Source of the DNA: Psychromonas sp. B3M02
GTDB lineage: Bacteria; Pseudomonadota; Gammaproteobacteria; Enterobacterales; Psychromonadaceae
Direction: 5' to 3'
DNA: 61,162 bases
NCBI RefSeq assembly: GCF_003318165.1
Contig: NZ_QOCB01000131.1
Span: 1-61,162 of the forward strand
How positions within the stretch are numbered: the stretch's first letter is position 1; each line of letters begins with the position of its first letter. Of this stretch, positions 1 to 61,162 are shown one piece after another. The notes beneath the pieces were generated by a model. The model saw nothing but the letters and a program-made list of their open reading frames with translations. It searched no databases and was not told where the DNA came from. The position numbers and the translations under genes were made by a program.

Positions 1-30
1 TTACTATGATTGGTATTAATCTTATTTTAA

Positions 31-60
31 ATAAAAAGCCCAGTAAATCTGGGCTTTTTA
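31..60 (-). terminator. Intrinsic terminator downstream of greA
   Basis: The inverted repeat AAGCCCAG/CTGGGCTT with a short loop is flanked by A and T runs, so it can end transcription in both directions. It lies about 30 bp past the greA stop. Confidence 0.85.
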
Positions 61-88
61 TTATCTTGATTTTGTTCAGTTTTGTGAA

Positions 89-568
89 CTAAGCGATGTA
101 TTCAACCTTAGTGATATCGTATTCGATAACGCCACCAGGTGTTGTAATTGAGATTTCATCGTCTAATTTTTTACCTATTAGGCCGCGTGCAATAGGTGAG
201 TTGATAGAAATAAGATTACTTTTTATATCTGATTCGTCATCACCAACAATTTGATACGTCACTTCTTCTTCAGTATCAATATTAACAATTGTTACCGTTG
301 CACCAAAAATAACTTTGCCGTTATTGGCAATTTTAGTCACATCGATTATTTGGGCATTTGAAAGTTTAGCTTCGATATCTTGAATACGACCTTCACAAAA
401 ACCTTGTTGCTCACGAGCTGCATGGTACTCAGCATTTTCTTTTAAATCGCCATGTTCACGAGCTTCAGCAATAGCATGTACAATCTCTGGACGCTTAACT
501 GTTTTTAACTGCTCTAATTCAGCACGTAAAATTTCAGCGCCTTTGGCTGTCATTGGGTATTGAGTCAT
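89..568 (-). CDS. greA: Transcription elongation factor GreA
   Basis: GreA binds the secondary channel of RNA polymerase and stimulates cleavage of backtracked transcripts so that elongation can resume. The protein is 159 aa, the normal family length. It has an N-terminal coiled-coil hairpin whose tip carries the conserved acidic pair in [13 protein letters not shown], and a C-terminal FKBP-like domain with the typical [10 protein letters not shown] segment near residues 124-133. The ATG start is preceded by AAGG. An intrinsic terminator follows directly, and the next gene upstream is yjjV, so greA is probably transcribed alone. In many relatives greA sits beside carAB, which is not the case here. 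Confidence 0.97.
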
Positions 569-646
569 TAACCATCACCTTATTCTGGAAACAATGTTTC
601 ACTAACTATATTTAGAAAATCGGGTATTTTACGCTAATTACTCACA

Positions 647-1432
647 TTAGTCATTTATTATAGGAAAAATGCTTTTGCTATTGTTGTAAATTCGTTGTGC
701 GATCACGTCTCTTGGTTCTTCCCTCAAGGCGCATAATGCTTCAAAGATAACAGTAATATTTAACGGTGAATTAAACTCAGTTGATTGTTGGTATACGGGC
801 ATATCAGGCGCATCGGTTTCTAAAACTAAACTACTTAATGGTAGTTTACTTAAGGTCTTTTGCGTTTTCTTAGCGGTTGGGTGAGTGATCACACCACCAA
901 TACCTAATTTAAAACCTAACTTAATAAACTCATTGGCGATCTCTTCACTACCCGAAAAAGCATGGTAAACCCCGCCATAAGAGAATTTAGTTTGTTTGAG
1001 TAGTTGTAATATACGTGATTGAGTTTTCACTACATGTAAAATAACAGGGAGTTGCAGGCGTTGTGCGATAGCTAGTTGTGCTAAAAAAACCGCCTCTTGT
1101 GTTTCCATACTGGTATCGATTAACTTATCTAATCCAATCTCACCCAGTGCTATACAATGATGTTCAGCTTGATGATGTAAATTCAATAAAGTTGACTCTA
1201 GTGTAACGAGATCCTCTGCTTTAAAGGTCGATAAGAAATGCGGATGAATCCCTAAGGCAAAGTACAATTCAGCATATTTTTCACAAAGGGTGATAATCTC
1301 AGGCCAGCGTGCGGCATCCGTAGCTGGAATAATGACTTGAGTAATATTAGCTGACTTTAACTCTGCTAATAATGTTGCCAAGTCTTGTTTGAAGCAATCA
1401 AAGTTTAAGTGGCAATGACTATCTATAAACAT
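647..1432 (-). CDS. yjjV: TatD-family metal-dependent hydrolase, YjjV type
   Basis: A predicted Mg/Mn-dependent phosphoesterase of the TatD family, a TIM-barrel amidohydrolase fold; relatives act as 3'-5' exonucleases. I start it at the ATG of MFIDSHCHLNF because GGAGAG lies just upstream and the family always begins close to the HxH motif; an upstream in-frame start would add 17 unsupported residues. Visible metal ligands are HCH at residues 6-8, E in GEIGLD, H in VILHVV, H in VYHAFSG and D in LETDAPD. The length of 261 aa fits YjjV (about 259 aa). Its place next to prfC resembles the prfC-yjjV neighbourhood in enterics and vibrios, which favours YjjV over TatD or YcfH. Confidence 0.9.
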   Translation of the reverse strand: MFIDSHCHLNFDCFKQDLATLLAELKSANITQVIIPATDAARWPEIITLCEKYAELYFALGIHPHFLSTFKAEDLVTLESTLLNLHHQAEHHCIALGEIGLDKLIDTSMETQEAVFLAQLAIAQRLQLPVILHVVKTQSRILQLLKQTKFSYGGVYHAFSGSEEIANEFIKLGFKLGIGGVITHPTAKKTQKTLSKLPLSSLVLETDAPDMPVYQQSTEFNSPLNITVIFEALCALREEPRDVIAQRIYNNSKSIFPIIND

Positions 1433-1504
1433 ATTCTCTCCGAACCTATAAAAAAGCGTCCGAAGACGCTTAATCATAAACACTTAACCTATTAATATAA
1501 AATA

Positions 1505-3091
1505 TTAATGTTCACGTGTTTTACGGAATTTAACGTCTGGGTAACGTTCCATTGCTAGGTTTAAGTTAACCATAGTCGGCGCTACGTAAGTTAAGTTATT
1601 ACTACCATCTAATGCTAGGTTATCGTAAGCTTTTTTCTCAAACTCAGCCATTTTAATTGGATCTTCACAATCAACCCAAAGTGCTGTTGCTACGCTGATA
1701 CCTTCATAGATAGCATCTACCTTGTATTCAGATTTTAAACGTTGTACAACGACTTCAAACTGTAGCACACCTACCGCGCCTACAATCAGATCATTACTGC
1801 GTAATGGACGGAATACCTGAACAGCACCCTCTTCTGATAATTGCATTAGACCTTTTAACAGTTGCTTTTGTTTTAATGGATCTTTTAAACGAATACGACG
1901 GAACATTTCTGGTGCAAAGTTAGGAATCCCCGTAAATTTTAGATCTTCACCAACGGTAAATGTATCACCAATTTGAATAGTACCGTGATTATGTAAACCA
2001 ATAATATCACCAGAGAATGATTCGTCAGACGCAGTTCGGTCACCCGCCATGAAAGTTACCGCATCAGAAATGCTGACCATTTTACCTGTACGTACATGGT
2101 GCATTTTCATGCCTTTTTCATATTTACCTGAACAGATACGCATAAAGGCAATACGGTCACGATGTTTTGGATCCATGTTCGCTTGAATTTTAAAAACAAA
2201 ACCAGAAAACACTTCTTCAGTCGGTTCAACTACACGTTGTACTGTTGCTCTTGGTAATGGCTTTGGAGCCCACTCCACTAAGCCATCAAGTACATGGTCA
2301 ACACCAAAGTTACCTAATGCTGTACCGAAGTAAACTGGCGTTAACTCGCCAGCCAAAAACATCTCTTTATCGAACTCATTAGATGCACCTACCACTAACT
2401 CCATCTCATCACGTAAATCATCAGCATGGTTTGGTAAGGCTTTATCTAATTCAGGGTTATCTAAGCCTTTAATAATACGCACTTCTTGGATGGTATGACC
2501 TTGACCTGATTCATATAAAATCACTTCATCGCGTAGAATATGGTAAACACCTTTGAACTCTTTACCCATACCAATTGGCCAAGTAATAGGAGCACAGGCG
2601 ATATTCAGAACTTCTTCAACTTCATCCATCAATTCGATTGGGTCACGAGTGTCACGGTCACATTTGTTCATGAAAGTAATGATTGGTGTATCACGCAGAC
2701 GCGTTACTTCCATTAATTTAATGGTACGTTGCTCAACACCTTTTGCCGCATCAATAACCATCAAACAAGAATCAACAGCAGTTAAAGTACGGTAAGTATC
2801 TTCCGAGAAATCTTCATGTCCAGGTGTATCCAGTAAGTTTACTAGACCATCATTGTATGGGAATTGCATCACCGAAGTAGTGATCGAGATACCACGGTCT
2901 TTTTCCATCTCCATCCAGTCAGATTTTGCATGTTGACCAGATTTTTTACCCTTTACTGTACCCGCTTTTTGTAACGCGTTTCCGAATAATAATACTTTCT
3001 CAGTAATGGTTGTTTTACCCGCATCAGGGTGAGAGATGATTGCGAATGTACGTCTAGAGTTGACTGCCTCTAGAAATTTAGCGTCTGCCAT
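1505..3091 (-). CDS. prfC: Peptide chain release factor 3 (RF3)
   Basis: A translational GTPase that removes RF1/RF2 from the ribosome after termination. The GTPase motifs are clear: G1 SHPDAGKTT, the switch region [11 protein letters not shown]3 DTPGHEDF and G4 NKCD. EF-G-like domains 2 and 3 follow. The start is placed at [16 protein letters not shown], twelve residues before RRTF as in E. coli RF3, with AGAGA upstream; this gives 528 aa against 529 in E. coli. A longer frame would add 13 basic residues with no family support. It is upstream of yjjV on the same strand with a 72-bp gap, so the two may be cotranscribed. Confidence 0.97.
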
Positions 3092-3301
3092 ATTTAGTTT
3101 TCTCTTTAATATGCGCATCAAACTGCGCACAATAATTTTTCTACGAAATGAGTGATTTATAAATTTGGCAGAACTATAGCAAATTGCCTAGATGAATTCA
3201 TTTCCTATTATCTTAATTACTATAAATTTGTTGTTTGAATTTCAATCAAATATTTAATGTTGAACATCATCTATCAACAGTTTTGTAATGGTTCAAAGCT
3301 A

Positions 3302-3964
3302 TTAAGTCGCGCTTGCTAAGGCTAATTTAACGGCAAAACCAACAAAGCCAACACCAACACTACCTCCAGAAATAGCACTGACTCTTTTACGCTTCTTAAA
3401 ACCTGCCGCTAACGTTGAACCGGCATAAATTAGGGTCGCTAAATACAGTAAACTAAAGACTTGAATAGTCACCGCGAGTATTAAAAAAGGCACAACAGGT
3501 TGCGGGTAAGTTGGGTCAACAAACTGCGCAAAAAATGACAGGAAAAAAAGAATCGCTTTCGGGTTTAATAAACTCACTAACAACGCTTTTCTAAAGGCTT
3601 GTCCTGCAGTTGTTTTCTTGATTTTAACGCTTTCTTGTAAGTCTACATGACCTAATTGACGCCAAGACTTAATTGCCCCGCTGATCAATTGGTATCCAAT
3701 ATAAATGAGGTAACCTGCACCGGCATATTTAATAAACATAAACACTGCAGGATAAGTAGTCAGTATGGTCACCGCACCCAATGCCGTTGCAATGATTAAC
3801 AAAGAGTCACCAAGCAATACCGCAGCAACGGCAGCCCAACCAACGCGCCTTCCCTGCTGTGCAGCTAATGCCAGTACATATAAAGAGTTTGGACCGGGTA
3901 ATAAAATGACAAACAAAGCGCCAAAAAAATAAGTAATGTAATTAACTACGCCAAATGCTTCCAT
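3302..3964 (-). CDS. LysE/RhtB-family amino-acid exporter, LeuE-like
   Basis: An inner-membrane amino-acid efflux protein with six predicted transmembrane segments. The family signature GALFVILLPGPNSLYVLA is at residues 16-33, and NPKAILFFLSFFAQF lies in the second half. Similarity to E. coli LeuE is recognisable from the N-terminus (VVNYITYFFGALF compares with VLNYWTYLVGAIF) through the C-terminal GFVGFAVKLA. LeuE exports leucine and related residues; the substrate here is inferred. The ATG is preceded by AGAGGG. The length of 220 aa is normal. It stands alone between prfC and two acetyltransferase genes. Confidence 0.88.
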   Translation of the reverse strand: MEAFGVVNYITYFFGALFVILLPGPNSLYVLALAAQQGRRVGWAAVAAVLLGDSLLIIATALGAVTILTTYPAVFMFIKYAGAGYLIYIGYQLISGAIKSWRQLGHVDLQESVKIKKTTAGQAFRKALLVSLLNPKAILFFLSFFAQFVDPTYPQPVVPFLILAVTIQVFSLLYLATLIYAGSTLAAGFKKRKRVSAISGGSVGVGFVGFAVKLALASAT

Positions 3965-4146
3965 GATCCCTCTATCCGTTATATTTTTGTATTTAGATAT
4001 TTTAAATATCCATTATTAAAATAATGGCTATCACTTTTTATTTTATTGTTTAATCAGGTGACATATGTACTAAGGTTTCCACAACATCACCACATATTGA
4101 TAAGCAATTAATTACATTTTTATCGAATGCTTTACTATTTTCGACA

Positions 4147-4584
4147 TTACTCTCTAAGAGTTTGATAAACATTAGGTCGATGTAACTCCATAAAAAGTTC
4201 TGGAGATGCTAAAGCAGAAAAGCCAAACTTTCTATATAAATTATGCGCATCACTGGTGGCCAGTAACATGCGACGTAACCCTTGTAATTGAGGGTGATCT
4301 ATAATGGTTTGTACAAGCCATTTACTTAATCCTTTACCACGATGTTCGGGTAATACAAACACATCAGCTAGATAAGCAGACGTTGCATAATCAGTGATCA
4401 TACGCGCAAAAGCCACTTGTTGCCCTGCTTCGGTAAAAACACCAAAACAGAATGAATTATTAATCGCCGTTTGCATGGTCGATAAAGGAATGCCTTTAGC
4501 CCAATAAGAGCCAGATAAATAACCATGTATCACAGACAAATCCATCTGCTTTGGATCTGAACTGATTTTATAACCCGCTACCAT
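4147..4584 (-). CDS. GNAT-family N-acetyltransferase
   Basis: A single-domain GCN5-related acetyltransferase of 145 aa that should transfer an acetyl group from acetyl-CoA to an unknown amine. Motif A, the CoA pyrophosphate loop, is visible as VLPEHRGKGLSKWLV (R/Q-x-x-G-x-G/A type), followed by the typical LYRKFGF segment near the C-terminus. The start is set at ATG 4584, which has GGAGAG eight bases upstream; a TTG four codons earlier overlaps that Shine-Dalgarno sequence and is unlikely. A second GNAT gene lies 80 bp upstream on the same strand, but the two sequences are not close duplicates. Confidence 0.85.
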   Translation of the reverse strand: MVAGYKISSDPKQMDLSVIHGYLSGSYWAKGIPLSTMQTAINNSFCFGVFTEAGQQVAFARMITDYATSAYLADVFVLPEHRGKGLSKWLVQTIIDHPQLQGLRRMLLATSDAHNLYRKFGFSALASPELFMELHRPNVYQTLRE

Positions 4585-4664
4585 AATACTCTCCAATATT
4601 AATCACTCATTGTGTGATTAGTCTAGCTCCCAGAGTGATAGATGACTTTGTTAATCGCTGGAGA

Positions 4665-5078
4665 CTATCCAATCATTTCATGACGATCTAATACCCAACA
4701 ACGCGGGTTATGGCTAAAGCCAATTCCTTCATAATATAAATTGGCAGCAGGAGCAGCTAATAAAATTAGCTTACATTTTGGACCCAATTGCTCTTGGGTT
4801 TTAATTTGTAATTGCTTACCAATGCCAAGCTGTTGAAAGTTTGCATCAACTGCCAAATCTGATAAATAACAACAAAAATGGAAGTCAGTCACACTTCTAG
4901 CAATACCAATTAATCGATCTCCAGACCACGCACTGATCATCAGGTTACTATTATTAAGCATCCCCTCTAGGCATTCAGCATCATCTACAGGTCGCCTTTC
5001 TCCTAAAGAAGTATTAGTTAACAATGTTTTAAATTGAATAACAGAAATGGCTTCATTAAGCTTATAATCAATGTTCAT
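4665..5078 (-). CDS. GNAT-family N-acetyltransferase
   Basis: A GNAT acetyltransferase of 137 aa with unknown substrate. The acetyl-CoA loop is FQQLGIGKQL, preceded by the beta strand YLSDLAVD, and the C-terminal LYYEGIGF motif is typical of the family. The start is at ATG 5078 with GAGGGATAT just upstream; an in-frame TTG seven codons earlier includes the Shine-Dalgarno sequence and is rejected. The gene is divergent from a LysR regulator, with about 230 bp between them. Control by that regulator is possible but not shown. Confidence 0.85.
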   Translation of the reverse strand: MNIDYKLNEAISVIQFKTLLTNTSLGERRPVDDAECLEGMLNNSNLMISAWSGDRLIGIARSVTDFHFCCYLSDLAVDANFQQLGIGKQLQIKTQEQLGPKCKLILLAAPAANLYYEGIGFSHNPRCWVLDRHEMIG

Positions 5079-5307
5079 ATATCCCTCAACACAAGACAAT
5101 AAATTTACACTTCAATAACGACACATTACTTAAAGTTCATTTTTCAATCAATCATTTAACTGAATTAAAAATAAGTACAAATAATCCATAAGCATTGATA
5201 GTTCTCTCAAATTCATCACTACCTAAACTGACTTTAATGAGGTAAGTTAATTTGGCGTGTTATCAACATAATACACAAAAAACTGATAATAGAGAGACGA
5301 CAAGAAA

Positions 5308-6153
5308 ATGTTACTTGAAGGGATAGAAACACTATTAGTGCTCAGCAACGAAAAAACCATGAGCCGAGTTGGTAGCCAACTATACATTAGCCAATCAGCA
5401 GTGAGTAAACGGATAGCATTACTAGAGAAAAAGTTAGGTAAAAAGCTCATTATGCCTGATGGTCGCCACGTTCGTTTAACTGAAGCTGCTAATGAACTCA
5501 TTGCCAGTGTTGGGCCTACCTTTCACGAATTACAAGGAAGAATCTATGAACAACATGCATTACAAGACCAAACTATTATCTCATTAAACTGTTCTGAAAC
5601 CTTAGTTGCGGGTTATTTATCATCTATGATCGGTGATTATTTTCAGCATGACTGTGCAATCAAGATTAGCACTGACCATACACCAAGAATAATAGAAAAA
5701 GTACAATCAGGTAAAGCAACCATTGGATTTTGTGCAGGGCATTTACCGCCACATCATGGCCTTAAAGCCATTTTCCTGTGGAAAGAACCCTTTGTATTAG
5801 TAAGTAAAACACCATTAACGAGCTTACCAACGCAGATCTTAACTAATGACCTATCGAACCCAGCTAATCGTTATCAATTAGATATTCTATCATCACTGGG
5901 TATAGCACCTTTAATGGAGATGGACTCCTATACAGCCTCTGCACAACTAGCATTAAATGGTATTGCCGCTGCTTTAGTGCCTTTATCCATTGTTAATGCA
6001 TTAAAGATTGAAGATAAATTTTGTTTTAGTTTTGCTGAATTACAACCATTATTTAGACCTGTACATCTTTGTTTGCGTCCTAACACCTATCAAAATTCAC
6101 GAGTTAAAAAACTCCTTGAAGCCATTGCCAATGCTGTTCCCAAAGTAATTTAA
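5308..6153 (+). CDS. LysR-family transcriptional regulator
   Basis: A DNA-binding regulator of 281 aa. The N-terminal winged helix-turn-helix spans about residues 3-60 (SRVGSQLYISQSAVSKRIALLE), followed by a linker helix and a periplasmic-binding-protein-like effector domain from about residue 90. The gene is divergent from the GNAT gene and convergent with the YfcA-like permease, whose 3' end it overlaps by 50 bp. LysR proteins usually control a neighbour, so the divergent acetyltransferase is the first candidate target. The effector is unknown. Confidence 0.9.
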   Translation: MLLEGIETLLVLSNEKTMSRVGSQLYISQSAVSKRIALLEKKLGKKLIMPDGRHVRLTEAANELIASVGPTFHELQGRIYEQHALQDQTIISLNCSETLVAGYLSSMIGDYFQHDCAIKISTDHTPRIIEKVQSGKATIGFCAGHLPPHHGLKAIFLWKEPFVLVSKTPLTSLPTQILTNDLSNPANRYQLDILSSLGIAPLMEMDSYTASAQLALNGIAAALVPLSIVNALKIEDKFCFSFAELQPLFRPVHLCLRPNTYQNSRVKKLLEAIANAVPKVI

Positions 6154-6886
6154 CCGCCATGGTCATGGACATAATAATCACCAGAGGTCGAATCAATTTT
6201 TGACCTCTTCCTAATACGACTTTTGCCCCCATTCTTGCGCCAATAAAACCACCACAAGCCATGGCTAAACCCAACTCCCATATAGGCAGTCCCGCGATAA
6301 TAAAAAAGCTAAGTGCTGCAATATTAGACGTAAAATTAAGTACTTTAGTACGCGCCGTTGCAGCGACTAAACCATAACGCCCTATTGCCACAAAACAGAC
6401 GGTAAAAATAGAACCTGTCCCTGGCCCTAAAAAACCATCATAAAAGCCAATACTACCGCCAACAATAAAGGCAAAAGCCGCTTCCGAGAGTTTTGGTTTA
6501 TCTTCTGGGTGAGGAGTTATCGATGATGAAAAGAGAAAATAGCTAGAGATAGCAATCAACATAATAGGAATAATACTCATCAATAGATTAGGATTAACAT
6601 GCTGCACTGTGATCGCGCCTAAAGCCGCTCCCACAAAAGTACAGGCAATGGATAAACACATCGACCTTATTTGTACAACACCAGAGCGAATAAAATACCA
6701 ACTTGCCGAAAAACTACCAAAGGAGCTTTGTAGCTTGTTGGTTGCCAATGCTTGAGCAGGAGGAATCCCTGCCGCTAATAAAGCAGGCACAGTTAATAAA
6801 CCACCACCGCCAGCCATTGCATCTATAAAACCTGCTAATGTAGCAACTGCTACCAATAACATGATGATCTCTAATGATAGTTCCAT
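6104..6886 (-). CDS. yfcA: TSUP-family permease (TauE/SafE type), YfcA-like
   Basis: An inner-membrane protein of 260 aa with about eight hydrophobic segments. Members of this family move sulfur-containing or organic anions; the substrate of YfcA is not established. Recognisable motifs are AGFIDAMAGGGGLLTVPAL near the N-terminus, LATNKLQ, GFYDGFLGPGTGS and the C-terminal GARMGAKVVLGRGQKLIRP, all closely matching E. coli YfcA. The ATG follows GGAAAG. Its last 50 bp overlap the convergent LysR gene end-on, so both proteins' C-termini are encoded by the same DNA on opposite strands. Confidence 0.9.
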   Translation of the reverse strand: MELSLEIIMLLVAVATLAGFIDAMAGGGGLLTVPALLAAGIPPAQALATNKLQSSFGSFSASWYFIRSGVVQIRSMCLSIACTFVGAALGAITVQHVNPNLLMSIIPIMLIAISSYFLFSSSITPHPEDKPKLSEAAFAFIVGGSIGFYDGFLGPGTGSIFTVCFVAIGRYGLVAATARTKVLNFTSNIAALSFFIIAGLPIWELGLAMACGGFIGARMGAKVVLGRGQKLIRPLVIIMSMTMAVKLLWEQHWQWLQGVF

Positions 6887-7097
6887 TACTTTCCCTTAAC
6901 GTTTTGACGCCGAGAATATACCACCACTAGGTGATTAAGTATGAGCAAAAGAGAGGAAACCAACCTATTCCATTTTTTCATCAATTAAATAAATTGTTAA
7001 TACTTCAATATCTATTTTCTAATTCTCCATGCTTTAAACAGCAATCAATACGAGTTCCTGTTAAAATAAGCTAAATCATCCAATCAAGTGAGTTCCC

Positions 7098-7466
7098 ATG
7101 AAATTATTAGTACGTAACCTTGCCAAGGCAACAACAGAAGACAAATTACTGAGTTTATTTAAAGAGTACGGCAACGTTCAATCTTGTAATCTTGTTCTAG
7201 ATAAAGAAACAGGCGCATCAAAAGGTTTTGCTTTTATTGAGATGCCTAAAGTAGGTGAAGCGAAGGCTGCAATCAAGCAGTTAAATAGCTATAAATTAGC
7301 GGGTAATTTAATTCGAGTTAAAAAAGCAGAGACTAAAAAAGAAGCAGCACCAGAAACGCCAGTAGCAACAGTAAAACCGGCAAAAGAAGCAGTGCAAACA
7401 GAAACAGCTGAAATGGTTGATCCGGCAACAGTCTGGGGTGAAGTAAAAGACGAAATAAAAGAATAA
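7098..7466 (+). CDS. Small RNA-binding protein with one RRM domain
   Basis: A 122-aa protein. Residues 1-78 form an RNA recognition motif with RNP2 LLVRNL near the N-terminus and RNP1 KGFAFIEM at about residues 42-49. Bacterial single-RRM proteins of this kind bind RNA and are often cold-induced, but the target is unknown. The tail (residues 79-122) is a low-complexity Lys/Glu/Ala/Pro/Val extension, probably disordered. AGTG lies before the ATG. There are no cotranscribed neighbours. The call is secure for the domain and open for the role. Confidence 0.9.
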   Translation: MKLLVRNLAKATTEDKLLSLFKEYGNVQSCNLVLDKETGASKGFAFIEMPKVGEAKAAIKQLNSYKLAGNLIRVKKAETKKEAAPETPVATVKPAKEAVQTETAEMVDPATVWGEVKDEIKE

Positions 7467-7502
7467 TTTAACTACTCATCTTAAGCTAAGCCCACCTATG
7501 AC

Positions 7503-7880
7503 CTAGTCTTTAATGGCTTTAAGCTTAGCTTCGTAATATTGGCGAGATACTGGGTCGAATCGATTTAAACAGAGCTGGAATAAACCAGCACTGTTTAAAT
7601 GACTCAATAACAAAGCCCCTTTCTTATATTCACTGTTAATATAAGCCAGTTCTGCTTCACTATAAGCGGTATTTTCAGCTAACGTTGTTTGTTTAATATC
7701 TTGATAATAATAAGCCATCACTGCATCACCTTCACTCTCAGCTAACACCTGGCATTGTTCATAATTAGCAAGCTTATCACCAATGGTTTTTAAAGCCTCT
7801 TGGTTAACAGGTACTGTTTGTTCCTTTGCCAATGCAAAAGAACTTAATAAAGAGATTAACAATACAACGGAATATTTCAT
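7503..7880 (-). CDS. Small secreted protein of unknown function
   Basis: A 125-aa protein starting MKYSVVLLISLLSSFALAKE, with a signal peptide and a likely cleavage after ALA, so it is probably periplasmic. The mature part is helical with two cysteines (YEQCQV and FQLCLN) that could form a disulfide. A TTG five codons earlier is a weaker start; neither start has a strong Shine-Dalgarno sequence. I recognise no domain. It lies downstream of the PLP enzyme gene but is separated from it by an intrinsic terminator. Confidence 0.7.
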   Translation of the reverse strand: MKYSVVLLISLLSSFALAKEQTVPVNQEALKTIGDKLANYEQCQVLAESEGDAVMAYYYQDIKQTTLAENTAYSEAELAYINSEYKKGALLLSHLNSAGLFQLCLNRFDPVSRQYYEAKLKAIKD

Positions 7881-7899
7881 CAATATCAATACCAAACAA

Positions 7900-7925
7900 A
7901 AAGGAGCTTCACGCTCCCTTTATGA
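7900..7925 (-). terminator. Intrinsic terminator after the PLP-enzyme gene
   Basis: On the minus strand the sequence reads GGGAGC-GTGAA-GCTCC followed by a run of T. It lies immediately after the stop of the gene at 7927-9153. Confidence 0.8.
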
Positions 7926-7926
7926 T

Positions 7927-9153
7927 TTAAGCTAACGCTTGCTCAAAGTCTGCAAGTAGATCAGCAGTATTTTCAATACCAATTGAACAACGGATCATAT
8001 TCTCACTAATGCCCATCTCTTGACGTAACTGTAAGCCCATTTCAAAGTAGATAGTAGGCGCAACTGGTAAGGCTAACGTGCGGTTATCACCTAAATGTGT
8101 TGCGCTGATCACTAGATTTAATTTATTTAAAAATTCACAGCAATCAATACCATCAACCAGATCAAAACTTAATAAAGCCCCAAAACCAGTAAATAGGTCT
8201 TTAGCACGTTGATGTTGTGGGTGATCAGCTAAACCAGGGTAATACACTTTAGCTACTTTAGGGTGTGCTTGTAACAGTTCAGCTAAAGCCATACTATTTA
8301 CTGCTTGGCGCTCCATGCGCAGCTCCATTGTTTCACTACCAACAGAGATAAGATGTGCACCTTGAGAGCTTAAACAAGCGCCCATATCACGGAGGCCTTT
8401 TTTCTTGATCTGGCTGATGCCCCATAAGTTACTGTCACCTTTACGGTAACCTTCATAGATATTTGGGTATTTTTCCCAATTAAACAACCCAGTATCAGTC
8501 ACTGAACCACCCATGGCATTACCATGACCCGCTACGTATTTAGATAATGATGTTACGATTAGACTTGCTTTAACGCTATTAGCATCAAATAAAAAGCTCG
8601 AAGTAATGGTATTATCAATGACATAAACTAGCTCATTTTCAACACAGAACTCACCAATTTCATCTAATGCACTGATTTGTGTAACTGGGTTTGCAATTGT
8701 CTCTACAAACACGATTTTAGTGTTACTTTTTAGCGCTGCACTAACATCATTAATATCCGTTGCGTCGACTAAAGTAACCTCAATACCGTAACCTTCTAAT
8801 GTGCCTAATAACGAAGTGGTATTACCAAACAAGAATCGACTACAGATAAGGTGATCACCAGACTTTAACAGTGTTAAAAAAGTCGCTACGATAGCTGACA
8901 TTCCACATGAAAAAACAGCAGTTGCAACACCGTTATCTATTTTCTGAATTTTTTTACATAATGCATCTAAAGTAGGTGTTGAAGAACGAGCATAAGCGTG
9001 GCCAGGTTGCCCTTGGAAAACGTCAATTAACCCTTGTACATCTTTAAACCCGTATGGGACTGAGTTATGAATCGGAGCATGGACCGCGCCTGCTTCTAGG
9101 CCTAATTGATGATCTGAATGCACTATTTTTGTGGTAAAACCTAACGCTGTCAT
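7927..9153 (-). CDS. Cystathionine gamma-synthase-family PLP enzyme
   Basis: A 408-aa enzyme of the Cys/Met metabolism PLP-dependent family (fold type I). The PLP lysine is in TSLSKYVAGHGNAMGG. The phosphate-binding region AVFSCGMSAIVA and the cofactor aspartate in VIDNTITSS are present, and the Ser/Thr-rich ATHLGDNRTLALPVAP segment near the C-terminus binds the substrate carboxylate. Family members act as O-succinyl/acetylhomoserine (thiol)-lyase, cystathionine beta-lyase or methionine gamma-lyase; the sequence alone does not separate these for me, so no symbol is given. It is divergent from the histidine kinase gene, with 114 bp between them, and followed by a terminator, so it is monocistronic. 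Confidence 0.88.
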   Translation of the reverse strand: MTALGFTTKIVHSDHQLGLEAGAVHAPIHNSVPYGFKDVQGLIDVFQGQPGHAYARSSTPTLDALCKKIQKIDNGVATAVFSCGMSAIVATFLTLLKSGDHLICSRFLFGNTTSLLGTLEGYGIEVTLVDATDINDVSAALKSNTKIVFVETIANPVTQISALDEIGEFCVENELVYVIDNTITSSFLFDANSVKASLIVTSLSKYVAGHGNAMGGSVTDTGLFNWEKYPNIYEGYRKGDSNLWGISQIKKKGLRDMGACLSSQGAHLISVGSETMELRMERQAVNSMALAELLQAHPKVAKVYYPGLADHPQHQRAKDLFTGFGALLSFDLVDGIDCCEFLNKLNLVISATHLGDNRTLALPVAPTIYFEMGLQLRQEMGISENMIRCSIGIENTADLLADFEQALA

Positions 9154-9267
9154 TTAAATTCCTTGCTTTTATTCTCAATAATGATCGCTTTGATCTAAAA
9201 TGTCGTAAATTTAACGTATTATGCCTAATCTAGACGGATTTAGCATCAGGTGTATTAAGGAAATAAA

Positions 9268-10860
9268 TTGAAGTCAAATATATACGGTGTGTTAGTTTTT
9301 TTCTTAGGGTTAGTATTTTCATACTTCATTTCCCTGCATTTGACTGAAAAAGAAAAAGTACAACAACAGCAAAATATTTTAGTGGAGAGTAAAAGTATTG
9401 CTTTTAACATCCGTAATAGCATCGAAAGTAATGCAGAGCAGATTCAATTATTAATTAATCATTGGGGTTCTATTGATGACCTCAATGGGCATTGGGAAGT
9501 GGACACCAACCTTCTGATTAATAGAAACCGTTTTCTAAAAACCATCAAATTGTTTCCAATGGTAGATGAATCCTTATTTGATTTACCAGAGGGCACATTG
9601 ATTAAAACCAATGATGAAATAGACAAAAGAAGACAGTTACGTACACGTGAGCATCTCCCTAAAAACGCAGATCAAGTTGTCTCTAATTTTGTTTATACCA
9701 CCCGTGCTACTTATTTACCTGATAATAATATTGAGTTAAAACTGCAATTCCCGATTGTTATTGACAACCAATTGATTGCTTATGTTGAAGCACCAATACA
9801 ATTAGGCATGTTATTAAACCATAAGTTAGATACCTACCAAATCACTAAACCCTTTGCTATTTCCGAAAATGGGACTGTGTTATTTAATTATCTCCCTCAA
9901 AAACTGCATATCAATAATATTACTAAGGAATCGATCATTCACATATATGGCCATACATGGACGTTAATGGTGTGGTCAAATATAGTGCATCAAGAGAAAG
10001 GATTATTCTTAATATTATCGCTCTTGGTTTCGTTTTTAGCTGCAATAACAGTGAAACTTGCTATGTCGAATATTGCACTCATTAAAAATGATCTGAAAAA
10101 CAAGCATTTAATTAGGCAAGTTGATGATGAGTATAGAAGTAGCCAAGCTAAGTTAATACAATCTAATAAACTCGCCTCTTTAGGGGAGATTGCGGCTGGT
10201 ATCGCCCATGAAATTAATCAACCTTTACAGGTTATTTGTATCCATACCGATATTTGCCAAGAAAATATTAAAAATGGTAACTACCATTTAATCGAAAAAA
10301 GCTTTAAAGCCATTACATCTCAAAGTGAACGTATCGAAAAAATTGTTAAACAAGTGGGTAGCTTTGGCCGAGATAGTGAGCTGGATAATTACCAGCAAGA
10401 GGAACCAAATCGTATATTGAATAATGTAATATCAATCGTCATTAACCAATATAAACAAGATCAAGTGGAGCTTAGACAAGTTATTCCTAGCTCTTTACCA
10501 TTGCTTTACTGTAATAAAACGCAGATAGAACAAGTGCTGGTTAACTTATTAATTAATGCTAAAGACTCGGTGGAAACGTCAGAAAGGAAAGTGGTCTTTT
10601 TCAAAGCGCACGCTCAAGATCATAAACTGTATATTCAAGTCTCAGACTCAGGTACTGGAATAGACCCCAGTAAAGTCAATGATATCTTCACCCCCTTCTA
10701 CACAACTAAACCCATGGGTAAAGGCACCGGCTTAGGTTTATCTATTAGTTACTCTATTATCCATCAACATCAAGGTCATATTAAAGTGTCTAGTGAAATT
10801 GGACATGGTAGTGTGTTTACAGTGATCTTACCTTTTGAACGACCAAAAACAAAAGCTTAG
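9268..10860 (+). CDS. Membrane sensor histidine kinase, DctB-like, TTG start
   Basis: A two-component sensor kinase of 530 aa. One membrane segment lies at residues 5-23 and a second at about 245-268, bracketing a periplasmic sensing region of about 220 aa. The cytoplasmic part has a coiled linker, the H-box GEIAAGIAHEINQPLQVI with phospho-acceptor His 314, the N-box QVLVNLLINAKDSV, the G1 box DSGTGIDP and the F/G2 region FTPFYTTKPMGKGTGLGLS. This HPK4-type arrangement is like DctB. The start codon is TTG, supported by AAGGA seven bases upstream. No response regulator is adjacent, so it is an orphan here. A second, partial copy of its 3' end lies just downstream. Confidence 0.92.
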   Translation: MKSNIYGVLVFFLGLVFSYFISLHLTEKEKVQQQQNILVESKSIAFNIRNSIESNAEQIQLLINHWGSIDDLNGHWEVDTNLLINRNRFLKTIKLFPMVDESLFDLPEGTLIKTNDEIDKRRQLRTREHLPKNADQVVSNFVYTTRATYLPDNNIELKLQFPIVIDNQLIAYVEAPIQLGMLLNHKLDTYQITKPFAISENGTVLFNYLPQKLHINNITKESIIHIYGHTWTLMVWSNIVHQEKGLFLILSLLVSFLAAITVKLAMSNIALIKNDLKNKHLIRQVDDEYRSSQAKLIQSNKLASLGEIAAGIAHEINQPLQVICIHTDICQENIKNGNYHLIEKSFKAITSQSERIEKIVKQVGSFGRDSELDNYQQEEPNRILNNVISIVINQYKQDQVELRQVIPSSLPLLYCNKTQIEQVLVNLLINAKDSVETSERKVVFFKAHAQDHKLYIQVSDSGTGIDPSKVNDIFTPFYTTKPMGKGTGLGLSISYSIIHQHQGHIKVSSEIGHGSVFTVILPFERPKTKA

Positions 10861-10895
10861 GTGTAGGTGTTAGATACTCTGTCCGTTAGTTAATA

Positions 10896-11000
10896 TAAGG
10901 GCATATCAAAGTGTCTAGTGAAGTTGGACACGGTAGTGTGTTTACAGTGTTCTTGCCTTCTCAACGACCAAAAATAAAGCTTAGGTATTATATTAGATAA
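10896..11000 (+). pseudogene. Duplicated 3' fragment of the histidine kinase gene
   Basis: About 100 bp closely repeat the last codons and the first bases after the stop of the gene ending at 10860. In the kinase frame it reads HIKVSSEVGHGSVFTVFLP and then QRPK, against HIKVSSEIGHGSVFTVILP in the intact copy, and similarity continues through the stop region to TTAGATA. Upstream of it there is no further kinase sequence. It is a remnant of a tandem paralogue or a partial duplication. Confidence 0.85.
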
Positions 11001-11027
11001 ACAGTTTAGTTTTTGAGGATTGCAGCA

Positions 11028-11117
11028 AATCACATCATCCTAATATATGGGAAATAGCTTCACTAATTATATGTTGGAAAACATATAACATAAGCATGTT
11101 ATTAGGATGATGTGATT
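11028..11117. repeat. 18-bp perfect inverted repeat enclosing a second hairpin
   Basis: The arms at 11028-11045 and 11100-11117 are exact reverse complements, beginning AATCACATCATCC and ending GGATGATGTGATT. Between them, 11067-11075 and 11080-11088 form an inner 9-bp hairpin with a GGAA loop. No T-run follows, so it is not a standard terminator. It could be a small palindromic repeat element or a structured RNA. Confidence 0.8.
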
Positions 11118-11179
11118 CGAGTGTTTTTGGTAAGGCTTGTTGCTAGGATAAATCTACAAATATATTTTTTATAACGCAT

Positions 11180-11213
11180 AAAAAAAGGCAAGTCATAACC
11201 TACCTTTTTTTCA
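11180..11213 (-). terminator. Intrinsic terminator of the cold-shock gene
   Basis: The minus strand reads GGTAGGT-TATG-ACTTGCC between an A run and a T run. Two of the pairs are G-U in this orientation only, so the element is built to work for the minus-strand csp gene. Confidence 0.85.
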
Positions 11214-11249
11214 ATCAGAATGAGCATTTACATGCTCATCGAAGCAATA

Positions 11250-11456
11250 TTAAAGAGCTACGATGTTTTCTGCTTGAGGACCTTTTTGACCTTGAGTTAC
11301 AGTGAACTGTACTTTTTGGCCTTCAGCAAGAGTTTTAAAACCAGTGCTTGCGATAGCAGAGAAATGTGCGAAAACGTCAGGACCGTTTTCTTGCTCGATG
11401 AAACCAAAACCTTTAGATTCGTTGAACCATTTAACTGTACCAGTAGTAGTAGACAT
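11250..11456 (-). CDS. CspA-family cold-shock protein
   Basis: A 68-aa single cold-shock domain that binds single-stranded RNA or DNA and melts mRNA structure. The motifs are RNP1 KGFGFIEQ at residues 15-22 and RNP2 DVFAHF at 27-32, with the leading [11 protein letters not shown] surface of aromatic residues. The length is standard. The gene has a near-consensus promoter about 150 bp upstream and therefore a long leader, the hallmark of cold-regulated csp mRNAs. An intrinsic terminator follows, so it is monocistronic. Which of the species' csp paralogues it is cannot be told from sequence. Confidence 0.95.
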
Positions 11457-11604
11457 GTGTATATCCTAATATATTTGAGTAATTTAACCTTAAAAATTAA
11501 GGCAGTTGGCTAGAAGTGTTGCTATTACTTATGATGTATAGGATTCGGTACATAAATACGGAACAAAGAACATAAATATCAAACGAACTTTCAAGCTAAA
11601 AATT

Positions 11605-11632
11605 ATTATATATAGGTTTAATATGGTGTCAA
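11605..11632 (-). promoter_or_regulatory. Consensus sigma-70 promoter of the csp gene with long 5' leader
   Basis: On the minus strand a perfect -35 TTGACA (11627-11632) is separated by 16 bp from a perfect -10 TATAAT (11605-11610). Transcription should start near 11598, which gives a 5' leader of about 140 nt before the ATG at 11456. That is the expected length for a cspA-type thermosensing leader. Confidence 0.8.
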
Positions 11633-11787
11633 TAGCTATTTAACTTAAATATAAAAAAAACATTAATTTTATTATCAAGTTTAAAGCATTCTTTTATTTT
11701 TCAGTCAGTTAAAGTCAATTTAAAATTTAACGATTAATTAACACTAGAATATTTGTTATATTTATCCTTTAAATATTGAGGTTAAAT

Positions 11788-12237
11788 ATGACAATTTGGA
11801 TTGATGCAGATGCTTGCCCAGTGGCAGTTAGAGAGATGGTTTTAAGAGCCAGTACAAGAACCCAAACACCATTGGTTTTTGTGGCAAACTCCCCCTTACC
11901 TGTGCGTAGAACACCTTTAGTAAAAACAGTACAGGTTTCACAAGGCTTTGATGTCGCCGACAATTATATTAGTCAACATGTGGAGTTAAACGACTTAGTT
12001 GTGACTCAAGATATTCCTCTTGCCGCTGAATTGGTTGAAAAAGGCATCATAGCGCTTAATCCTAGAGGCGAGCTTTACACCCCAGATAACGTTAGACAAC
12101 GTCTAGCAATGCGTAATATGGCCGAAGAGTTAAGAAGTATTGGACAGATTAGTGGTGGGCCGAGTAAGTTCTCAGACAAAGATAAACAAAACTTTGCTAA
12201 TTCATTAGATAAATGGCTACAAAAAGCAAAAAGGTAA
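11788..12237 (+). CDS. yaiI: YaiI/YqxD family protein (UPF0178)
   Basis: A conserved 149-aa protein with a PIN/NYN-like fold whose biochemical role is not established. The family pattern is clear: MTIWIDADACPVAVREM at the N-terminus, DLVVTQDIPLAAELVEKG in the middle with candidate acidic metal ligands, ALNPRGELYTPDNV, and GGPSKFSDKDKQNFANSLD at the C-terminal end. The start is at ATG 11788, nine bases after GAGG; an in-frame TTG four codons earlier overlaps that Shine-Dalgarno sequence. It is convergent with nqrM, and its stop codon lies inside the terminator shared with that operon. Confidence 0.9.
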   Translation: MTIWIDADACPVAVREMVLRASTRTQTPLVFVANSPLPVRRTPLVKTVQVSQGFDVADNYISQHVELNDLVVTQDIPLAAELVEKGIIALNPRGELYTPDNVRQRLAMRNMAEELRSIGQISGGPSKFSDKDKQNFANSLDKWLQKAKR

Positions 12238-12253
12238 GCCGAGGCTTACCTTT
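12228..12253 (-). terminator. Terminator between yaiI and the nqr operon
   Basis: AAGGTAAGC-CGAG-GCTTACCTT forms a 9-bp stem. On the minus strand it is followed by a T run, so it ends the nqr-apbE-nqrM transcript. The yaiI stop codon lies in its left arm. Confidence 0.8.
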
Positions 12254-12278
12254 GGTAATAAAAGAAATAAATTCAAAC

Positions 12279-12503
12279 TTAAATAATACGAGTTTCAGCT
12301 TGTAATTTCTTTAATCTAAGTTCTTCTGCTTCCTTCTTCTTACGGGTATCACAAGGATCTGGGCAGTCGCACTCTTTGTCGATACCTACAGATGCAAGTC
12401 CACCGCAGCTACCTCCAATGGTTTTTTGGTTAACAATATAACCAATTGCCATTGCAACGATAACTAATAAGAAAACAACAAAGGTAGCAATAAAATAGAT
12501 CAT
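12279..12503 (-). CDS. nqrM: NqrM, maturation factor of Na+-NQR
   Basis: A 74-aa membrane protein needed for correct assembly of the Na+-translocating NADH:quinone reductase, where it is thought to deliver iron for the Cys4-Fe centre of NqrD/NqrE. One transmembrane helix (residues 2-24) is followed by a cysteine-rich segment, GSCGG then KECDCPDPCD, the four-cysteine pattern of the family (formerly DUF539), and a charged tail. Its ATG overlaps the apbE stop codon as TAATG, so translation is coupled. It is the last gene of the operon. Confidence 0.93.
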   Translation of the reverse strand: MIYFIATFVVFLLVIVAMAIGYIVNQKTIGGSCGGLASVGIDKECDCPDPCDTRKKKEAEELRLKKLQAETRII

Positions 12504-13534
12504 TATTTTTCCTCTACAAGGTATTGTTCAAACTCAGGAGTAAAGGATTCTATAAATCCATCCCCCTGCTTGGTCAATAAAAAAACAGGCTGTTTTAATT
12601 TAGTTGCAAATTCCAAGCCGTCTTCAGGTCCTAGTACAGTAATTGCAGTAGCTAATCCATCTGCAACCATACTACTTTCATCAATCACAGTAACAGATAC
12701 TAACTTATGATTGATAGGACGACCAGTTTTTGGATCAATCGTATGGGAATAACGTATGCCATCTGCTTCAAAGTAATTACGATAATCACCTGAAGTTGCA
12801 ATCGCACTATCACCAATATGTAATAGGCGTTGTACATCTTGGCCTGCACCAGGACGTTCAATAGCCAATGTCCACGGTTGTTGGTTTAGTTTAGTGCCAC
12901 TGGCTCTTAACTCGCCACCAATATCAACTAAGTAGTTATTGATTCCTTTTGTCTCCATAAACTCAGCAACTGCATCAACACCATACCCTTTAGCAATTGA
13001 TGATAAGTCGACATACAAATCGGGTTTGCTCTTAATAAGCTTGTTACCATCAATGGATAAATATTGGCTACCAATACTTTGCTTAGTTTTTTCAATCAAT
13101 TCAGCGTCAGGGATCTTATTCGGTTTTTTATCTGGACCAAAGCCCCATAAATTAACCAAGGGTCCCACTGTCACATCAAAAGCACCTCCACTTTGCTGAT
13201 AAATTTTAAGAGCTTCAGAAACCACTTTGATGGTAGCGTCTGATACTTCCTCTGTGGATTCGCTTTTATTAAATAAAGACAATTCAGAATTAGGTCGATA
13301 AGTCGACATTTGATCGTTAACTAACTCTAGTTGTTGATCAATTAACTCTTTTAATGCATTACTTAGTAGTTGTTTGTTAGATGTTTGTTCACTCGATAAA
13401 ACATAAGTAACTTGATAATAAGTCCCCATGGTTTGCCCCTGAATTTTTAATAATGCAGGTTCAGGTTTAGTGCACGACGAAATAAAAAAGGCTAGCCCTA
13501 TTAAGGCTAGCCATTTGATTGATGCGTTAATCAT
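12503..13534 (-). CDS. apbE: FAD:protein FMN transferase ApbE (lipoprotein)
   Basis: It uses FAD to attach FMN covalently to threonine in S/T-G-A-T motifs, as needed by NqrB, NqrC, RnfD and RnfG. The 343-aa protein begins with a lipoprotein signal, LIGLAFFISSC, with Cys 21 as the lipidation site. Typical family motifs are QGQTMGTYYQVTY, MSTYRPNSELSLFN, VGPLVNLWGFGP, DLSSIAKGYGVDAVAE, YLVDIGGELRASG and the metal-site region SVTVIDESSMVADGLATA. It lies between nqrF and nqrM as in vibrios. The same enzyme presumably serves the RNF complex encoded 15 kb away. Confidence 0.96.
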   Translation of the reverse strand: MINASIKWLALIGLAFFISSCTKPEPALLKIQGQTMGTYYQVTYVLSSEQTSNKQLLSNALKELIDQQLELVNDQMSTYRPNSELSLFNKSESTEEVSDATIKVVSEALKIYQQSGGAFDVTVGPLVNLWGFGPDKKPNKIPDAELIEKTKQSIGSQYLSIDGNKLIKSKPDLYVDLSSIAKGYGVDAVAEFMETKGINNYLVDIGGELRASGTKLNQQPWTLAIERPGAGQDVQRLLHIGDSAIATSGDYRNYFEADGIRYSHTIDPKTGRPINHKLVSVTVIDESSMVADGLATAITVLGPEDGLEFATKLKQPVFLLTKQGDGFIESFTPEFEQYLVEEK

Positions 13535-13539
13535 CGGGG

Positions 13540-14763
13540 TTAGCCGCCGAAATCATCAAGTAAGATGTTTTCGTCTTCTACGCCTAAATCTTTAAGCATA
13601 GCAATAACCGCTGCATTCATCACTGGTGGACCACACATGTAAAACTCACAATCTTCAGGAGCTTCATGGTCTTTAAGGTAGTTTTCATATAACACGTTAT
13701 GAATAAAGCCTGTGTAACCATCCCAATTATCTTCAGGTTGTGGATCACTTAGTGCAACATGCCATTCAAAGTTGTCATTTTCAGCAGCAATAGCATCAAA
13801 ATCTTCTACGTAGAACATTTCACGCTTAGAACGCGCTCCGTACCAGAAACTAGCTTTACGCTTAGTTTTCAAACGACGGAATTGGTCGAAGATATGAGAA
13901 CGCATTGGCGCCATACCAGCACCACCACCAACAAAGACCATCTCATTTTCAGTTTCTTTCGCAAAGAATTCACCGAATGGACCAGAGATTGTTACTTTAT
14001 CGCCCGCTTTCAAGCTAAAGATATATGATGACATTTTACCACAAGGTAATGACAGATCACGTGGCGGTGGCGTAGCGATACGCACGTTCAACATGATGAT
14101 GCCTTCTTCACCAGGGTAGTTAGCCATTGAGTATGCACGGATAGTTTCATCATCTACTTTTGATTCTAGCTCAAAGAATTTGAAATGTTCCCAATCACCG
14201 CGGTACTCTTCATCGATATCAAAATCTTTATATTTAACATGATGTGCAGGTGCTTCAATTTGAATGTAACCACCGGCTTTAAACGGTACAGATTCACCAT
14301 CAGGAATTTGCAGTTTAAACTCTTTGATGAAGGTAGCTTGGTTATCATTAGAGATAACAGTACATTCCCACTTCTTAACACCAAAGATCTCTTCTGGTAG
14401 TTCGATATCCATGTCTTCTTTAACATTCACCTGACATGATAAACGCTCGCCTTCTTTAGCTTCACGTTTAGTAATGTGGTCAAGCTCTGTTGGTAGGATA
14501 TCACCACCACCTGATTTGATTTTCACACGACACTGGCCACAAGTACCACCACCACCACAAGCTGAAGAAACGAATACACCAGCATTTGCTAATGCGCCCA
14601 ATAACTTACCACCCGCTTGGGTTTTGATGCTTTTATCTGCATCATCATTAATAGAAATTGTAATATCACCCGTGCTTACAAGTTTTGCTTTTGCCGATAA
14701 AATAATAACGACTAGAGCTAAAACGATAATTGTAAACATGGCAACGCCGAGAAAGATTTCCAT
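13540..14763 (-). CDS. nqrF: Na+-translocating NADH:ubiquinone reductase subunit F
   Basis: The NADH-oxidising subunit and electron entry point of NQR. It has 407 aa: an N-terminal membrane helix (residues 1-25), a 2Fe-2S ferredoxin domain ([16 protein letters not shown] with a fourth Cys in [10 protein letters not shown]), then a ferredoxin-reductase-like module with FAD motif [14 protein letters not shown] motif [12 protein letters not shown] and the C-terminal [10 protein letters not shown]. The length and all ligands are normal. It is the sixth gene of nqrABCDEF; the 66-bp gap to nqrE upstream is the widest within the operon. Confidence 0.98.
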
Positions 14764-14829
14764 CGACTTTTTCCTTGTTTTGGGAGGGAATAAATTCCCT
14801 CGAATTCATCTAAGCTACAACAGTAACAA

Positions 14830-15438
14830 CTACAGCTGGATACCAGAGAACGACATAAAACCTAATGCCATTAATCCAGCCGTTACAAATGTAATACCTA
14901 AGCCACGTAAACCATCTGGTACGTCAGAGTATTTCATTTTTTCACGGATACCCGCTAATGCAACGATTGCTAATGTCCAACCAACACCACTACCTACACC
15001 GTAAACAACAGACTCTAATAAGTTGTATTCACGTTGAACCATGAACGATACACCACCGAAGATGGCACAGTTAACAGTAATAAGTGGTAGGAAGATACCC
15101 AGTGCTTGGTATAACGCTGGAAAGTATTTATCTAAAATCATTTCCAAGATTTGTACTAACGCTGCAATAACACCAATGAAAGTGATAAAGCCTAAAAAGC
15201 TTAAGTCAGCATCAGGGAAACCAGCCCAACCAAGCGCACCAGGTGCCAGTAGGTTAAAGTAGATAACTTGGTTAACAGGTACTGAAATACCTAACACCAC
15301 GATTACCGCAATACCTAGACCGATTGACGTTTTTACTTTCTTAGATACAGCAAGGAAAGTACACATGCCTAAGAAGAAAGCCAGTGCCATATTTTCCATG
15401 AAAATAGAACGCACAAATAAACTAAGATAATGTTCCAT
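14830..15438 (-). CDS. nqrE: Na+-translocating NADH:ubiquinone reductase subunit E
   Basis: An integral membrane subunit of 202 aa with six predicted helices. Together with NqrD it forms a pseudo-symmetric pair that holds an intramembrane iron-sulfur centre. The conserved cysteines are in [14 protein letters not shown] and [11 protein letters not shown]. It is homologous to RnfA encoded at 31148-31726 (compare [14 protein letters not shown] there). It follows nqrD after 5 bp on the same transcript. Confidence 0.98.
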
Positions 15439-15443
15439 TCAAA

Positions 15444-16076
15444 TTACTCCTTTGGCTCAACTTGTTCTGGTTTAATCACGCGAATAGCCCAGATAATGCC
15501 ACCAATAATAAAGAAAGCACTAGGAGGTAATAGCAATAGACCATTACTTTGGTACCAACCACCATTAGAGATTAACGGTAAGATTTCGAATCCAAATAAA
15601 GCACCTGAACCGAATAACTCACGGAAACCACCAACTAAAACAAGGATTAAGCCGTAACCTAAACCATTACCAATACCATCCATAAAGCTTGGGAATGGCG
15701 CATTTTTCATCGCAAATGCTTCCGCACGTCCCATAACGATACAGTTAGTAATAATAAGACCAACATAAACCGATAACTGTGTAGACAGTCCGTATGCATA
15801 GGCTCTTAATACTTGGTCAACAACGATTACCAATGATGCGATAATCGCCATTTGAACAATGATACGTACACTGTTTGGAATGTAGTTACGAATCATCGAA
15901 ATGAACAAGTTAGAGAAAGCAGTTACAAACAATACCGCTAAGGTCATTACCACAGCAGTTTGCAGTGTTGCTGTTACCGCAAGTGCAGAACAAACACCAA
16001 GGATTTGCAATGCAATCGGGTTATTACTTACAACCGGGGAAGTAAGTACTTCTTTTAATTCAGTTGATTTAGCCAT
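15444..16076 (-). CDS. nqrD: Na+-translocating NADH:ubiquinone reductase subunit D
   Basis: An integral membrane subunit of 210 aa, partner of NqrE in the membrane core, homologous to RnfE. Six hydrophobic segments are seen, with conserved cysteines in [13 protein letters not shown] and [16 protein letters not shown], which supply half of the four-Cys iron site. Its start overlaps the end of nqrC by 8 bp, indicating translational coupling. Confidence 0.98.
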
Positions 16077-16848
16077 TGTTTAGCGCTCCTTCACGAACTT
16101 TGCTAAGAAATGGACCAAAACCTTGCTCACCTAACCAGAAAGTAAAGGTATGCTCAACCCCAACACTAGTTAGTGTTGCGCCTGATAAACCATCAATTTT
16201 ATGTTTAGAACCAGCAGGTGCTTGGCCTTTAACGATTTCAATTGCAGGGTCACCGTTCTCATCGTACAACTCTTTACCTTTAAACAAGTTAGTCCAACGT
16301 GGGTTTTGAACTTCACCACCTAGTCCAGGTGTTTCACCTTGCTCGTAATAAGTAATCGCTTCAATAGTATTACCATCAGGTTGTATCGCAACAAAGGCAT
16401 ACATCGTTGACCATAAACCAGCACCGTGTACAGGTAAGATGATACGTTGTAATTCGCCTTGGTCGTTAGACACTAGGTAAACTGTTGCTAAGTTTGCACG
16501 ACGACCAATTTTAGCAATATTATCCTCTGCACTAAGCTTAATGCTCGTTTCAGGATCTTTAGCTGCTTTACGTTGGTCATAAGTGATTGGGTCTTCTGAT
16601 GAAACAAACTCACCCGTTGCTAAATCAACTAACTTAGTTTCAATGTTTGAATTAAAGATTTCAGACACTGTTTTATCAGTTGTTAAACCAGCAACATCAA
16701 GAATTTTATTTTGCTTATCAATCGCTTTATTTTCGATTTGTAGAGGGCGTAAGCCAACGGCTGCGCCTGCTACAATAATTGAACATACTAGACAGACTGC
16801 CAGTACGACAATCATCGTTTTGCCAAATGTTTCTTGTTGGTTAGACAT
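16069..16848 (-). CDS. nqrC: Na+-translocating NADH:ubiquinone reductase subunit C
   Basis: A flavoprotein subunit of 259 aa with one N-terminal membrane helix (about residues 11-32) and a periplasmic domain carrying covalently bound FMN. The flavinylation motif is LSGATLTS with Thr 225, the same position as in Vibrio NqrC, and the conserved ETPGLGGEV loop precedes it. It overlaps nqrB by 8 bp and nqrD by 8 bp. The FMN is attached by ApbE, encoded in the same operon. Confidence 0.98.
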
Positions 16849-18046
16849 TACGAGCTAGCCTCCGTTTGATGTTACCTTGAACGACGAAGTAATCGAATAA
16901 CGGTGCAAATAAGTTAGCGAATAGAATTGCTAACATCATACCTTCTGGGAAAGCAGGATTTACAACACGAATCAACACCACCATCAAACCAATCAAAATA
17001 CCGTAGTACCATTTACCTTTATTAGTGAATGAAGCCGATACGGGATCAGTTGCCATGAAGATCATACCAAATGCAAAGCCACCCATTACTAAATGCCAAT
17101 ACCAAGGTAATTGGAACATATGGTTAGTATCACTACCAATCACATTAAATAGTAATGATGTTGCAATCATACCGATCATCACACCTGCAATAATACGCCA
17201 TGACGCAATACCGGTAATTACAATGAAAGCACCACCGATCAGAATCGCTAATGTCGATACTTCACCGATACTACCTTGCATGTTACCTAGGAAAGCATCT
17301 ACCCAAGTTAATTGAGCGTGAACAGCATCTAAACCACCTTGAGACATCACACTTAGTGAAGTCGCACCAGAGAAACCATCTACTGCAGTCCAAACAGCAT
17401 CACCAGAGATATCTGTTGGGTAAGCAAAGAATAGGAAAGCACGACCTGCTAATGCTGGGTTTAAGAAGTTACGACCAGTACCACCGAAGATCTCTTTAGC
17501 AACGACAACACCAAAGGTAATACCTAGTGCAACTTGCCAAAGTGGAATTGTCGCCGGAACGATTAATGCAAACAGTACAGAAGAAACGAAGAAACCTTCA
17601 TTAACTTCATGTTTACGTACACTTGCAAATAATACTTCCCAGAAACCACCAACAACAAACGTCACTGCGTAGATAGGTAAGAAGTAAGCAGCGCCGAATA
17701 AGAAGTTATCAAATACACTAGCCCCAGACCCTAAGGTCACACCAAATGTATTTAACAAAGCAACGCGCCAATCTTCAAGTGCTGAATAACCAGCTACGAT
17801 TGCATCGTTAGCTTGTACCCCCGTGTTATACATACCGTAAAACATCGCTGGGAACGTTGCTAACCAAACAAAAATCATCATGCGTTTAAGGTCAATACTG
17901 TCACGAACGTGCGTAATACCTTTGGTCACATAACCAGGAGTATAGAAAAATGTCGCTGCAGCTTCATACAGAGCGTACCATTTTTCATAACGGCCTCCTG
18001 CTTCGAAGTGCGGTTCCATTTTTTCAATTAAGTTCTTAAGACTCAT
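16841..18046 (-). CDS. nqrB: Na+-translocating NADH:ubiquinone reductase subunit B
   Basis: The large membrane subunit of 401 aa, with about ten helices. It carries a covalent FMN and riboflavin, forms the ion channel and contributes to the quinone site. The flavinylation motif is [10 protein letters not shown] with Thr 229. Other family motifs are [19 protein letters not shown] and [15 protein letters not shown]. It begins 2 bp after the nqrA stop and overlaps nqrC. It is homologous to RnfD encoded at 34970-36025. Confidence 0.98.
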
Positions 18047-18048
18047 TA

Positions 18049-19389
18049 TTAGCCTTCCTTCTCAATTTTACCTAGACAATCACGCAAGATTGAACCGTAT
18101 TCGTATTTACCCGGACAAGCGTAAGTACATAAAGCCAAATCTTCTTCGTCTAATTCTAAGCAACCTAACGTTTGCGCACCATCTGTATCACCCACTATTA
18201 AATCGCGTAATAACACAGTCGGTAAGATATCTAATGGCATAACACGCTCATATTGACCGATTGGCACCATCGCACGCTTACTACCACCAGTAGTTGTAGT
18301 GAACGCAAACTTCTTAGCACTATTTAACGCAGATAAGAACGCACGAGAAACTGAGTGTTTATTTAAACCAGGAGCACCCCAACCAAATAACTCTTTCTCA
18401 TAACCTTCAATCAATGCAGATACTTGATTATGGTAACGACCTAAGTAAGCATGTGGACCTGTAGCAGTAACACCACATAACACAGAACCCGAAATAACAC
18501 GTACTTGACCAGTAACAAGTTGGTCAGCAGTTAATTGAGTAGTAGAAGCACCTAGAACCGTACGCACTAAACGTGGTTTTGTTACAGCAGGACCCGCTAA
18601 AGAGATCACTTTTTCACTGTAAATTTCACCCGATACAAACAACTTACCGAATGCGATCACATCTTGGTAGTTAATTGACCAAACTTGCTTAGTAGCAGAT
18701 ACTGGGTCAATGAAATGTATATGCGTTCCCGCTAATCCAGCTGGATGAACGCCGGTAAATACTTTTTCTTCAACGCTAGCAACATCAGAAGTTGGCAGTG
18801 TCGCTTGGTCTTTACAAACGTACACTTTACCTTCAGTTAGCTGAGATAAAATAGCTAAACCGTCAGTGAAGGCTTGCTGGTTATCATTAATGATAAGGCT
18901 TGCGTCAGCCGCTAATGGATTAGTATCCATTGCAGTAACGAAAATAGAAGCAGGCTGCGCATCAATAGCTGGTACTTTACTAAATGGGCGAGTGCGTAAT
19001 GCAGTCCAAGCACCTGATGCAACCAAGTTCTCAACAACTTTACTACGCTCAATGCTAGCTAGTTGTTGGCTTTCATACTTAGCAAATTGCACATTCTCAT
19101 TGCCTTGTATTGAAATAACTACAGATTGCAGCACACGTTTAGCACCACGGTTGATTTCTTTAACTACACCAGATGCTGGAGCGGTAAAAAGTACACCTTC
19201 ATTTTTCTTATCAGAAAATAAAGTTTGTCCTTTTTTCACCACGTCTCCGACTTTAACAGCCATTGACGGGCGCATTCCAACATATTCTTCACCCAGTATA
19301 GCAACTTCAGAAATGGCAGGGCCATTTTGAATGACTTGCTCTGGCGCTCCTGAAATCGGGAGGTCCAGTCCTTTTTTTATAGTAATCAT
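18049..19389 (-). CDS. nqrA: Na+-translocating NADH:ubiquinone reductase subunit A
   Basis: The cytoplasmic, quinone-interacting subunit and first gene of nqrABCDEF-apbE-nqrM. It starts [18 protein letters not shown] and is 446 aa, the same length as the Vibrio protein. I chose ATG 19389 over an in-frame GTG four codons upstream because AAGAG precedes the ATG and NqrA always begins at this point. It resembles RnfC but lacks the two 4Fe-4S clusters. The C-terminal region includes [25 protein letters not shown]. The region upstream has an ArcA-like direct repeat. Confidence 0.98.
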
Positions 19390-19465
19390 ATTCTCTTGCA
19401 CTATGTTACGGGAGGAAAAAGTTAAATGCCTTTCGGCGATAAAACATTACACGCAAAAAATTGAA

Positions 19466-19483
19466 GTTAACAATTGATTAACA
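19466..19483 (-). promoter_or_regulatory. Candidate ArcA box upstream of nqrA
   Basis: The minus strand reads TGTTAATCAATTGTTAAC. The two GTTAAY elements are 11 bp apart, which is the direct-repeat spacing of ArcA sites. It lies about 80 bp before the nqrA start. No promoter could be fixed with confidence beside it. Confidence 0.45.
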
Positions 19484-19673
19484 TGTACACTAAAAAATTC
19501 GGTGAAATATTAACATTAGAGAGGGGTTAAATGCTATATCAAATCAAAAAGCTTACTGCAGTTAGTTCAAATTTAAATAAAAAAGAAAACAAAGTTTGCA
19601 AAAAGCGTTCACATTTTAAATTGTGATTAATTAATTTTTCGTTCAGAGCGTCTCTTGTTGATATTTCTTGCTT

Positions 19674-19692
19674 ATACCAATCGCATTGGTAT
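19674..19692. repeat. ATACCAAT inverted repeat at the bolA 3' end
   Basis: ATACCAAT-CGC-ATTGGTAT is a perfect 8-bp palindrome that touches the bolA stop codon. The ATACCAAT word recurs in the repeats at 54006 and 61069. Confidence 0.55.
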
Positions 19693-20003
19693 TACTTTCC
19701 ACCGCCTAAACATTTTGCTGATTCAGGTGATAACTGATTTTTTTCAGCCCATTGAGTAGGTGTGTAAGTATGTAAAGCTAAAGCATGGACAGGGCCAGCA
19801 ATTTCTTCAGCAAGCAATTCATTAATTAAACGATGTCGCATAATTAAACGCAGTCCCTCAAATTCGTCACAAACAATAGTGACTTTGAAATGAGTCTCAG
19901 AATTTGGTGGAACAGAATGATTATGACTTTCATTTACAACTTGCAGGTAATCCGTTTGGAAACGTGCTACCAACTTATCTTGGATAGTTTTTTGAACGAT
20001 CAT
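19692..20003 (-). CDS. bolA: BolA family protein
   Basis: A 103-aa BolA protein, a small class-II-KH-like fold that works with monothiol glutaredoxins in iron-sulfur and iron regulation and also influences morphology. The signature runs through SETHFKVTIVCDEFEGLRLI, MRHRLINELLAEEI and GPVHALALHTYTPTQW, with the invariant C-terminal histidine in HALALHTY. The start is at ATG 20003, nine bases after AGAGG; a longer frame adds eight residues without support. bolA next to nqrA is the arrangement seen in vibrios. An 8-bp inverted repeat (19674-19692) touches its stop codon but has no T-run. Confidence 0.95.
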   Translation of the reverse strand: MIVQKTIQDKLVARFQTDYLQVVNESHNHSVPPNSETHFKVTIVCDEFEGLRLIMRHRLINELLAEEIAGPVHALALHTYTPTQWAEKNQLSPESAKCLGGGK

Positions 20004-20328
20004 ATTACCTCTATTGACGGTGTACATTAGCTTAGGGAAAACTAAATTCGTACAACTTAATTAGACGGGACGCATATGGTACCGTATTTCTAAGCTTTTT
20101 TTCCACAAATTTAACATTTAATTTACTTTTTAATATTCACTCAATAATTTGCATTGTTTTATCAGCTAATATCATCAAAATATAATCCATACTCAGCAAT
20201 TAGAAGAGATAAGCCAACGCATCGATAGACAAGTAAGGTGAATATTATTACCCTGAACTGTCATTGGCCTTAATGTTTGTTTATGTGCCCTCATTTTTAA
20301 CTAACGTTATCAATTATAAAGGTAATTT
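20004..20328. other. Intergenic region between divergent bolA and bpt
   Basis: An AT-rich 325-bp region that must hold the divergent promoters of bolA and bpt. I see no coding potential, RNA gene or convincing operator in it. Confidence 0.5.
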
Positions 20329-21045
20329 GTGTCCCAAACTTCAGAACTCAAAGTAGGCCTGACCGCTACTTTTCCATGTTCCTACTTAGCGGAGAAGGAA
20401 GAACAGTTAATTATGTTGCTGGATCCTGAAGAAAACGCTAAACAACATTATTCTGCATTGATGGCGATAGGTTTTCGACGCAGTGGTGAACAAGTGTACC
20501 GTCCACACTGCCCTGCCTGTAACCAATGCGAATCATTACGTATCGCTAGCCAAGAGTTTAAATTATCCAAGAGCCAAAAACGTTTATTGAATAAAAACAA
20601 ACATTTCACTACACGTATAGCAAGGACTATTAGCGTAGACTATTACCCTTTATACGAACGCTATATTAACCAAGTTCACCGTGACGGTGTAATGTACCCG
20701 GCTACAAAAACACAGTTCGACTCTTTTGTAGCCTGTACTTGGGGAGAGATTCTGTTTGTTGAAGTGTATGATCAAGATAAATTAATTTCTGTTGGTGTTA
20801 CGGATGCCCTGAACTATGGAGCAACTAGTGCATGGAGCGCTTTTTATTGTTTTTATGATCCTGATTATGCGCATGCTTCTTTAGGTAAATATACGGTTCT
20901 GCAACAATTAGCACTCACTAAACAGCATAGTATTGATTTTTTGTATTTAGGGTATTACATTCAAAATTGTCAAAAAATGAATTATAAAAATCAATTTAAT
21001 CCTCACCAACGTTTCATAAACCAGCAGTGGAAGGACTTTGATTAG
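20329..21045 (+). CDS. bpt: Aspartate/glutamate leucyltransferase (Bpt)
   Basis: An N-end-rule transferase that adds leucine from Leu-tRNA to proteins with N-terminal Asp or Glu, marking them for ClpAP via ClpS. It has 238 aa and a GTG start. The N-terminal cysteine pattern CPACNQCESLRI, the KSQKRLLNKN segment, and YYIQNCQKMNYKNQFNPH near the C-terminus are family features. The clpS and clpA genes, which act downstream in the same pathway, lie within 3 kb, with infA between. The bpt-infA-clpA-clpS grouping is like the aat-infA-clpA-clpS block of other gammaproteobacteria. Confidence 0.95.
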   Translation: MSQTSELKVGLTATFPCSYLAEKEEQLIMLLDPEENAKQHYSALMAIGFRRSGEQVYRPHCPACNQCESLRIASQEFKLSKSQKRLLNKNKHFTTRIARTISVDYYPLYERYINQVHRDGVMYPATKTQFDSFVACTWGEILFVEVYDQDKLISVGVTDALNYGATSAWSAFYCFYDPDYAHASLGKYTVLQQLALTKQHSIDFLYLGYYIQNCQKMNYKNQFNPHQRFINQQWKDFD

Positions 21046-21121
21046 CTTTTTAGTGTGAATTATGAACAACAATCCTTTACCACTCTCAATTATTCTGGCA
21101 TTATGCGCCGATTGAAATTAG

Positions 21122-21373
<252 letters not shown>

Positions 21374-21410
21374 TACAAGCCGGTAACAAAATTAGGCTTT
21401 TATTAGCCAT

Positions 21411-21439
21411 AAAAAAACCAGCTAAACGCTGGTTTTTTT
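21411..21439. terminator. Bidirectional terminator between infA and clpA
   Basis: AAAAAAACCAGC-TAAAC-GCTGGTTTTTTT is a 12-bp perfect stem flanked by A and T runs, so it serves both convergent genes. Confidence 0.92.
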
Positions 21440-21465
21440 ATACTTGAAACAAAATAATTAAATAA

Positions 21466-23721
21466 TTAGTTACTCATCTCTAGTTTTTTCTCGTAATTAA
21501 ACTCAATACCATCGCCGTCGCTATTTAATATTACACGAACACTACCACCGTCCTGTAAGCTACCAAATAAGATCTCATTAGCTAATGGTTTCTTCAATTG
21601 CTCTTGAATCAAACGCCCCATTGGTCGAGCGCCCATCGCTTTATCATAACCATGTTCAGCTAACCAATTGCGAGCCTCACTGCCCACTTCAAGGGATACT
21701 TGTTTTTTATCCAATTGTACTTGAAGTTGCACGATGAACTTATCAACAACCTGACTAATCACATCAAGGTCTAAATGATTAAACCAGATAATGTTGTCTA
21801 AGCGGTTTCTAAATTCAGGAGAGAATACTTTATTGATCTCATCCATCGCTTTAGCGCCCTCTTTTTGTTCTTTAAAACCAATACTTTGTTTCACGGTTTC
21901 TTGGACACCAGCATTAGTTGTCATTACCAAAATAACATTTCTAAAGTCGACTTTGCGGCCGTTGCTATCGGTTAACGTCCCGTGATCCATTACTTGTAAT
22001 AGGATGTTATACACATCACTATGGGCTTTTTCTATCTCATCCAATAACACCACTGAGTAGGGGTGTTTTACCACAGCATCGGTCAATAGACCTGCTTGCT
22101 CGTAACCTACATAGCCAGGAGGAGCACCAATGAGGCGTGAAACCGTATGCTTTTCCATGTACTCAGACATATCAAAACGTAATAACTCAATACCTAGTGC
22201 TTTCGCTAGCTGTTGTGTTACCTCAGTTTTACCCACCCCTGTAGGGCCAGCAAATAGGAATGAACCAATGGGTTTTAGCTCGTCAGATAAACCAGAACGA
22301 TTTAAATGAATCGCATCGGTTAATGCATCAATGGCACTGTCTTGACCAAAAACCGTCATTTTTAGACGTTGGTGTAATTTAGCTAATGCATCTTTGTCTG
22401 AGCTAGAAACTGATTTTTGTGGAATACGCGCAATTTTAGCAATGATGTTTTCAATCTCAGTGACACCAATGGTTTTTTTTCGTTTACTCACTGGTAATAA
22501 ACGCATTTGCGAACCAGCTTCATCAATCACATCGATCGCTTTATCCGGTAAATGACGGTCATTGATATACTTAGCGCTTAGTTCAGCGGCAGCAATCAAT
22601 GCTTTGTTGGTATAACGGATATTATGATGCTCTTCATAACGTGTGCGTAACCCTAATAGGATTTGCCCAGTTTCTTTAATTGAAGGCTCAAGTACATCGA
22701 TTTTTTGGAAACGACGCGCTAAGGCATGTTCTTTCTCGAAGATCTGCCCAAACTCTTTATAAGTCGTTGAGCCAATACAACGCAGTTTGCCACTACTTAA
22801 TAAAGGTTTTAATAGGTTAGCTGCATCAAGTTGCCCACCTGTCGCTGCACCTGCACCGATAATAGTGTGAATTTCATCGATAAATAAGATGGCATTATCT
22901 TGAGACTGCAGTTTCTTTAACACATCTTTAAAGCGTTGCTCAAATTCGCCACGGTATTTTGTTCCGGCAAGCAAAGCCCCCATATCTAATGAATAGATAA
23001 TATGGTCTTCGATAACATCTGGCACATTGTTATGTACAATTTGATACGCTAACCCTTCTGCAATAGCGGTTTTACCAACTCCTGATTCACCCACTAACAA
23101 CGGATTGTTTTTACGGCGACGACATAGAATTTGCACACAACGCTCTACCTCTTTCTCTCGGCCAATTAACGGGTCGATAGTTCCAGCAACCACTTGCTCG
23201 TTAAGGTTAACGGTGAAAGGCAACTCATGACTCTCTTCTTCAACAGGTTCGGCCTGTTCAGGTTCATGGAAGGTAATACTGTCAGGGTGTTTTTCAGTGC
23301 CATGTGATAGGTAATTCACAACATCTAATCGAGAAAGGTTAGATTTTTTAAGTAGATAAGTAGCCTGAGACTCTTGTTCACTAAAGATAGCCACCAGCAC
23401 GTTAGAAGCGCTAACTTCTGATTTGCCAGAAGACTGAACATGAAAAATAGCGCGCTGTAGGACACGTTCAAAAGCTATAGTTGGCTGTACTTCTAGCTTT
23501 TCACTTTTAACATCAGACAGGCTTGGATTGGTTTCTAAGAAATTCGTTAATTCAATATGTAAAGAAACAATATCTACAGAACACGCTTGTAGGATCTTCT
23601 TTACTTCTTCATTTTCTAATAAGGCTAATAACAAATGCTCTAATGTCATGAATTCATGATATTTTTCATAAGCGATTCGGAAAGCTAAATCAAGACTATG
23701 TTCTAAAGGTTTATCTAGCAT
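21466..23721 (-). CDS. clpA: ATP-dependent Clp protease ATP-binding subunit ClpA
   Basis: A Hsp100 unfoldase that feeds substrates, including N-end-rule proteins bound by ClpS, into ClpP. It has 751 aa: an N-terminal double Clp-N domain (residues 1-140), AAA module 1 with Walker A GESGVGKT and Walker B LFIDEIHT, and AAA module 2 with Walker [20 protein letters not shown] and sensor GARPMGRLI. The length is normal. It lies 44 bp downstream of clpS on the same strand, and clpS-clpA is the usual operon. Confidence 0.98.
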
Positions 23722-23765
23722 GGAGTCTCCTTATGAGAGTGTAAGTAAATAATATCGTAAAACTG

Positions 23766-24092
23766 TTAACTCTCTTTTTCCATTGTACATTTCAATGGGT
23801 GTTGATTATCTTTTGCATACTGAACGACTTGCATTACTTTGGTTTCGGCAATTTCAGCAGTAAAGGTGCCACAAATACCAACCCCTTTATAGTGAACGTT
23901 CAACATAACTTCTGTTGCTGTTTCATGATCTAATCGAAAAAAACGTTGTAACACATCAATAACGAAGTCCATCGGCGAATAATCATCATTATGTAACAAC
24001 ACGTTATACATAGATGGCGGCACTAACTTTGTTTGTTGCGACTCAATTGTTGCCGATTCGTTACCCGTTTTTGGAGAATTTTTATCACTCAT
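23766..24092 (-). CDS. clpS: ClpS adaptor protein
   Basis: The 108-aa adaptor that recognises N-terminal Leu, Phe, Tyr and Trp and delivers such proteins to ClpA. The N-terminal tail (about 25 residues) is flexible. The core has [20 protein letters not shown], with the Asn-Asp and Met of the recognition pocket, then [20 protein letters not shown]. It is the first gene of clpS-clpA. Unlike E. coli, no cspD gene is found in the region upstream, where 24093-24391 holds no recognisable gene. Confidence 0.97.
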
Positions 24093-24391
24093 GGTTTAGT
24101 CTAGTCTTCATTATTAAGGTTGTTGAAATAATTAGTCTTTCTATTCAATTAACGTTATGAGCTTCTCAATATTAATCATATAGGAAGGCATAAAGCTAGT
24201 CATTTATATGTCACACTAATCAGATTAAATAGATGCAATTCGCTTTGTATTTGAAAAAAGGTAACTTTTAACAAAAAAACCAAGGCTTTGATTGCGAGTA
24301 CAATGTCACTCCTTATCACTTTGTACAATATTAGAGTAAAGCTTAATCCTATATTGTGCAAACACTAGGTGCATTGCTTTTTTATCTCAGT

Positions 24392-25345
24392 TTATTGGTC
24401 AAGCTTCGCTTTCAAACAAGTCTGAACAACTTCCACTAAGCGATCCGGCTGAAATTTAGAAAGAAACTCATTACAGCCTACTTTTTCCACCATTGCTTTA
24501 TTAAAATCACCGCTTAATGAGGTATTCAAAACCACAAACAGATCCGACATACGCGGATCATTTCTAATCTCTGAGGTTAACTTATAACCATCCATGATCG
24601 GCATTTCCGCGTCGGTGATCACCATCAAGATTTGATCTTTAATATTTTTACCTTGCTCTAACCAACTTTTTAATAGCTGTAATGCTTCCTGACCATTTTT
24701 AGCAGGAATCACTTCAACACCAAGTTGCTCTAGAGTATTAGCAACTTGTCTACGCGCAGTGTAAGAGTCATCCACGTGTAAAACACGTTGGCCTGCAAAT
24801 TCCGACAAAATATTAGGGTCAACAACGCCTTCAGATATATCTACTTTATAATCTAGAATCTCTGCCAGTACTTTTTCAACGTCAATAATTTCAATTAACC
24901 CAGTTAACTCACCTCTTGTCTCTTCTCTGAGCTTAGTGATCGCTGTTAAATAATGGTAACGGCCCACAGTTGAAGGAGGCTCCATAATCTCACTCCAAGT
25001 CATATTCACAATATGCTCTACTTTTCCGACTAAGAATCCCTGCACAGTACGGTTATATTCAGTGATAATAAGGTTTGATTCACTATCAGGGACTAAGGGT
25101 TGTAGACCAATGGCAGCTTTGAGATTAATCACTGGAATCGATTCACCACGAATTGCCACTACCCCATCAATATGTGGGTGAGAGTTAGGTAGTTTGTTGA
25201 AATGAGGTAATTTCACCACCTCTTTTACCTTAAACACATTTAATGCAAAAAGTTGGCGGCCAGAAAGGTGAAACAACAATAATTCTAAACGATTCTCCCC
25301 TACCAGGTTGGTTCGTTTATCAATATTGTCCAATAAGTTAGTCAT
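24392..25345 (-). CDS. cheV: Chemotaxis protein CheV (CheW-receiver fusion)
   Basis: A chemotaxis coupling protein of 317 aa. Residues 1 to about 165 form a CheW domain (LLLFHLSGRQLFALNVFKVKE, then VDGVVAIRGESIPVINLKAA), and from about 185 a receiver domain with LHVDDSYTARR, the phospho-acceptor region VITDAEMPIMDGYKL and the conserved VLNTSLSG. It links receptors to CheA and can be phosphorylated. The start is ATG 25345, preceded by AGGGAT; seven extra upstream residues are rejected. A chemoreceptor gene lies 0.9 kb away, but no other che genes are in this window. Confidence 0.95.
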   Translation of the reverse strand: MTNLLDNIDKRTNLVGENRLELLLFHLSGRQLFALNVFKVKEVVKLPHFNKLPNSHPHIDGVVAIRGESIPVINLKAAIGLQPLVPDSESNLIITEYNRTVQGFLVGKVEHIVNMTWSEIMEPPSTVGRYHYLTAITKLREETRGELTGLIEIIDVEKVLAEILDYKVDISEGVVDPNILSEFAGQRVLHVDDSYTARRQVANTLEQLGVEVIPAKNGQEALQLLKSWLEQGKNIKDQILMVITDAEMPIMDGYKLTSEIRNDPRMSDLFVVLNTSLSGDFNKAMVEKVGCNEFLSKFQPDRLVEVVQTCLKAKLDQ

Positions 25346-25484
25346 ATTTATATCCCTATAAAACATTAATCATTATCAAGTTTAATATAATCATTAAAAT
25401 ACTGAGATAATAAATGGTTTACGTTGTAAGAAAGCAGTTTGACGTGCAACAGTTAATAACGAGGACTCTATCACGTCAACGCCA

Positions 25485-26060
25485 CTATTTATATTTACCT
25501 TGTAAGAGCTGGCTTAATAGCCTGGCTAATCGCTGTATCTTTATATTCGATAGCTGGCGATAATCAAAATAGGGACAAACAATAATGTGTTGTTCAAAGT
25601 TAATGGCAAACTCTTCATCTAACCACAACAGCTCAGTATTTAACTGCTCACTATTTAATAATTGCTTTGCATAAGTCCTACCGCAGATAATATGTACAGT
25701 GCGCTTGCTTTTATCTGCTTCAGCTTCAACAAGGTTCAAAGCGGGAGCACTAAACAATAACGCCGTAGCGCTATTTTCTTGCAATAAATACTCGTCACGG
25801 TAAGCCTGCCAAGTTGCCGCTAATTGTGAAAACTGAAAATCATTGTTGTCCAAAGCATAAAGTACCTTGGCGTATACATTAAACACCTTTCGCCAGCCGT
25901 TACCACAAGCTCTGCCTATCGCCTCGATATCAGTTTCTTGTAAAGGAACAACAGTTGTTACCCCCTGCCATTGTTCCATATTAGGTTGATTTTGAATATA
26001 CACAGCAAAAGTGAAGTTAATATCTCCTAAACCAATACACGCCTGTCTTTTCTCTCGCAC
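25485..26060 (-). CDS. Conserved protein of unknown function, GTG start
   Basis: A 191-aa soluble protein with no signal peptide or membrane segment. GTG 26060 is supported by AAGGTG eight bases upstream. Notable segments are GLGDINFTFAVYIQN near the N-terminus, AIGRACGNGWRKVFNVYAKV, VHIICGRTYAKQL and ISSUE-free core strands around LLWLDEEFAI and HIIVCPYFDYRQLSN, giving an alternating alpha/beta impression. It resembles uncharacterised proteins of marine gammaproteobacteria such as those grouped under DUF6942, from memory and unverified. It has 139 bp to cheV and is divergent from the MCP gene. Confidence 0.75.
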   Translation of the reverse strand: MREKRQACIGLGDINFTFAVYIQNQPNMEQWQGVTTVVPLQETDIEAIGRACGNGWRKVFNVYAKVLYALDNNDFQFSQLAATWQAYRDEYLLQENSATALLFSAPALNLVEAEADKSKRTVHIICGRTYAKQLLNSEQLNTELLWLDEEFAINFEQHIIVCPYFDYRQLSNIKIQRLARLLSQLLQGKYK

Positions 26061-26241
26061 TTAGTTAACACCTTTATTAAAACAAAAAAATAACACAATA
26101 AACACCTCATTAGGGATAGAAATTCAGTTTGTAACAATGTTACTATCTCGCGCAATCAGCATCTATCAATTATAGATAACCAGTCGCATTAATCACACTG
26201 ACATTAATGCCTATTTAGCCAACCAATTAAGAGTTACCAAC

Positions 26242-28146
26242 ATGTATCTTAACTTCAAAGGGCGCATTGTTTCCGCAGCAATCGTTATGTTAACCGTTGC
26301 CACTGCAACGCTCTCGTTTATCTCCTACACCCAGCAATCTAACATTACCATAGATAACGTTGACCGATACTCGATGCTAAACCTATCTAGCAACGGAGAC
26401 AAAATTCAGCAATTCGTTGCCAGCATTGATAGAAGCATAGGCTCAACTGCGTCACTTTTTACCACAAGAAGCGACCAACAAAACATCATTACTAACCTCA
26501 AGTTATTACAACAATCAACACAAGCTTCAGCGATTGTTGTTGGTTATGCTGATGGGGTTGCCTTTAATAGTAATAAAGGCAAATATACATCCAGCTATGA
26601 CCCACGCACACGCGGTTGGTATCAACAAGCAAAACGTCAAGGTAGTACTATTATTACCGACATCTACACAGGAAGTAGCACTGGCCGCCTGATGATCAGT
26701 ATTGCTGCTCCTTTTTATACAAACAATGTTATCCAAGGCGTGCTACTTGCTGACCTTGAGTTAAACGGCTTACAAAGCATGGTTGATAACACGGTGTTTT
26801 CAGGCGCAACAGCCACACTATACACAGATTCAGGTTTAGTATTGGCCTCCTCAGATCGCACCTTAATCGCAGGAAAAAGCCATATGTCAGATAGTCCGGC
26901 ATTAGCACCTTTTAAAGATCAACTACTAAACCAACAACGAGGCTCTTTTTCATACCACTCAAATGGAGAAGATAAGGTTAACTATTTCCAAACGATCAAG
27001 CTCAATGATACAAACCAATGGCACCTGTTAATTACCTTAGATGAAGCGGTTGTGTATCAGGTTGTTGATCAATCTTTGCAGACTAGCCTGATTAGCACAC
27101 TTATCTTAATTAGTATTGGTTCATTAGTTATCTATCTACTACTTAGCTACACATATCGACCGATCATAGCCCTCAAACAAACAGTGCAAGCACTATCTAG
27201 TGGTCATGGTGATTTAACCACTCGATTACCTGTCACTAGCGAAGACGACCTAGGGCAAATATCAGCGAGCATTAATATCTTCATTGCTAACCTTCAGCAT
27301 ATGATGTTGGATATTGCTAAAGCATCATCGCGTATCGACGCTAGTATTGATGGCTTACAGACTTTAACTGAACAGAATAAACAGACCTTTAATCAACATA
27401 AAATTGAAACAGAGCAAGCAGTTACAGCGTTAGAAGAGATGAGTGCAACTTCTCAAGATGTAGCTCAAAATACCTCTGGCGCCGTAGAGTTTACTAGTAA
27501 AACCAATACTCAAGCAGAACAGTCAAAAGTAGTCGTGCGTAATGCGACACAAACTGTGACTGAGTTAGTAGAAAGTGTGGATGATGTTTCTAAAAATATT
27601 AGCGAAATGGGTCTACAGATATCAGAAATAGCCAAAGTACTTGGCATCATTGGTGAAATTGCAGATCAAACGAACCTACTCGCATTAAACGCAGCCATTG
27701 AAGCTGCGCGAGCAGGTGAACATGGTCGAGGTTTTGCAGTAGTTGCCGATGAAGTACGTGCGCTAGCGTTAAGAACGCAACAAAGTACCACTGAGATTCA
27801 ACAAACGATTAATCGACTCACCAGCAGTGGTCATACGGTAACGCAGACCATGAAAGCGACTCGCACTAGTTGTGAAGAAACTTCTTTACAGATCAACTTA
27901 GTGGTGACGGATCTAGATGATATTAGTTTATCTGTTGAAGAGTTAAATGCCATTAATGTACAAATCGCGACAGCCGCTGAAGAACAAAGTGCCGTATCCC
28001 ATGAGATAAATAAAAATATGGTAAAAATAAGCGAAATGGTGGAACGTATTGCCACAAGTGGTGACGATGTAAATCACGAAGCCATTAATTTAGCAGATGC
28101 AAATTTACACCTCACTGATATTGTTAAAAAATTCAAACTGCAGTAA
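26242..28146 (+). CDS. Methyl-accepting chemotaxis protein with dCACHE sensor
   Basis: A transmembrane chemoreceptor of 634 aa. A first membrane helix lies at about residues 7-28, then a periplasmic double-CACHE ligand domain with [12 protein letters not shown] and [17 protein letters not shown] (the R-x-W-Y pattern is common in amino-acid-binding dCACHE sensors), a second helix near 277-300, a HAMP domain ([13 protein letters not shown] through [12 protein letters not shown]), and a signalling domain with hairpin tip [20 protein letters not shown]. There is no C-terminal methylation-enzyme pentapeptide. The ligand is unknown; amino acids are a guess from the motif. An intrinsic terminator follows. 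Confidence 0.95.
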
Positions 28147-28175
28147 TTAACCACAAGATTCATTAAATCAAACAA

Positions 28176-28206
28176 AAGAAGAGCTCACTGAGCTCTTCTT
28201 TTTTCT
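28176..28206 (+). terminator. Intrinsic terminator of the MCP gene
   Basis: AAGAAGAGCT-CACTG-AGCTCTTCTT is followed by a T run, 30 bp after the stop codon. Confidence 0.92.
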
Positions 28207-28231
28207 ACTGCTGTTCAAGGTTACTACTTAG

Positions 28232-28271
28232 ATCAAGTTATCCATTACCTATAAATAATGGATAACTTGAT
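28232..28271 (-). repeat. 16-bp inverted repeat spanning the nrdG stop codon
   Basis: The arms 28232-28247 and 28256-28271 are exact reverse complements around an 8-nt loop. One arm is made of the last nrdG codons and the other lies in the 3' UTR. No T-run follows, so it is more likely a 3'-end stabilising hairpin or a bidirectional attenuator than a standard terminator. Confidence 0.75.
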
Positions 28272-28710
28272 TGGAACTACCACGCCAACTCAAGGATAAA
28301 TCTGCTTTATCTTGATCATACTTACCATCAATCAACACATCAATCCAAGGTAATATCAAACGCTGTTCAGCAGTTAATTCATCTAATACATAACCCGTCC
28401 ATACCCAGATAGTTTTTCCATGGCACGATTGCTTAACGCGCTTCACTAACTTCAATACTGTTTCAAGATTTGTCGGATGTAATGGATCTCCGCCGGATAA
28501 AGTCAGCCCTTGTTTGACAATTCGCTGGTCATTGAGATCATCAATAACCTGTTGTTCAAGCTCCTCAGTAAATAACTGACCAGCTGTTAAAGACCAAGTT
28601 GATTGGTTATAACATCCCCTACATTGATGCACACAACCAGATACAAATAACGTACAACGTGTACCTTCACCATTAACCACATCAACAGGGAAATATTTAG
28701 AATAATGCAT
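28249..28710 (-). CDS. nrdG: Anaerobic ribonucleotide reductase activating protein NrdG
   Basis: A radical-SAM enzyme of 153 aa that generates the glycyl radical on NrdD. The 4Fe-4S motif is SGCVHQCRGCYN (C-x3-C-x2-C), followed by the SAM-binding TLSGGDPLHP and KTIWVWTGY. I use ATG 28710, with GAGGTG upstream, rather than the TTG one codon earlier. It lies 12 bp after nrdD in the same operon, so it is controlled by the nrdD promoter with FNR and NrdR sites. Confidence 0.97.
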   Translation of the reverse strand: MHYSKYFPVDVVNGEGTRCTLFVSGCVHQCRGCYNQSTWSLTAGQLFTEELEQQVIDDLNDQRIVKQGLTLSGGDPLHPTNLETVLKLVKRVKQSCHGKTIWVWTGYVLDELTAEQRLILPWIDVLIDGKYDQDKADLSLSWRGSSNQVIHYL

Positions 28711-28722
28711 CAACTAACACCT

Positions 28723-30867
28723 CTATAAATGCTTTACTCTTCGCTTAACTTCTTCTTGCTTACCTTCGTTAAAAGGCCGCGCATCTGGGCTACCTAAATA
28801 ACCACAAACACGTCGTGTTACTGCTACTTTTTCCGGATCTGAGTTACCACAGTTTGGACACACAAAGCCTTTACTGGTGCATTCAAACTCACCAGTAAAG
28901 CCACATTCGTAACATTCATCAATGGGTGTATTTGTCCCGTAGTAAGGCACTCGGCTGTAACTATAATCCCAAACATTTTCTAAGGCTTTTAAGTTATGTT
29001 GCATATTCGGGTATTCGCCATAACAGATAAAACCACCATTGCTGATTGCAGGGTAAACCATTTCAAAATCTATTTTATCGTAAGGGTTGGCCGATTTTTC
29101 CACATCTAAGTGGAATGAGTTTGTATAATAACCTTTATCCGTTACACCATTCACAATGCCAAACTCTTTGGCATCTAAACGACAAAAACGGTCACATAAA
29201 TTTTCTGAAGGAGTGGAATATAAACTAAAGGCATAACCCGATTCTGCAGACCAATCTTGCACTGCTTGTTTCAATGCGCTGAGTATTTGTTGAGACTTTT
29301 GTTGCTTAACTTCATTATCAAAAATATGCTGATCATGACCAAATAAAGCATTTACCGTTTCATGCAAGCCAATATAGCCCAGAGAGATTGAAGCACGGCC
29401 ATGCTTAAATACATCAGCCACACAATCATCAGCTTTTAATCGAACCCCACAAGCACCTTCCATATATAAAATAGGTGCAACGCTTGCTTTAACATCACTA
29501 AGTCGACTAATACGAGTATCTAACGCTTGCTTTGCGAGTTTTAATCGTTCATTTAACATCTGATCAAAGCGTTTTACATCTCCCTTTGTTTGCAGCGCAA
29601 TACGAGGTAAGTTAATACTTACCACACCGAGGTTCCCCCTGCCATCGTGAATCAATTCAGAGTCTATTTCACCTGCTTCTGTCAGAGAGGTTTGTTGGTA
29701 GCGGTCGAGGAAGCTTCGGCATCCCATTGGTGTTTTAAAGGAACCAGTCACCTCAACGACTTTGTCATAATTTAAAATATCAGGGTACATTCGCTGCGAG
29801 GCACAACGTAACGCCAATTGCTTGATATCGTAGTTTTGGTCACCCTCTTTGAGATTGATGCCGTTTTTAATAGCAAACACTAACTTCGGAAAAATAGCGG
29901 TTTTTCTGTTCTTACCTAATCCAGCAATACGGTTTTTTAAAATGGCACTTTGAATTAAACGCGACTGCCAATCGACTCCTAATCCAAAACCAAAAGTAAC
30001 AAAAGGAGTCTGCCCGTTAGCTGTGTGCAGAGTATTCACTTCATACTCTAATGATTGAAACGCGTTATAACATTCAATTTCCGTTTGTTGTGTTGCAAAG
30101 GCATGAGCATCTTCAATCGACCACTGTTTAGCGGTAAGCAGATGCTTTTCAAAGCTTTTTGTCACGTAAGGTGCAAGTATTGTATCAATGCCATTAATGG
30201 TTGTTCCGCCATAAATATGGCTGGCAACCTGGGCAATGATCTGCGCTGTCACTGCAGTTGCCGTTGAAATTGACTTGGGCTCTTCAATCTCCGCATTACC
30301 CATTTTAAAACCTTGAGTAAACATCCCTTTAATATCAATCAACATGCAATTAAACATCGGAAAAAATGGCGCGTAATCTAGATCATGATAATGAATTTCA
30401 CCGCGATCATGCGCTTGCACGACATCTCGTGGCAACATATAAGATTTAGCATAATGCTTAGCAATAATGCCGGCTAATAAATCACGTTGCGTAGGGATAA
30501 CTTTGCCGTCCTTATTAGCATTTTCATTCAACAAAGAGGCATTACTTTGTGCTATCAAACCATCTATTTCATAGTTTAATTTACTTTTCCGTTCGCGAGC
30601 AATATCGCGATCATGTCGATACTCAATATAAACTCGCGCTAACTCAAGGTGGCCATTTTTCATCAGGCAGGCTTCAACGGCATCTTGAATATCGTGTATA
30701 TCGACACTTTGTTGTTGAAGTAATGAGTTACTTACTTCATGTGCAATTAACTCCGGTTGTACTTTATTATCATTAATCGCTTTTGCAGCCTTACTAATTG
30801 CTGCTTTAATTCGCTCTCCATCAAAGAGAACTTGGCTACCATCTCGCTTAATCACAACGGGTTTCAT
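28723..30867 (-). CDS. nrdD: Anaerobic ribonucleoside-triphosphate reductase NrdD
   Basis: A class III, oxygen-sensitive reductase that makes dNTPs from NTPs with formate as reductant. It has 714 aa. An N-terminal ATP-cone (about residues 1-95, VIKRDGSQVLFDGERI) controls activity, and the catalytic core contains GYIGLHETVNALFG. The zinc site is ECYECGFTGEFEC then CPNC, and the C-terminal glycyl-radical motif is RRVCGYLGSPDARPFNEGK. The start is ATG 30867 with GGAG upstream; an in-frame TTG would add four residues. The promoter carries one FNR palindrome and two NrdR boxes. Confidence 0.98.
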   Translation of the reverse strand: MKPVVIKRDGSQVLFDGERIKAAISKAAKAINDNKVQPELIAHEVSNSLLQQQSVDIHDIQDAVEACLMKNGHLELARVYIEYRHDRDIARERKSKLNYEIDGLIAQSNASLLNENANKDGKVIPTQRDLLAGIIAKHYAKSYMLPRDVVQAHDRGEIHYHDLDYAPFFPMFNCMLIDIKGMFTQGFKMGNAEIEEPKSISTATAVTAQIIAQVASHIYGGTTINGIDTILAPYVTKSFEKHLLTAKQWSIEDAHAFATQQTEIECYNAFQSLEYEVNTLHTANGQTPFVTFGFGLGVDWQSRLIQSAILKNRIAGLGKNRKTAIFPKLVFAIKNGINLKEGDQNYDIKQLALRCASQRMYPDILNYDKVVEVTGSFKTPMGCRSFLDRYQQTSLTEAGEIDSELIHDGRGNLGVVSINLPRIALQTKGDVKRFDQMLNERLKLAKQALDTRISRLSDVKASVAPILYMEGACGVRLKADDCVADVFKHGRASISLGYIGLHETVNALFGHDQHIFDNEVKQQKSQQILSALKQAVQDWSAESGYAFSLYSTPSENLCDRFCRLDAKEFGIVNGVTDKGYYTNSFHLDVEKSANPYDKIDFEMVYPAISNGGFICYGEYPNMQHNLKALENVWDYSYSRVPYYGTNTPIDECYECGFTGEFECTSKGFVCPNCGNSDPEKVAVTRRVCGYLGSPDARPFNEGKQEEVKRRVKHL

Positions 30868-30880
30868 CAAACACTCCAAA

Positions 30881-30928
30881 ACACAATATATAGTAACAAA
30901 GAACTATACGTAACACTAAATATAGATT
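30881..30928 (-). promoter_or_regulatory. Tandem NrdR boxes upstream of nrdD
   Basis: ACACAATATATAGTAA (30881-30896) and ACACTAAATATAGATT (30913-30928) both resemble the NrdR consensus acaCwAtATaTwgtgt. They are 32 bp apart start to start, the phase expected for cooperative NrdR binding. Between them, on the minus strand, is a -10 candidate TATAGT (30903-30908). Confidence 0.8.
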
Positions 30929-30929
30929 A

Positions 30930-30943
30930 TTGATGTGAATCAA
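30930..30943 (-). promoter_or_regulatory. FNR box upstream of nrdD
   Basis: TTGATGTGAATCAA matches the FNR consensus TTGAT-N4-ATCAA at every fixed base. With the -10 TATAGT at 30903-30908 and a start near 30896, its centre falls near -41, the class II activator position. It is also 205 bp from the rnfA start on the other side. Confidence 0.85.
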
Positions 30944-31147
30944 GTTTATAAAAGGCGTATCCTTAATAGTAAATAAGTGCAGGATTTATCAACAAAATTC
31001 AGTCTTGATTTTTTTAATCACAGAAGAAATCAGGCTATCACCAAAATTGACTGCATTTTGACACTGAAATGGGTAGATTTTGTTGTTACAATAGCCCTCT
31101 TTTTTTATGCATAAAATAACCTACAGTCAGTAGTGGAATTATTATTT

Positions 31148-31726
31148 ATGAGCGATTACTTTTTACTCTTTTTTGGCACAGTGTTAGTGAACAACTTTGT
31201 GCTAGTAAAGTTTTTAGGCCTATGCCCATTTTTAGGGGTGTCTAATAAGATTGAAACAGCCGTAGGTATGTCTTTAGCGACCACCTTTGTTTTAACCTTA
31301 ACGGCGGCGCTTTCCTATATTGTAAATACTTACTTACTTGAGCCACTAGGCTTACATTATTTGCAAACATTGAGCTTTATCTTAGTGATCGCCGTAGTAG
31401 TACAATTTACAGAGATGGTCATGAATAAAACCAGCCCTACGCTATATCGTTTGCTGGGCATATTCTTACCGCTAATCACCACTAACTGTGCGATTTTAGG
31501 CTTAGCCTTATTAAACTTAACTGAGCAACATAACTTCGCGCAGTCTGTTATCTATGGTTTAGGTGCAGGCGTAGGTTTCTCTTTAGTGCTTATTTTATTT
31601 TCCTCTATTCGTGAGCGCCTCAGCGCAGCGGATATTCCGTTACCTTTTAAAGGAGCATCTATCGCTATGATCACAGCAGGTTTAATGTCATTAGCATTCA
31701 TGGGCTTTACTGGGTTAATTAAATGA
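31148..31726 (+). CDS. rnfA: Electron transport complex subunit RnfA
   Basis: A membrane subunit of the RNF complex, 192 aa with six helices, homologous to NqrE. It starts [19 protein letters not shown], matching the E. coli RsxA start; an ATT/TTA-rich extension of five residues is rejected. Conserved cysteines lie in [12 protein letters not shown] and [10 protein letters not shown] and hold the intramembrane Fe-S centre with RnfE. It is the first gene of rnfABCDGE-nth. The divergent nrdDG promoter region lies upstream. Confidence 0.97.
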
Positions 31727-32295
31727 TCATCAGTATTGTAATTGCCATTGTCACCTTAGGTGTTTTAGGGCTGATTTTTGGTTCCCTATTAGGCTACTCA
31801 TCAATTCGTTTTAAAGTAAAAGAAGATCCAATCGTAGAAGAGTTGGATGCGATGCTGCCACAAACACAATGTGGGCAATGTGGTTACCCAGGTTGTAAAC
31901 CGTACGCAAAAGCCATTGCAGAAGGTGATGATATTAATAAATGCCCCCCTGGCGGTGAAGCGGTAATGCAACAATTAGCAGACCGTATGGGCATTGAACC
32001 TAAGCAATTAGAAGGTGAAGAAAAACCTAAAATGATTGCCTTAATACGAGAAGATGAATGTATCGGCTGTACTAAATGTATTCAGGCGTGTCCCGTAGAC
32101 GCTATTTTAGGTGCCACTCGACAAATGCACACAGTGATCACAGACGAATGTACTGGCTGTGAGCTATGTGTAGCACCATGTCCAACAGATTGTATTGATA
32201 TGTTACCGATTCAAATTACCACACAAAACTGGCAATGGAATTTACAGACTATCCCAACAAAAACGATTACAACCGACAGCAGTAACGAGCCGTAA
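31723..32295 (+). CDS. rnfB: Electron transport complex subunit RnfB
   Basis: An iron-sulfur subunit of 190 aa. One membrane anchor at residues 3-25 is followed by a four-cysteine cluster domain ([16 protein letters not shown], with CPPGG further on) and two ferredoxin-type 4Fe-4S motifs, [16 protein letters not shown] and [16 protein letters not shown]. It relays electrons inside RNF, probably at the ferredoxin end. It overlaps rnfA by 4 bp (ATGA). Confidence 0.97.
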
Positions 32296-32296
32296 C

Positions 32297-34963
32297 ATGA
32301 CACAAAAAAGCAATTTATTAAGTGATAAAAAATTAGAGCAGATTGCGGCTGGTAAAATGTGGGATTTTCACGGTGGTGTGCACCCTGAACAAAATAAACT
32401 GCAAAGTAACCAAAGTCCTATTACCGATGCCGGTATTCCAGAAGAATTGATCATTGCCGTTGAGCAAAAAGGTCATATTCCGCAATTACTGGTGGCAGTA
32501 GGCGATACCGTATTAAAAGGCCAGCCTTTAACCAAAGTGTATGGCGCCTTAGTTGTACAACATGCAAGTAGTTCGGGTGTGGTCAAAGCCATTGAGCCAA
32601 GAACTGACTGCCACCCTTCGGGCCTTCCAGTGTTATCGATAGTGATTGAGACCGATGGTTTAGATAGACCTTTCCCTTCTCAAGGTTTTAGCGATTATCG
32701 TCAAGAGATGCCAGCCACCTTAATCGAAGCGACTCAACAAGCAGGTATTGTGGGTTTAGGCGGCGCAGGTTTTGCTACGCATTTAAAATTAGCACACAGT
32801 GAAAACCGTTTATTAATCATCAATGCCATTGAATGTGAACCTTACATCACAGCTGATGACCGTTTAATTCAAGAGCATGCCGATGAGATAATCGAAGGCA
32901 TTAATATACTGCAACACATTTTACAGCCTAAATTAACCATATTTGCTGTTGAAGATAACAAACCGGAAGCCATTGAAGCATTCACTAAATCATTACAAAG
33001 CATTCCCGGTGCTGCGGACAACATCTTATTACGTGTTATTCCAACTCGTTACCCTTCAGGAAGTGCGAAACAACTGATTGAAGTGTTAACTGGTGAGCAA
33101 ACACCAATCAACAAACACTCTTCAGAATTAGGCATCTCTATGTTTAACGTCGGGACAGCCTTTGCCGTTAAAGAAGCCATCATCAACGGTAAACCACTGG
33201 TTTCACGTATCGTCACTATTACTGGTGACGCCTTTGCCCGTAAAGGTAATGCCAGCGTGCGTATCGGTACACCGATTCAACACTTATTAGATACTTATTG
33301 GTTAAATGCTTTACATCACCAACAATTGATTATTGGCGGCCCAATGATGGGTTTCACCGTTAGCGACCCAAGTATGCCGGTATCAAAAACCTGTAACTGT
33401 ATTCTTGCGCCAACGGAAAAAGAGTTACCGCAACCAGAGCCTGAGATGAACTGTATTCGTTGCAGTGAATGTGCAGAGGCCTGTCCAGTAGAGCTATTAC
33501 CGCAGCAGTTACTTTGGTACTCACAAAGTGAAGACCATAAAAAACTAGAGGAATACGACCTATCTGCCTGTATCGAATGTGGCGCTTGTGCTTTTGTGTG
33601 TCCGAGTCATATTCCTTTAGTTGAATATTACCGTGTTTCTAAATCACAAATTAAAGCTGCTAAGTTTGAAGCTGAAAAAGCGGCTATTGCTCGTAAACGC
33701 CATGAAGATAGAGAGCGACGTTTAGAAACAGAGAAACAGCAACGTCAATTAAAACACAAGTTAGCCGCTGAAAAACGCAAAGAGCAAATGCAAGATAAGA
33801 ATGGTGGTGAAGACTTAGTTGCAGCGGCCTTAGCCCGAGCTAAAGCCAAAAAACAAGCCAATAGTGAAGCACCAGCAGAAGCTAGCAATAAACCAACGGC
33901 AGCAAATAGCCAAGTTGCAGCAGCCATTGCCCGTGCAAAAGCCAAGAAACAAGCAGCAGATAGCGGGACTCAATCAGAAAATAATGTAGATTCAGATCCG
34001 AAAAAAGCCACTGTCGCTGCCGCAATCGCACGAGCAAAAGCGAAAAAACAAGCAGCAGCAGAGGCTAAAGCGCAATCAGATTCATCTGAAAATAATATTG
34101 AAACTGATCCAAAGAAAGCAGCGGTAGCAGCTGCCATTGCTCGCGCTAAAGCGAAGAAACAAGCAGCCGCAGAAGCTAAAGATAAGCTTACAACACCAGA
34201 TACTTCAGAAGGCAACGTTGAAACTGAAGTTGATCCTAAAAAAGCGGCAATCGCTGCAGCTGTTGCTCGCGCTAAAGCGAAGAAAAAAGCAGCCGCAGAA
34301 GCTAAAGATCAGCCTACAACATCAGACGCTTCAGAAGATAATGTTGAAACTGAAGTTGATCCTAAAAAAGCAGCCATCGCTGCAGCAGTTGCTCGCGCTA
34401 AAGCAAAGAAACAAGCAGCCGCAGAAGCTAAAGATCAGCCTACAACATCAGACGCTTCAGAAGATAACGTTGAAACTGAAGTTGATCCTAAAAAAGCGGC
34501 AATCGCTGCAGCTGTTGCTCGCGCTAAAGCGAAGAAAAAAGCAGCCGCAGAAGCTAAAGATCAGCCTACAACATCAGATACTTCAGAAGGTAATGTTGAA
34601 ACTGAAGTTGATCCTAAAAAAGCAGCCATCGCTGCAGCCGTTGCTCGCGCTAAAGCTAAGAAACAAGCAGCTACAGAAGCTAAAGAGCAAGCTTCAAGAT
34701 CAGATTCAACAGACAATGACCTAGAAAATGGCGTTGAAGATAAAGCAGAAGTTGATCCTAAAAAAGCAGCCATCGCTGCAGCCGTTGCTCGCGCTAAAGC
34801 TAAGAAAAAAATGGCTGAAGAAGCTAAGGCACAACCTGCACAATCACAAGCTGGCTCGGTATCAGCAGAACCAGTAGAAGAAAGTCCTGTGGATGACAAA
34901 AAAGCAAAAATAGCGGCAGCCATTGCCAAAGCAAAAGCCAAAAAACAGGCAGAGAAGGATTAA
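32297..34963 (+). CDS. rnfC: Electron transport complex subunit RnfC with long C-terminal repeat tail
   Basis: A peripheral RNF subunit that binds NADH/FMN and two 4Fe-4S clusters. It starts MTQKSNLLSDKKLEQIAAGK at ATG 32297, 1 bp after the rnfB stop; an upstream frame inside rnfB is not used. The core (about residues 1-450) has VGLGGAGFATHLKL and cluster motifs CIRCSECAEACP and CIECGACAFVCP. The tail, from about residue 500 to 888, consists of about ten Ala/Lys-rich repeats of the form DPKKAAIAAAVARAKAKKQ, separated by acidic Ser/Thr linkers. Enteric RnfC proteins also carry such a tail, but at 888 aa this one is long. The tail's function is unknown. Confidence 0.96.
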   Translation: MTQKSNLLSDKKLEQIAAGKMWDFHGGVHPEQNKLQSNQSPITDAGIPEELIIAVEQKGHIPQLLVAVGDTVLKGQPLTKVYGALVVQHASSSGVVKAIEPRTDCHPSGLPVLSIVIETDGLDRPFPSQGFSDYRQEMPATLIEATQQAGIVGLGGAGFATHLKLAHSENRLLIINAIECEPYITADDRLIQEHADEIIEGINILQHILQPKLTIFAVEDNKPEAIEAFTKSLQSIPGAADNILLRVIPTRYPSGSAKQLIEVLTGEQTPINKHSSELGISMFNVGTAFAVKEAIINGKPLVSRIVTITGDAFARKGNASVRIGTPIQHLLDTYWLNALHHQQLIIGGPMMGFTVSDPSMPVSKTCNCILAPTEKELPQPEPEMNCIRCSECAEACPVELLPQQLLWYSQSEDHKKLEEYDLSACIECGACAFVCPSHIPLVEYYRVSKSQIKAAKFEAEKAAIARKRHEDRERRLETEKQQRQLKHKLAAEKRKEQMQDKNGGEDLVAAALARAKAKKQANSEAPAEASNKPTAANSQVAAAIARAKAKKQAADSGTQSENNVDSDPKKATVAAAIARAKAKKQAAAEAKAQSDSSENNIETDPKKAAVAAAIARAKAKKQAAAEAKDKLTTPDTSEGNVETEVDPKKAAIAAAVARAKAKKKAAAEAKDQPTTSDASEDNVETEVDPKKAAIAAAVARAKAKKQAAAEAKDQPTTSDASEDNVETEVDPKKAAIAAAVARAKAKKKAAAEAKDQPTTSDTSEGNVETEVDPKKAAIAAAVARAKAKKQAATEAKEQASRSDSTDNDLENGVEDKAEVDPKKAAIAAAVARAKAKKKMAEEAKAQPAQSQAGSVSAEPVEESPVDDKKAKIAAAIAKAKAKKQAEKD
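33813..34951 (+). repeat. rnfC: Tandem repeats encoding the RnfC tail, 126-bp core unit
   Basis: About ten in-frame units. Those starting at 34229, 34355, 34481 and 34607 begin at exactly 126-bp intervals (42 aa) and are nearly identical. Flanking units are more diverged and of other lengths (the 34607 unit is 144 bp). The units alternate between AKAKKKAAAEAK and AKAKKQAAAEAK, which suggests that some duplications copied two units together. Confidence 0.95.
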
Positions 34964-34969
34964 TAAGTT

Positions 34970-36025
34970 ATGGCATTTTTCAGTTCGACCTCACCGCACC
35001 AACGTATAAGACGCCGTACGCCTGACATCATGAAAATGGTGGTGTTGGGATTATTGCCAGGCATCCTAGTTCATAGTTACCTGTTTGGTTTGGGCATCTA
35101 TGTACAAATCGCTTTGGCTATTGCAACAGCCGTTGCATCGGAAGCTATTTTCCTGATGTTACGCAAGCGCCCTTTTATCAATAGCATTAAAGATTATACG
35201 GCAATTGTCACTGCGGTATTATTAGCTATCTCTATCCCCTCGCTTGCGCCATGGTGGGTAATTGTTATTGGTACTGCTTTTTCTATCGTGATAGTTAAAC
35301 AACTTTACGGCGGTCTTGGTCAAAACATTTTTAACCCTGCCATGGCTGGTTATGTTTTACTGTTAATCTCATTCCCGGTGCAAATGACAGCTTGGTTGCC
35401 TATTGAATCGATGCAAGCATTTCCAGTGACCATTATGGATACGTTGAGCTTAATCTTTACTGGTTACAGCATTGATGGCTATAGCGTGACTCAAATTAAG
35501 ACATCAATTGATGGCTTTACCTTAGCGACGCCATTAGAAACCATTCGTAATGCGCTACACGTAGGAGACACCATTTCTGACACACTGAAAACCACCTTAT
35601 TCAGTCCAGATTCACAGCAAGGTAGCCAATGGGTTAATTTAGCCTTCTTAGCAGGCGGCCTTTACTTACTCAAAAAGCAGATAATTTTGTGGTACATCCC
35701 AGCGAGTTTCTTAGTAGGTATGATTGTTTTCTCTTTCATCCCTTTTGCAACAGATCCTGAATTGTTCCCTTCACCGCTTTATCATTTATTCTCAGGCGCA
35801 ACTATGCTTGGTGCTTTCTTCATCTTAACCGACCCTGTTACCGCCAGTACCACAGTAAAAGGACGTATCGCCTACGGGTTACTATGTGCATTATTAGTGG
35901 TGATTATTCGTGATTTTGGTGGTTACCCTGACGCAGTGGCTTTTGCAGTGTTACTAGCAAACATATGTGTGCCATTAATTGATTACTACACCAAACCTAA
36001 AGTTTATGGGAGAAGACGCTCATGA
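34970..36025 (+). CDS. rnfD: Electron transport complex subunit RnfD
   Basis: A membrane flavoprotein of 351 aa with about ten helices, homologous to NqrB. The covalent FMN site is in DGFTLATPLE with Thr 187, the same number as in the Vibrio protein. Other motifs are QLYGGLGQNIFNPAMAGYV and FILTDPVTASTTVKGR. It begins 6 bp after rnfC and overlaps the start of rnfG. The FMN is presumably added by the ApbE encoded in the nqr operon. Confidence 0.97.
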   Translation: MAFFSSTSPHQRIRRRTPDIMKMVVLGLLPGILVHSYLFGLGIYVQIALAIATAVASEAIFLMLRKRPFINSIKDYTAIVTAVLLAISIPSLAPWWVIVIGTAFSIVIVKQLYGGLGQNIFNPAMAGYVLLLISFPVQMTAWLPIESMQAFPVTIMDTLSLIFTGYSIDGYSVTQIKTSIDGFTLATPLETIRNALHVGDTISDTLKTTLFSPDSQQGSQWVNLAFLAGGLYLLKKQIILWYIPASFLVGMIVFSFIPFATDPELFPSPLYHLFSGATMLGAFFILTDPVTASTTVKGRIAYGLLCALLVVIIRDFGGYPDAVAFAVLLANICVPLIDYYTKPKVYGRRRS

Positions 36026-36657
36026 TGATGCCAGCAATCAGCCGTAATGCGCTATTACTTGGTATATTTGCAGTACTTTGTACAGGTGCAATCGCCTTGG
36101 TAAATGTATTAACGCAACCTGTCATTCAACAACAGGAACAAATTGCCTTACAAAACAATATTAATGAGTTAATCAAACCAGATCGTTATGATAACAACAT
36201 CATTGAAAGTTGCTTTACCGTAGTTGATAGCGAATTATTAGGTGATTCAACCCCTAAACAAGTGTTTATCGCTACCCAATATAATCAACCTGTGGCCGCT
36301 TTAATTCAGAGCAGTACCTTCAAAGGTTACTCAGGTGAAATTAAATTGTTAGTAGGTATTTATGCCGATGGCACAGTGGCAGGCGTGCGTATCAATAGCC
36401 ATACTGAAACACCGGGGTTAGGCGATAAAATACAAACCAATAAATCAGATTGGATCTATTCATTCGATGGTACTGACTATCAAGCTGATCAAGATGATAA
36501 ATGGGAAGTGAAAAAGAATGGCGGTAGTTTTGATGCCTTCACTGGCGCAACTATCACACCACGTGCAGTAGTTTTTGCCGTTAAAAATGCACTGATGTAT
36601 TTTAACCAGCATAAATCAACCCTATTCAATACAGCAGCAACTTGTGGAGACCTATAA
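36022..36657 (+). CDS. rnfG: Electron transport complex subunit RnfG
   Basis: A flavoprotein subunit of 211 aa, homologous to NqrC. It has an N-terminal membrane helix (about residues 8-29) and a periplasmic FMN domain with [11 protein letters not shown] and the flavinylation motif AFTGATITP, Thr 177. Three consecutive ATG codons begin the gene at 36022; the first has GGGAGAAG at a suitable distance and overlaps the rnfD stop. It ends in TAATG, shared with rnfE. Confidence 0.96.
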
Positions 36658-37385
36658 TGACACAAGAAAACAAAGCGAATGCCACTATCGCGAATGATAT
36701 GACGGAAGAGATAGATGCAGAAGAAGTAGCACCTCAAGCCGACAATGCGGCTATTTATAAAGACTTAAGCCTGCAAGGTTTATGGAAAAATAACCCAGGT
36801 ATAGTGCAGTTACTAGGCTTATGTCCCCTACTAGCCGTGACCAATACACTAACCAATGCACTGGGTTTAGGCTTAGCCACATTGTTTGTGGTAATTGCCT
36901 CTAACGTGTTAATTTCATTAATTAGACACTATGTGCCTAAAGCAATCCGTATTCCTGTATTCGTATTGATCATCGCCTCTTTAGTAAGCTGTATTCAATT
37001 ATTAATGAATGCTTATACTTACCAACTATATTTATCGCTAGGTATTTTCATTCCATTAATTGTAACCAACTGTATGATCATTGGTCGTGCTGAAGCATTT
37101 GCCTCAAAAAATAACGTTAAACACTCTGCCTTTGATGGCTTGATGATGGGCTTAGGTTTCACTGCCGTATTAATCGTGTTAGGCGCTGCACGTGAAGTAC
37201 TGGCACAAGGTACACTATTTGATGGTATCGAAACCTTATTAGGTGACTGGGCAAGCTTTATGACCGTTAGCCTTTACAATACAGACACTAGCTTTTTAAT
37301 TGCGGCTTTACCACCAGGTGCCTTTATCCTGATGGGTTTAATCATCGCCTTTAAAAACAGCATTGATAACATATTGAAAAAATAA
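36657..37385 (+). CDS. rnfE: Electron transport complex subunit RnfE
   Basis: A membrane subunit of 242 aa, homologous to NqrD and partner of RnfA. The conserved core starts at [20 protein letters not shown], with a second Cys in [19 protein letters not shown]. Before the core there is an acidic N-terminal extension of about 35 residues that E. coli RsxE lacks. Start and stop codons overlap with rnfG (TAATG) and nth (TAATG), so the operon is tightly coupled. Confidence 0.96.
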
Positions 37386-38020
37386 TGAATACTATAAAAC
37401 GTAAACAGATCTTAACTCGCTTAAGAGACAATAACCCTCACCCAGAAACAGAGTTAAACTTCAGTTCTCCCTTTGAGTTATTAGTTGCAGTGACTTTATC
37501 GGCACAAGCTACCGATGTTAGTGTTAATAAAGCCACTGACAAACTGTTCCCTGTGGCGAATACACCAGAAGCGATTTACGCATTAGGTGTTGATGGGTTA
37601 AAAAACTATATAAGAACCATTGGCTTATATAACAGTAAAGCTGAAAATGTCATTAAAGCCTGTAAGATGTTAATCGAACTTCATAACAGTGAAGTCCCGC
37701 AAGACAGAGACGCACTGGTTGCTCTACCAGGTGTGGGTAGAAAAACCGCTAACGTTGTATTAAACACTGCTTTTGGATGGCCAACCATCGCCGTTGATAC
37801 GCATATTTTCCGTGTTTCTAACCGCACTAAGTTAGCCATGGGTAAGAATGTCGATGATGTAGAGAAGAAGCTATTAAAGGTCGTTCCAGCGGAATTCAAA
37901 GTAGATGTACATCACTGGTTAATATTACACGGTCGTTATACCTGTATTGCTAGAAAACCGCGCTGTGGCTCATGCTTAATAGAAGACCTGTGTGAGTTTA
38001 AAGAAAAAACCAGCTATTAA
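37385..38020 (+). CDS. nth: Endonuclease III
   Basis: A DNA glycosylase/AP lyase of 211 aa that removes oxidised pyrimidines. The helix-hairpin-helix LPGVGRKTANVVLN carries the catalytic Lys, and the catalytic Asp is in IAVDTHIFRVSNR. The C-terminal 4Fe-4S cluster is C-x6-C-x2-C-x5-C in CIARKPRCGSCLIEDLC. It is the last gene after rnfE, overlapping by 1 bp, as in E. coli (rsx-nth). A 12-bp hairpin follows. Confidence 0.98.
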   Translation: MNTIKRKQILTRLRDNNPHPETELNFSSPFELLVAVTLSAQATDVSVNKATDKLFPVANTPEAIYALGVDGLKNYIRTIGLYNSKAENVIKACKMLIELHNSEVPQDRDALVALPGVGRKTANVVLNTAFGWPTIAVDTHIFRVSNRTKLAMGKNVDDVEKKLLKVVPAEFKVDVHHWLILHGRYTCIARKPRCGSCLIEDLCEFKEKTSY

Positions 38021-38025
38021 ACATT

Positions 38026-38054
38026 ATCGCAATCCATCAGCCATGGATTGCGAT
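38026..38054. terminator. Hairpin between convergent nth and alaE
   Basis: ATCGCAATCCAT-CAGCC-ATGGATTGCGAT is a perfect 12-bp stem. There is no clear T-run on either side, so termination is plausible but not of standard form. Confidence 0.5.
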
Positions 38055-38070
38055 GCTTAACTTTCACCGT

Positions 38071-38517
38071 CTAATCAATAGGCATTGAATCCGCTTTTAC
38101 CACCTTATTTTCAATAACAGAGACACCCGCCCACTTTCGTACCAACTCAAGATAAACGCCAAATGGACGGCTGATCACCAACATGATTAAAGATGAGGAT
38201 GCGATTAAGCTCATAATCTCTTTACTATCGGCACCTGCAATAACCAGTGTTAACACATAAATAGGCACCTGAAAGATCATAAAAGCCAAACTATCAACAA
38301 GCGTATTACCCCACCCAGTTGTTGGCTTTGCTGCTTTGAACAAAAAGTCTCGCCAAATCCCATAAGGCCGAGCAGTAACCACCATCATAGGGATCATGAT
38401 CAAGCGCGTCACTAATACTTCATAAGGATCCATTCCTGCAATAAACAGTTCCGTAGAAGCTGCAAGCAATGTAAAGAACACAACCGTCGCAACTGTATCA
38501 ATAATAAAACAACGCAT
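38071..38517 (-). CDS. alaE: AlaE-family L-alanine exporter
   Basis: An inner-membrane protein of 148 aa with four predicted helices, matching AlaE (YgaW) in length and pattern: IIDTVATVVFFTLL, ELFIAGMDPYEVLVTRLIMI, RPYGIWRDFLFKAA, and LADS-type LVDSLAFMIFQVPIYV in the middle. AlaE exports L-alanine; function here is inferred from family. The ATG follows AAAGGGAGAGGGC. It is convergent with nth. Confidence 0.88.
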   Translation of the reverse strand: MRCFIIDTVATVVFFTLLAASTELFIAGMDPYEVLVTRLIMIPMMVVTARPYGIWRDFLFKAAKPTTGWGNTLVDSLAFMIFQVPIYVLTLVIAGADSKEIMSLIASSSLIMLVISRPFGVYLELVRKWAGVSVIENKVVKADSMPID

Positions 38518-38740
38518 GCCCTCTCCCTTTAACGACTTTCAATGCCCCTAACGATGCAACAGTCACTATTTAATTAACAAACTATGCTAATCAAGCTAAC
38601 AATGCAATACATCTAAATGGCAGTGACTCTCTTTCATGAACAAATACCTGACTCAATTCAAGCAACACTAACTTGCCTTTATTGAGCAGAAAGATATTCT
38701 GTATTATTCATATTAAATAAAATTATAAAAGTTGAAGTTT

Positions 38741-39346
38741 ATGCCCTTTCGTTACCTAAGACACACATTATTTATTCTACTCGGTTCAGCGACCTTTGGA
38801 CTTTCCGCAGCAAGTATTGGCACAGTAACGTTAGATAACGGCGCCACAGTTCAATTAAACAATGACCACACGTGGGAATATATCGCGGTTAACGCTGAGA
38901 TAACTACAAAAGCTGATAATACAATTGCACCAGCCGTCATCGCCCCGACTACAGTAATACCTGCTAGCACAGAAAAAACAGCAAAAGATAAATCATCACT
39001 AGTGCGTTCAGGATTGTTAAATACGGCCGTAAAAAGTGATGTCAAAGTGACCTTTACTGAAGCCACTTGGCGAGAGCAATCCCTTGGTTTGAAGTTTGCC
39101 TTATCCAGTAATAACTCAGAGGGTGTGGTAATAGTAAAAGTAGCCGTTACTTTTTATGATGACGATACCAAGCAAATATCAGAGCAAACCTTCAACGTTT
39201 GGCAAGCTAGCTACCGATTACCTAATACTTATCTTCGCCAAGGTGAAACAAGAAACAGCCGAGTCATTTGGGTTGATGGTATCGACAAAGCTAATTGGAC
39301 AGATAAATTACTGAGTTTGAAGATAGTTGAAGTAGAGACGCGTTAG
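38741..39346 (+). CDS. Secreted protein of unknown function (DUF3157-like)
   Basis: A 201-aa protein with a signal peptide ending around FGLSAAS. It then has a short beta motif, TVTLDNGATVQLNNDHTWEYI, shortly after the signal, a Thr/Ala/Pro-rich linker (about residues 52-90) and a beta-rich C-terminal domain. The N-terminal motif resembles DUF3157 proteins of vibrios; this is from memory and not verified. ATG 38741 is preferred because it opens the signal peptide; a TTG three codons earlier is possible. No neighbour suggests a role. Confidence 0.7.
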   Translation: MPFRYLRHTLFILLGSATFGLSAASIGTVTLDNGATVQLNNDHTWEYIAVNAEITTKADNTIAPAVIAPTTVIPASTEKTAKDKSSLVRSGLLNTAVKSDVKVTFTEATWREQSLGLKFALSSNNSEGVVIVKVAVTFYDDDTKQISEQTFNVWQASYRLPNTYLRQGETRNSRVIWVDGIDKANWTDKLLSLKIVEVETR

Positions 39347-39484
39347 TTTTTATGAATTAGCCAACGATAAAAATGAGTGTGAATTTATTATAACCACTCA
39401 TTTTTTATTACTGAATCCTTTATCTGACTCAATAAGTTATAAATCAATTATTAAAATTAATCGGCAAAAACCTTTGGAGTTATT

Positions 39485-39731
39485 ATGAATTCAATAAATT
39501 ACACAACTGCAAAAGCACATTTAGCCAATGTATGACGCATGTTTGTAATGACCGTGCTCCGATTATTATTACACGTAAAAGTGAAGTACCTGTTGTTATG
39601 ATGTCATTAGAAGATTACAACGCATGCAAGAAACCACATATTTACTGAACTCTCCAGCTAATGCTGCAAACCTTTTAGAACCGATTACAGATCTTGAAAC
39701 TGATAGTGGTATTCAGAATAAAAGCGAGTAA
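39485..39731 (+). pseudogene. Broken YefM/Phd-family antitoxin gene
   Basis: Three successive frames give an almost complete YefM-like protein: MNSINYTTAKAHLANV, then MTHVCNDRAPIIITRKSEV with VVMMSLEDYNA, then QETTYLLNSPANAANLLEPI to the stop at 39731. Compared with YefM, two single-base deletions, near 39532 and near 39625, explain both frame changes. A YoeB-type toxin, which should follow, is absent. It is a decayed orphan antitoxin remnant. Confidence 0.85.
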
Positions 39732-40070
39732 GTGCATTTCTTCAAGAACATATGTATCAATACGCAAAATACTATTCAATATACTTTTCTTCGTTTCAAA
39801 AATAAGAGCAGCAATACAACAAGAAATAAAGTGATAATGAGGTATCTTAGATAACTATAATTTAAATTTGGCTTGAATAATCTCATCTATAACTAGACAG
39901 CGAAAATTCCAGTGCCACTATAAGCATAAGAGAACTGATACATGAAGGATCAAGTATTGCTCGTCAAAATTTATCGATATCCAAGTCTTTTAAGGTATCA
40001 GATTTTGATTGCTTATACTTATACACTCAATATTAGATATTATTACCCTGAACTTAATGAGAATATTAAA
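39732..40070. other. AT-rich intergenic region without recognisable gene
   Basis: I see no toxin gene, RNA gene or terminator here. The DNA is AT-rich with scattered stops in all frames. It lies between the antitoxin remnant and the small lipoprotein gene. Confidence 0.5.
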
Positions 40071-40436
40071 ATGAAGAAAATTATATTCGTTACACTTATC
40101 TTATCTCTAAGTGGATGTTTTGAATTAGTTAAGCCAGCTATATTAGATCCATCAAGCGCAGAGGCAATTGAAGATTCAGCTCAAAAAATCATAAGTGGAC
40201 TCACGGAAGAAGAGGAAAAAGAGTTCAATAAAGCACTGCAATACTATTCCTTCCAAGCTTATAAAATTGTAATGAATAATGCCTTTACGACTAGTGGAAT
40301 GAAGCCGCATGATGAAATAATGAGAGAAAGTTACAGTTCAATAGCCGGTTTGACAGGAAAACAGATTATCGAAAAGTACCATTTAGTTTTAGAGAAAAAA
40401 CGCATTAAAACTGAGAATAAAAATATCAAAATATAA
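40071..40436 (+). CDS. Small lipoprotein of unknown function (DUF6694-like)
   Basis: A 121-aa protein starting MKKIIFVTLILSLSGC, a lipoprotein signal with Cys 16. The mature part is helical and charged: DPSSAEAIEDSAQKIISGL, then TEEEEKEFNKALQYYSF and a short C-terminal IAGLTGKQIIEKY segment. This layout resembles the DUF6694 lipoprotein family, from memory. An upstream extension of 43 residues in the same frame has no signal-like start and is rejected. The gene lies in the small accessory patch. Confidence 0.7.
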   Translation: MKKIIFVTLILSLSGCFELVKPAILDPSSAEAIEDSAQKIISGLTEEEEKEFNKALQYYSFQAYKIVMNNAFTTSGMKPHDEIMRESYSSIAGLTGKQIIEKYHLVLEKKRIKTENKNIKI

Positions 40437-40549
40437 AATTAATTAGTTTAATAACTGAGTCTCGATATAGAGCAAGCTCAGATCTTTAATTTTACACGTA
40501 AAAACATTTGTGCAAGCTAATTTCGTATAGTGACCGTAATTCAGCTTCC

Positions 40550-41161
40550 TTATTTATAGTTATTAATTACCTCTGTATCCTGAGTGGATAAGCTTGGCGT
40601 CAGTTTTGTAATTCGGTGTTTAAATATCCTTTTAAACTCATTGCATGACCACTGAAATGTCACGGTGTGGCAATGCATATCGTCATCGGTAATTTGAATA
40701 TCATAAAAAGTTCGTGGGTGTGTCAGCTTATTGCGACTACCTTTGGCGCGCAAAAAGTCACGATAATTTTCTCCACTAGCATCAAATTGAAAATCATCTA
40801 GACCCCAAAGCTTAGACGCGATCTTAAATGTAAGTTTAAGGTTTTCCTCAATAGGCAAAAACTTCTGTTCTTTCGAGTTAGGCGTTATAGAAAGGCCGCC
40901 TAATACATTTAACTCTTTGCCTGACAAACTTTCTTTTCCGCCCTCTAACCTTAAAGTAGAGCGAATTTCTACCTTTATGATTTCAGCTATAGCTTCGACC
41001 AAAGCAAAAACTGATCTGACAACTGCACGCCGTAAGAATTGTGACTCTTTTTCCTTATCAAGCACTTCATATGCTTTTAACACATCAGCTTGTAATTCTT
41101 CAAAAAGCTCATAAGCTCTGACGACCCCTTCGCCTTTACTGATATCTGGAATTTCTGACAT
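40550..41161 (-). CDS. HEPN-like protein of unknown function
   Basis: A 203-aa soluble, mainly helical protein. Residues 16-70 are long helices, and RDFLRAKGSRNKLTHPRTF contains R143-N-K-L-T-H148, the R-x4-H signature of HEPN domains. Many HEPN proteins are RNases in toxin-antitoxin or anti-phage systems; others only bind nucleotides. The start is ATG 41161 with GGAGAG upstream; a nine-residue extension is rejected. No MNT nucleotidyltransferase or other antitoxin partner is adjacent. It lies beside the broken antitoxin gene and small lipoprotein, so it is accessory DNA. Confidence 0.65.
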   Translation of the reverse strand: MSEIPDISKGEGVVRAYELFEELQADVLKAYEVLDKEKESQFLRRAVVRSVFALVEAIAEIIKVEIRSTLRLEGGKESLSGKELNVLGGLSITPNSKEQKFLPIEENLKLTFKIASKLWGLDDFQFDASGENYRDFLRAKGSRNKLTHPRTFYDIQITDDDMHCHTVTFQWSCNEFKRIFKHRITKLTPSLSTQDTEVINNYK

Positions 41162-41465
41162 CAAACTCTCCTTTGCACCTAACAGCACATTAAACTGAAA
41201 AATTCCACATTTCAGGCAGAAAAACGGAATCAGTGATTACATTAAAATTAACATAAAAAAACATCTATAGTATATGAAATCAGATAATTAAAGTTTTTAA
41301 TAAAATGCCTGTCTGTAGATAGATGGAAAAAGTCCAGATTAACAACGAAAATATGGAATGCTGAGCACTCTGCATGTAAGCCTATATAAAGCTAAAGGTA
41401 GGAATACAACAAATAGGATTTTTATTTTGAAACGAGTTATAGAAAGTACTTAAAACAACAGACAT
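41162..41465. other. Intergenic region upstream of the HEPN-like gene
   Basis: An AT-rich stretch of about 300 bp. It should hold the promoter of the HEPN-like gene. I see no other feature. Confidence 0.45.
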
Positions 41466-41495
41466 AAAAAAGCCGAGTTAATTAACTCGGCTTTG
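41466..41495 (-). terminator. Intrinsic terminator after yehS
   Basis: AGCCGAGTTA-AT-TAACTCGGCT is followed on the minus strand by a run of T. It lies 25 bp past the yehS stop. Confidence 0.9.
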
Positions 41496-41519
41496 ATATT
41501 GGATTGAAGCTAAATAAAT

Positions 41520-42020
41520 TTACTCAGCATCAACTGCGTCAGTACTTGGTTTAGTTCCACGGAACTGCACTGTGATACCGTCAATAAAGCGACGTAGTAG
41601 TTGATCGCCACAAGGCTTGTAATTACGATGATCAGACTTTCTAAATAATGCAGATAACTCGCCTTTAGATACAGGGAAGTTAGCTAATTTAAGCGCGTTT
41701 AACATATCTTCATCTTTAAAGTTTAACGCAATGCGTAATTTACGAAGAATATCGTTGTTAGATAAAATCGCTTTAGCAGGCAATACAGCAGGTACTGCGC
41801 CCTCTTTACGGCCACGTTTTTCATAGATTAAGCCGTCAAGAAACAAGGATAAAACGCTGTCACGGCATAGTACAAAACCTTCCGCGTCTTCTTTAGCAAT
41901 AATACTATGTAAAAAATCAACGCTCATTTCGTTATCAACTGAAGCAAAGATGGCTAGCATTTTTGTATCATTTAATTGCAGTGCATAACGTACACGGCGT
42001 AAAACATCATTAGTAATCAT
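41520..42020 (-). CDS. yehS: DUF1456 family protein, YehS-like
   Basis: A 166-aa protein with two repeats of the DUF1456 fold: NDVLRRVRYALQLNDTKMLAIF at the start and NNDILRKLRIALNFKDEDML after the middle, each followed by an LFLDGLI/RRFIDGI-type segment. The function of the family is unknown. Length and repeat layout fit E. coli YehS (156 aa). It is 59 bp downstream of nadA on the same strand and ends at a good terminator, so it is probably cotranscribed with nadA. Confidence 0.9.
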   Translation of the reverse strand: MITNDVLRRVRYALQLNDTKMLAIFASVDNEMSVDFLHSIIAKEDAEGFVLCRDSVLSLFLDGLIYEKRGRKEGAVPAVLPAKAILSNNDILRKLRIALNFKDEDMLNALKLANFPVSKGELSALFRKSDHRNYKPCGDQLLRRFIDGITVQFRGTKPSTDAVDAE

Positions 42021-42079
42021 AAATTCTCAATAAGTTGAGTGATAGTAAGCTCATTCTGTGAGAGCTTACAATAAAACGC

Positions 42080-43138
42080 TTACGCGTTACCTTTAACTTT
42101 TAACTGTTGCTCAGCGGCAAAGTTTAACATTCTATCTAAAGATACAAGTGCACCTTTAGCAACATTAGGGTCAACATCTATCTCATGCCCTGATGCATCG
42201 TTTAATGAGTCGTATATCGCTTTAAGGCCATTCATTGCCATCCAAGGACAATGAGCACAGCTACGACAAGTTGCACCGTTACCAGCGGTTGGTGCCGCCA
42301 TCATCTCTTTGTCTGGACACGCTTGTTGCATCTTGTAAAAGATACCAGTATCAGTCGCGACAATTAACTTTTTGTTTGGTAATGTTTGTGCCGCTTTAAT
42401 TAATTGGCTAGTAGAACCAACAGCATCAGCTAATTTAACAACACTCTCTGGTGACTCTGGATGAACCAGTATAGCAGCATCAGGGTAGATTGCTTTCATA
42501 TCGCGCAATGCACTCGCTTTAAACTCATCATGCACGATACAGTCGCCTTGCCACATGATCATATCTGCTTTTGTTTCACGCTCAATGTAGCTACCTAAGT
42601 GGCGGTCAGGTCCCCAAATGATTTTTTTACCTTCGCTATCTAAATGCTCAACGATCTCTAACGCAATGCTCGATGTCACGACCCAATCTGCGCGTGCTTT
42701 AACGGCTGCCGAAGTATTTGCGTAAACCACAACGGCACGTTCTGGATGTTCATCACAAAAGGCAGAAAACTCTTCCACAGGACAACCCACGTCTAAAGAA
42801 CAAGTTGCAGCTAGCTCGGGCATTAATACGGTTTTGTGTGGTGTTAATATTTTTGCTGTTTCACCCATAAAGCGAACACCAGCAATGATTAATATTTTTG
42901 CTTTATGATCTCGACCAAAGCGAGCCATCTCTAAAGAGTCTGCAACATAACCACCAGTTTCTTCAGCTAAAGCTTGGATTTCAGGATCGGTATAATAATG
43001 AGCGACAAGTACCGCATCTTTTTCAACAAGTAGTTTTTTGATTTTAGCTTTGTAATCAATCTTTTCCTGTGAAGTTAATTCAACAGGTTTACCAGGAAAT
43101 GGATAATCAGATCCAACAAGCGGGGAAAATTGGCTCAT
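42080..43138 (-). CDS. nadA: Quinolinate synthase A
   Basis: It condenses iminoaspartate with dihydroxyacetone phosphate to quinolinate in NAD biosynthesis, using a 4Fe-4S cluster. The 352-aa protein contains the three cluster cysteines expected in the family, in [25 protein letters not shown] and [17 protein letters not shown], and the substrate motif [12 protein letters not shown]. It lies just downstream of the tRNA-Lys array, as nadA does in E. coli after the lysT cluster. Confidence 0.98.
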
Positions 43139-43245
43139 TATTAACTCTTAGATATAGAAAAATGGGTGCAGATTATAGCAACTTAGGAGAAAAAAAGTAA
43201 TGAATATTTGCTAGGAGTAGATATATAAAGGTGGAAGTAAAAAGG

Positions 43246-43321
43246 TGGTGGGCCGTGAAGGATTTGAACCTTCGACAAATGGATTAAAAGTCCACTGCTC
43301 TACCAACTGAGCTAACGGCCC
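43246..43321 (-). tRNA. tRNA-Lys (UUU), copy 1
   Basis: 76 nt including encoded CCA. Acceptor GGGCCGT/ACGGCCC, D arm GCTC/GAGC, anticodon loop CTTTTAA (anticodon TTT), T arm GAAGG-TTCAAAT-CCTTC; every arm pairs. Confidence 0.98.
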
Positions 43322-43385
43322 ATATAGTTTTATATGGATATGGTTTTGTTTAATGAAATTACTTTTAGATTAAAAGTACTTCAAT

Positions 43386-43411
43386 GGCTCTACCAACTGA
43401 GCTAACGGCCC
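43386..43411 (-). pseudogene. Truncated tRNA-Lys 5' unit A
   Basis: 26 nt identical to the tRNA 5' strand and D arm. The anticodon arm, T arm and CCA are absent. Confidence 0.85.
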
Positions 43412-43475
43412 ATATAGTTTTATATGGATATGGTTTTGTTTAATGAAGTCGCTTTTAAATTAAAAGTGCTTCAAT

Positions 43476-43493
43476 GGCTCTACCAACTGAGCT
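43476..43493 (-). pseudogene. Truncated tRNA-Lys D-arm unit B
   Basis: Only the D-arm sequence AGCTCAGTTGGTAGAGCC remains, directly after the CCA end of copy 2 in the direction of transcription. Confidence 0.75.
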
Positions 43494-43503
43494 TATATAA
43501 AAG

Positions 43504-43579
43504 TGGTGGGCCGTGAAGGATTTGAACCTTCGACAAATGGATTAAAAGTCCACTGCTCTACCAACTGAGCTAACGGCCC
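43504..43579 (-). tRNA. tRNA-Lys (UUU), copy 2
   Basis: Identical in sequence to copy 1, 76 nt with CCA and anticodon TTT. Confidence 0.98.
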
Positions 43580-43606
43580 ATATAGTTTTATATGGTTTGT
43601 TTTTAA

Positions 43607-43621
43607 CTCTACAACTGAGCT
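43607..43621 (-). pseudogene. Truncated tRNA-Lys D-arm unit C
   Basis: The shortest remnant: AGCTCAGTTGTAGAG, with one base lost in the D loop. Confidence 0.6.
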
Positions 43622-43632
43622 TTATATAAAAT

Positions 43633-43708
43633 TGGTGGGCCGTGAAGGATTTGAACCTTCGACAAATGGATTAAAAGTCCACTGCTCTACCAACTGAGCT
43701 AACGGCCC
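43633..43708 (-). tRNA. tRNA-Lys (UUU), copy 3
   Basis: Identical to copy 1, 76 nt with CCA and anticodon TTT. Confidence 0.98.
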
Positions 43709-43772
43709 ATATAGTTTTATATGGTTATGGTTTTGTTTAATGAAGTTACTTTTAAATTAAAAGTGCTTCAAT

Positions 43773-43798
43773 GGCTCTACCAACTGAGCTAGCGGCCC
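43773..43798 (-). pseudogene. Truncated tRNA-Lys 5' unit D
   Basis: Acceptor 5' strand and D arm only, with one substitution (GGGCCGC in place of GGGCCGT). Confidence 0.85.
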
Positions 43799-43862
43799 AT
43801 ATAACTTTATATGGTTTTGGTGTTGTTTGATGAAGTCGCTTTTAAATTAAAAGTACTTCAAT

Positions 43863-43880
43863 GGCTCTAACAACTGAGCT
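43863..43880 (-). pseudogene. Truncated tRNA-Lys D-arm unit E
   Basis: D-arm remnant AGCTCAGTTGTTAGAGCC with a D-loop change, directly after the CCA of copy 4 in the direction of transcription. Confidence 0.75.
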
Positions 43881-43890
43881 TATATAAAAG

Positions 43891-43966
43891 TGGTGGGCCG
43901 TGAAGGATTTGAACCTTCGACAAATGGATTAAAAGTCCACTGCTCTACCAACTGAGCTAACGGCCC
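43891..43966 (-). tRNA. tRNA-Lys (UUU), copy 4
   Basis: Identical to copy 1, 76 nt with CCA and anticodon TTT. It is the promoter-proximal intact copy. Confidence 0.98.
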
Positions 43967-44030
43967 ATATAGTTTTATATGGTTATGGTTTTGTTTAATG
44001 AAGTCGCTTTTAAATTAAAAGTGCTTCAAG

Positions 44031-44056
44031 GGCTCTACCAACTGAGCTAACGGCCC
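44031..44056 (-). pseudogene. Truncated tRNA-Lys 5' unit F
   Basis: Acceptor 5' strand and D arm intact; the rest of the tRNA is absent. Confidence 0.85.
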
Positions 44057-44120
44057 ATATAGTTTTATATGGTTATGGTTTTGTTTAATGAAGTTACTTT
44101 TAAATTAAAAGTGCTTCAAT

Positions 44121-44146
44121 GGCTCTACCAACTGAGCTAACGGCCC
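44121..44146 (-). pseudogene. Truncated tRNA-Lys 5' unit G
   Basis: Same structure as unit F and exactly 90 bp from it. Confidence 0.85.
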
Positions 44147-44210
44147 ATATAGTTTTATATGGTTATGGTTTTGTTTAATGAAGTGACTTTTAAATTAAAA
44201 GTGCTTCAAT

Positions 44211-44228
44211 GGCTCTACCAAATGAGCT
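44211..44228 (-). pseudogene. Truncated tRNA-Lys D-arm unit H
   Basis: D-arm remnant with one change (AGCTCATTTGG). It is 90 bp from unit G and nearest the promoter. Confidence 0.75.
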
Positions 44229-44281
44229 TTAGTTTAAGCTAGAACATGATTTGCATCACGTGTTGCTCTCAACTGCGGCGT

Positions 44282-44309
44282 ATAATATACAAATATTTTC
44301 AGAGCGCAA
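44282..44309 (-). promoter_or_regulatory. Promoter of the tRNA-Lys array with GC-rich discriminator
   Basis: On the minus strand, -35 TTGCGC (44304-44309), a 16-bp spacer and -10 TATTAT (44282-44287), then the GC-rich discriminator ACGCCGCAG, typical of stringently controlled stable-RNA promoters. Units H, G and F would be transcribed before the first intact tRNA. Confidence 0.65.
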
Positions 44310-44360
44310 CAAAAAAATGCCACTTTTATTTCATGTGCTGAGAAATTAAACAAAATCAGA

Positions 44361-44398
44361 TTTAAGCACAATTAATCTAGATAAAATATGTGCTTAAA
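44361..44398 (-). terminator. Hairpin at the cpoB stop codon
   Basis: TTTAAGCACA and TGTGCTTAAA are exact 10-bp complements around an 18-nt loop, one arm covering the cpoB stop. There is no T-run, so read-through into the tRNA array is possible. Confidence 0.4.
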
Positions 44399-45122
44399 GT
44401 GCCTTTAAACGTTTAGCAGCTAAGTTGGCTGCAGATGAACTTGGATACTCAGTGACCGTCTTCTGATAGAAAGATTTCGCAGAATCAATCGAACCAGCAT
44501 ATTCATCAATGATACCAATTTTAAATAGTGCATCAGCGCGTTTATTAGAATCAGGATATTTTTCCGTGACCACTAAGAATGCAACTTTAGCTTCATCTCG
44601 TTTTTTTTCTTTGTAGAGGAGTTGCCCTAACCAGTATTGCGCGTTCGGAACATAACTTGATTCAGGGTAATCAATAACAAAAGCTTCGAAGGCAGTAATT
44701 GCCTGAAGGTATTGCTTATCATTAAGCACTAAATCAACAGCGGCTTGATAAGCAGCTTTGTCTGTACCAGGAGCAGCTGGTGTTGCAGATACAGCAACAG
44801 GTTGTGAAGTTTGCTGACGTTCATCTAACATTTGATAGAGATTACGTTGACGCTCTTCAATTTGCTCTAGGTCATTGGAAAATACTTCCATTGAACCTTT
44901 AATTTGATTTATCTCTTGGCCTAATTGATCTAACTGAGTTTGAAAACGAATTTGCATTTTATTGCGTATCGTCATTACTCTAGTTAGCTCATCCATACGT
45001 TTTAGTAATTCAGCATTACTAGCCGTACTGACTGTAGCATCTGAAACAGGTGCCGCAGCATAGCTTGGAAAAGAGAAAAAAGCGGTCAAAAGCATGACCG
45101 CTGATAGATTACGTTTTTTCAT
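44394..45122 (-). CDS. cpoB: Cell division coordinator CpoB (YbgF)
   Basis: A periplasmic protein of 242 aa that coordinates peptidoglycan synthesis by PBP1B with Tol-driven outer-membrane constriction. It has a signal peptide (cleavage near SYAAAP), a coiled-coil trimerisation region (about residues 35-95) and C-terminal TPR repeats (AFVIDYPESSYVPNAQYWLG, FLVVTEKYPDSNKRADALF, FYQKTVTEYPSSSAANLA). It is the last protein gene of ybgC-tolQRAB-pal-cpoB, followed by tRNA-Lys genes as in E. coli. Confidence 0.96.
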   Translation of the reverse strand: MKKRNLSAVMLLTAFFSFPSYAAAPVSDATVSTASNAELLKRMDELTRVMTIRNKMQIRFQTQLDQLGQEINQIKGSMEVFSNDLEQIEERQRNLYQMLDERQQTSQPVAVSATPAAPGTDKAAYQAAVDLVLNDKQYLQAITAFEAFVIDYPESSYVPNAQYWLGQLLYKEKKRDEAKVAFLVVTEKYPDSNKRADALFKIGIIDEYAGSIDSAKSFYQKTVTEYPSSSAANLAAKRLKAL

Positions 45123-45129
45123 ATAGAAA

Positions 45130-45684
45130 TTAGTAAACTAATTCTGCACGACGGTTTTCAGCACGAGCTGACTCGTTGTGACCTAGGTTAACAGGCTTCT
45201 CTTCACCGTAGCTTACTACAGTGATTTGGCTTGCTGAAACACCCATGTTTTCTAGGTAAGTAGAAACAGCTAGACCACGACGTTCGCCAAGTGCGATGTT
45301 GTACTCTGGCGTACCTAATTCATCAGCATGACCTTCAACAGTGATTGATTTATCAGTGTTGTTTACTAAGTATTTAGCATGTGCATCTAAGATAGTTGCG
45401 TATTTAGGAGAGATAACTGATTTATCAAACTCAAAGTTGATAGTTGTCTCTAAAATCGCACTAGTGTATTGCTCAACTAATTTTTCTTCAGCAGTTAATT
45501 CAATTGCTTGAATTGTATCTGTTTGAACTGCATCTTCAGCTGCTTTTTTAGCTGCTGCCGCTGCTTGCTCAGCTTGTAGCTTCGCTGCTGCTTCTGCATC
45601 CGCATCTGTAGTTGAAGAACAAGCACCTAATGCTAACATTGGTAGTGCAATTAATAAGCCTTTTGAAATCATAGATAGATTCAT
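45130..45684 (-). CDS. pal: Peptidoglycan-associated lipoprotein Pal
   Basis: An outer-membrane lipoprotein of 184 aa that binds peptidoglycan and TolB. The lipobox is LALGAC (Cys 22). An Ala-rich tether (about residues 28-50) is followed by an OmpA-like domain with NFEFDKSVIS, VEGHADELGTPEYNIALGE, and SYGEEKPVNLGHNESARAEN with the final RRAELVY. AAGGA precedes the ATG. It is 30 bp downstream of tolB. Confidence 0.98.
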   Translation of the reverse strand: MNLSMISKGLLIALPMLALGACSSTTDADAEAAAKLQAEQAAAAAKKAAEDAVQTDTIQAIELTAEEKLVEQYTSAILETTINFEFDKSVISPKYATILDAHAKYLVNNTDKSITVEGHADELGTPEYNIALGERRGLAVSTYLENMGVSASQITVVSYGEEKPVNLGHNESARAENRRAELVY

Positions 45685-45714
45685 TTTATTTCCTTAGTAC
45701 GTTTTTAATTAAAA

Positions 45715-47028
45715 TTATTGTAAAAATGGTGACCATGCCGGTGATTTAACCTCACCATTATTCGCTGGTATATTTGCTTTAAATCGACCATCCATCGAAA
45801 CTAGTGCTAAGCCTTGTTTACCTTGATAAACAGTGCTGTAAATAATCATACTGCCGTTTGGAGCAATACTTGGTGACTCATCTAACTGTGTTTTTGTTAA
45901 TGTTCTTAACTCACCAGATTCAAGGTCTTGCACCGCAATCATATAATTCCCATTATGACGACTTACAAGTACAAGATTATCACCATCTGGGGTCATTGTT
46001 CCACCTAAATTAAGATCGCCCTCCCAAGTTAGGCGTTTTGCTTTACCCGTTGCTAAAGACACTTGATAAATCTGTGGTCTTCCGCCTCGTTCAGATGAAA
46101 ATATAATCGACTTTCCATCTGGTGTCCAACTAGGTTCAGTATCTATGACACGATTATTTGTCAATCGTTTCAATGCTTTTGTCTTTATATTAAAAGTATA
46201 TATCTCTGGTTGTCCATCTTTCGACAACACTAATGCGAGTTGAGTTCCATCTGGTGACCAAGTTGGCGAACCATTAATTTTCGGGAACGAAGTCATTAAC
46301 TCACGTTGTTGTGTGTAAAGATCTTGTATGTACACCTGTGAACGACGTTTTTCAAAGCTTACGTAAGCTAATTTACGACCATCTGGAGACCAAGAAGGTG
46401 ACATAATTGGCTGCTTCGAACGTAATACTAGTTTCTCACCTTCACCATCATAATCAGAAATACGTAACTGATAAGGGTGTGTGCTAGTTCTGTCTATCGC
46501 CACATACGCGATGCGTGTTAAAAAAGCACCTCGTTCACCGGTTAGTTTTTCATAAACGATATCACTAATACGATGCGCGTACTGTCTTAACTGGCTTGTT
46601 GATATAGTACTACGACGCTTATCCATCACAGGATCAAAACTAGGCATATTCACGTTACCAGTTAATACGTCTAACAACTCAAAAGTAACTATATATTTAC
46701 CGGCAGTGGTATCTGGTTTTACTTCACCCATTACTATTGCTTCAACACCTAACTCCGTCCACGCAGAGTAATCAATATCTTTACTGTTAGAAGGTGTTTT
46801 TGGCATTTTATCAATTGATAAAGGACTGAATTTACCACTGCGTTGTAAATCAGCAGCAACAATCTCAGAAAAATTCTGTGGCTTTTTGCCTTTGCCTAGC
46901 CATTTAAAAGGAACAACAGCAATAGGACGCGCACTATTGACACCTTCTGTGATTAAAATTTCTAAACGTGCTGATGCGTTGCTTGAAGCAGCGATCAATA
47001 TAATTAAACTAATTAATCGAACAAACAT
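45715..47028 (-). CDS. tolB: Tol-Pal system protein TolB
   Basis: The periplasmic beta-propeller of Tol-Pal, 437 aa. A signal peptide ends near SNASA. The N-terminal domain is followed by WD-like repeats with the recurring [26 protein letters not shown] and [13 protein letters not shown] pattern. The start is taken at the second ATG, 47028, because AAGGA directly abuts the first ATG and is properly spaced only for the second. It lies between tolA and pal. Confidence 0.96.
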
Positions 47029-47037
47029 GTTCATTCC

Positions 47038-48180
47038 TTATAGGTCTGGCTCTAATGTAATATCGAAATCCCTAAACTGACCACTAATCTCTGGATCTTT
47101 AGGAATAGGTAACGTTTTAGCCTGTAGTGTTGCTCGACGAGCAGAATCACATAACTTTTGATCACCTTTACTCATCACTGCACTTAATACTAAGCCGTTA
47201 GAAGCTAACTTAATTGCTAACGTACAAGTTTGTCCGCTCATACTTTTATCAACCTTCCAATTACGACTTATTTTAGATCGAATTAACGCTTGATATCTAG
47301 CGATCTCAGATGTTTGCTTGGCACTTCTTGCACTTGAAAAATCATCTGAAAACTCAGCCTCCATTTGTCTATCAAGCTCTTCTTGTCTTAATCTTTCTTT
47401 TTCAGCAGCCGCTTTTTGTTTAGCAATTCTTTCCGCTTTCTCTTTCGCAGCTTTCTCAGCGGCTAATTTTTCGGCTTTTGCTTTAGCAGCCTTTTCAGCA
47501 GCTAATTTATCAGCCTTCTCTTTCGCCGCTTTTTCTGCCGCTAGTTTGTCAGCTTTCTCTTTCGCCGCTTTCTCTGCGGCTAGTTTGTCAGCTTTTTCTT
47601 TGGCAGCTTTTTCAGCGGCTAATTTATCTGCTTTTGCTTTGGCAGCTTTTTCAGCAGCTAATTTATCTGCTTTAGCTTTGGCAGCTTTTTCAGCAGCTAA
47701 TTTATCTGCTTTAGCTTTTTCAGCTTTTGCAGCTTCATCTGCTTTTTTCTTTTCCGCTGCAGCTATCGCTGCTTGTTCAGCTTGTTTTTTCTCTTCTGCT
47801 TCCTTTGCTGCCGCTAATTTTTCGTTTTCAATACGCTGCTGCTCTTGTTGTTTACGTACTGCTTCCTCTTTCTCAGCTTTTAGCTTGTCATCTTTTTGCT
47901 TTTGCAACAGCGCCTGTTGACGTTGCTTTTCAGCTTCTTGTTGTGCTTGTAACTCACGTTGTTGATCTATTATTTTCTGCTGAGCTTGCTTTTGTTGCTC
48001 AGAATGCTTTGCCATACTATCAAGCATATCTTGATTAATAATGGTGGCATCAATGATCGACGCCGCCTCTGGTTTATCCCTAGGCAGCGAAAAATCAATA
48101 TTCATCAACAACACACCGCCAATAATGAGGTGCAAAGCAAATGCGGTAATAAATGCAATAATGTTTGTACTATTTTTCAT
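47038..48180 (-). CDS. tolA: Tol-Pal system protein TolA
   Basis: An inner-membrane protein of 380 aa that spans the periplasm and transmits energy from TolQR to Pal/TolB. It has an N-terminal helix (about residues 7-27), a long Ala/Lys/Glu helix containing seven or eight tandem 14-residue units of the type [14 protein letters not shown], and a C-terminal globular domain (about 285-380) with the pair of Cys in [11 protein letters not shown] and [11 protein letters not shown] that normally form a disulfide. It begins 1 bp downstream of the tolR stop. Confidence 0.96.
47430..47720 (-). repeat. tolA: 42-bp tandem repeats in tolA
   Basis: Seven to eight nearly identical 42-bp units encode [14 protein letters not shown] or the AAKEK variant. 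Such repeats commonly change copy number in tolA genes. Confidence 0.85.
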
Positions 48181-48612
48181 CTATTCGTCGGGCTCTGTCA
48201 TTAAACCTAAAGAAGGCACACCAGCTTGTTGCAGCAACACCATCAATTTCACAACACTTTTATAATCTACATCTCCATCACCTTTCACAATAAATTGTGC
48301 GTCAGGATCAAGTTCAATCTGCCCTTCAACAAGTGATGACATTTGCGATGCATCTAGCGGTGTATCAGACTCATCACCGACGCTTAGATAGTAACGCCCC
48401 TGTTTATCAATCGAAGCAATTAAAGGCGGCTTAGAATCTTCAGGTAATGACTCAGCAGCAGCTTGTGGTAAATCAACTTTAACACCCTGCGTAACTAACG
48501 GTGCAGTTACCATGAAGATGATCAGTAGTACCAACATAACATCGATATAAGGTACTACATTGATTTCCGCAATAACGCGTTTTCGTCTAGGCGTTCGATA
48601 AGAATGTCGCAT
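48181..48612 (-). CDS. tolR: Tol-Pal system protein TolR
   Basis: An ExbD-like inner-membrane protein of 143 aa. One membrane helix (VVPYIDVMLVLLIIFMVTAP) carries the ion-conducting Asp in YIDVMLVLL, followed by a periplasmic domain. With TolQ it forms the proton-driven motor of Tol-Pal. It is 5 bp after tolQ. Confidence 0.97.
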   Translation of the reverse strand: MRHSYRTPRRKRVIAEINVVPYIDVMLVLLIIFMVTAPLVTQGVKVDLPQAAAESLPEDSKPPLIASIDKQGRYYLSVGDESDTPLDASQMSSLVEGQIELDPDAQFIVKGDGDVDYKSVVKLMVLLQQAGVPSLGLMTEPDE

Positions 48613-48617
48613 AATAG

Positions 48618-49301
48618 TTACTCACTCTCAGTCATTGCTTGGCGCTGTAATATCGAGGTGAACTCTTCCATTAAGTTAATGTATGAAGCTTCTAAATGAC
48701 CAACTTGAGTTGAAAATTTGTTGTAAGCCATTACAGCAGGGATCGCAGCAAATAAACCCATTGCTGTTGCAATTAAGGCTTCTGCAATACCAGGGGCAAC
48801 CATAGATAAAGTAGCTTGTTGCACTTCACCCAAAGCGATAAATGAGTTCATGATCCCCCAAACCGTACCAAATAAACCAATGTATGGGCTAATAGAACCG
48901 ATTGTTGCTAATGCCGGTAAACCAGACTCTAGCTCGTCCATTTCGCGCGACAAGGTAACACGCATTGAACGATGTGCACCTTCAATAACGCTATCAACGT
49001 TACGACCTGGCATACGATGTAAACGTGAGAACTCTTTAAAGCCCATGTAGAATATTTTTTCACCGCCATTCACTCGCTCACTACGCGCAGCGGTTTCTTT
49101 GTATAAGCGGCTTAAGTCATGACCTGACCAAAAGCGATCTTCGAAATGTTTTAGTGCTAACTTAGAAGCCTTTAACATTCTTGAACGTGAAAAAATCAAC
49201 GTCCATGAATAGATAGACATGCCTAAGAGCAATAACATAACCGTTTTTACAAGCAAACTAGCTTGTAGGAATAACCCTAAAAATGACATATCAGCGTGCA
49301 C
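48618..49301 (-). CDS. tolQ: Tol-Pal system protein TolQ
   Basis: An ExbB/MotA-like motor subunit of 227 aa with three membrane helices; the family motifs [19 protein letters not shown] and [28 protein letters not shown] are covered by LFGTVWGIM and [12 protein letters not shown] keep the GTG start at 49301, giving [11 protein letters not shown] like MTDMNILDLF in E. coli, because GAGG lies nine bases upstream; ATG 49289 has none. The GTG start overlaps ybgC by 11 bp. Confidence 0.95.
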
Positions 49302-49695
49302 GAGTAATTACCTCAATTATTTCTGTTGGAATAGCGGTTGGTTTCATTTTATTCAAATTTACGCAAGCGATTAGAGTATCCGCCTGACAGAGAAGTTCCC
49401 TGTTTTCATTAAAAACTTTCTGCTTAAATAATAAGCTGGCTTTACGGTAGGATGCAACCTCTGTTTCTATACTTAGCAATTGATTAAATAACGCTGACTT
49501 AATACAGTCCATATCAACTTTTTTAACCATGAACGCAATCCCTTCAGCTAATAAGGTATCCTGTTGGATATCAAAATCGCGTAAAAACTCGGTGCGACCA
49601 CGCTCAAAGAACTTCAAATAGTTAGCGTAATAAACAACGCCCCCTGCATCTGTATCTTCGTAATAGACTCGAACTGGTAGTGTTGACGTTAACAA
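49291..49695 (-). CDS. ybgC: Acyl-CoA thioesterase YbgC
   Basis: A hotdog-fold thioesterase of 134 aa, the first gene of the tol-pal operon in most gammaproteobacteria. The catalytic region is [21 protein letters not shown] with the active-site Asp in EDTDAGG, then [12 protein letters not shown]. It hydrolyses acyl-CoA and is linked to phospholipid metabolism. It overlaps tolQ by 11 bp. The upstream region to cydD is 548 bp. Confidence 0.95.
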
Positions 49696-50243
49696 ACTGT
49701 TTTCCTTATGCTAATGCTATTGTGACTGGTACAAATAATAGTGGATCTAAAGGCAAATGAACATATCCATTAAAGCCTACTCAATCTCTACCATATGTAA
49801 GTTTCGTTATGATATACATAAACCCTACTTTACATAGAGTTATTTTACTAATGTGGCACTAAATACTTGATTAAAAACAAGCTCACAGCAGTGAATTGTA
49901 ATTCCTATTGTATTTATTAAACGCACTCAGTATTGTGTCTGCGTATTTGTGCTTAATAAATATTTACAGATAGATCATTACATTTAAAATCATCATGTTA
50001 TTAAGAGGCATTTTACAACGCAATCAGTTTTGTGTCATTTTATGCCCAAATAGACAGAAATAGCCTGTTAAGTCAGTTTATTTATAGCATCAAGGTAAAT
50101 GAATAGGTCTAAAACACAACATCAAACGTACAATTATTAGTAGTTATAATAAATAAATGATCTCGATTTTACCTAAATTAAACTCTTTGATTTAACAAGT
50201 GAAATAGATCAATTAACCATGCAACACGACAATGAGCAGATAA
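49696..50243. other. Intergenic region between divergent ybgC and cydD
   Basis: 548 bp of AT-rich DNA that must hold the promoters of ybgC-tol-pal and of cydDC. No reading frame, RNA gene or intact FNR palindrome is visible. Confidence 0.5.
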
Positions 50244-52055
50244 ATGGATATCCCTTTAGAAAAGCAATTAACAAAGTGGTTAAAACAACAAAAAAAGGCC
50301 TGTGGTTTTTTCCTCAATTTAACAGTGACTTTAGGCTTATTAACTGGCCTCTCTCTTTTAGTACAAGCCTATTTAATTGCATCAATTGTTCATGACATTG
50401 TCATTCTTGAACTTCCTAGACAAGCATTAAACAATGAATTTATTGCATTATTATGTTTAATTCCGGTCCGAGCTCTCTTAGCTTTTGCTCGTGAACGTGC
50501 TAGCTTCGAAGCAGGTAAACGCTTACGCTTACACATTCGTAAGTTGGTATTAGATAAATTATCAGAGTTAGGGCCTGCTTATATTAAAGGGAAACCAGCG
50601 GGTAGCTGGGCAACCATAGTATTAGAGCAAATTGAAGATCTGCACGACTTCTACGCGCGTTATTTACCACAAATGTTATTAGCCGGCTTCATCCCTCTGA
50701 CCATTTTAATTGCAGTATTCCCATTAAACTGGGCTGCAGGATTAATTTTATTAACCACCGCACCTCTGATCCCTATATTTATGATCCTAGTGGGTAAAGG
50801 AGCGGCTGACGCTAACCGCAAAAACTTTAAAGTTTTAACACAATTAAGCGGCCATTTTATGGATCGTTTAAAAGGATTAAAAACCCTTAAGTTATTCAAC
50901 CAAGGTGAAACAGAGTTAAACAATATTGAATCGGCTTCTGAATCATTCAGAGCAGGTACCATGGCGGTATTACGCCTTGCTTTTTTAAGCTCCGCTGTGT
51001 TGGAATTTTTTGCTGCTATCTCCATTGCAGTATTAGCCGTTTACTTTGGATTTAGCTTTTTAGGTGAACTTAACTTTGGTGATTACGGTGAACCGCTTAC
51101 TTTATTCATTGGTGTATTTGTATTAATGCTAGCGCCTGAGTTTTATCAACCGCTGCGAGATATGGGGACACATTATCACGCTAAAGCTCAAGCTATAGGC
51201 GCAGCTGAAGCGCTTAAAGAGTTACTTGATTACCAACTACCAAATCAACAACAAAGCAATGCCACAGCAGCGCATTCATTCAAGCAAGACCAAACCTTAA
51301 CATTACAAGCTAAAGACCTTTGTGTACAAAGCTTAGACGGGACTTTATTGGTTGGCCCTATTAGCTTTTCAATCGCTGGAAATGAGGATGTTGCCTTAGT
51401 TGGGCCAAGTGGCTCAGGCAAAACCAGCTTACTCAATGCAGTGTTAGGTTTTTTGCCTTATCAGGGCTCATTATTAATTAATGGCGTTGAGCTATCGAGT
51501 ATCGATAAAGCACAATGGCGTAAAAACCTAGCCTGGTTAGGGCAAGACCCACAGCTATTTTATGGCACAGTGCGCGAAAATATTAACATGGGTGATAACT
51601 CTATTTCAGACCAAGCCATTCAATCTTACTTGCAGCAAGTCGCTATCTGGGACTTTATAAAGCAGAAGCCATTAGGGCTAGAGCATCCTATTGGAGAACA
51701 AATGGCAGGACTTTCTGTGGGTCAAGCACAACGTATTGCATTAGCCCGCGCCCTAACTAAAAATGCACAGCTATTTTTGTTAGATGAACCAACGGCAAGT
51801 TTAGATCAAGACAGTGAAACGGTGATTTTCAGCGCGATTCAACAAGCGACACAGGGGGTCACTAGTATCATGATCAGCCATCGATTAGATCAGCTACAGC
51901 AGATGCATAAAATTATCGTATTAGACAAAGGTCAAATAGTGCAACAAGGTGACTTCCAAACACTCAATAAAACACCGGGTCTATTTAATGATATGCAACA
52001 AGATATGAGTAATCTTGATCGTGCAATTTCAATGACTTCTCAGGCGGAACTATAA
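50244..52055 (+). CDS. cydD: Heterodimeric ABC exporter subunit CydD
   Basis: With CydC it exports glutathione and cysteine to the periplasm and is needed to assemble cytochrome bd. The 603-aa protein has six membrane helices (about residues 20-310) and a nucleotide-binding domain with Walker A GPSGSGKTS, signature LSVGQAQRIALARAL and Walker B LFLLDEPTASLD. The signature reads LSVGQ rather than LSGGQ. It overlaps cydC by 1 bp (TAATG). It is transcribed towards the cydABX genes. Confidence 0.96.
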   Translation: MDIPLEKQLTKWLKQQKKACGFFLNLTVTLGLLTGLSLLVQAYLIASIVHDIVILELPRQALNNEFIALLCLIPVRALLAFARERASFEAGKRLRLHIRKLVLDKLSELGPAYIKGKPAGSWATIVLEQIEDLHDFYARYLPQMLLAGFIPLTILIAVFPLNWAAGLILLTTAPLIPIFMILVGKGAADANRKNFKVLTQLSGHFMDRLKGLKTLKLFNQGETELNNIESASESFRAGTMAVLRLAFLSSAVLEFFAAISIAVLAVYFGFSFLGELNFGDYGEPLTLFIGVFVLMLAPEFYQPLRDMGTHYHAKAQAIGAAEALKELLDYQLPNQQQSNATAAHSFKQDQTLTLQAKDLCVQSLDGTLLVGPISFSIAGNEDVALVGPSGSGKTSLLNAVLGFLPYQGSLLINGVELSSIDKAQWRKNLAWLGQDPQLFYGTVRENINMGDNSISDQAIQSYLQQVAIWDFIKQKPLGLEHPIGEQMAGLSVGQAQRIALARALTKNAQLFLLDEPTASLDQDSETVIFSAIQQATQGVTSIMISHRLDQLQQMHKIIVLDKGQIVQQGDFQTLNKTPGLFNDMQQDMSNLDRAISMTSQAEL

Positions 52056-53854
52056 TGACAGTATTACTTCCCTTCATTCGACTTTTTAAAACACAATGGC
52101 TAATGATGTCAGTTGGTTTATTGCTAAGCATTATCGCCCTGCTTTCTGGGATTGGTTTGTTATCATTGTCAGGCTGGTTTTTATCTGCGTCAGCAGTGGC
52201 AGGTTTAACCCTGTTAGCCACGCAAAGCTTTAACTACTTTACACCTGCAGGTGGTGTGCGTTTCTTATCGATTCTACGCACCGCAAGTCGCTATGGTGAA
52301 CGTTTATCAACTCACCAAGCGACCTTTAAATTATTGACTCAATTACGTGTATGGGCGTGGCGGAAATTATTGCCGCTTAGTGCGTCGAATATGCAAGGTA
52401 AACGTCAAGGGGAAATACTCAACCGCTTAGTGTCGGATATAGATACCCTAGATCATTTGTATCTACGCTTACTTACTCCACTCTTTAGCGCTTTCTTTGT
52501 ACTACTAGCGATGTTTTTCTTTGTCGCTTGGTTTGATCTAACTATTGCTATTGTATTAACCGCTAGCTTATTAGTGCTGTGGTTAGTATTACCAGTTTTA
52601 TTCTATTTGTTAGGGCGTAAACCTGGTGTTCAACAATTGCATAATAAACGTCATTATCGAGTGCAGTTGTTATCATTTATTCAAGGCTTCTCTGAAATCT
52701 CTTTATTTTCAGCCACTGAACGTTTCCGTGCTCAATTAGCAGAGTCAGAACAAAAGTTATTAGCGAGCCAACAAATGACCGCTAATGTTATGGCATTTAG
52801 CCAAGCTTTGTTGATTCTATGCCATGGTTTTATTGTATTAAGCATTTTATATATCGCCTCATCGGGTGTCGGTGAATATCAACCTCCAGGGGCTATGTTG
52901 GCCATGGTTGGTTTTATGGCGTTAGCAAGTATTGAGCTATTGTTGCCAATATCAGGGGCTTTCCAACATCTATCTTCATGTATTGATGCAGCAACAAGGG
53001 TCAATGATTTATTAGAGCAAACACCTGATATTGTATTTAATGAAGAAAATGCACAACAAATTACCCGGGGTGAGATTCAACTTAATGATATCCAGTTTGC
53101 TTACCAAGGTGACTCAGTTGGTGGCGACAACTCACTTATCTTAAACAAGATAAACCTCACCATAAATGCTGGTGAAAAAATTGCCTTATTGGGTAAAACA
53201 GGTTGTGGTAAATCTACCTTATTATCGTTATTAACTCGCGAGTGGGAAGCAAACTCTGGCAGTATCACACTAGATGGCACCGCCATTGAGCAATACTCAC
53301 AAGCAGCCCTCACTTCTGGCATTTCAGTCGTTAGTCAACGAGTCTATATTTTTGCAGGCACATTACGTGACAATCTGACATTGGCTCAAGCTAACACCAA
53401 CCAACAAACCTTTAAAAATGCTGCAGAGCAAAAAGCTGCACGTGATATTAATGATCAAGTATTATCAGATGTACTAAAAAAAGTCGGACTCGATGCATTA
53501 ACTCAAGGCGACGCTCCCTTTGATACTTGGTTAGGAGAAGGCGGTAGACAACTTTCCGGTGGCGAACAAAGACGTATTGGTGTTGCCCGTGCTTTATTAC
53601 ACGATGCGCCAATACTATTGCTCGATGAACCAACAGAAGGCTTAGATAAACGTACCGAGCGCGATATATTAAAACTCTTATTTGAACATGCTCAGCACAA
53701 AACATTACTGATGATCAGCCATCGTTTAACCGCGATGGATAGAATGGATAAGATCTACTTAATGGAAGAAGGCACTTTACGTAATCAAGGAACTCATCAA
53801 ACACTACTTAAAACCGATGACTATTACGCCTGTTTACATAAGCACTTATGTTAA
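52055..53854 (+). CDS. cydC: Heterodimeric ABC exporter subunit CydC
   Basis: The partner of CydD, 599 aa. Six membrane helices are followed by a nucleotide-binding domain with Walker A GKTGCGKST, signature LSGGEQRRIGVARAL and Walker B LLLDEPTEGLD. A conserved YGERLSTHQATFKLL lies in the membrane part. An insertion rich in Gln and Asn (about residues 448-470) sits before the signature. A 14-bp terminator hairpin follows. Confidence 0.96.
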   Translation: MTVLLPFIRLFKTQWLMMSVGLLLSIIALLSGIGLLSLSGWFLSASAVAGLTLLATQSFNYFTPAGGVRFLSILRTASRYGERLSTHQATFKLLTQLRVWAWRKLLPLSASNMQGKRQGEILNRLVSDIDTLDHLYLRLLTPLFSAFFVLLAMFFFVAWFDLTIAIVLTASLLVLWLVLPVLFYLLGRKPGVQQLHNKRHYRVQLLSFIQGFSEISLFSATERFRAQLAESEQKLLASQQMTANVMAFSQALLILCHGFIVLSILYIASSGVGEYQPPGAMLAMVGFMALASIELLLPISGAFQHLSSCIDAATRVNDLLEQTPDIVFNEENAQQITRGEIQLNDIQFAYQGDSVGGDNSLILNKINLTINAGEKIALLGKTGCGKSTLLSLLTREWEANSGSITLDGTAIEQYSQAALTSGISVVSQRVYIFAGTLRDNLTLAQANTNQQTFKNAAEQKAARDINDQVLSDVLKKVGLDALTQGDAPFDTWLGEGGRQLSGGEQRRIGVARALLHDAPILLLDEPTEGLDKRTERDILKLLFEHAQHKTLLMISHRLTAMDRMDKIYLMEEGTLRNQGTHQTLLKTDDYYACLHKHLC

Positions 53855-53864
53855 TTTAATCGAT

Positions 53865-53900
53865 AAGGTTTAAGCTGAGTGTCATCAGCTTAAACCTTTT
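53865..53900 (+). terminator. Terminator of cydDC
   Basis: AAGGTTTAAGCTGA-GTGTCA-TCAGCTTAAACCTT, a perfect 14-bp stem followed by TT-G-TT, 10 bp after the cydC stop. Confidence 0.8.
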
Positions 53901-54005
53901 GTTAACCGCTATTCAACGCATCACTTAAAGGCTAACCTAAGACTTCCACAAATACCTTCCTAAGGTACAAGCTTAACCTTATTACTTCCCCTTCGTGAGC
54001 CTATT

Positions 54006-54033
54006 ATACCAATCATACTAATCAACTGATCTA
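54006..54033. repeat. Dispersed 28-bp repeat, copy at the cyd locus
   Basis: ATACCAAT then ACTGATCTA at the end; 23 of 28 bases match the copy at 61069-61096. It lies between the cydDC and cydABX terminators. Confidence 0.5.
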
Positions 54034-54052
54034 TACTAGAAAAAAGACAAAA

Positions 54053-54083
54053 AAAAGCGGTTACTTAAAAAGTAACCGCTTAA
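54053..54083 (-). terminator. Terminator of cydABX
   Basis: AAGCGGTTACTT-AAA-AAGTAACCGCTT, a perfect 12-bp stem with a T-run on the minus strand, 15 bp past the cydX stop. Confidence 0.93.
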
Positions 54084-54097
54084 TTTAAAGATCCATT

Positions 54098-54211
54098 TTA
54101 TTGGTCTTTTTCATCCTGTTCATTAGCTTCAGTTTGTTCAAACCAAAGTCCATTGATAATGCCCAATGAACAAGCCAGTAATACACCTAAAATCCATGCA
54201 AAATACCACAT
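54098..54211 (-). CDS. cydX: Cytochrome bd oxidase small subunit CydX
   Basis: A 37-aa single-helix subunit required for stability of cytochrome bd. It begins MWYFAWILGVLLACSLGI, almost identical to E. coli CydX (MWYFAWILGTLLACSFGV), and continues with a charged, Glu-rich tail. AAGGA lies 8 bp before the ATG. It is 15 bp downstream of cydB, before the operon terminator. It is too short for most gene-finding cut-offs. Confidence 0.97.
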   Translation of the reverse strand: MWYFAWILGVLLACSLGIINGLWFEQTEANEQDEKDQ

Positions 54212-54226
54212 AATATAATTCCTTAA

Positions 54227-55366
54227 TTAGTACGCTGAATGTTTATATTTAACTAAAAACTCTTTACCTACACGACCAAACATCTTGATGTAACCGAAGC
54301 TGGTGTAAAGTAAAATGATAGGTAAAAATATCGCTGCAGCAATAGTCATAATGTTTAGTGTCAACTCACTAGAAGTCGCGTCCCATACTGTCAAGCTGTG
54401 ACTTGGGTTTAAGCTTGAAGGCATAATGAATGGGAACATGCTCACTGCACAAGTTAGTAATACACCAAATTGTGTAATACTGGTTGCGAAGAAAGCAAAA
54501 CCACTACGTTTAAAGATACTCATTACAAATGCAATTAATGGGAACAGTAAACCAACAATAGGTGCAAGCATCGCAATTGGGTAGTCACTGTAGTTTTGTA
54601 ACCAAGCACCAGGTTGAATCTCTACTACTTTTGCTAATGGGTTAGACACACCATTTAAATCAAGCGCAGAGGTAATAACAAAACCGTCAATGCCTTTTGC
54701 TAACCAAAGACCAGCAAGTGCAAATAATAGCGTGGTTAATGGCGCAACAACTAATGTCACTTTACGTGCACGTTCGTACAACGCCCCTTCTGTTTTCATT
54801 TGTAACCAAGTTGAACCTTGCAATACAAATAAACATAGGCTGAATACACCCACTAACAATGCAAATGGGTTTAATAGCGCAAAGAAAGTACCTTCGTAAT
54901 TAGCACGTAGGAACTCATCTAATACAAAAGGCACACCTTGTAATAAGTTACCAAATGCCACGCCAATCACGATTGGTGGTATCGTACTACCAGCAAAAAT
55001 GCCCCAATCCCAGCTTGATTTCCAACGTGGGTCAGCGACTTTTCCTCGGTAATCAAAACCAACAGGTCTGAAGAACAGCGCAAATAGCGTCAACATCATC
55101 GCCACATAGAAGCCTGAAAATGCTGTTGCATAAACAGCAGGCCAAGCAGCAAAAATAGCACCAGCGGCTAATACTAGCCAAACCTGGTTCCCTTCCCAGT
55201 GAGGTGCAATACTGTTGATCATCATACGACGCTCGTCATCACTTTTACCAATCACAGGTAATAGCGTACCAACGCCCATATCAAAACCATCAGTTACTAC
55301 AAAACCAATTAGTAATACACTAATTAACACCCACCAAATTAATCTTAACGTTTCGTAATCAAACAT
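54227..55366 (-). CDS. cydB: Cytochrome bd ubiquinol oxidase subunit II
   Basis: A membrane subunit of 379 aa with eight to nine helices. Conserved features are YETLRLIWWVLISVLLIGF, VTDGFDMGVGTLLP and WEGNQVWLVLAAGAIFAAWP. It supports the heme-bearing CydA and the oxygen channel. It overlaps cydA by 1 bp and is followed by cydX. Confidence 0.98.
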   Translation of the reverse strand: MFDYETLRLIWWVLISVLLIGFVVTDGFDMGVGTLLPVIGKSDDERRMMINSIAPHWEGNQVWLVLAAGAIFAAWPAVYATAFSGFYVAMMLTLFALFFRPVGFDYRGKVADPRWKSSWDWGIFAGSTIPPIVIGVAFGNLLQGVPFVLDEFLRANYEGTFFALLNPFALLVGVFSLCLFVLQGSTWLQMKTEGALYERARKVTLVVAPLTTLLFALAGLWLAKGIDGFVITSALDLNGVSNPLAKVVEIQPGAWLQNYSDYPIAMLAPIVGLLFPLIAFVMSIFKRSGFAFFATSITQFGVLLTCAVSMFPFIMPSSLNPSHSLTVWDATSSELTLNIMTIAAAIFLPIILLYTSFGYIKMFGRVGKEFLVKYKHSAY

Positions 55367-56931
55367 TATTTTAACTCCTGTTGGTTTTCAAGCTGCTCGA
55401 AATGATACTTACCTGTTTTTAAACTACTTGGACCGATACGAGAGAACTTGACCATTAAATAAACTTCAACAATAAGTAATACAGTGTAAAAACCAATAAT
55501 AGACAGGATACTAAACCAAATTTGATCTGTTGTAAGTGAAGATACCGCCATATGAGTTGGTAATACTTCCGCTATCGCCCATGGTTGACGACCATATTCT
55601 GCAACAAACCAACCTGCTTCAATAGCAACCCAAGGTAATGGAAGACTGTATAAACAGATGCGAGCAAACAGTTTGCTTTGACCAATACGGTTGGTCGCTG
55701 ATTGGTATAGTGCAAATAGGAAGATACCTAACATAGCCACACCTGCTCCCACCATGATTCTGAACGACCAGAACATTGGCGCAACACCAGGGATACTATC
55801 ATCAACAGCCATTTGAATTTGCTGTTCAGTAGCATCAACTACATTCGGCGCATAACGCTTAACCAATAAGCCGTAACCTAAATCAACTTTAAGCTCTTCA
55901 AATTGTGCAATGTTTTCAGGTGTTTCATCACCAGCACGTAATTTTTGAAGTAAGCCGTATGCAATCATACCGTTACGGATACGCACATCATGCTCATCCA
56001 TTAACTCTTTTAAGCCTTTTACCTCACCATCAAGAGAACGCGTAGCAATAATACCCAGTGCATAAGGAATTTTAACTGCGTAATCAGTACGTTGCTCTTC
56101 TTGGTTTGGTAAACCAATCATAGTAAATGAAGCTGGAGCTGGATGTGTTTCCCATTCAGACTCGATAGCTGCTAATTTCACTTTCTGTACGTCACCCACT
56201 TCATAACCACTTTCATCACCAAGAATGATAGTACATAAGATACCAGCCGTACCAAACGCGGCTGCAATCGCAAATGAACGCTTAGCAAATGGTAAATCAC
56301 GACCTTTTAATAAGTAGTATGAGCTGATTGCTAATACAAACATCGCACCAGCAACATAACCAGAAGCCACTGTATGAACGAATTTAACCTGTGCAACAGG
56401 GTTAAATACTACGTCGGCGAAGTTAACCATCTCCATACGCATACTTTCATAGTTAAACTCTGCGCCCACTGGATTTTGCATCCAAGCGTTTGCCACCAGA
56501 ATCCACAGCGCCGACATACTTGAACCAAAAGCAACAAAGAAAGTGGCTGTAAGATGTTGTAACTTAGATAGCCTATCCCAACCGAAGAAGAATAAACCAA
56601 CAAAGGTCGATTCTAAGAAGAATGCCATTAGGCCTTCAATCGCTAGAGGTGCGCCAAATACATCACCTACATAATGAGAGTAGTATGCCCAGTTAGTACC
56701 AAACTGGAACTCCATGGTTAAACCTGTCGCTACACCTAGTGCAAAGTTAATCGCAAATAGCTTTCCCCAGAACTTAGTCATATCCTTATAGATCTCTTTC
56801 TTAGTCATCACATACAGTGATTCCATAATCAATAAGATCCACGATAACCCGAGGGTTAAGGGCACAAATAAAAAGTGATACATCGCAGTCATGGCAAACT
56901 GAAAACGCGATAAATCAACTATATCGTCCAT
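55366..56931 (-). CDS. cydA: Cytochrome bd ubiquinol oxidase subunit I
   Basis: The catalytic subunit of 521 aa, carrying hemes b558, b595 and d. The key residues sit at the E. coli positions: His 19, His 186 and Met 393 as heme ligands, Glu 99 and Glu 107 in the proton/heme region, and Lys 252 and Glu 257 in the Q loop. The long Q loop and [19 protein letters not shown] are present. It is a high-affinity oxidase used at low oxygen, the first gene of cydABX, with a 705-bp upstream region containing ArcA-like and FNR-like sites. Confidence 0.99.
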
Positions 56932-57560
56932 TGTATTCTCCTAAACGTATAAAAATAAAATCTGTAAGTGAGTCAACCAGTAAACTCTTGCACTTTATTA
57001 CTTGTTAAACCCTTGAGTATTTTGCACTGTTAAAATACCGGGCTGGCTAGGGGAAGCCGAGTATTCTAAATGGTGATAAGCTTATTTTTCTTATCCTAGA
57101 TCAAAGAAAGGTTGAGTAATCAAATCAAACCTTTGACTTAGTATATTTAGCACTTAATATCTCACCATTTTGATTAATAATTGAACCTAAATCCTTCCTT
57201 TAAAGATGCTTAAAAAACCTGCTAAAAAATAAATTTTATAAGTTTTTTGGACCTCGAAATTTACACAATAAAAAACACATTTTACGGCTTGTTTGTTAAT
57301 TTTATGTTGCCTATAGAAGTTAACAGGATGTTACGTTAACCCTTGCAAAACAAGCATGTAACCTAGCTTTAACATCTGACTTAAATCGCCTAAACTTAAT
57401 TCTTTATACTGCGAAACATGATCTAGATCAAGCCCGACAAGCACTTTAAAATGACAATTTCAGGCTTTTATAAATCATAGAAAAGCTCAAAAAACATACC
57501 GCAAATTTATGGTTTATTTGCGGATTTAAAATCCTAAAAAATTACTGGGGTTTAGAAACA
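56932..57560. promoter_or_regulatory. Long regulatory region upstream of cydA
   Basis: Over 600 bp without coding potential. It contains ArcA-like direct repeats with 11-bp spacing at 57295-57311 (GTTAAT...GTTGCC) and 57319-57335 (GTTAAC...GTTACG), the latter followed by a further GTTAAC, and an FNR/CRP-like palindrome TGATCTAGATCA at 57419-57430 with A in place of the first T of TTGAT. The layout suggests control by oxygen, but the promoter itself was not located. Confidence 0.5.
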
Positions 57561-57587
57561 AAAAACAGCTCTGCTTGAGCTGTTTTT
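57561..57587. terminator. Terminator of ruvB, bidirectional form
   Basis: AAAAACAGCTC-TGCTT-GAGCTGTTTTT, an 11-bp stem flanked by A and T runs. It lies 50 bp past the ruvB stop. Confidence 0.9.
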
Positions 57588-57636
57588 ACATAAAAGTGAT
57601 ATACAAATTGGTGGGATGTTAGTGGTTAAATTTAGC

Positions 57637-58647
57637 TTATTCGGTTTTAGGCTTGTCAAAACCAAAATGAAGGTAAGTACGGTTAGTGGCAATACGACCA
57701 CGTGGTGTACGTTGTAAAAACCCCTGTTGAATAAGATAAGGCTCTAAAACATCTTCAATGGTTTCTTTTTCTTCACCTATTGCTGCCGCTAAGTTATCTA
57801 AACCTACTGGACCACCTTGGAAGGTATCTAAAATAGCCATCAGTAATTTACGGTCCATATAATCAAAACCTTGTTGGTCCACTTCCAACATATCCAATGC
57901 TTGTTGCGCAATCGCCGCATCTATCGCCGTGGCTTTTTTAACTTGAGCATAGTCTCGTACTCGACGTAATAGTCGGTTAGCAATACGAGGTGTACCACGA
58001 GAGCGGCGCGCTACTTCAATTGCACCAGACTCTTCCATGCTCAGCCCTAAATGAGTTGCACTACGCATTACAATTTTAGTCAACGATGTTAAATCATAAT
58101 ATTCCAAGCGTTGTACAATACCAAAACGATCACGTAATGGAGAGGTTAGGGACCCAGCACGAGTGGTTGCACCGATTAAGGTAAAAGGAGGTAAATCTAG
58201 TTTAATAGAACGTGCTGCTGGACCTTCACCAATCATAATATCTAATTGGTAGTCTTCCATGGCAGGGTATAAAATTTCCTCCACCAGTGGGCTTAAACGA
58301 TGTATTTCATCAATAAATAACACATCATTTTCTTCTAAGTTAGTCAGTAGCGCAGCTAGATCACCGGCTTTTTCTAAAATAGGCCCAGAGGTGGTTTTAA
58401 TATTTACATCTAACTCATTGGCAACAATATGCGACAAAGTCGTTTTACCTAAACCAGGGGGACCAAAGATAAGCAGGTGGTCTAATGCTTCTTCACGCTG
58501 TCTCGCCGCTTCAATAAAGATCTCCATTTGTGCATTAACTTGAGGTTGCCCTTCGTAATCAGCTAATAATTTTGGACGGATTGCTCTGTCTATTAAACTA
58601 TCATCTATTTTTTGGGTACCTGAAATCAGGCGATCTTCTTCTATCAT
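57637..58647 (-). CDS. ruvB: Holliday junction branch migration helicase RuvB
   Basis: The AAA+ motor of RuvAB, 336 aa. Motifs are Walker [11 protein letters not shown], Walker [12 protein letters not shown], sensor 1 LIGATTRAG, arginine finger SPLRDRFGI, and the C-terminal winged helix with [15 protein letters not shown]. It is 48 bp downstream of ruvA on the same strand and ends at a terminator. Confidence 0.99.
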
Positions 58648-58695
58648 GGAGTTACTCTATTGGTTTAGAAAGTCAGCTAGCTTAGTGGATAATGA

Positions 58696-59319
58696 TTACA
58701 TCATATTCTTTAATGAACTACGAATGATGGCTTCACAATCCATCCCTTCTTGATACACACCCTGTACGGTTTTCTCAGCAACAGCTGGTTTGTAACCTAA
58801 AGCAATTAACGCGCTGATCGCTTCATCTTTAGCATTACCACTCACAAAGGTATTCTCAAAATCATTGGTCAGTGACAATTTATCAGATTCAGGTGTTAAT
58901 AGATCTGACCCACCCCAGTTTTTCAGGCGATCTTTCATTTCCACCACTAAACGTTCAGCGGTTTTCTTACCAACACCCGGCAATTTAACCAAAGTCGTTA
59001 CTGCGTCATTGTTAATACATTGTACAAACTGGTTTGCAGACATACCTGATAAAATAGCTAAAGCTAATTTAGGGCCTACACCGTTAACTTTAATCAGCTC
59101 ACGAAACATTGCTCTTTCATGCTTATCAGCAAAGCCATATAGCAATTGAGCATCTTCACGCACGACAAAGTGCGTATAAACAATGGCTTCTTCACCTACC
59201 GCAGGTAAAGGGTAAAATGAGCTCATCGGTAATTGGATTTCATAACCCACACCAGATACATCTAATAATATTTCAGGTGGTTGCTTCTCTAATAAAATAC
59301 CACGTAACAATCCAATCAT
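58696..59319 (-). CDS. ruvA: Holliday junction branch migration protein RuvA
   Basis: The DNA-binding tetramer of RuvAB, 207 aa. The N-terminal OB domain starts [20 protein letters not shown], followed by two helix-hairpin-helix motifs ([31 protein letters not shown]) and a C-terminal domain that binds RuvB ([18 protein letters not shown]). It precedes ruvB. ruvC is not directly upstream: a rarD gene lies between. Confidence 0.99.
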
Positions 59320-59407
59320 AGTGCCTTTACCCTATTTCAATCAGTTTCAACTTAATCATAGTAACAAGCATAAAAAACAACTGAGTAAATATCCAGTATT
59401 AGTTGTT

Positions 59408-60295
59408 TTATTTTAACCAGCGTGTGACTTTATTTTCAAACACAAAGAGTAATATTCCAGTCCATATACAAGCAAAAGTGAATAATTTAACTAATGAAAC
59501 AGGCTCTTCGTATAGAAACACTGCCAAAACGAACATTAATGAAGGCCCTAAATATTGGAAAAAACCAAGTGTAGATAAAGGCAAGCGTAACGCAGCTTGT
59601 CCAAAACATATTAAGGGCAGTGCCGTAACAACACCTGCCAGCATCAGAAACACATTTAATGGCCATTCATTATTGAACAGATTAGATGTTTCACTGTGAG
59701 CAACTGTAAGTAGATAAATCATAGCAATTGGCAACACCACCAGCGTCTCTAAAAATAAACCAGTGATAGCCTTAACCTTTACTTTTTTACGTAATAAGCC
59801 ATAGAAAGCAAACGTGAAAGGCAATACTAAAGAAACCCAAGGTAACTCACCTAATTGCCAGGCTTGTACAGAAACACCGATAAAAGCTAAAAACACCGCA
59901 AACCATTTTAAACGAGATAAACGTTCACTTAAAAAGACCAAGCCTAGTACGACATTAACAATCGGGTTAATAAAATAACCTAAGCTAGCCTCAAGCATTT
60001 TTCCGTTATTAATTGCCCAAATAAACACTAACCAATTACAGCTGATCAATAATGAAGTAACCACTAGCATTAATAAGCTTTTATATTGCCGACATACCGA
60101 CATTACATTCTGCCAATCTTTTAGGTAACTCACTAATAAAGCCGTTACGACGACGGACCAAATCACTCGGTGAGATAAAATCTCATAGACCGATATAAAA
60201 TCTAAATATTTAAAATAAAGCGGTGCAATACCCCAAATAAAATAAGCAGATAGCGCATATAACACGCCAACCTGGGTTTCAGATAGTTTATTCAT
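59408..60295 (-). CDS. rarD: EamA-family transporter RarD
   Basis: An inner-membrane protein of 295 aa with ten predicted helices, in the drug/metabolite transporter superfamily. RarD features are GVLYALSAYFIWGIAPLYFK at the N-terminus, HRVIWSVVVTALLVS, LISCNWLVFIWAINNGKMLE, SLGYFINPIVNVVLGL and FFQYLGPSLMFVLAVFLY. The substrate is not established; relatives are named for chloramphenicol sensitivity. It sits between ruvC and ruvA on the same strand, a place usually without a gene. Confidence 0.92.
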   Translation of the reverse strand: MNKLSETQVGVLYALSAYFIWGIAPLYFKYLDFISVYEILSHRVIWSVVVTALLVSYLKDWQNVMSVCRQYKSLLMLVVTSLLISCNWLVFIWAINNGKMLEASLGYFINPIVNVVLGLVFLSERLSRLKWFAVFLAFIGVSVQAWQLGELPWVSLVLPFTFAFYGLLRKKVKVKAITGLFLETLVVLPIAMIYLLTVAHSETSNLFNNEWPLNVFLMLAGVVTALPLICFGQAALRLPLSTLGFFQYLGPSLMFVLAVFLYEEPVSLVKLFTFACIWTGILLFVFENKVTRWLK

Positions 60296-60355
60296 TTTTT
60301 ATTGGTTTTCCGCACCTTGATATCACTCCTTGATAACAAAACACTTGAGAAGAAC

Positions 60356-60877
60356 TTAACGGAAACGTCCACGCACCGTTTTTTTAACTTGTCCAGCCAT
60401 TGCCACCAGAGATTGTGCTGTATGTGCATGACAAATGGCAACCGCTAACCCATCTGCAGCATCAGCCTGTGGTCGACCTGATAGATTTAACACCTGCATC
60501 ACCATCGATTGCACTTGTTCTTTAGTAGCACCACCAGTACCCACAACAGCTTGTTTAATTTGGCGAGCGGAATATTCACAAACATATAAGTCTGACTGAG
60601 TAGCAGCAACAATTGCCGCCCCTCTCGCCTGTCCAAGCTTTAATGCTGAATCTGGGTTCTTCGCCATAAACACTTGTTCGATAGCAAACTCAGTGGGTTG
60701 ATATTGTTTAATAATCTCGGCCACACCATCAAAGATCATATTAAGTTTAGGTGCTAATGTTTCGCCCTTAGTACGGATACAGCCGCTCGCAATATAGATG
60801 CAACGACTACCTTTTTGTTCGATAACCCCGTAGCCAGTAATACGTGACCCTGGATCGATACCTAATATAATGCTCAA
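60356..60877 (-). CDS. ruvC: Crossover junction endodeoxyribonuclease RuvC
   Basis: The Holliday junction resolvase, 173 aa. The four catalytic acids are visible: Asp 8 in [12 protein letters not shown], Glu 67 in FAIEQVF, and Asp 139 and Asp 142 in [15 protein letters not shown]. It precedes rarD by 60 bp and probably heads a ruvC-rarD-ruvA-ruvB transcript. The region upstream, 60878-61162, has no gene. Confidence 0.98.
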
Positions 60878-61068
60878 AGAGACTCCATGCTTTATGCTGA
60901 TGGCCCAAATACAGACCTAGATGGCAAACACCTGAATGCGGTGTTTCAATTGCAGACATCATAAACTATTTCGTATCAACTCGGCATAATGAAATAGCAA
61001 GTTTATTTAGAATCAAATAATTACAAGCTAACGTAAACAAAGATAAAGCCGTAATAAGCATTATAATA

Positions 61069-61096
61069 ATACCAATTTTATTAAATAACTGATCTA
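61069..61096. repeat. Dispersed 28-bp repeat, copy near the window end
   Basis: ATACCAAT...AACTGATCTA, similar to 54006-54033. It is followed to the window edge by AAGTTTTGCGCCGGAAAA and more sequence that looks non-coding and may be part of a longer mobile or MITE-like element cut by the edge. Confidence 0.5.
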
Positions 61097-61162
61097 AGTT
61101 TTGCGCCGGAAAAATGGCTTAGTTTGAGGCGTAAGTTGATGTAAATGGTTGTTCCCTAGGCG

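Follow-up and report, generated by a model that had tools for sequence, protein, structure and literature searches.

Tandem half-tRNA units with an anticodon-loop hairpin in the tRNA-Lys and tRNA-Asn arrays of Psychromonas: candidate retained elements of the tRNA precursor

The window analysed here, a stretch of 61,162 nucleotides from Psychromonas sp. B3M02 (contig NZ_QOCB01000131.1), contains a tRNA array on the minus strand between two minus-strand genes which, from the gene order, we take to be cpoB (44394-45122) and nadA (42080-43138); the NadA protein shares 98% identity with its counterpart in Psychromonas sp. 14N.309. A preliminary description of this DNA had counted four identical tRNA-Lys(UUU) genes and eight truncated units. 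Both counts are borne out: the four genes are recovered by ARAGORN and by Rfam, whose tRNA model scores each at 77.9 bits, and the eight partial units, also on the minus strand, measure exactly 90 nt in seven cases and 53 nt in the eighth. As complete cloverleaves, only the four intact genes and no partial unit are called in the window by ARAGORN and by Rfam at its gathering score. Read along the minus strand, the array begins with three 90-nt units ahead of the first intact tRNA, starting at 44236, 44146 and 44056, as had been reported. Unit 1, the leader (44147-44236), carries a D-arm with one mismatch, an 8-nt linker and a second hairpin (hairpin 2), without an acceptor strand; unit 2 (44057-44146) consists of a 5' acceptor strand, D-arm, linker, hairpin 2 and an AU-rich stretch; and unit 3 (43967-44056), in which the 5' acceptor strand is also present, adjoins the first tRNA (43891-43966). 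Unit 4 (43799-43888; D-arm with one mismatch, no acceptor strand) and unit 5 (43709-43798; 5' acceptor strand with one change) precede the second tRNA (43633-43708). The third (43504-43579) follows the short, 53-nt unit 6 (43580-43632), which has one D-arm base deleted, lacks hairpin 2 and resembles the short units of relatives. Unit 7 (43412-43501; D-arm without acceptor strand) and unit 8 (43322-43411; 5' acceptor strand present) lead to the fourth tRNA (43246-43321), the final element ahead of nadA. The 90-bp spacing noticed earlier recurs in the steps 43888/43798 and 43501/43411. Two earlier statements need correction: the acceptor strand is kept not in most but in half of the units (those starting at 44146, 44056, 43798 and 43411), and the units do not keep only the D-arm, since all seven 90-nt units hold a fixed second part made of 8 nt, an anticodon-loop copy and its reverse complement.

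Ahead of unit 1 lies a promoter-like stretch on the minus strand, read by eye as TTGCGC-N16-TATTAT-ACGCCGC (44275-44309), in which a -35-like TTGCGC (44304-44309), a 16-nt spacer and a -10 element TATTAT (44282-44287) are followed by a GC-rich discriminator. The promoter proposed in the preliminary description is retained as a candidate: comparable stretches are present in the array leaders of relatives, but this one is absent from the output of a consensus promoter scan.

The full plan of a unit is an optional 5' acceptor strand, the D-arm, 8 nt, hairpin 2 and an AU-rich stretch that runs to the next element. In Lys units the D-arm is AGCTCAGTTGGTAGAGC or a close variant, and the piece common to unit and tRNA, the 5' part, measures 17-25 nt. 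Hairpin 2 is AU-rich and of the type CACTTTTAAT-TTAAAAGTG; its 5' arm copies the anticodon loop of tRNA-Lys (CACUUUUAA) and its 3' arm is complementary, such that ACTTTTAAT, the anticodon loop plus its neighbours, is followed by its own reverse complement. When the hairpin motif alone was searched for, with no D-arm required, 55 places were found in the retrieved Lys arrays, five of which were set aside (leader matches of G009, G016 and G023, a decayed repeat of G013, and one G017 unit with a D-arm interrupted by Ns). A D-arm with 0-4 mismatches, exact in 23 cases, is present at all 50 usable places, separated from the hairpin by 8 nt in 49 and by 6 nt in one; in shuffled controls the best D-arm match peaks at 9 mismatches and never has fewer than 5. 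Short units account for 13 of the 69 Lys units counted in 13 genomes, a count that leaves out the window's 53-nt unit with its deleted D-arm base. Twelve of these 13 are wholly without hairpin 2, and in all 12 the D-arm C25 is changed to T, in four of them together with G10 to A.

A second array of the same genome, with tRNA-Asn genes on contig C103, contains units of equal plan, in the order TCCTCTTT, D-arm, linker, CACTGTTAAT (from the Asn anticodon loop) and a pairing 3' arm; the loop copy in these units is CACUGUUAA. Pattern searches of the B3M02 genome (nine loci of one search were inspected) found units confined to the Lys and Asn arrays. Among the 23 genomes read, D-arm-type Lys units occur in at least 13 (G000, G003, G004, G006, G009, G011, G012, G014-G017, G021 and G023) and Asn units in at least 15, both being lower bounds because contig ends cut some stretches. 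For G008, G010 and G019, the Lys and Asn stretches that were read showed no D-arm-type unit. With at most one mismatch allowed, a pattern for the joint plan had matches in 13 of the 24 Psychromonas genomes versus one of 370 other genomes of the order sample, in a search by pattern and not by covariance model that diverged analogues outside the genus could escape. The sole match in another genus, in genome G154 (82% complete), is likely an assembly chimera, transfer being the possible alternative: at 2738-3000 of locus L251 (contig C52) a hybrid-looking tRNA-Lys is followed by Psychromonas-type units, and no orphan D-arm is present on the other contig or in 7 of 8 sister genomes read. Of 80 nadA loci, 79 lie outside Psychromonas; 45 of these 79 have tRNA-Lys or tRNA-Val genes, 33 of them at least two, and the only two orphan D-arms found there both come from tRNAs cut by N or by a contig end. 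In a cpoB+nadA tree built from the proteins of 20 genomes, where the root is drawn only and four rows belong to no group, a single change suffices for the Lys label (support 74/93; 98% of bootstrap trees), which is compatible with a single origin of the Lys units. Three further Asn-bearing rows fall outside the Lys-label group, and the wider spread of the Asn units suggests that they are the older of the two.

The units have a marked position relative to the genes they copy. Eleven of the 13 Lys arrays with units were scored (those of G003 and G004 were left out as broken, and the window's short unit is uncounted): 38 of their 43 intact tRNA-Lys genes have a unit upstream, a unit precedes the first tRNA in all 11 arrays, and in none does one follow within 115 nt of the last tRNA. 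In the Asn arrays of 13 of the 15 unit-bearing genomes, a unit stands upstream of 32 of 46 tRNAs and before the first tRNA in 11 of 13; seven matches past the last Asn gene are, as read from the listed matches, interrupted pseudogenes beyond the terminator.

We hypothesize, tentatively and at slightly less than an even chance, that the units are selectively kept, tRNA-derived elements of a polycistronic pre-tRNA, which arose by fold-back copying and most likely act in cis in its maturation. According to this proposal, the 5' half of a tRNA would have been duplicated and the 3' half swapped for a copy of the anticodon region made by fold-back (template switching), in the tRNA-Asn array first; the Lys version would have appeared later, in the ancestor of one clade, and been multiplied by unequal recombination. 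The promoter-like stretch before unit 1, if used, would place the units in the precursor. The least certain step is the action in cis, in which two self-contained hairpins would frame the AU-rich stretch before each tRNA and an endonuclease could cut this stretch, releasing a two-hairpin RNA. RNase E is reported to be able to enter tRNA precursors where these are unpaired close to its sites (PMC3985628), and the copied 3' piece of the E. coli repeat RrB has been suggested to serve RNase E (PMC8144298); by analogy, we extend these ideas to the D-arm.

The chief rival explanation combines concerted evolution with the renewal of hairpins by template switching: the units would be neutral debris, left as 5' pieces by tandem duplication, homogenised by recombination and repeatedly supplied with new hairpins at the DNA level, in which case homogenisation and hairpin renewal would account for conservation and covariation without any function. 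We consider this explanation unlikely but serious. The suggestion of the preliminary description that the units are traces of unequal recombination holds in part, as unit number differs among genomes and the units of one genome resemble each other more than those of different genomes do (Lys 0.887 vs 0.788; Asn 0.837 vs 0.636), from which it appears that tandem recombination shapes the arrays; on the other hand, D-arm and linker persist across lineages, the Asn array repeats the plan, and Lys units stand ahead of tRNAs and not behind the last one. The other suggestion made there, D-arm RNAs with an effect on tRNA-Lys maturation, may likewise hold in part. A debris origin would also agree with the acceptor strand, D-arm and upstream flank that are common to the tRNA and four of the eight window units, with the longer, decaying pseudo-tRNA-Lys spacers of deep species (G001, G005, G013 and G022, that of G013 being among the matches listed), with partial tRNAs at other tRNA loci of the B3M02 genome, and with one Asn unit of G018 in which the 3' arm is the exact reverse complement of CTGTTAATCC of tRNA-Asn.

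The pattern of conservation is harder to reconcile with debris. Among the Lys-unit lineages, identity at the third codon positions of pal, cpoB and nadA is 0.49-0.61 (a range that leaves out G004, with few codons), apart from close pairs at 0.81-0.91, and outside those pairs we judge these positions to be close to saturation. Unconserved spacers in relatives had been named beforehand as the sign of plain debris; the opposite is seen, with D-arm and linker persisting at this divergence. The 12 full-length first (leader) units, compared in 61 genome pairs, have D-arms 0.908 identical and third positions 0.556 identical, amid unrelated flanks of 0.350 on the left and 0.501 and 0.493 in the right parts. 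Among the first units with the most divergent hairpins, six have identical D-arms, and the two changes of a seventh, in G011, bring the identity to 0.961. A stretch of 17 nt, the length of the D-arm, is judged too short for efficient homologous conversion, which likewise speaks against homogenisation as the cause. For genome pairs below 0.65 third-position identity, the segments of Lys units reach 0.890 (D-arm), 0.380 (acceptor strand) and 0.523 (spacer), and those of Asn units 0.882 (acceptor strand), 0.842 (D-arm), 0.461 (loop plus 3' arm) and 0.712 (last 14 nt), the D-arm and hairpin segment values being inflated because units were gathered at no more than 4-6 D-arm mismatches and with a hairpin filter, which also inflates the identities of the hairpin 5' arm (0.967 and 0.984). 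The conservation of the Asn acceptor strand and last 14 nt, and the low value of the Asn loop plus 3' arm, count against the proposal. Linker letters that are missing from the tRNA, and so speak against debris, are 0.749 identical in Lys (44 canonical units; third positions 0.553) and 0.861 in Asn units (40 canonical units; third positions 0.569). D-arm variants unlike the tRNA (AGTTC, GGTTC and TGCTCAGAT) persist in arrays beside intact tRNAs, again contrary to the debris explanation, and so is the distribution of D-loop changes, 35 of 57 of which fall at positions 18 and 19 and 11 at 14, with none at 20 or 21. In tRNA, G18 and G19 touch the T-loop; since the changes concentrate at these contacts and the units have no T-loop, the D-arm looks kept for its own sake. 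A half-tRNA fragment that is kept across distantly related species suggests a working RNA part and not debris, and the units are conserved beyond what plain debris would lead one to expect, their functional role being a proposal.

Tests of RNA structure covered the D-stem and hairpin 2. The D-stem keeps all four pairs in 62 of the 65 Lys units and in 47 of the 57 Asn units (the Asn rows include two that were later dropped as non-units). Of the stem pairs altered in distinct variants, 20 of 23 in Lys and 12 of 20 in Asn still pair, the latter not clearly above half, the expectation for transitions. Hairpin 2 folds better than dinucleotide shuffles, with a median z of -3.1 in Lys (33/44 at p <=0.05) and of -2.2 in Asn units (33/51 at p <=0.05). 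In first units the hairpin-2 sequences differ widely among genomes, yet all 12 long ones fold as a hairpin at this place; the short first unit of G004 is without hairpin 2. Covariation over D-stem and hairpin 2 is 0.169 in Asn units (33 of 54 distinct sequences served as input) against 0.099 +/- 0.011 in shuffles, none of 500 of which scored as high, and five of the nine pairs of Asn hairpin 2 are altered on both sides. In Lys units covariation is weak (0.106 vs 0.094, with 7 of 500 shuffles as high, and 3 both-side changes vs 2.6 expected), and RNAalifold, applied to the Lys and Asn alignments, proposed the D-stem only and no hairpin 2. Template switching is described as able to create hairpins and perhaps to make compensatory changes (PMC8794818), a point in favour of debris; because it can both make and mend hairpins, covariation alone is no proof of selection. 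We also considered whether the native spacers protect the fold of the tRNA, for which folding predictions gave little support. With native vs shuffled spacers, the Lys cloverleaf scored 0.954 vs 0.962 at 37 C (native above the shuffle mean in 13/26) and 0.946 vs 0.957 at 10 C (17/26), with no gain, and the Asn cloverleaf 0.861 vs 0.781 at 37 C (19/24) and 0.782 vs 0.737 at 10 C (15/24), a slight gain.

Instead of acting within the precursor, the units could be excised as half-tRNA mimics of 60-90 nt which titrate a tRNA-binding protein (a synthetase, a modification enzyme or a ribonuclease) or a small RNA, in a manner like that of the 3' external transcribed spacer (3'ETS) of E. coli leuZ. In both arrays the D-arm and the anticodon-loop copy follow the cognate tRNA, as such a mimic would, and there are precedents in the leuZ 3'ETS sponge (PMC5222698), in the RNAs of Actinobacillus pleuropneumoniae assigned to the RtT family, which lie upstream of tRNA-Asn and tRNA-Lys genes and gave Northern signals (PMC4986893), and in the E. 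coli repeats RrA, RrB and RrF, which are reported to interact with Hfq and CsrA (PMC8144298). However, the folds predicted for the units place the anticodon-loop copy in paired positions inside the hairpin, hairpin 2 is wholly missing from 12 of the 13 short units, and the confinement of the B3M02 units to the two arrays also tells against action in trans, which we regard as distinctly improbable. We would give still less credence to the specific idea that the Psychromonas half-tRNA RNAs, each joining a D-arm to an anti-anticodon hairpin that fits the tRNA beside it, control the maturation or availability of exactly these two AAN-decoding tRNAs; such RNAs would stand ahead of the majority of tRNA-Lys genes and of many tRNA-Asn genes.

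Plain tRNA pseudogenes are ruled out for the 13 Lys-unit genomes because a hairpin of uniform plan takes the place of the 3' half, and integrase attachment copies are judged unlikely, since such copies usually derive from the 3' end of a tRNA. That a repetitive locus was misassembled, as the N runs or contig-end breaks of several arrays and the apparently chimeric contig of G154 might suggest, is highly implausible given the agreement across many separate assemblies and the presence of units in the two-contig genome G016 (Lys and Asn) and the one-contig genome G005 (Asn).

As candidate retained elements of the tRNA precursor, the units can be compared with several known systems. The tRNA-linked repeats (TLRs) of E. 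coli, which include rtT of tyrT and RrA, RrB and RrF, occur one to five per locus, and all 22 are described as containing 18-19 bp copied from the 3' end of the gene that precedes them; their function was described in 2021 as previously not known, and an early phenotype claim for rtT was retracted (PMC8144298). TLRs and Psychromonas units both sit in tRNA operons (TLRs also in rRNA operons) and share a piece identical to the neighbouring gene, the Psychromonas units lying, to judge from gene positions, between or before tRNA genes of the same strand. However, TLRs copy the 3' end and stand downstream of the copied gene, whereas the Psychromonas units copy the 5' D-arm part, add an anticodon-loop hairpin and stand upstream, as seen from the Lys units before the first (11/11) and after the last tRNA (0/11). 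As two defining TLR features fail, we regard the units as a 5'-type variant and not as TLR members; by analogy, they may be viewed as 5'-type mirror images of the E. coli repeats. The Rfam covariance model of RtT gave no match in the window, at gathering score or at E values up to 5. The RNAs Arrc20 and Arrc21 of A. pleuropneumoniae precede a tRNA-Asn and a tRNA-Lys gene, much as the units do here, and were assigned to RtT by their authors (PMC4986893), an RNA family with no match in the window; the likeness noted is one of location. The leuZ 3'ETS, a spacer cut from a tRNA precursor and put to regulatory use (PMC5222698), is a 3' spacer, in contrast to the 5' tRNA copies described here, whose function is a proposal. 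Prokaryotic tRNA gene fragments are likewise partial, non-canonical tRNA sequences, and those of archaea are tied to integrating elements or CRISPR-Cas activity (PMC9897764), in contrast to the Psychromonas units, which are tandem, lie within operons and share one plan in many species. The bacterial Y RNA-like YrlA model matched stretches of unit plus tRNA weakly, at 20.3 and 19.3 bits, far below its gathering score of 69 bits. A literature search covering titles and the starts of abstracts met no description of 5'-type units or of such a regulatory class; older work on repetitive tRNA operons reportedly exists for Photobacterium.

Since the 5'-type copies are conserved and polarised in two arrays, their presence and absence among the 24 genomes can be compared with tRNA maturation. 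They are also a likely example of a hairpin that fold-back copying made from an anticodon loop and that was afterwards retained.

Other altered tRNA copies were observed at further loci. Past the last tRNA-Phe gene on contig C104 of B3M02 (locus L172, ~1045-1410), four tandem repeats ~102 bp apart form a TLR-like counterpart of the 3' type; each has a hairpin resembling a terminator and repeats 15 nt from the 3' end of tRNA-Phe. Past the Asn terminator, interrupted or altered copies of tRNA-Asn are found at ~262-407 of L173 and in L209, L210, L212, L213, L214 and L215; in G016 they are 173-bp tandem copies with terminators. Altered copies of tRNA-Met are present at ~1205-1484 of L166, where a pair ~194 bp apart forms a repeat, and at ~845-934 of L169, while ~290-390 of L175 contains an altered tRNA-Pro copy and a 3' piece, with a terminator-like hairpin near each.
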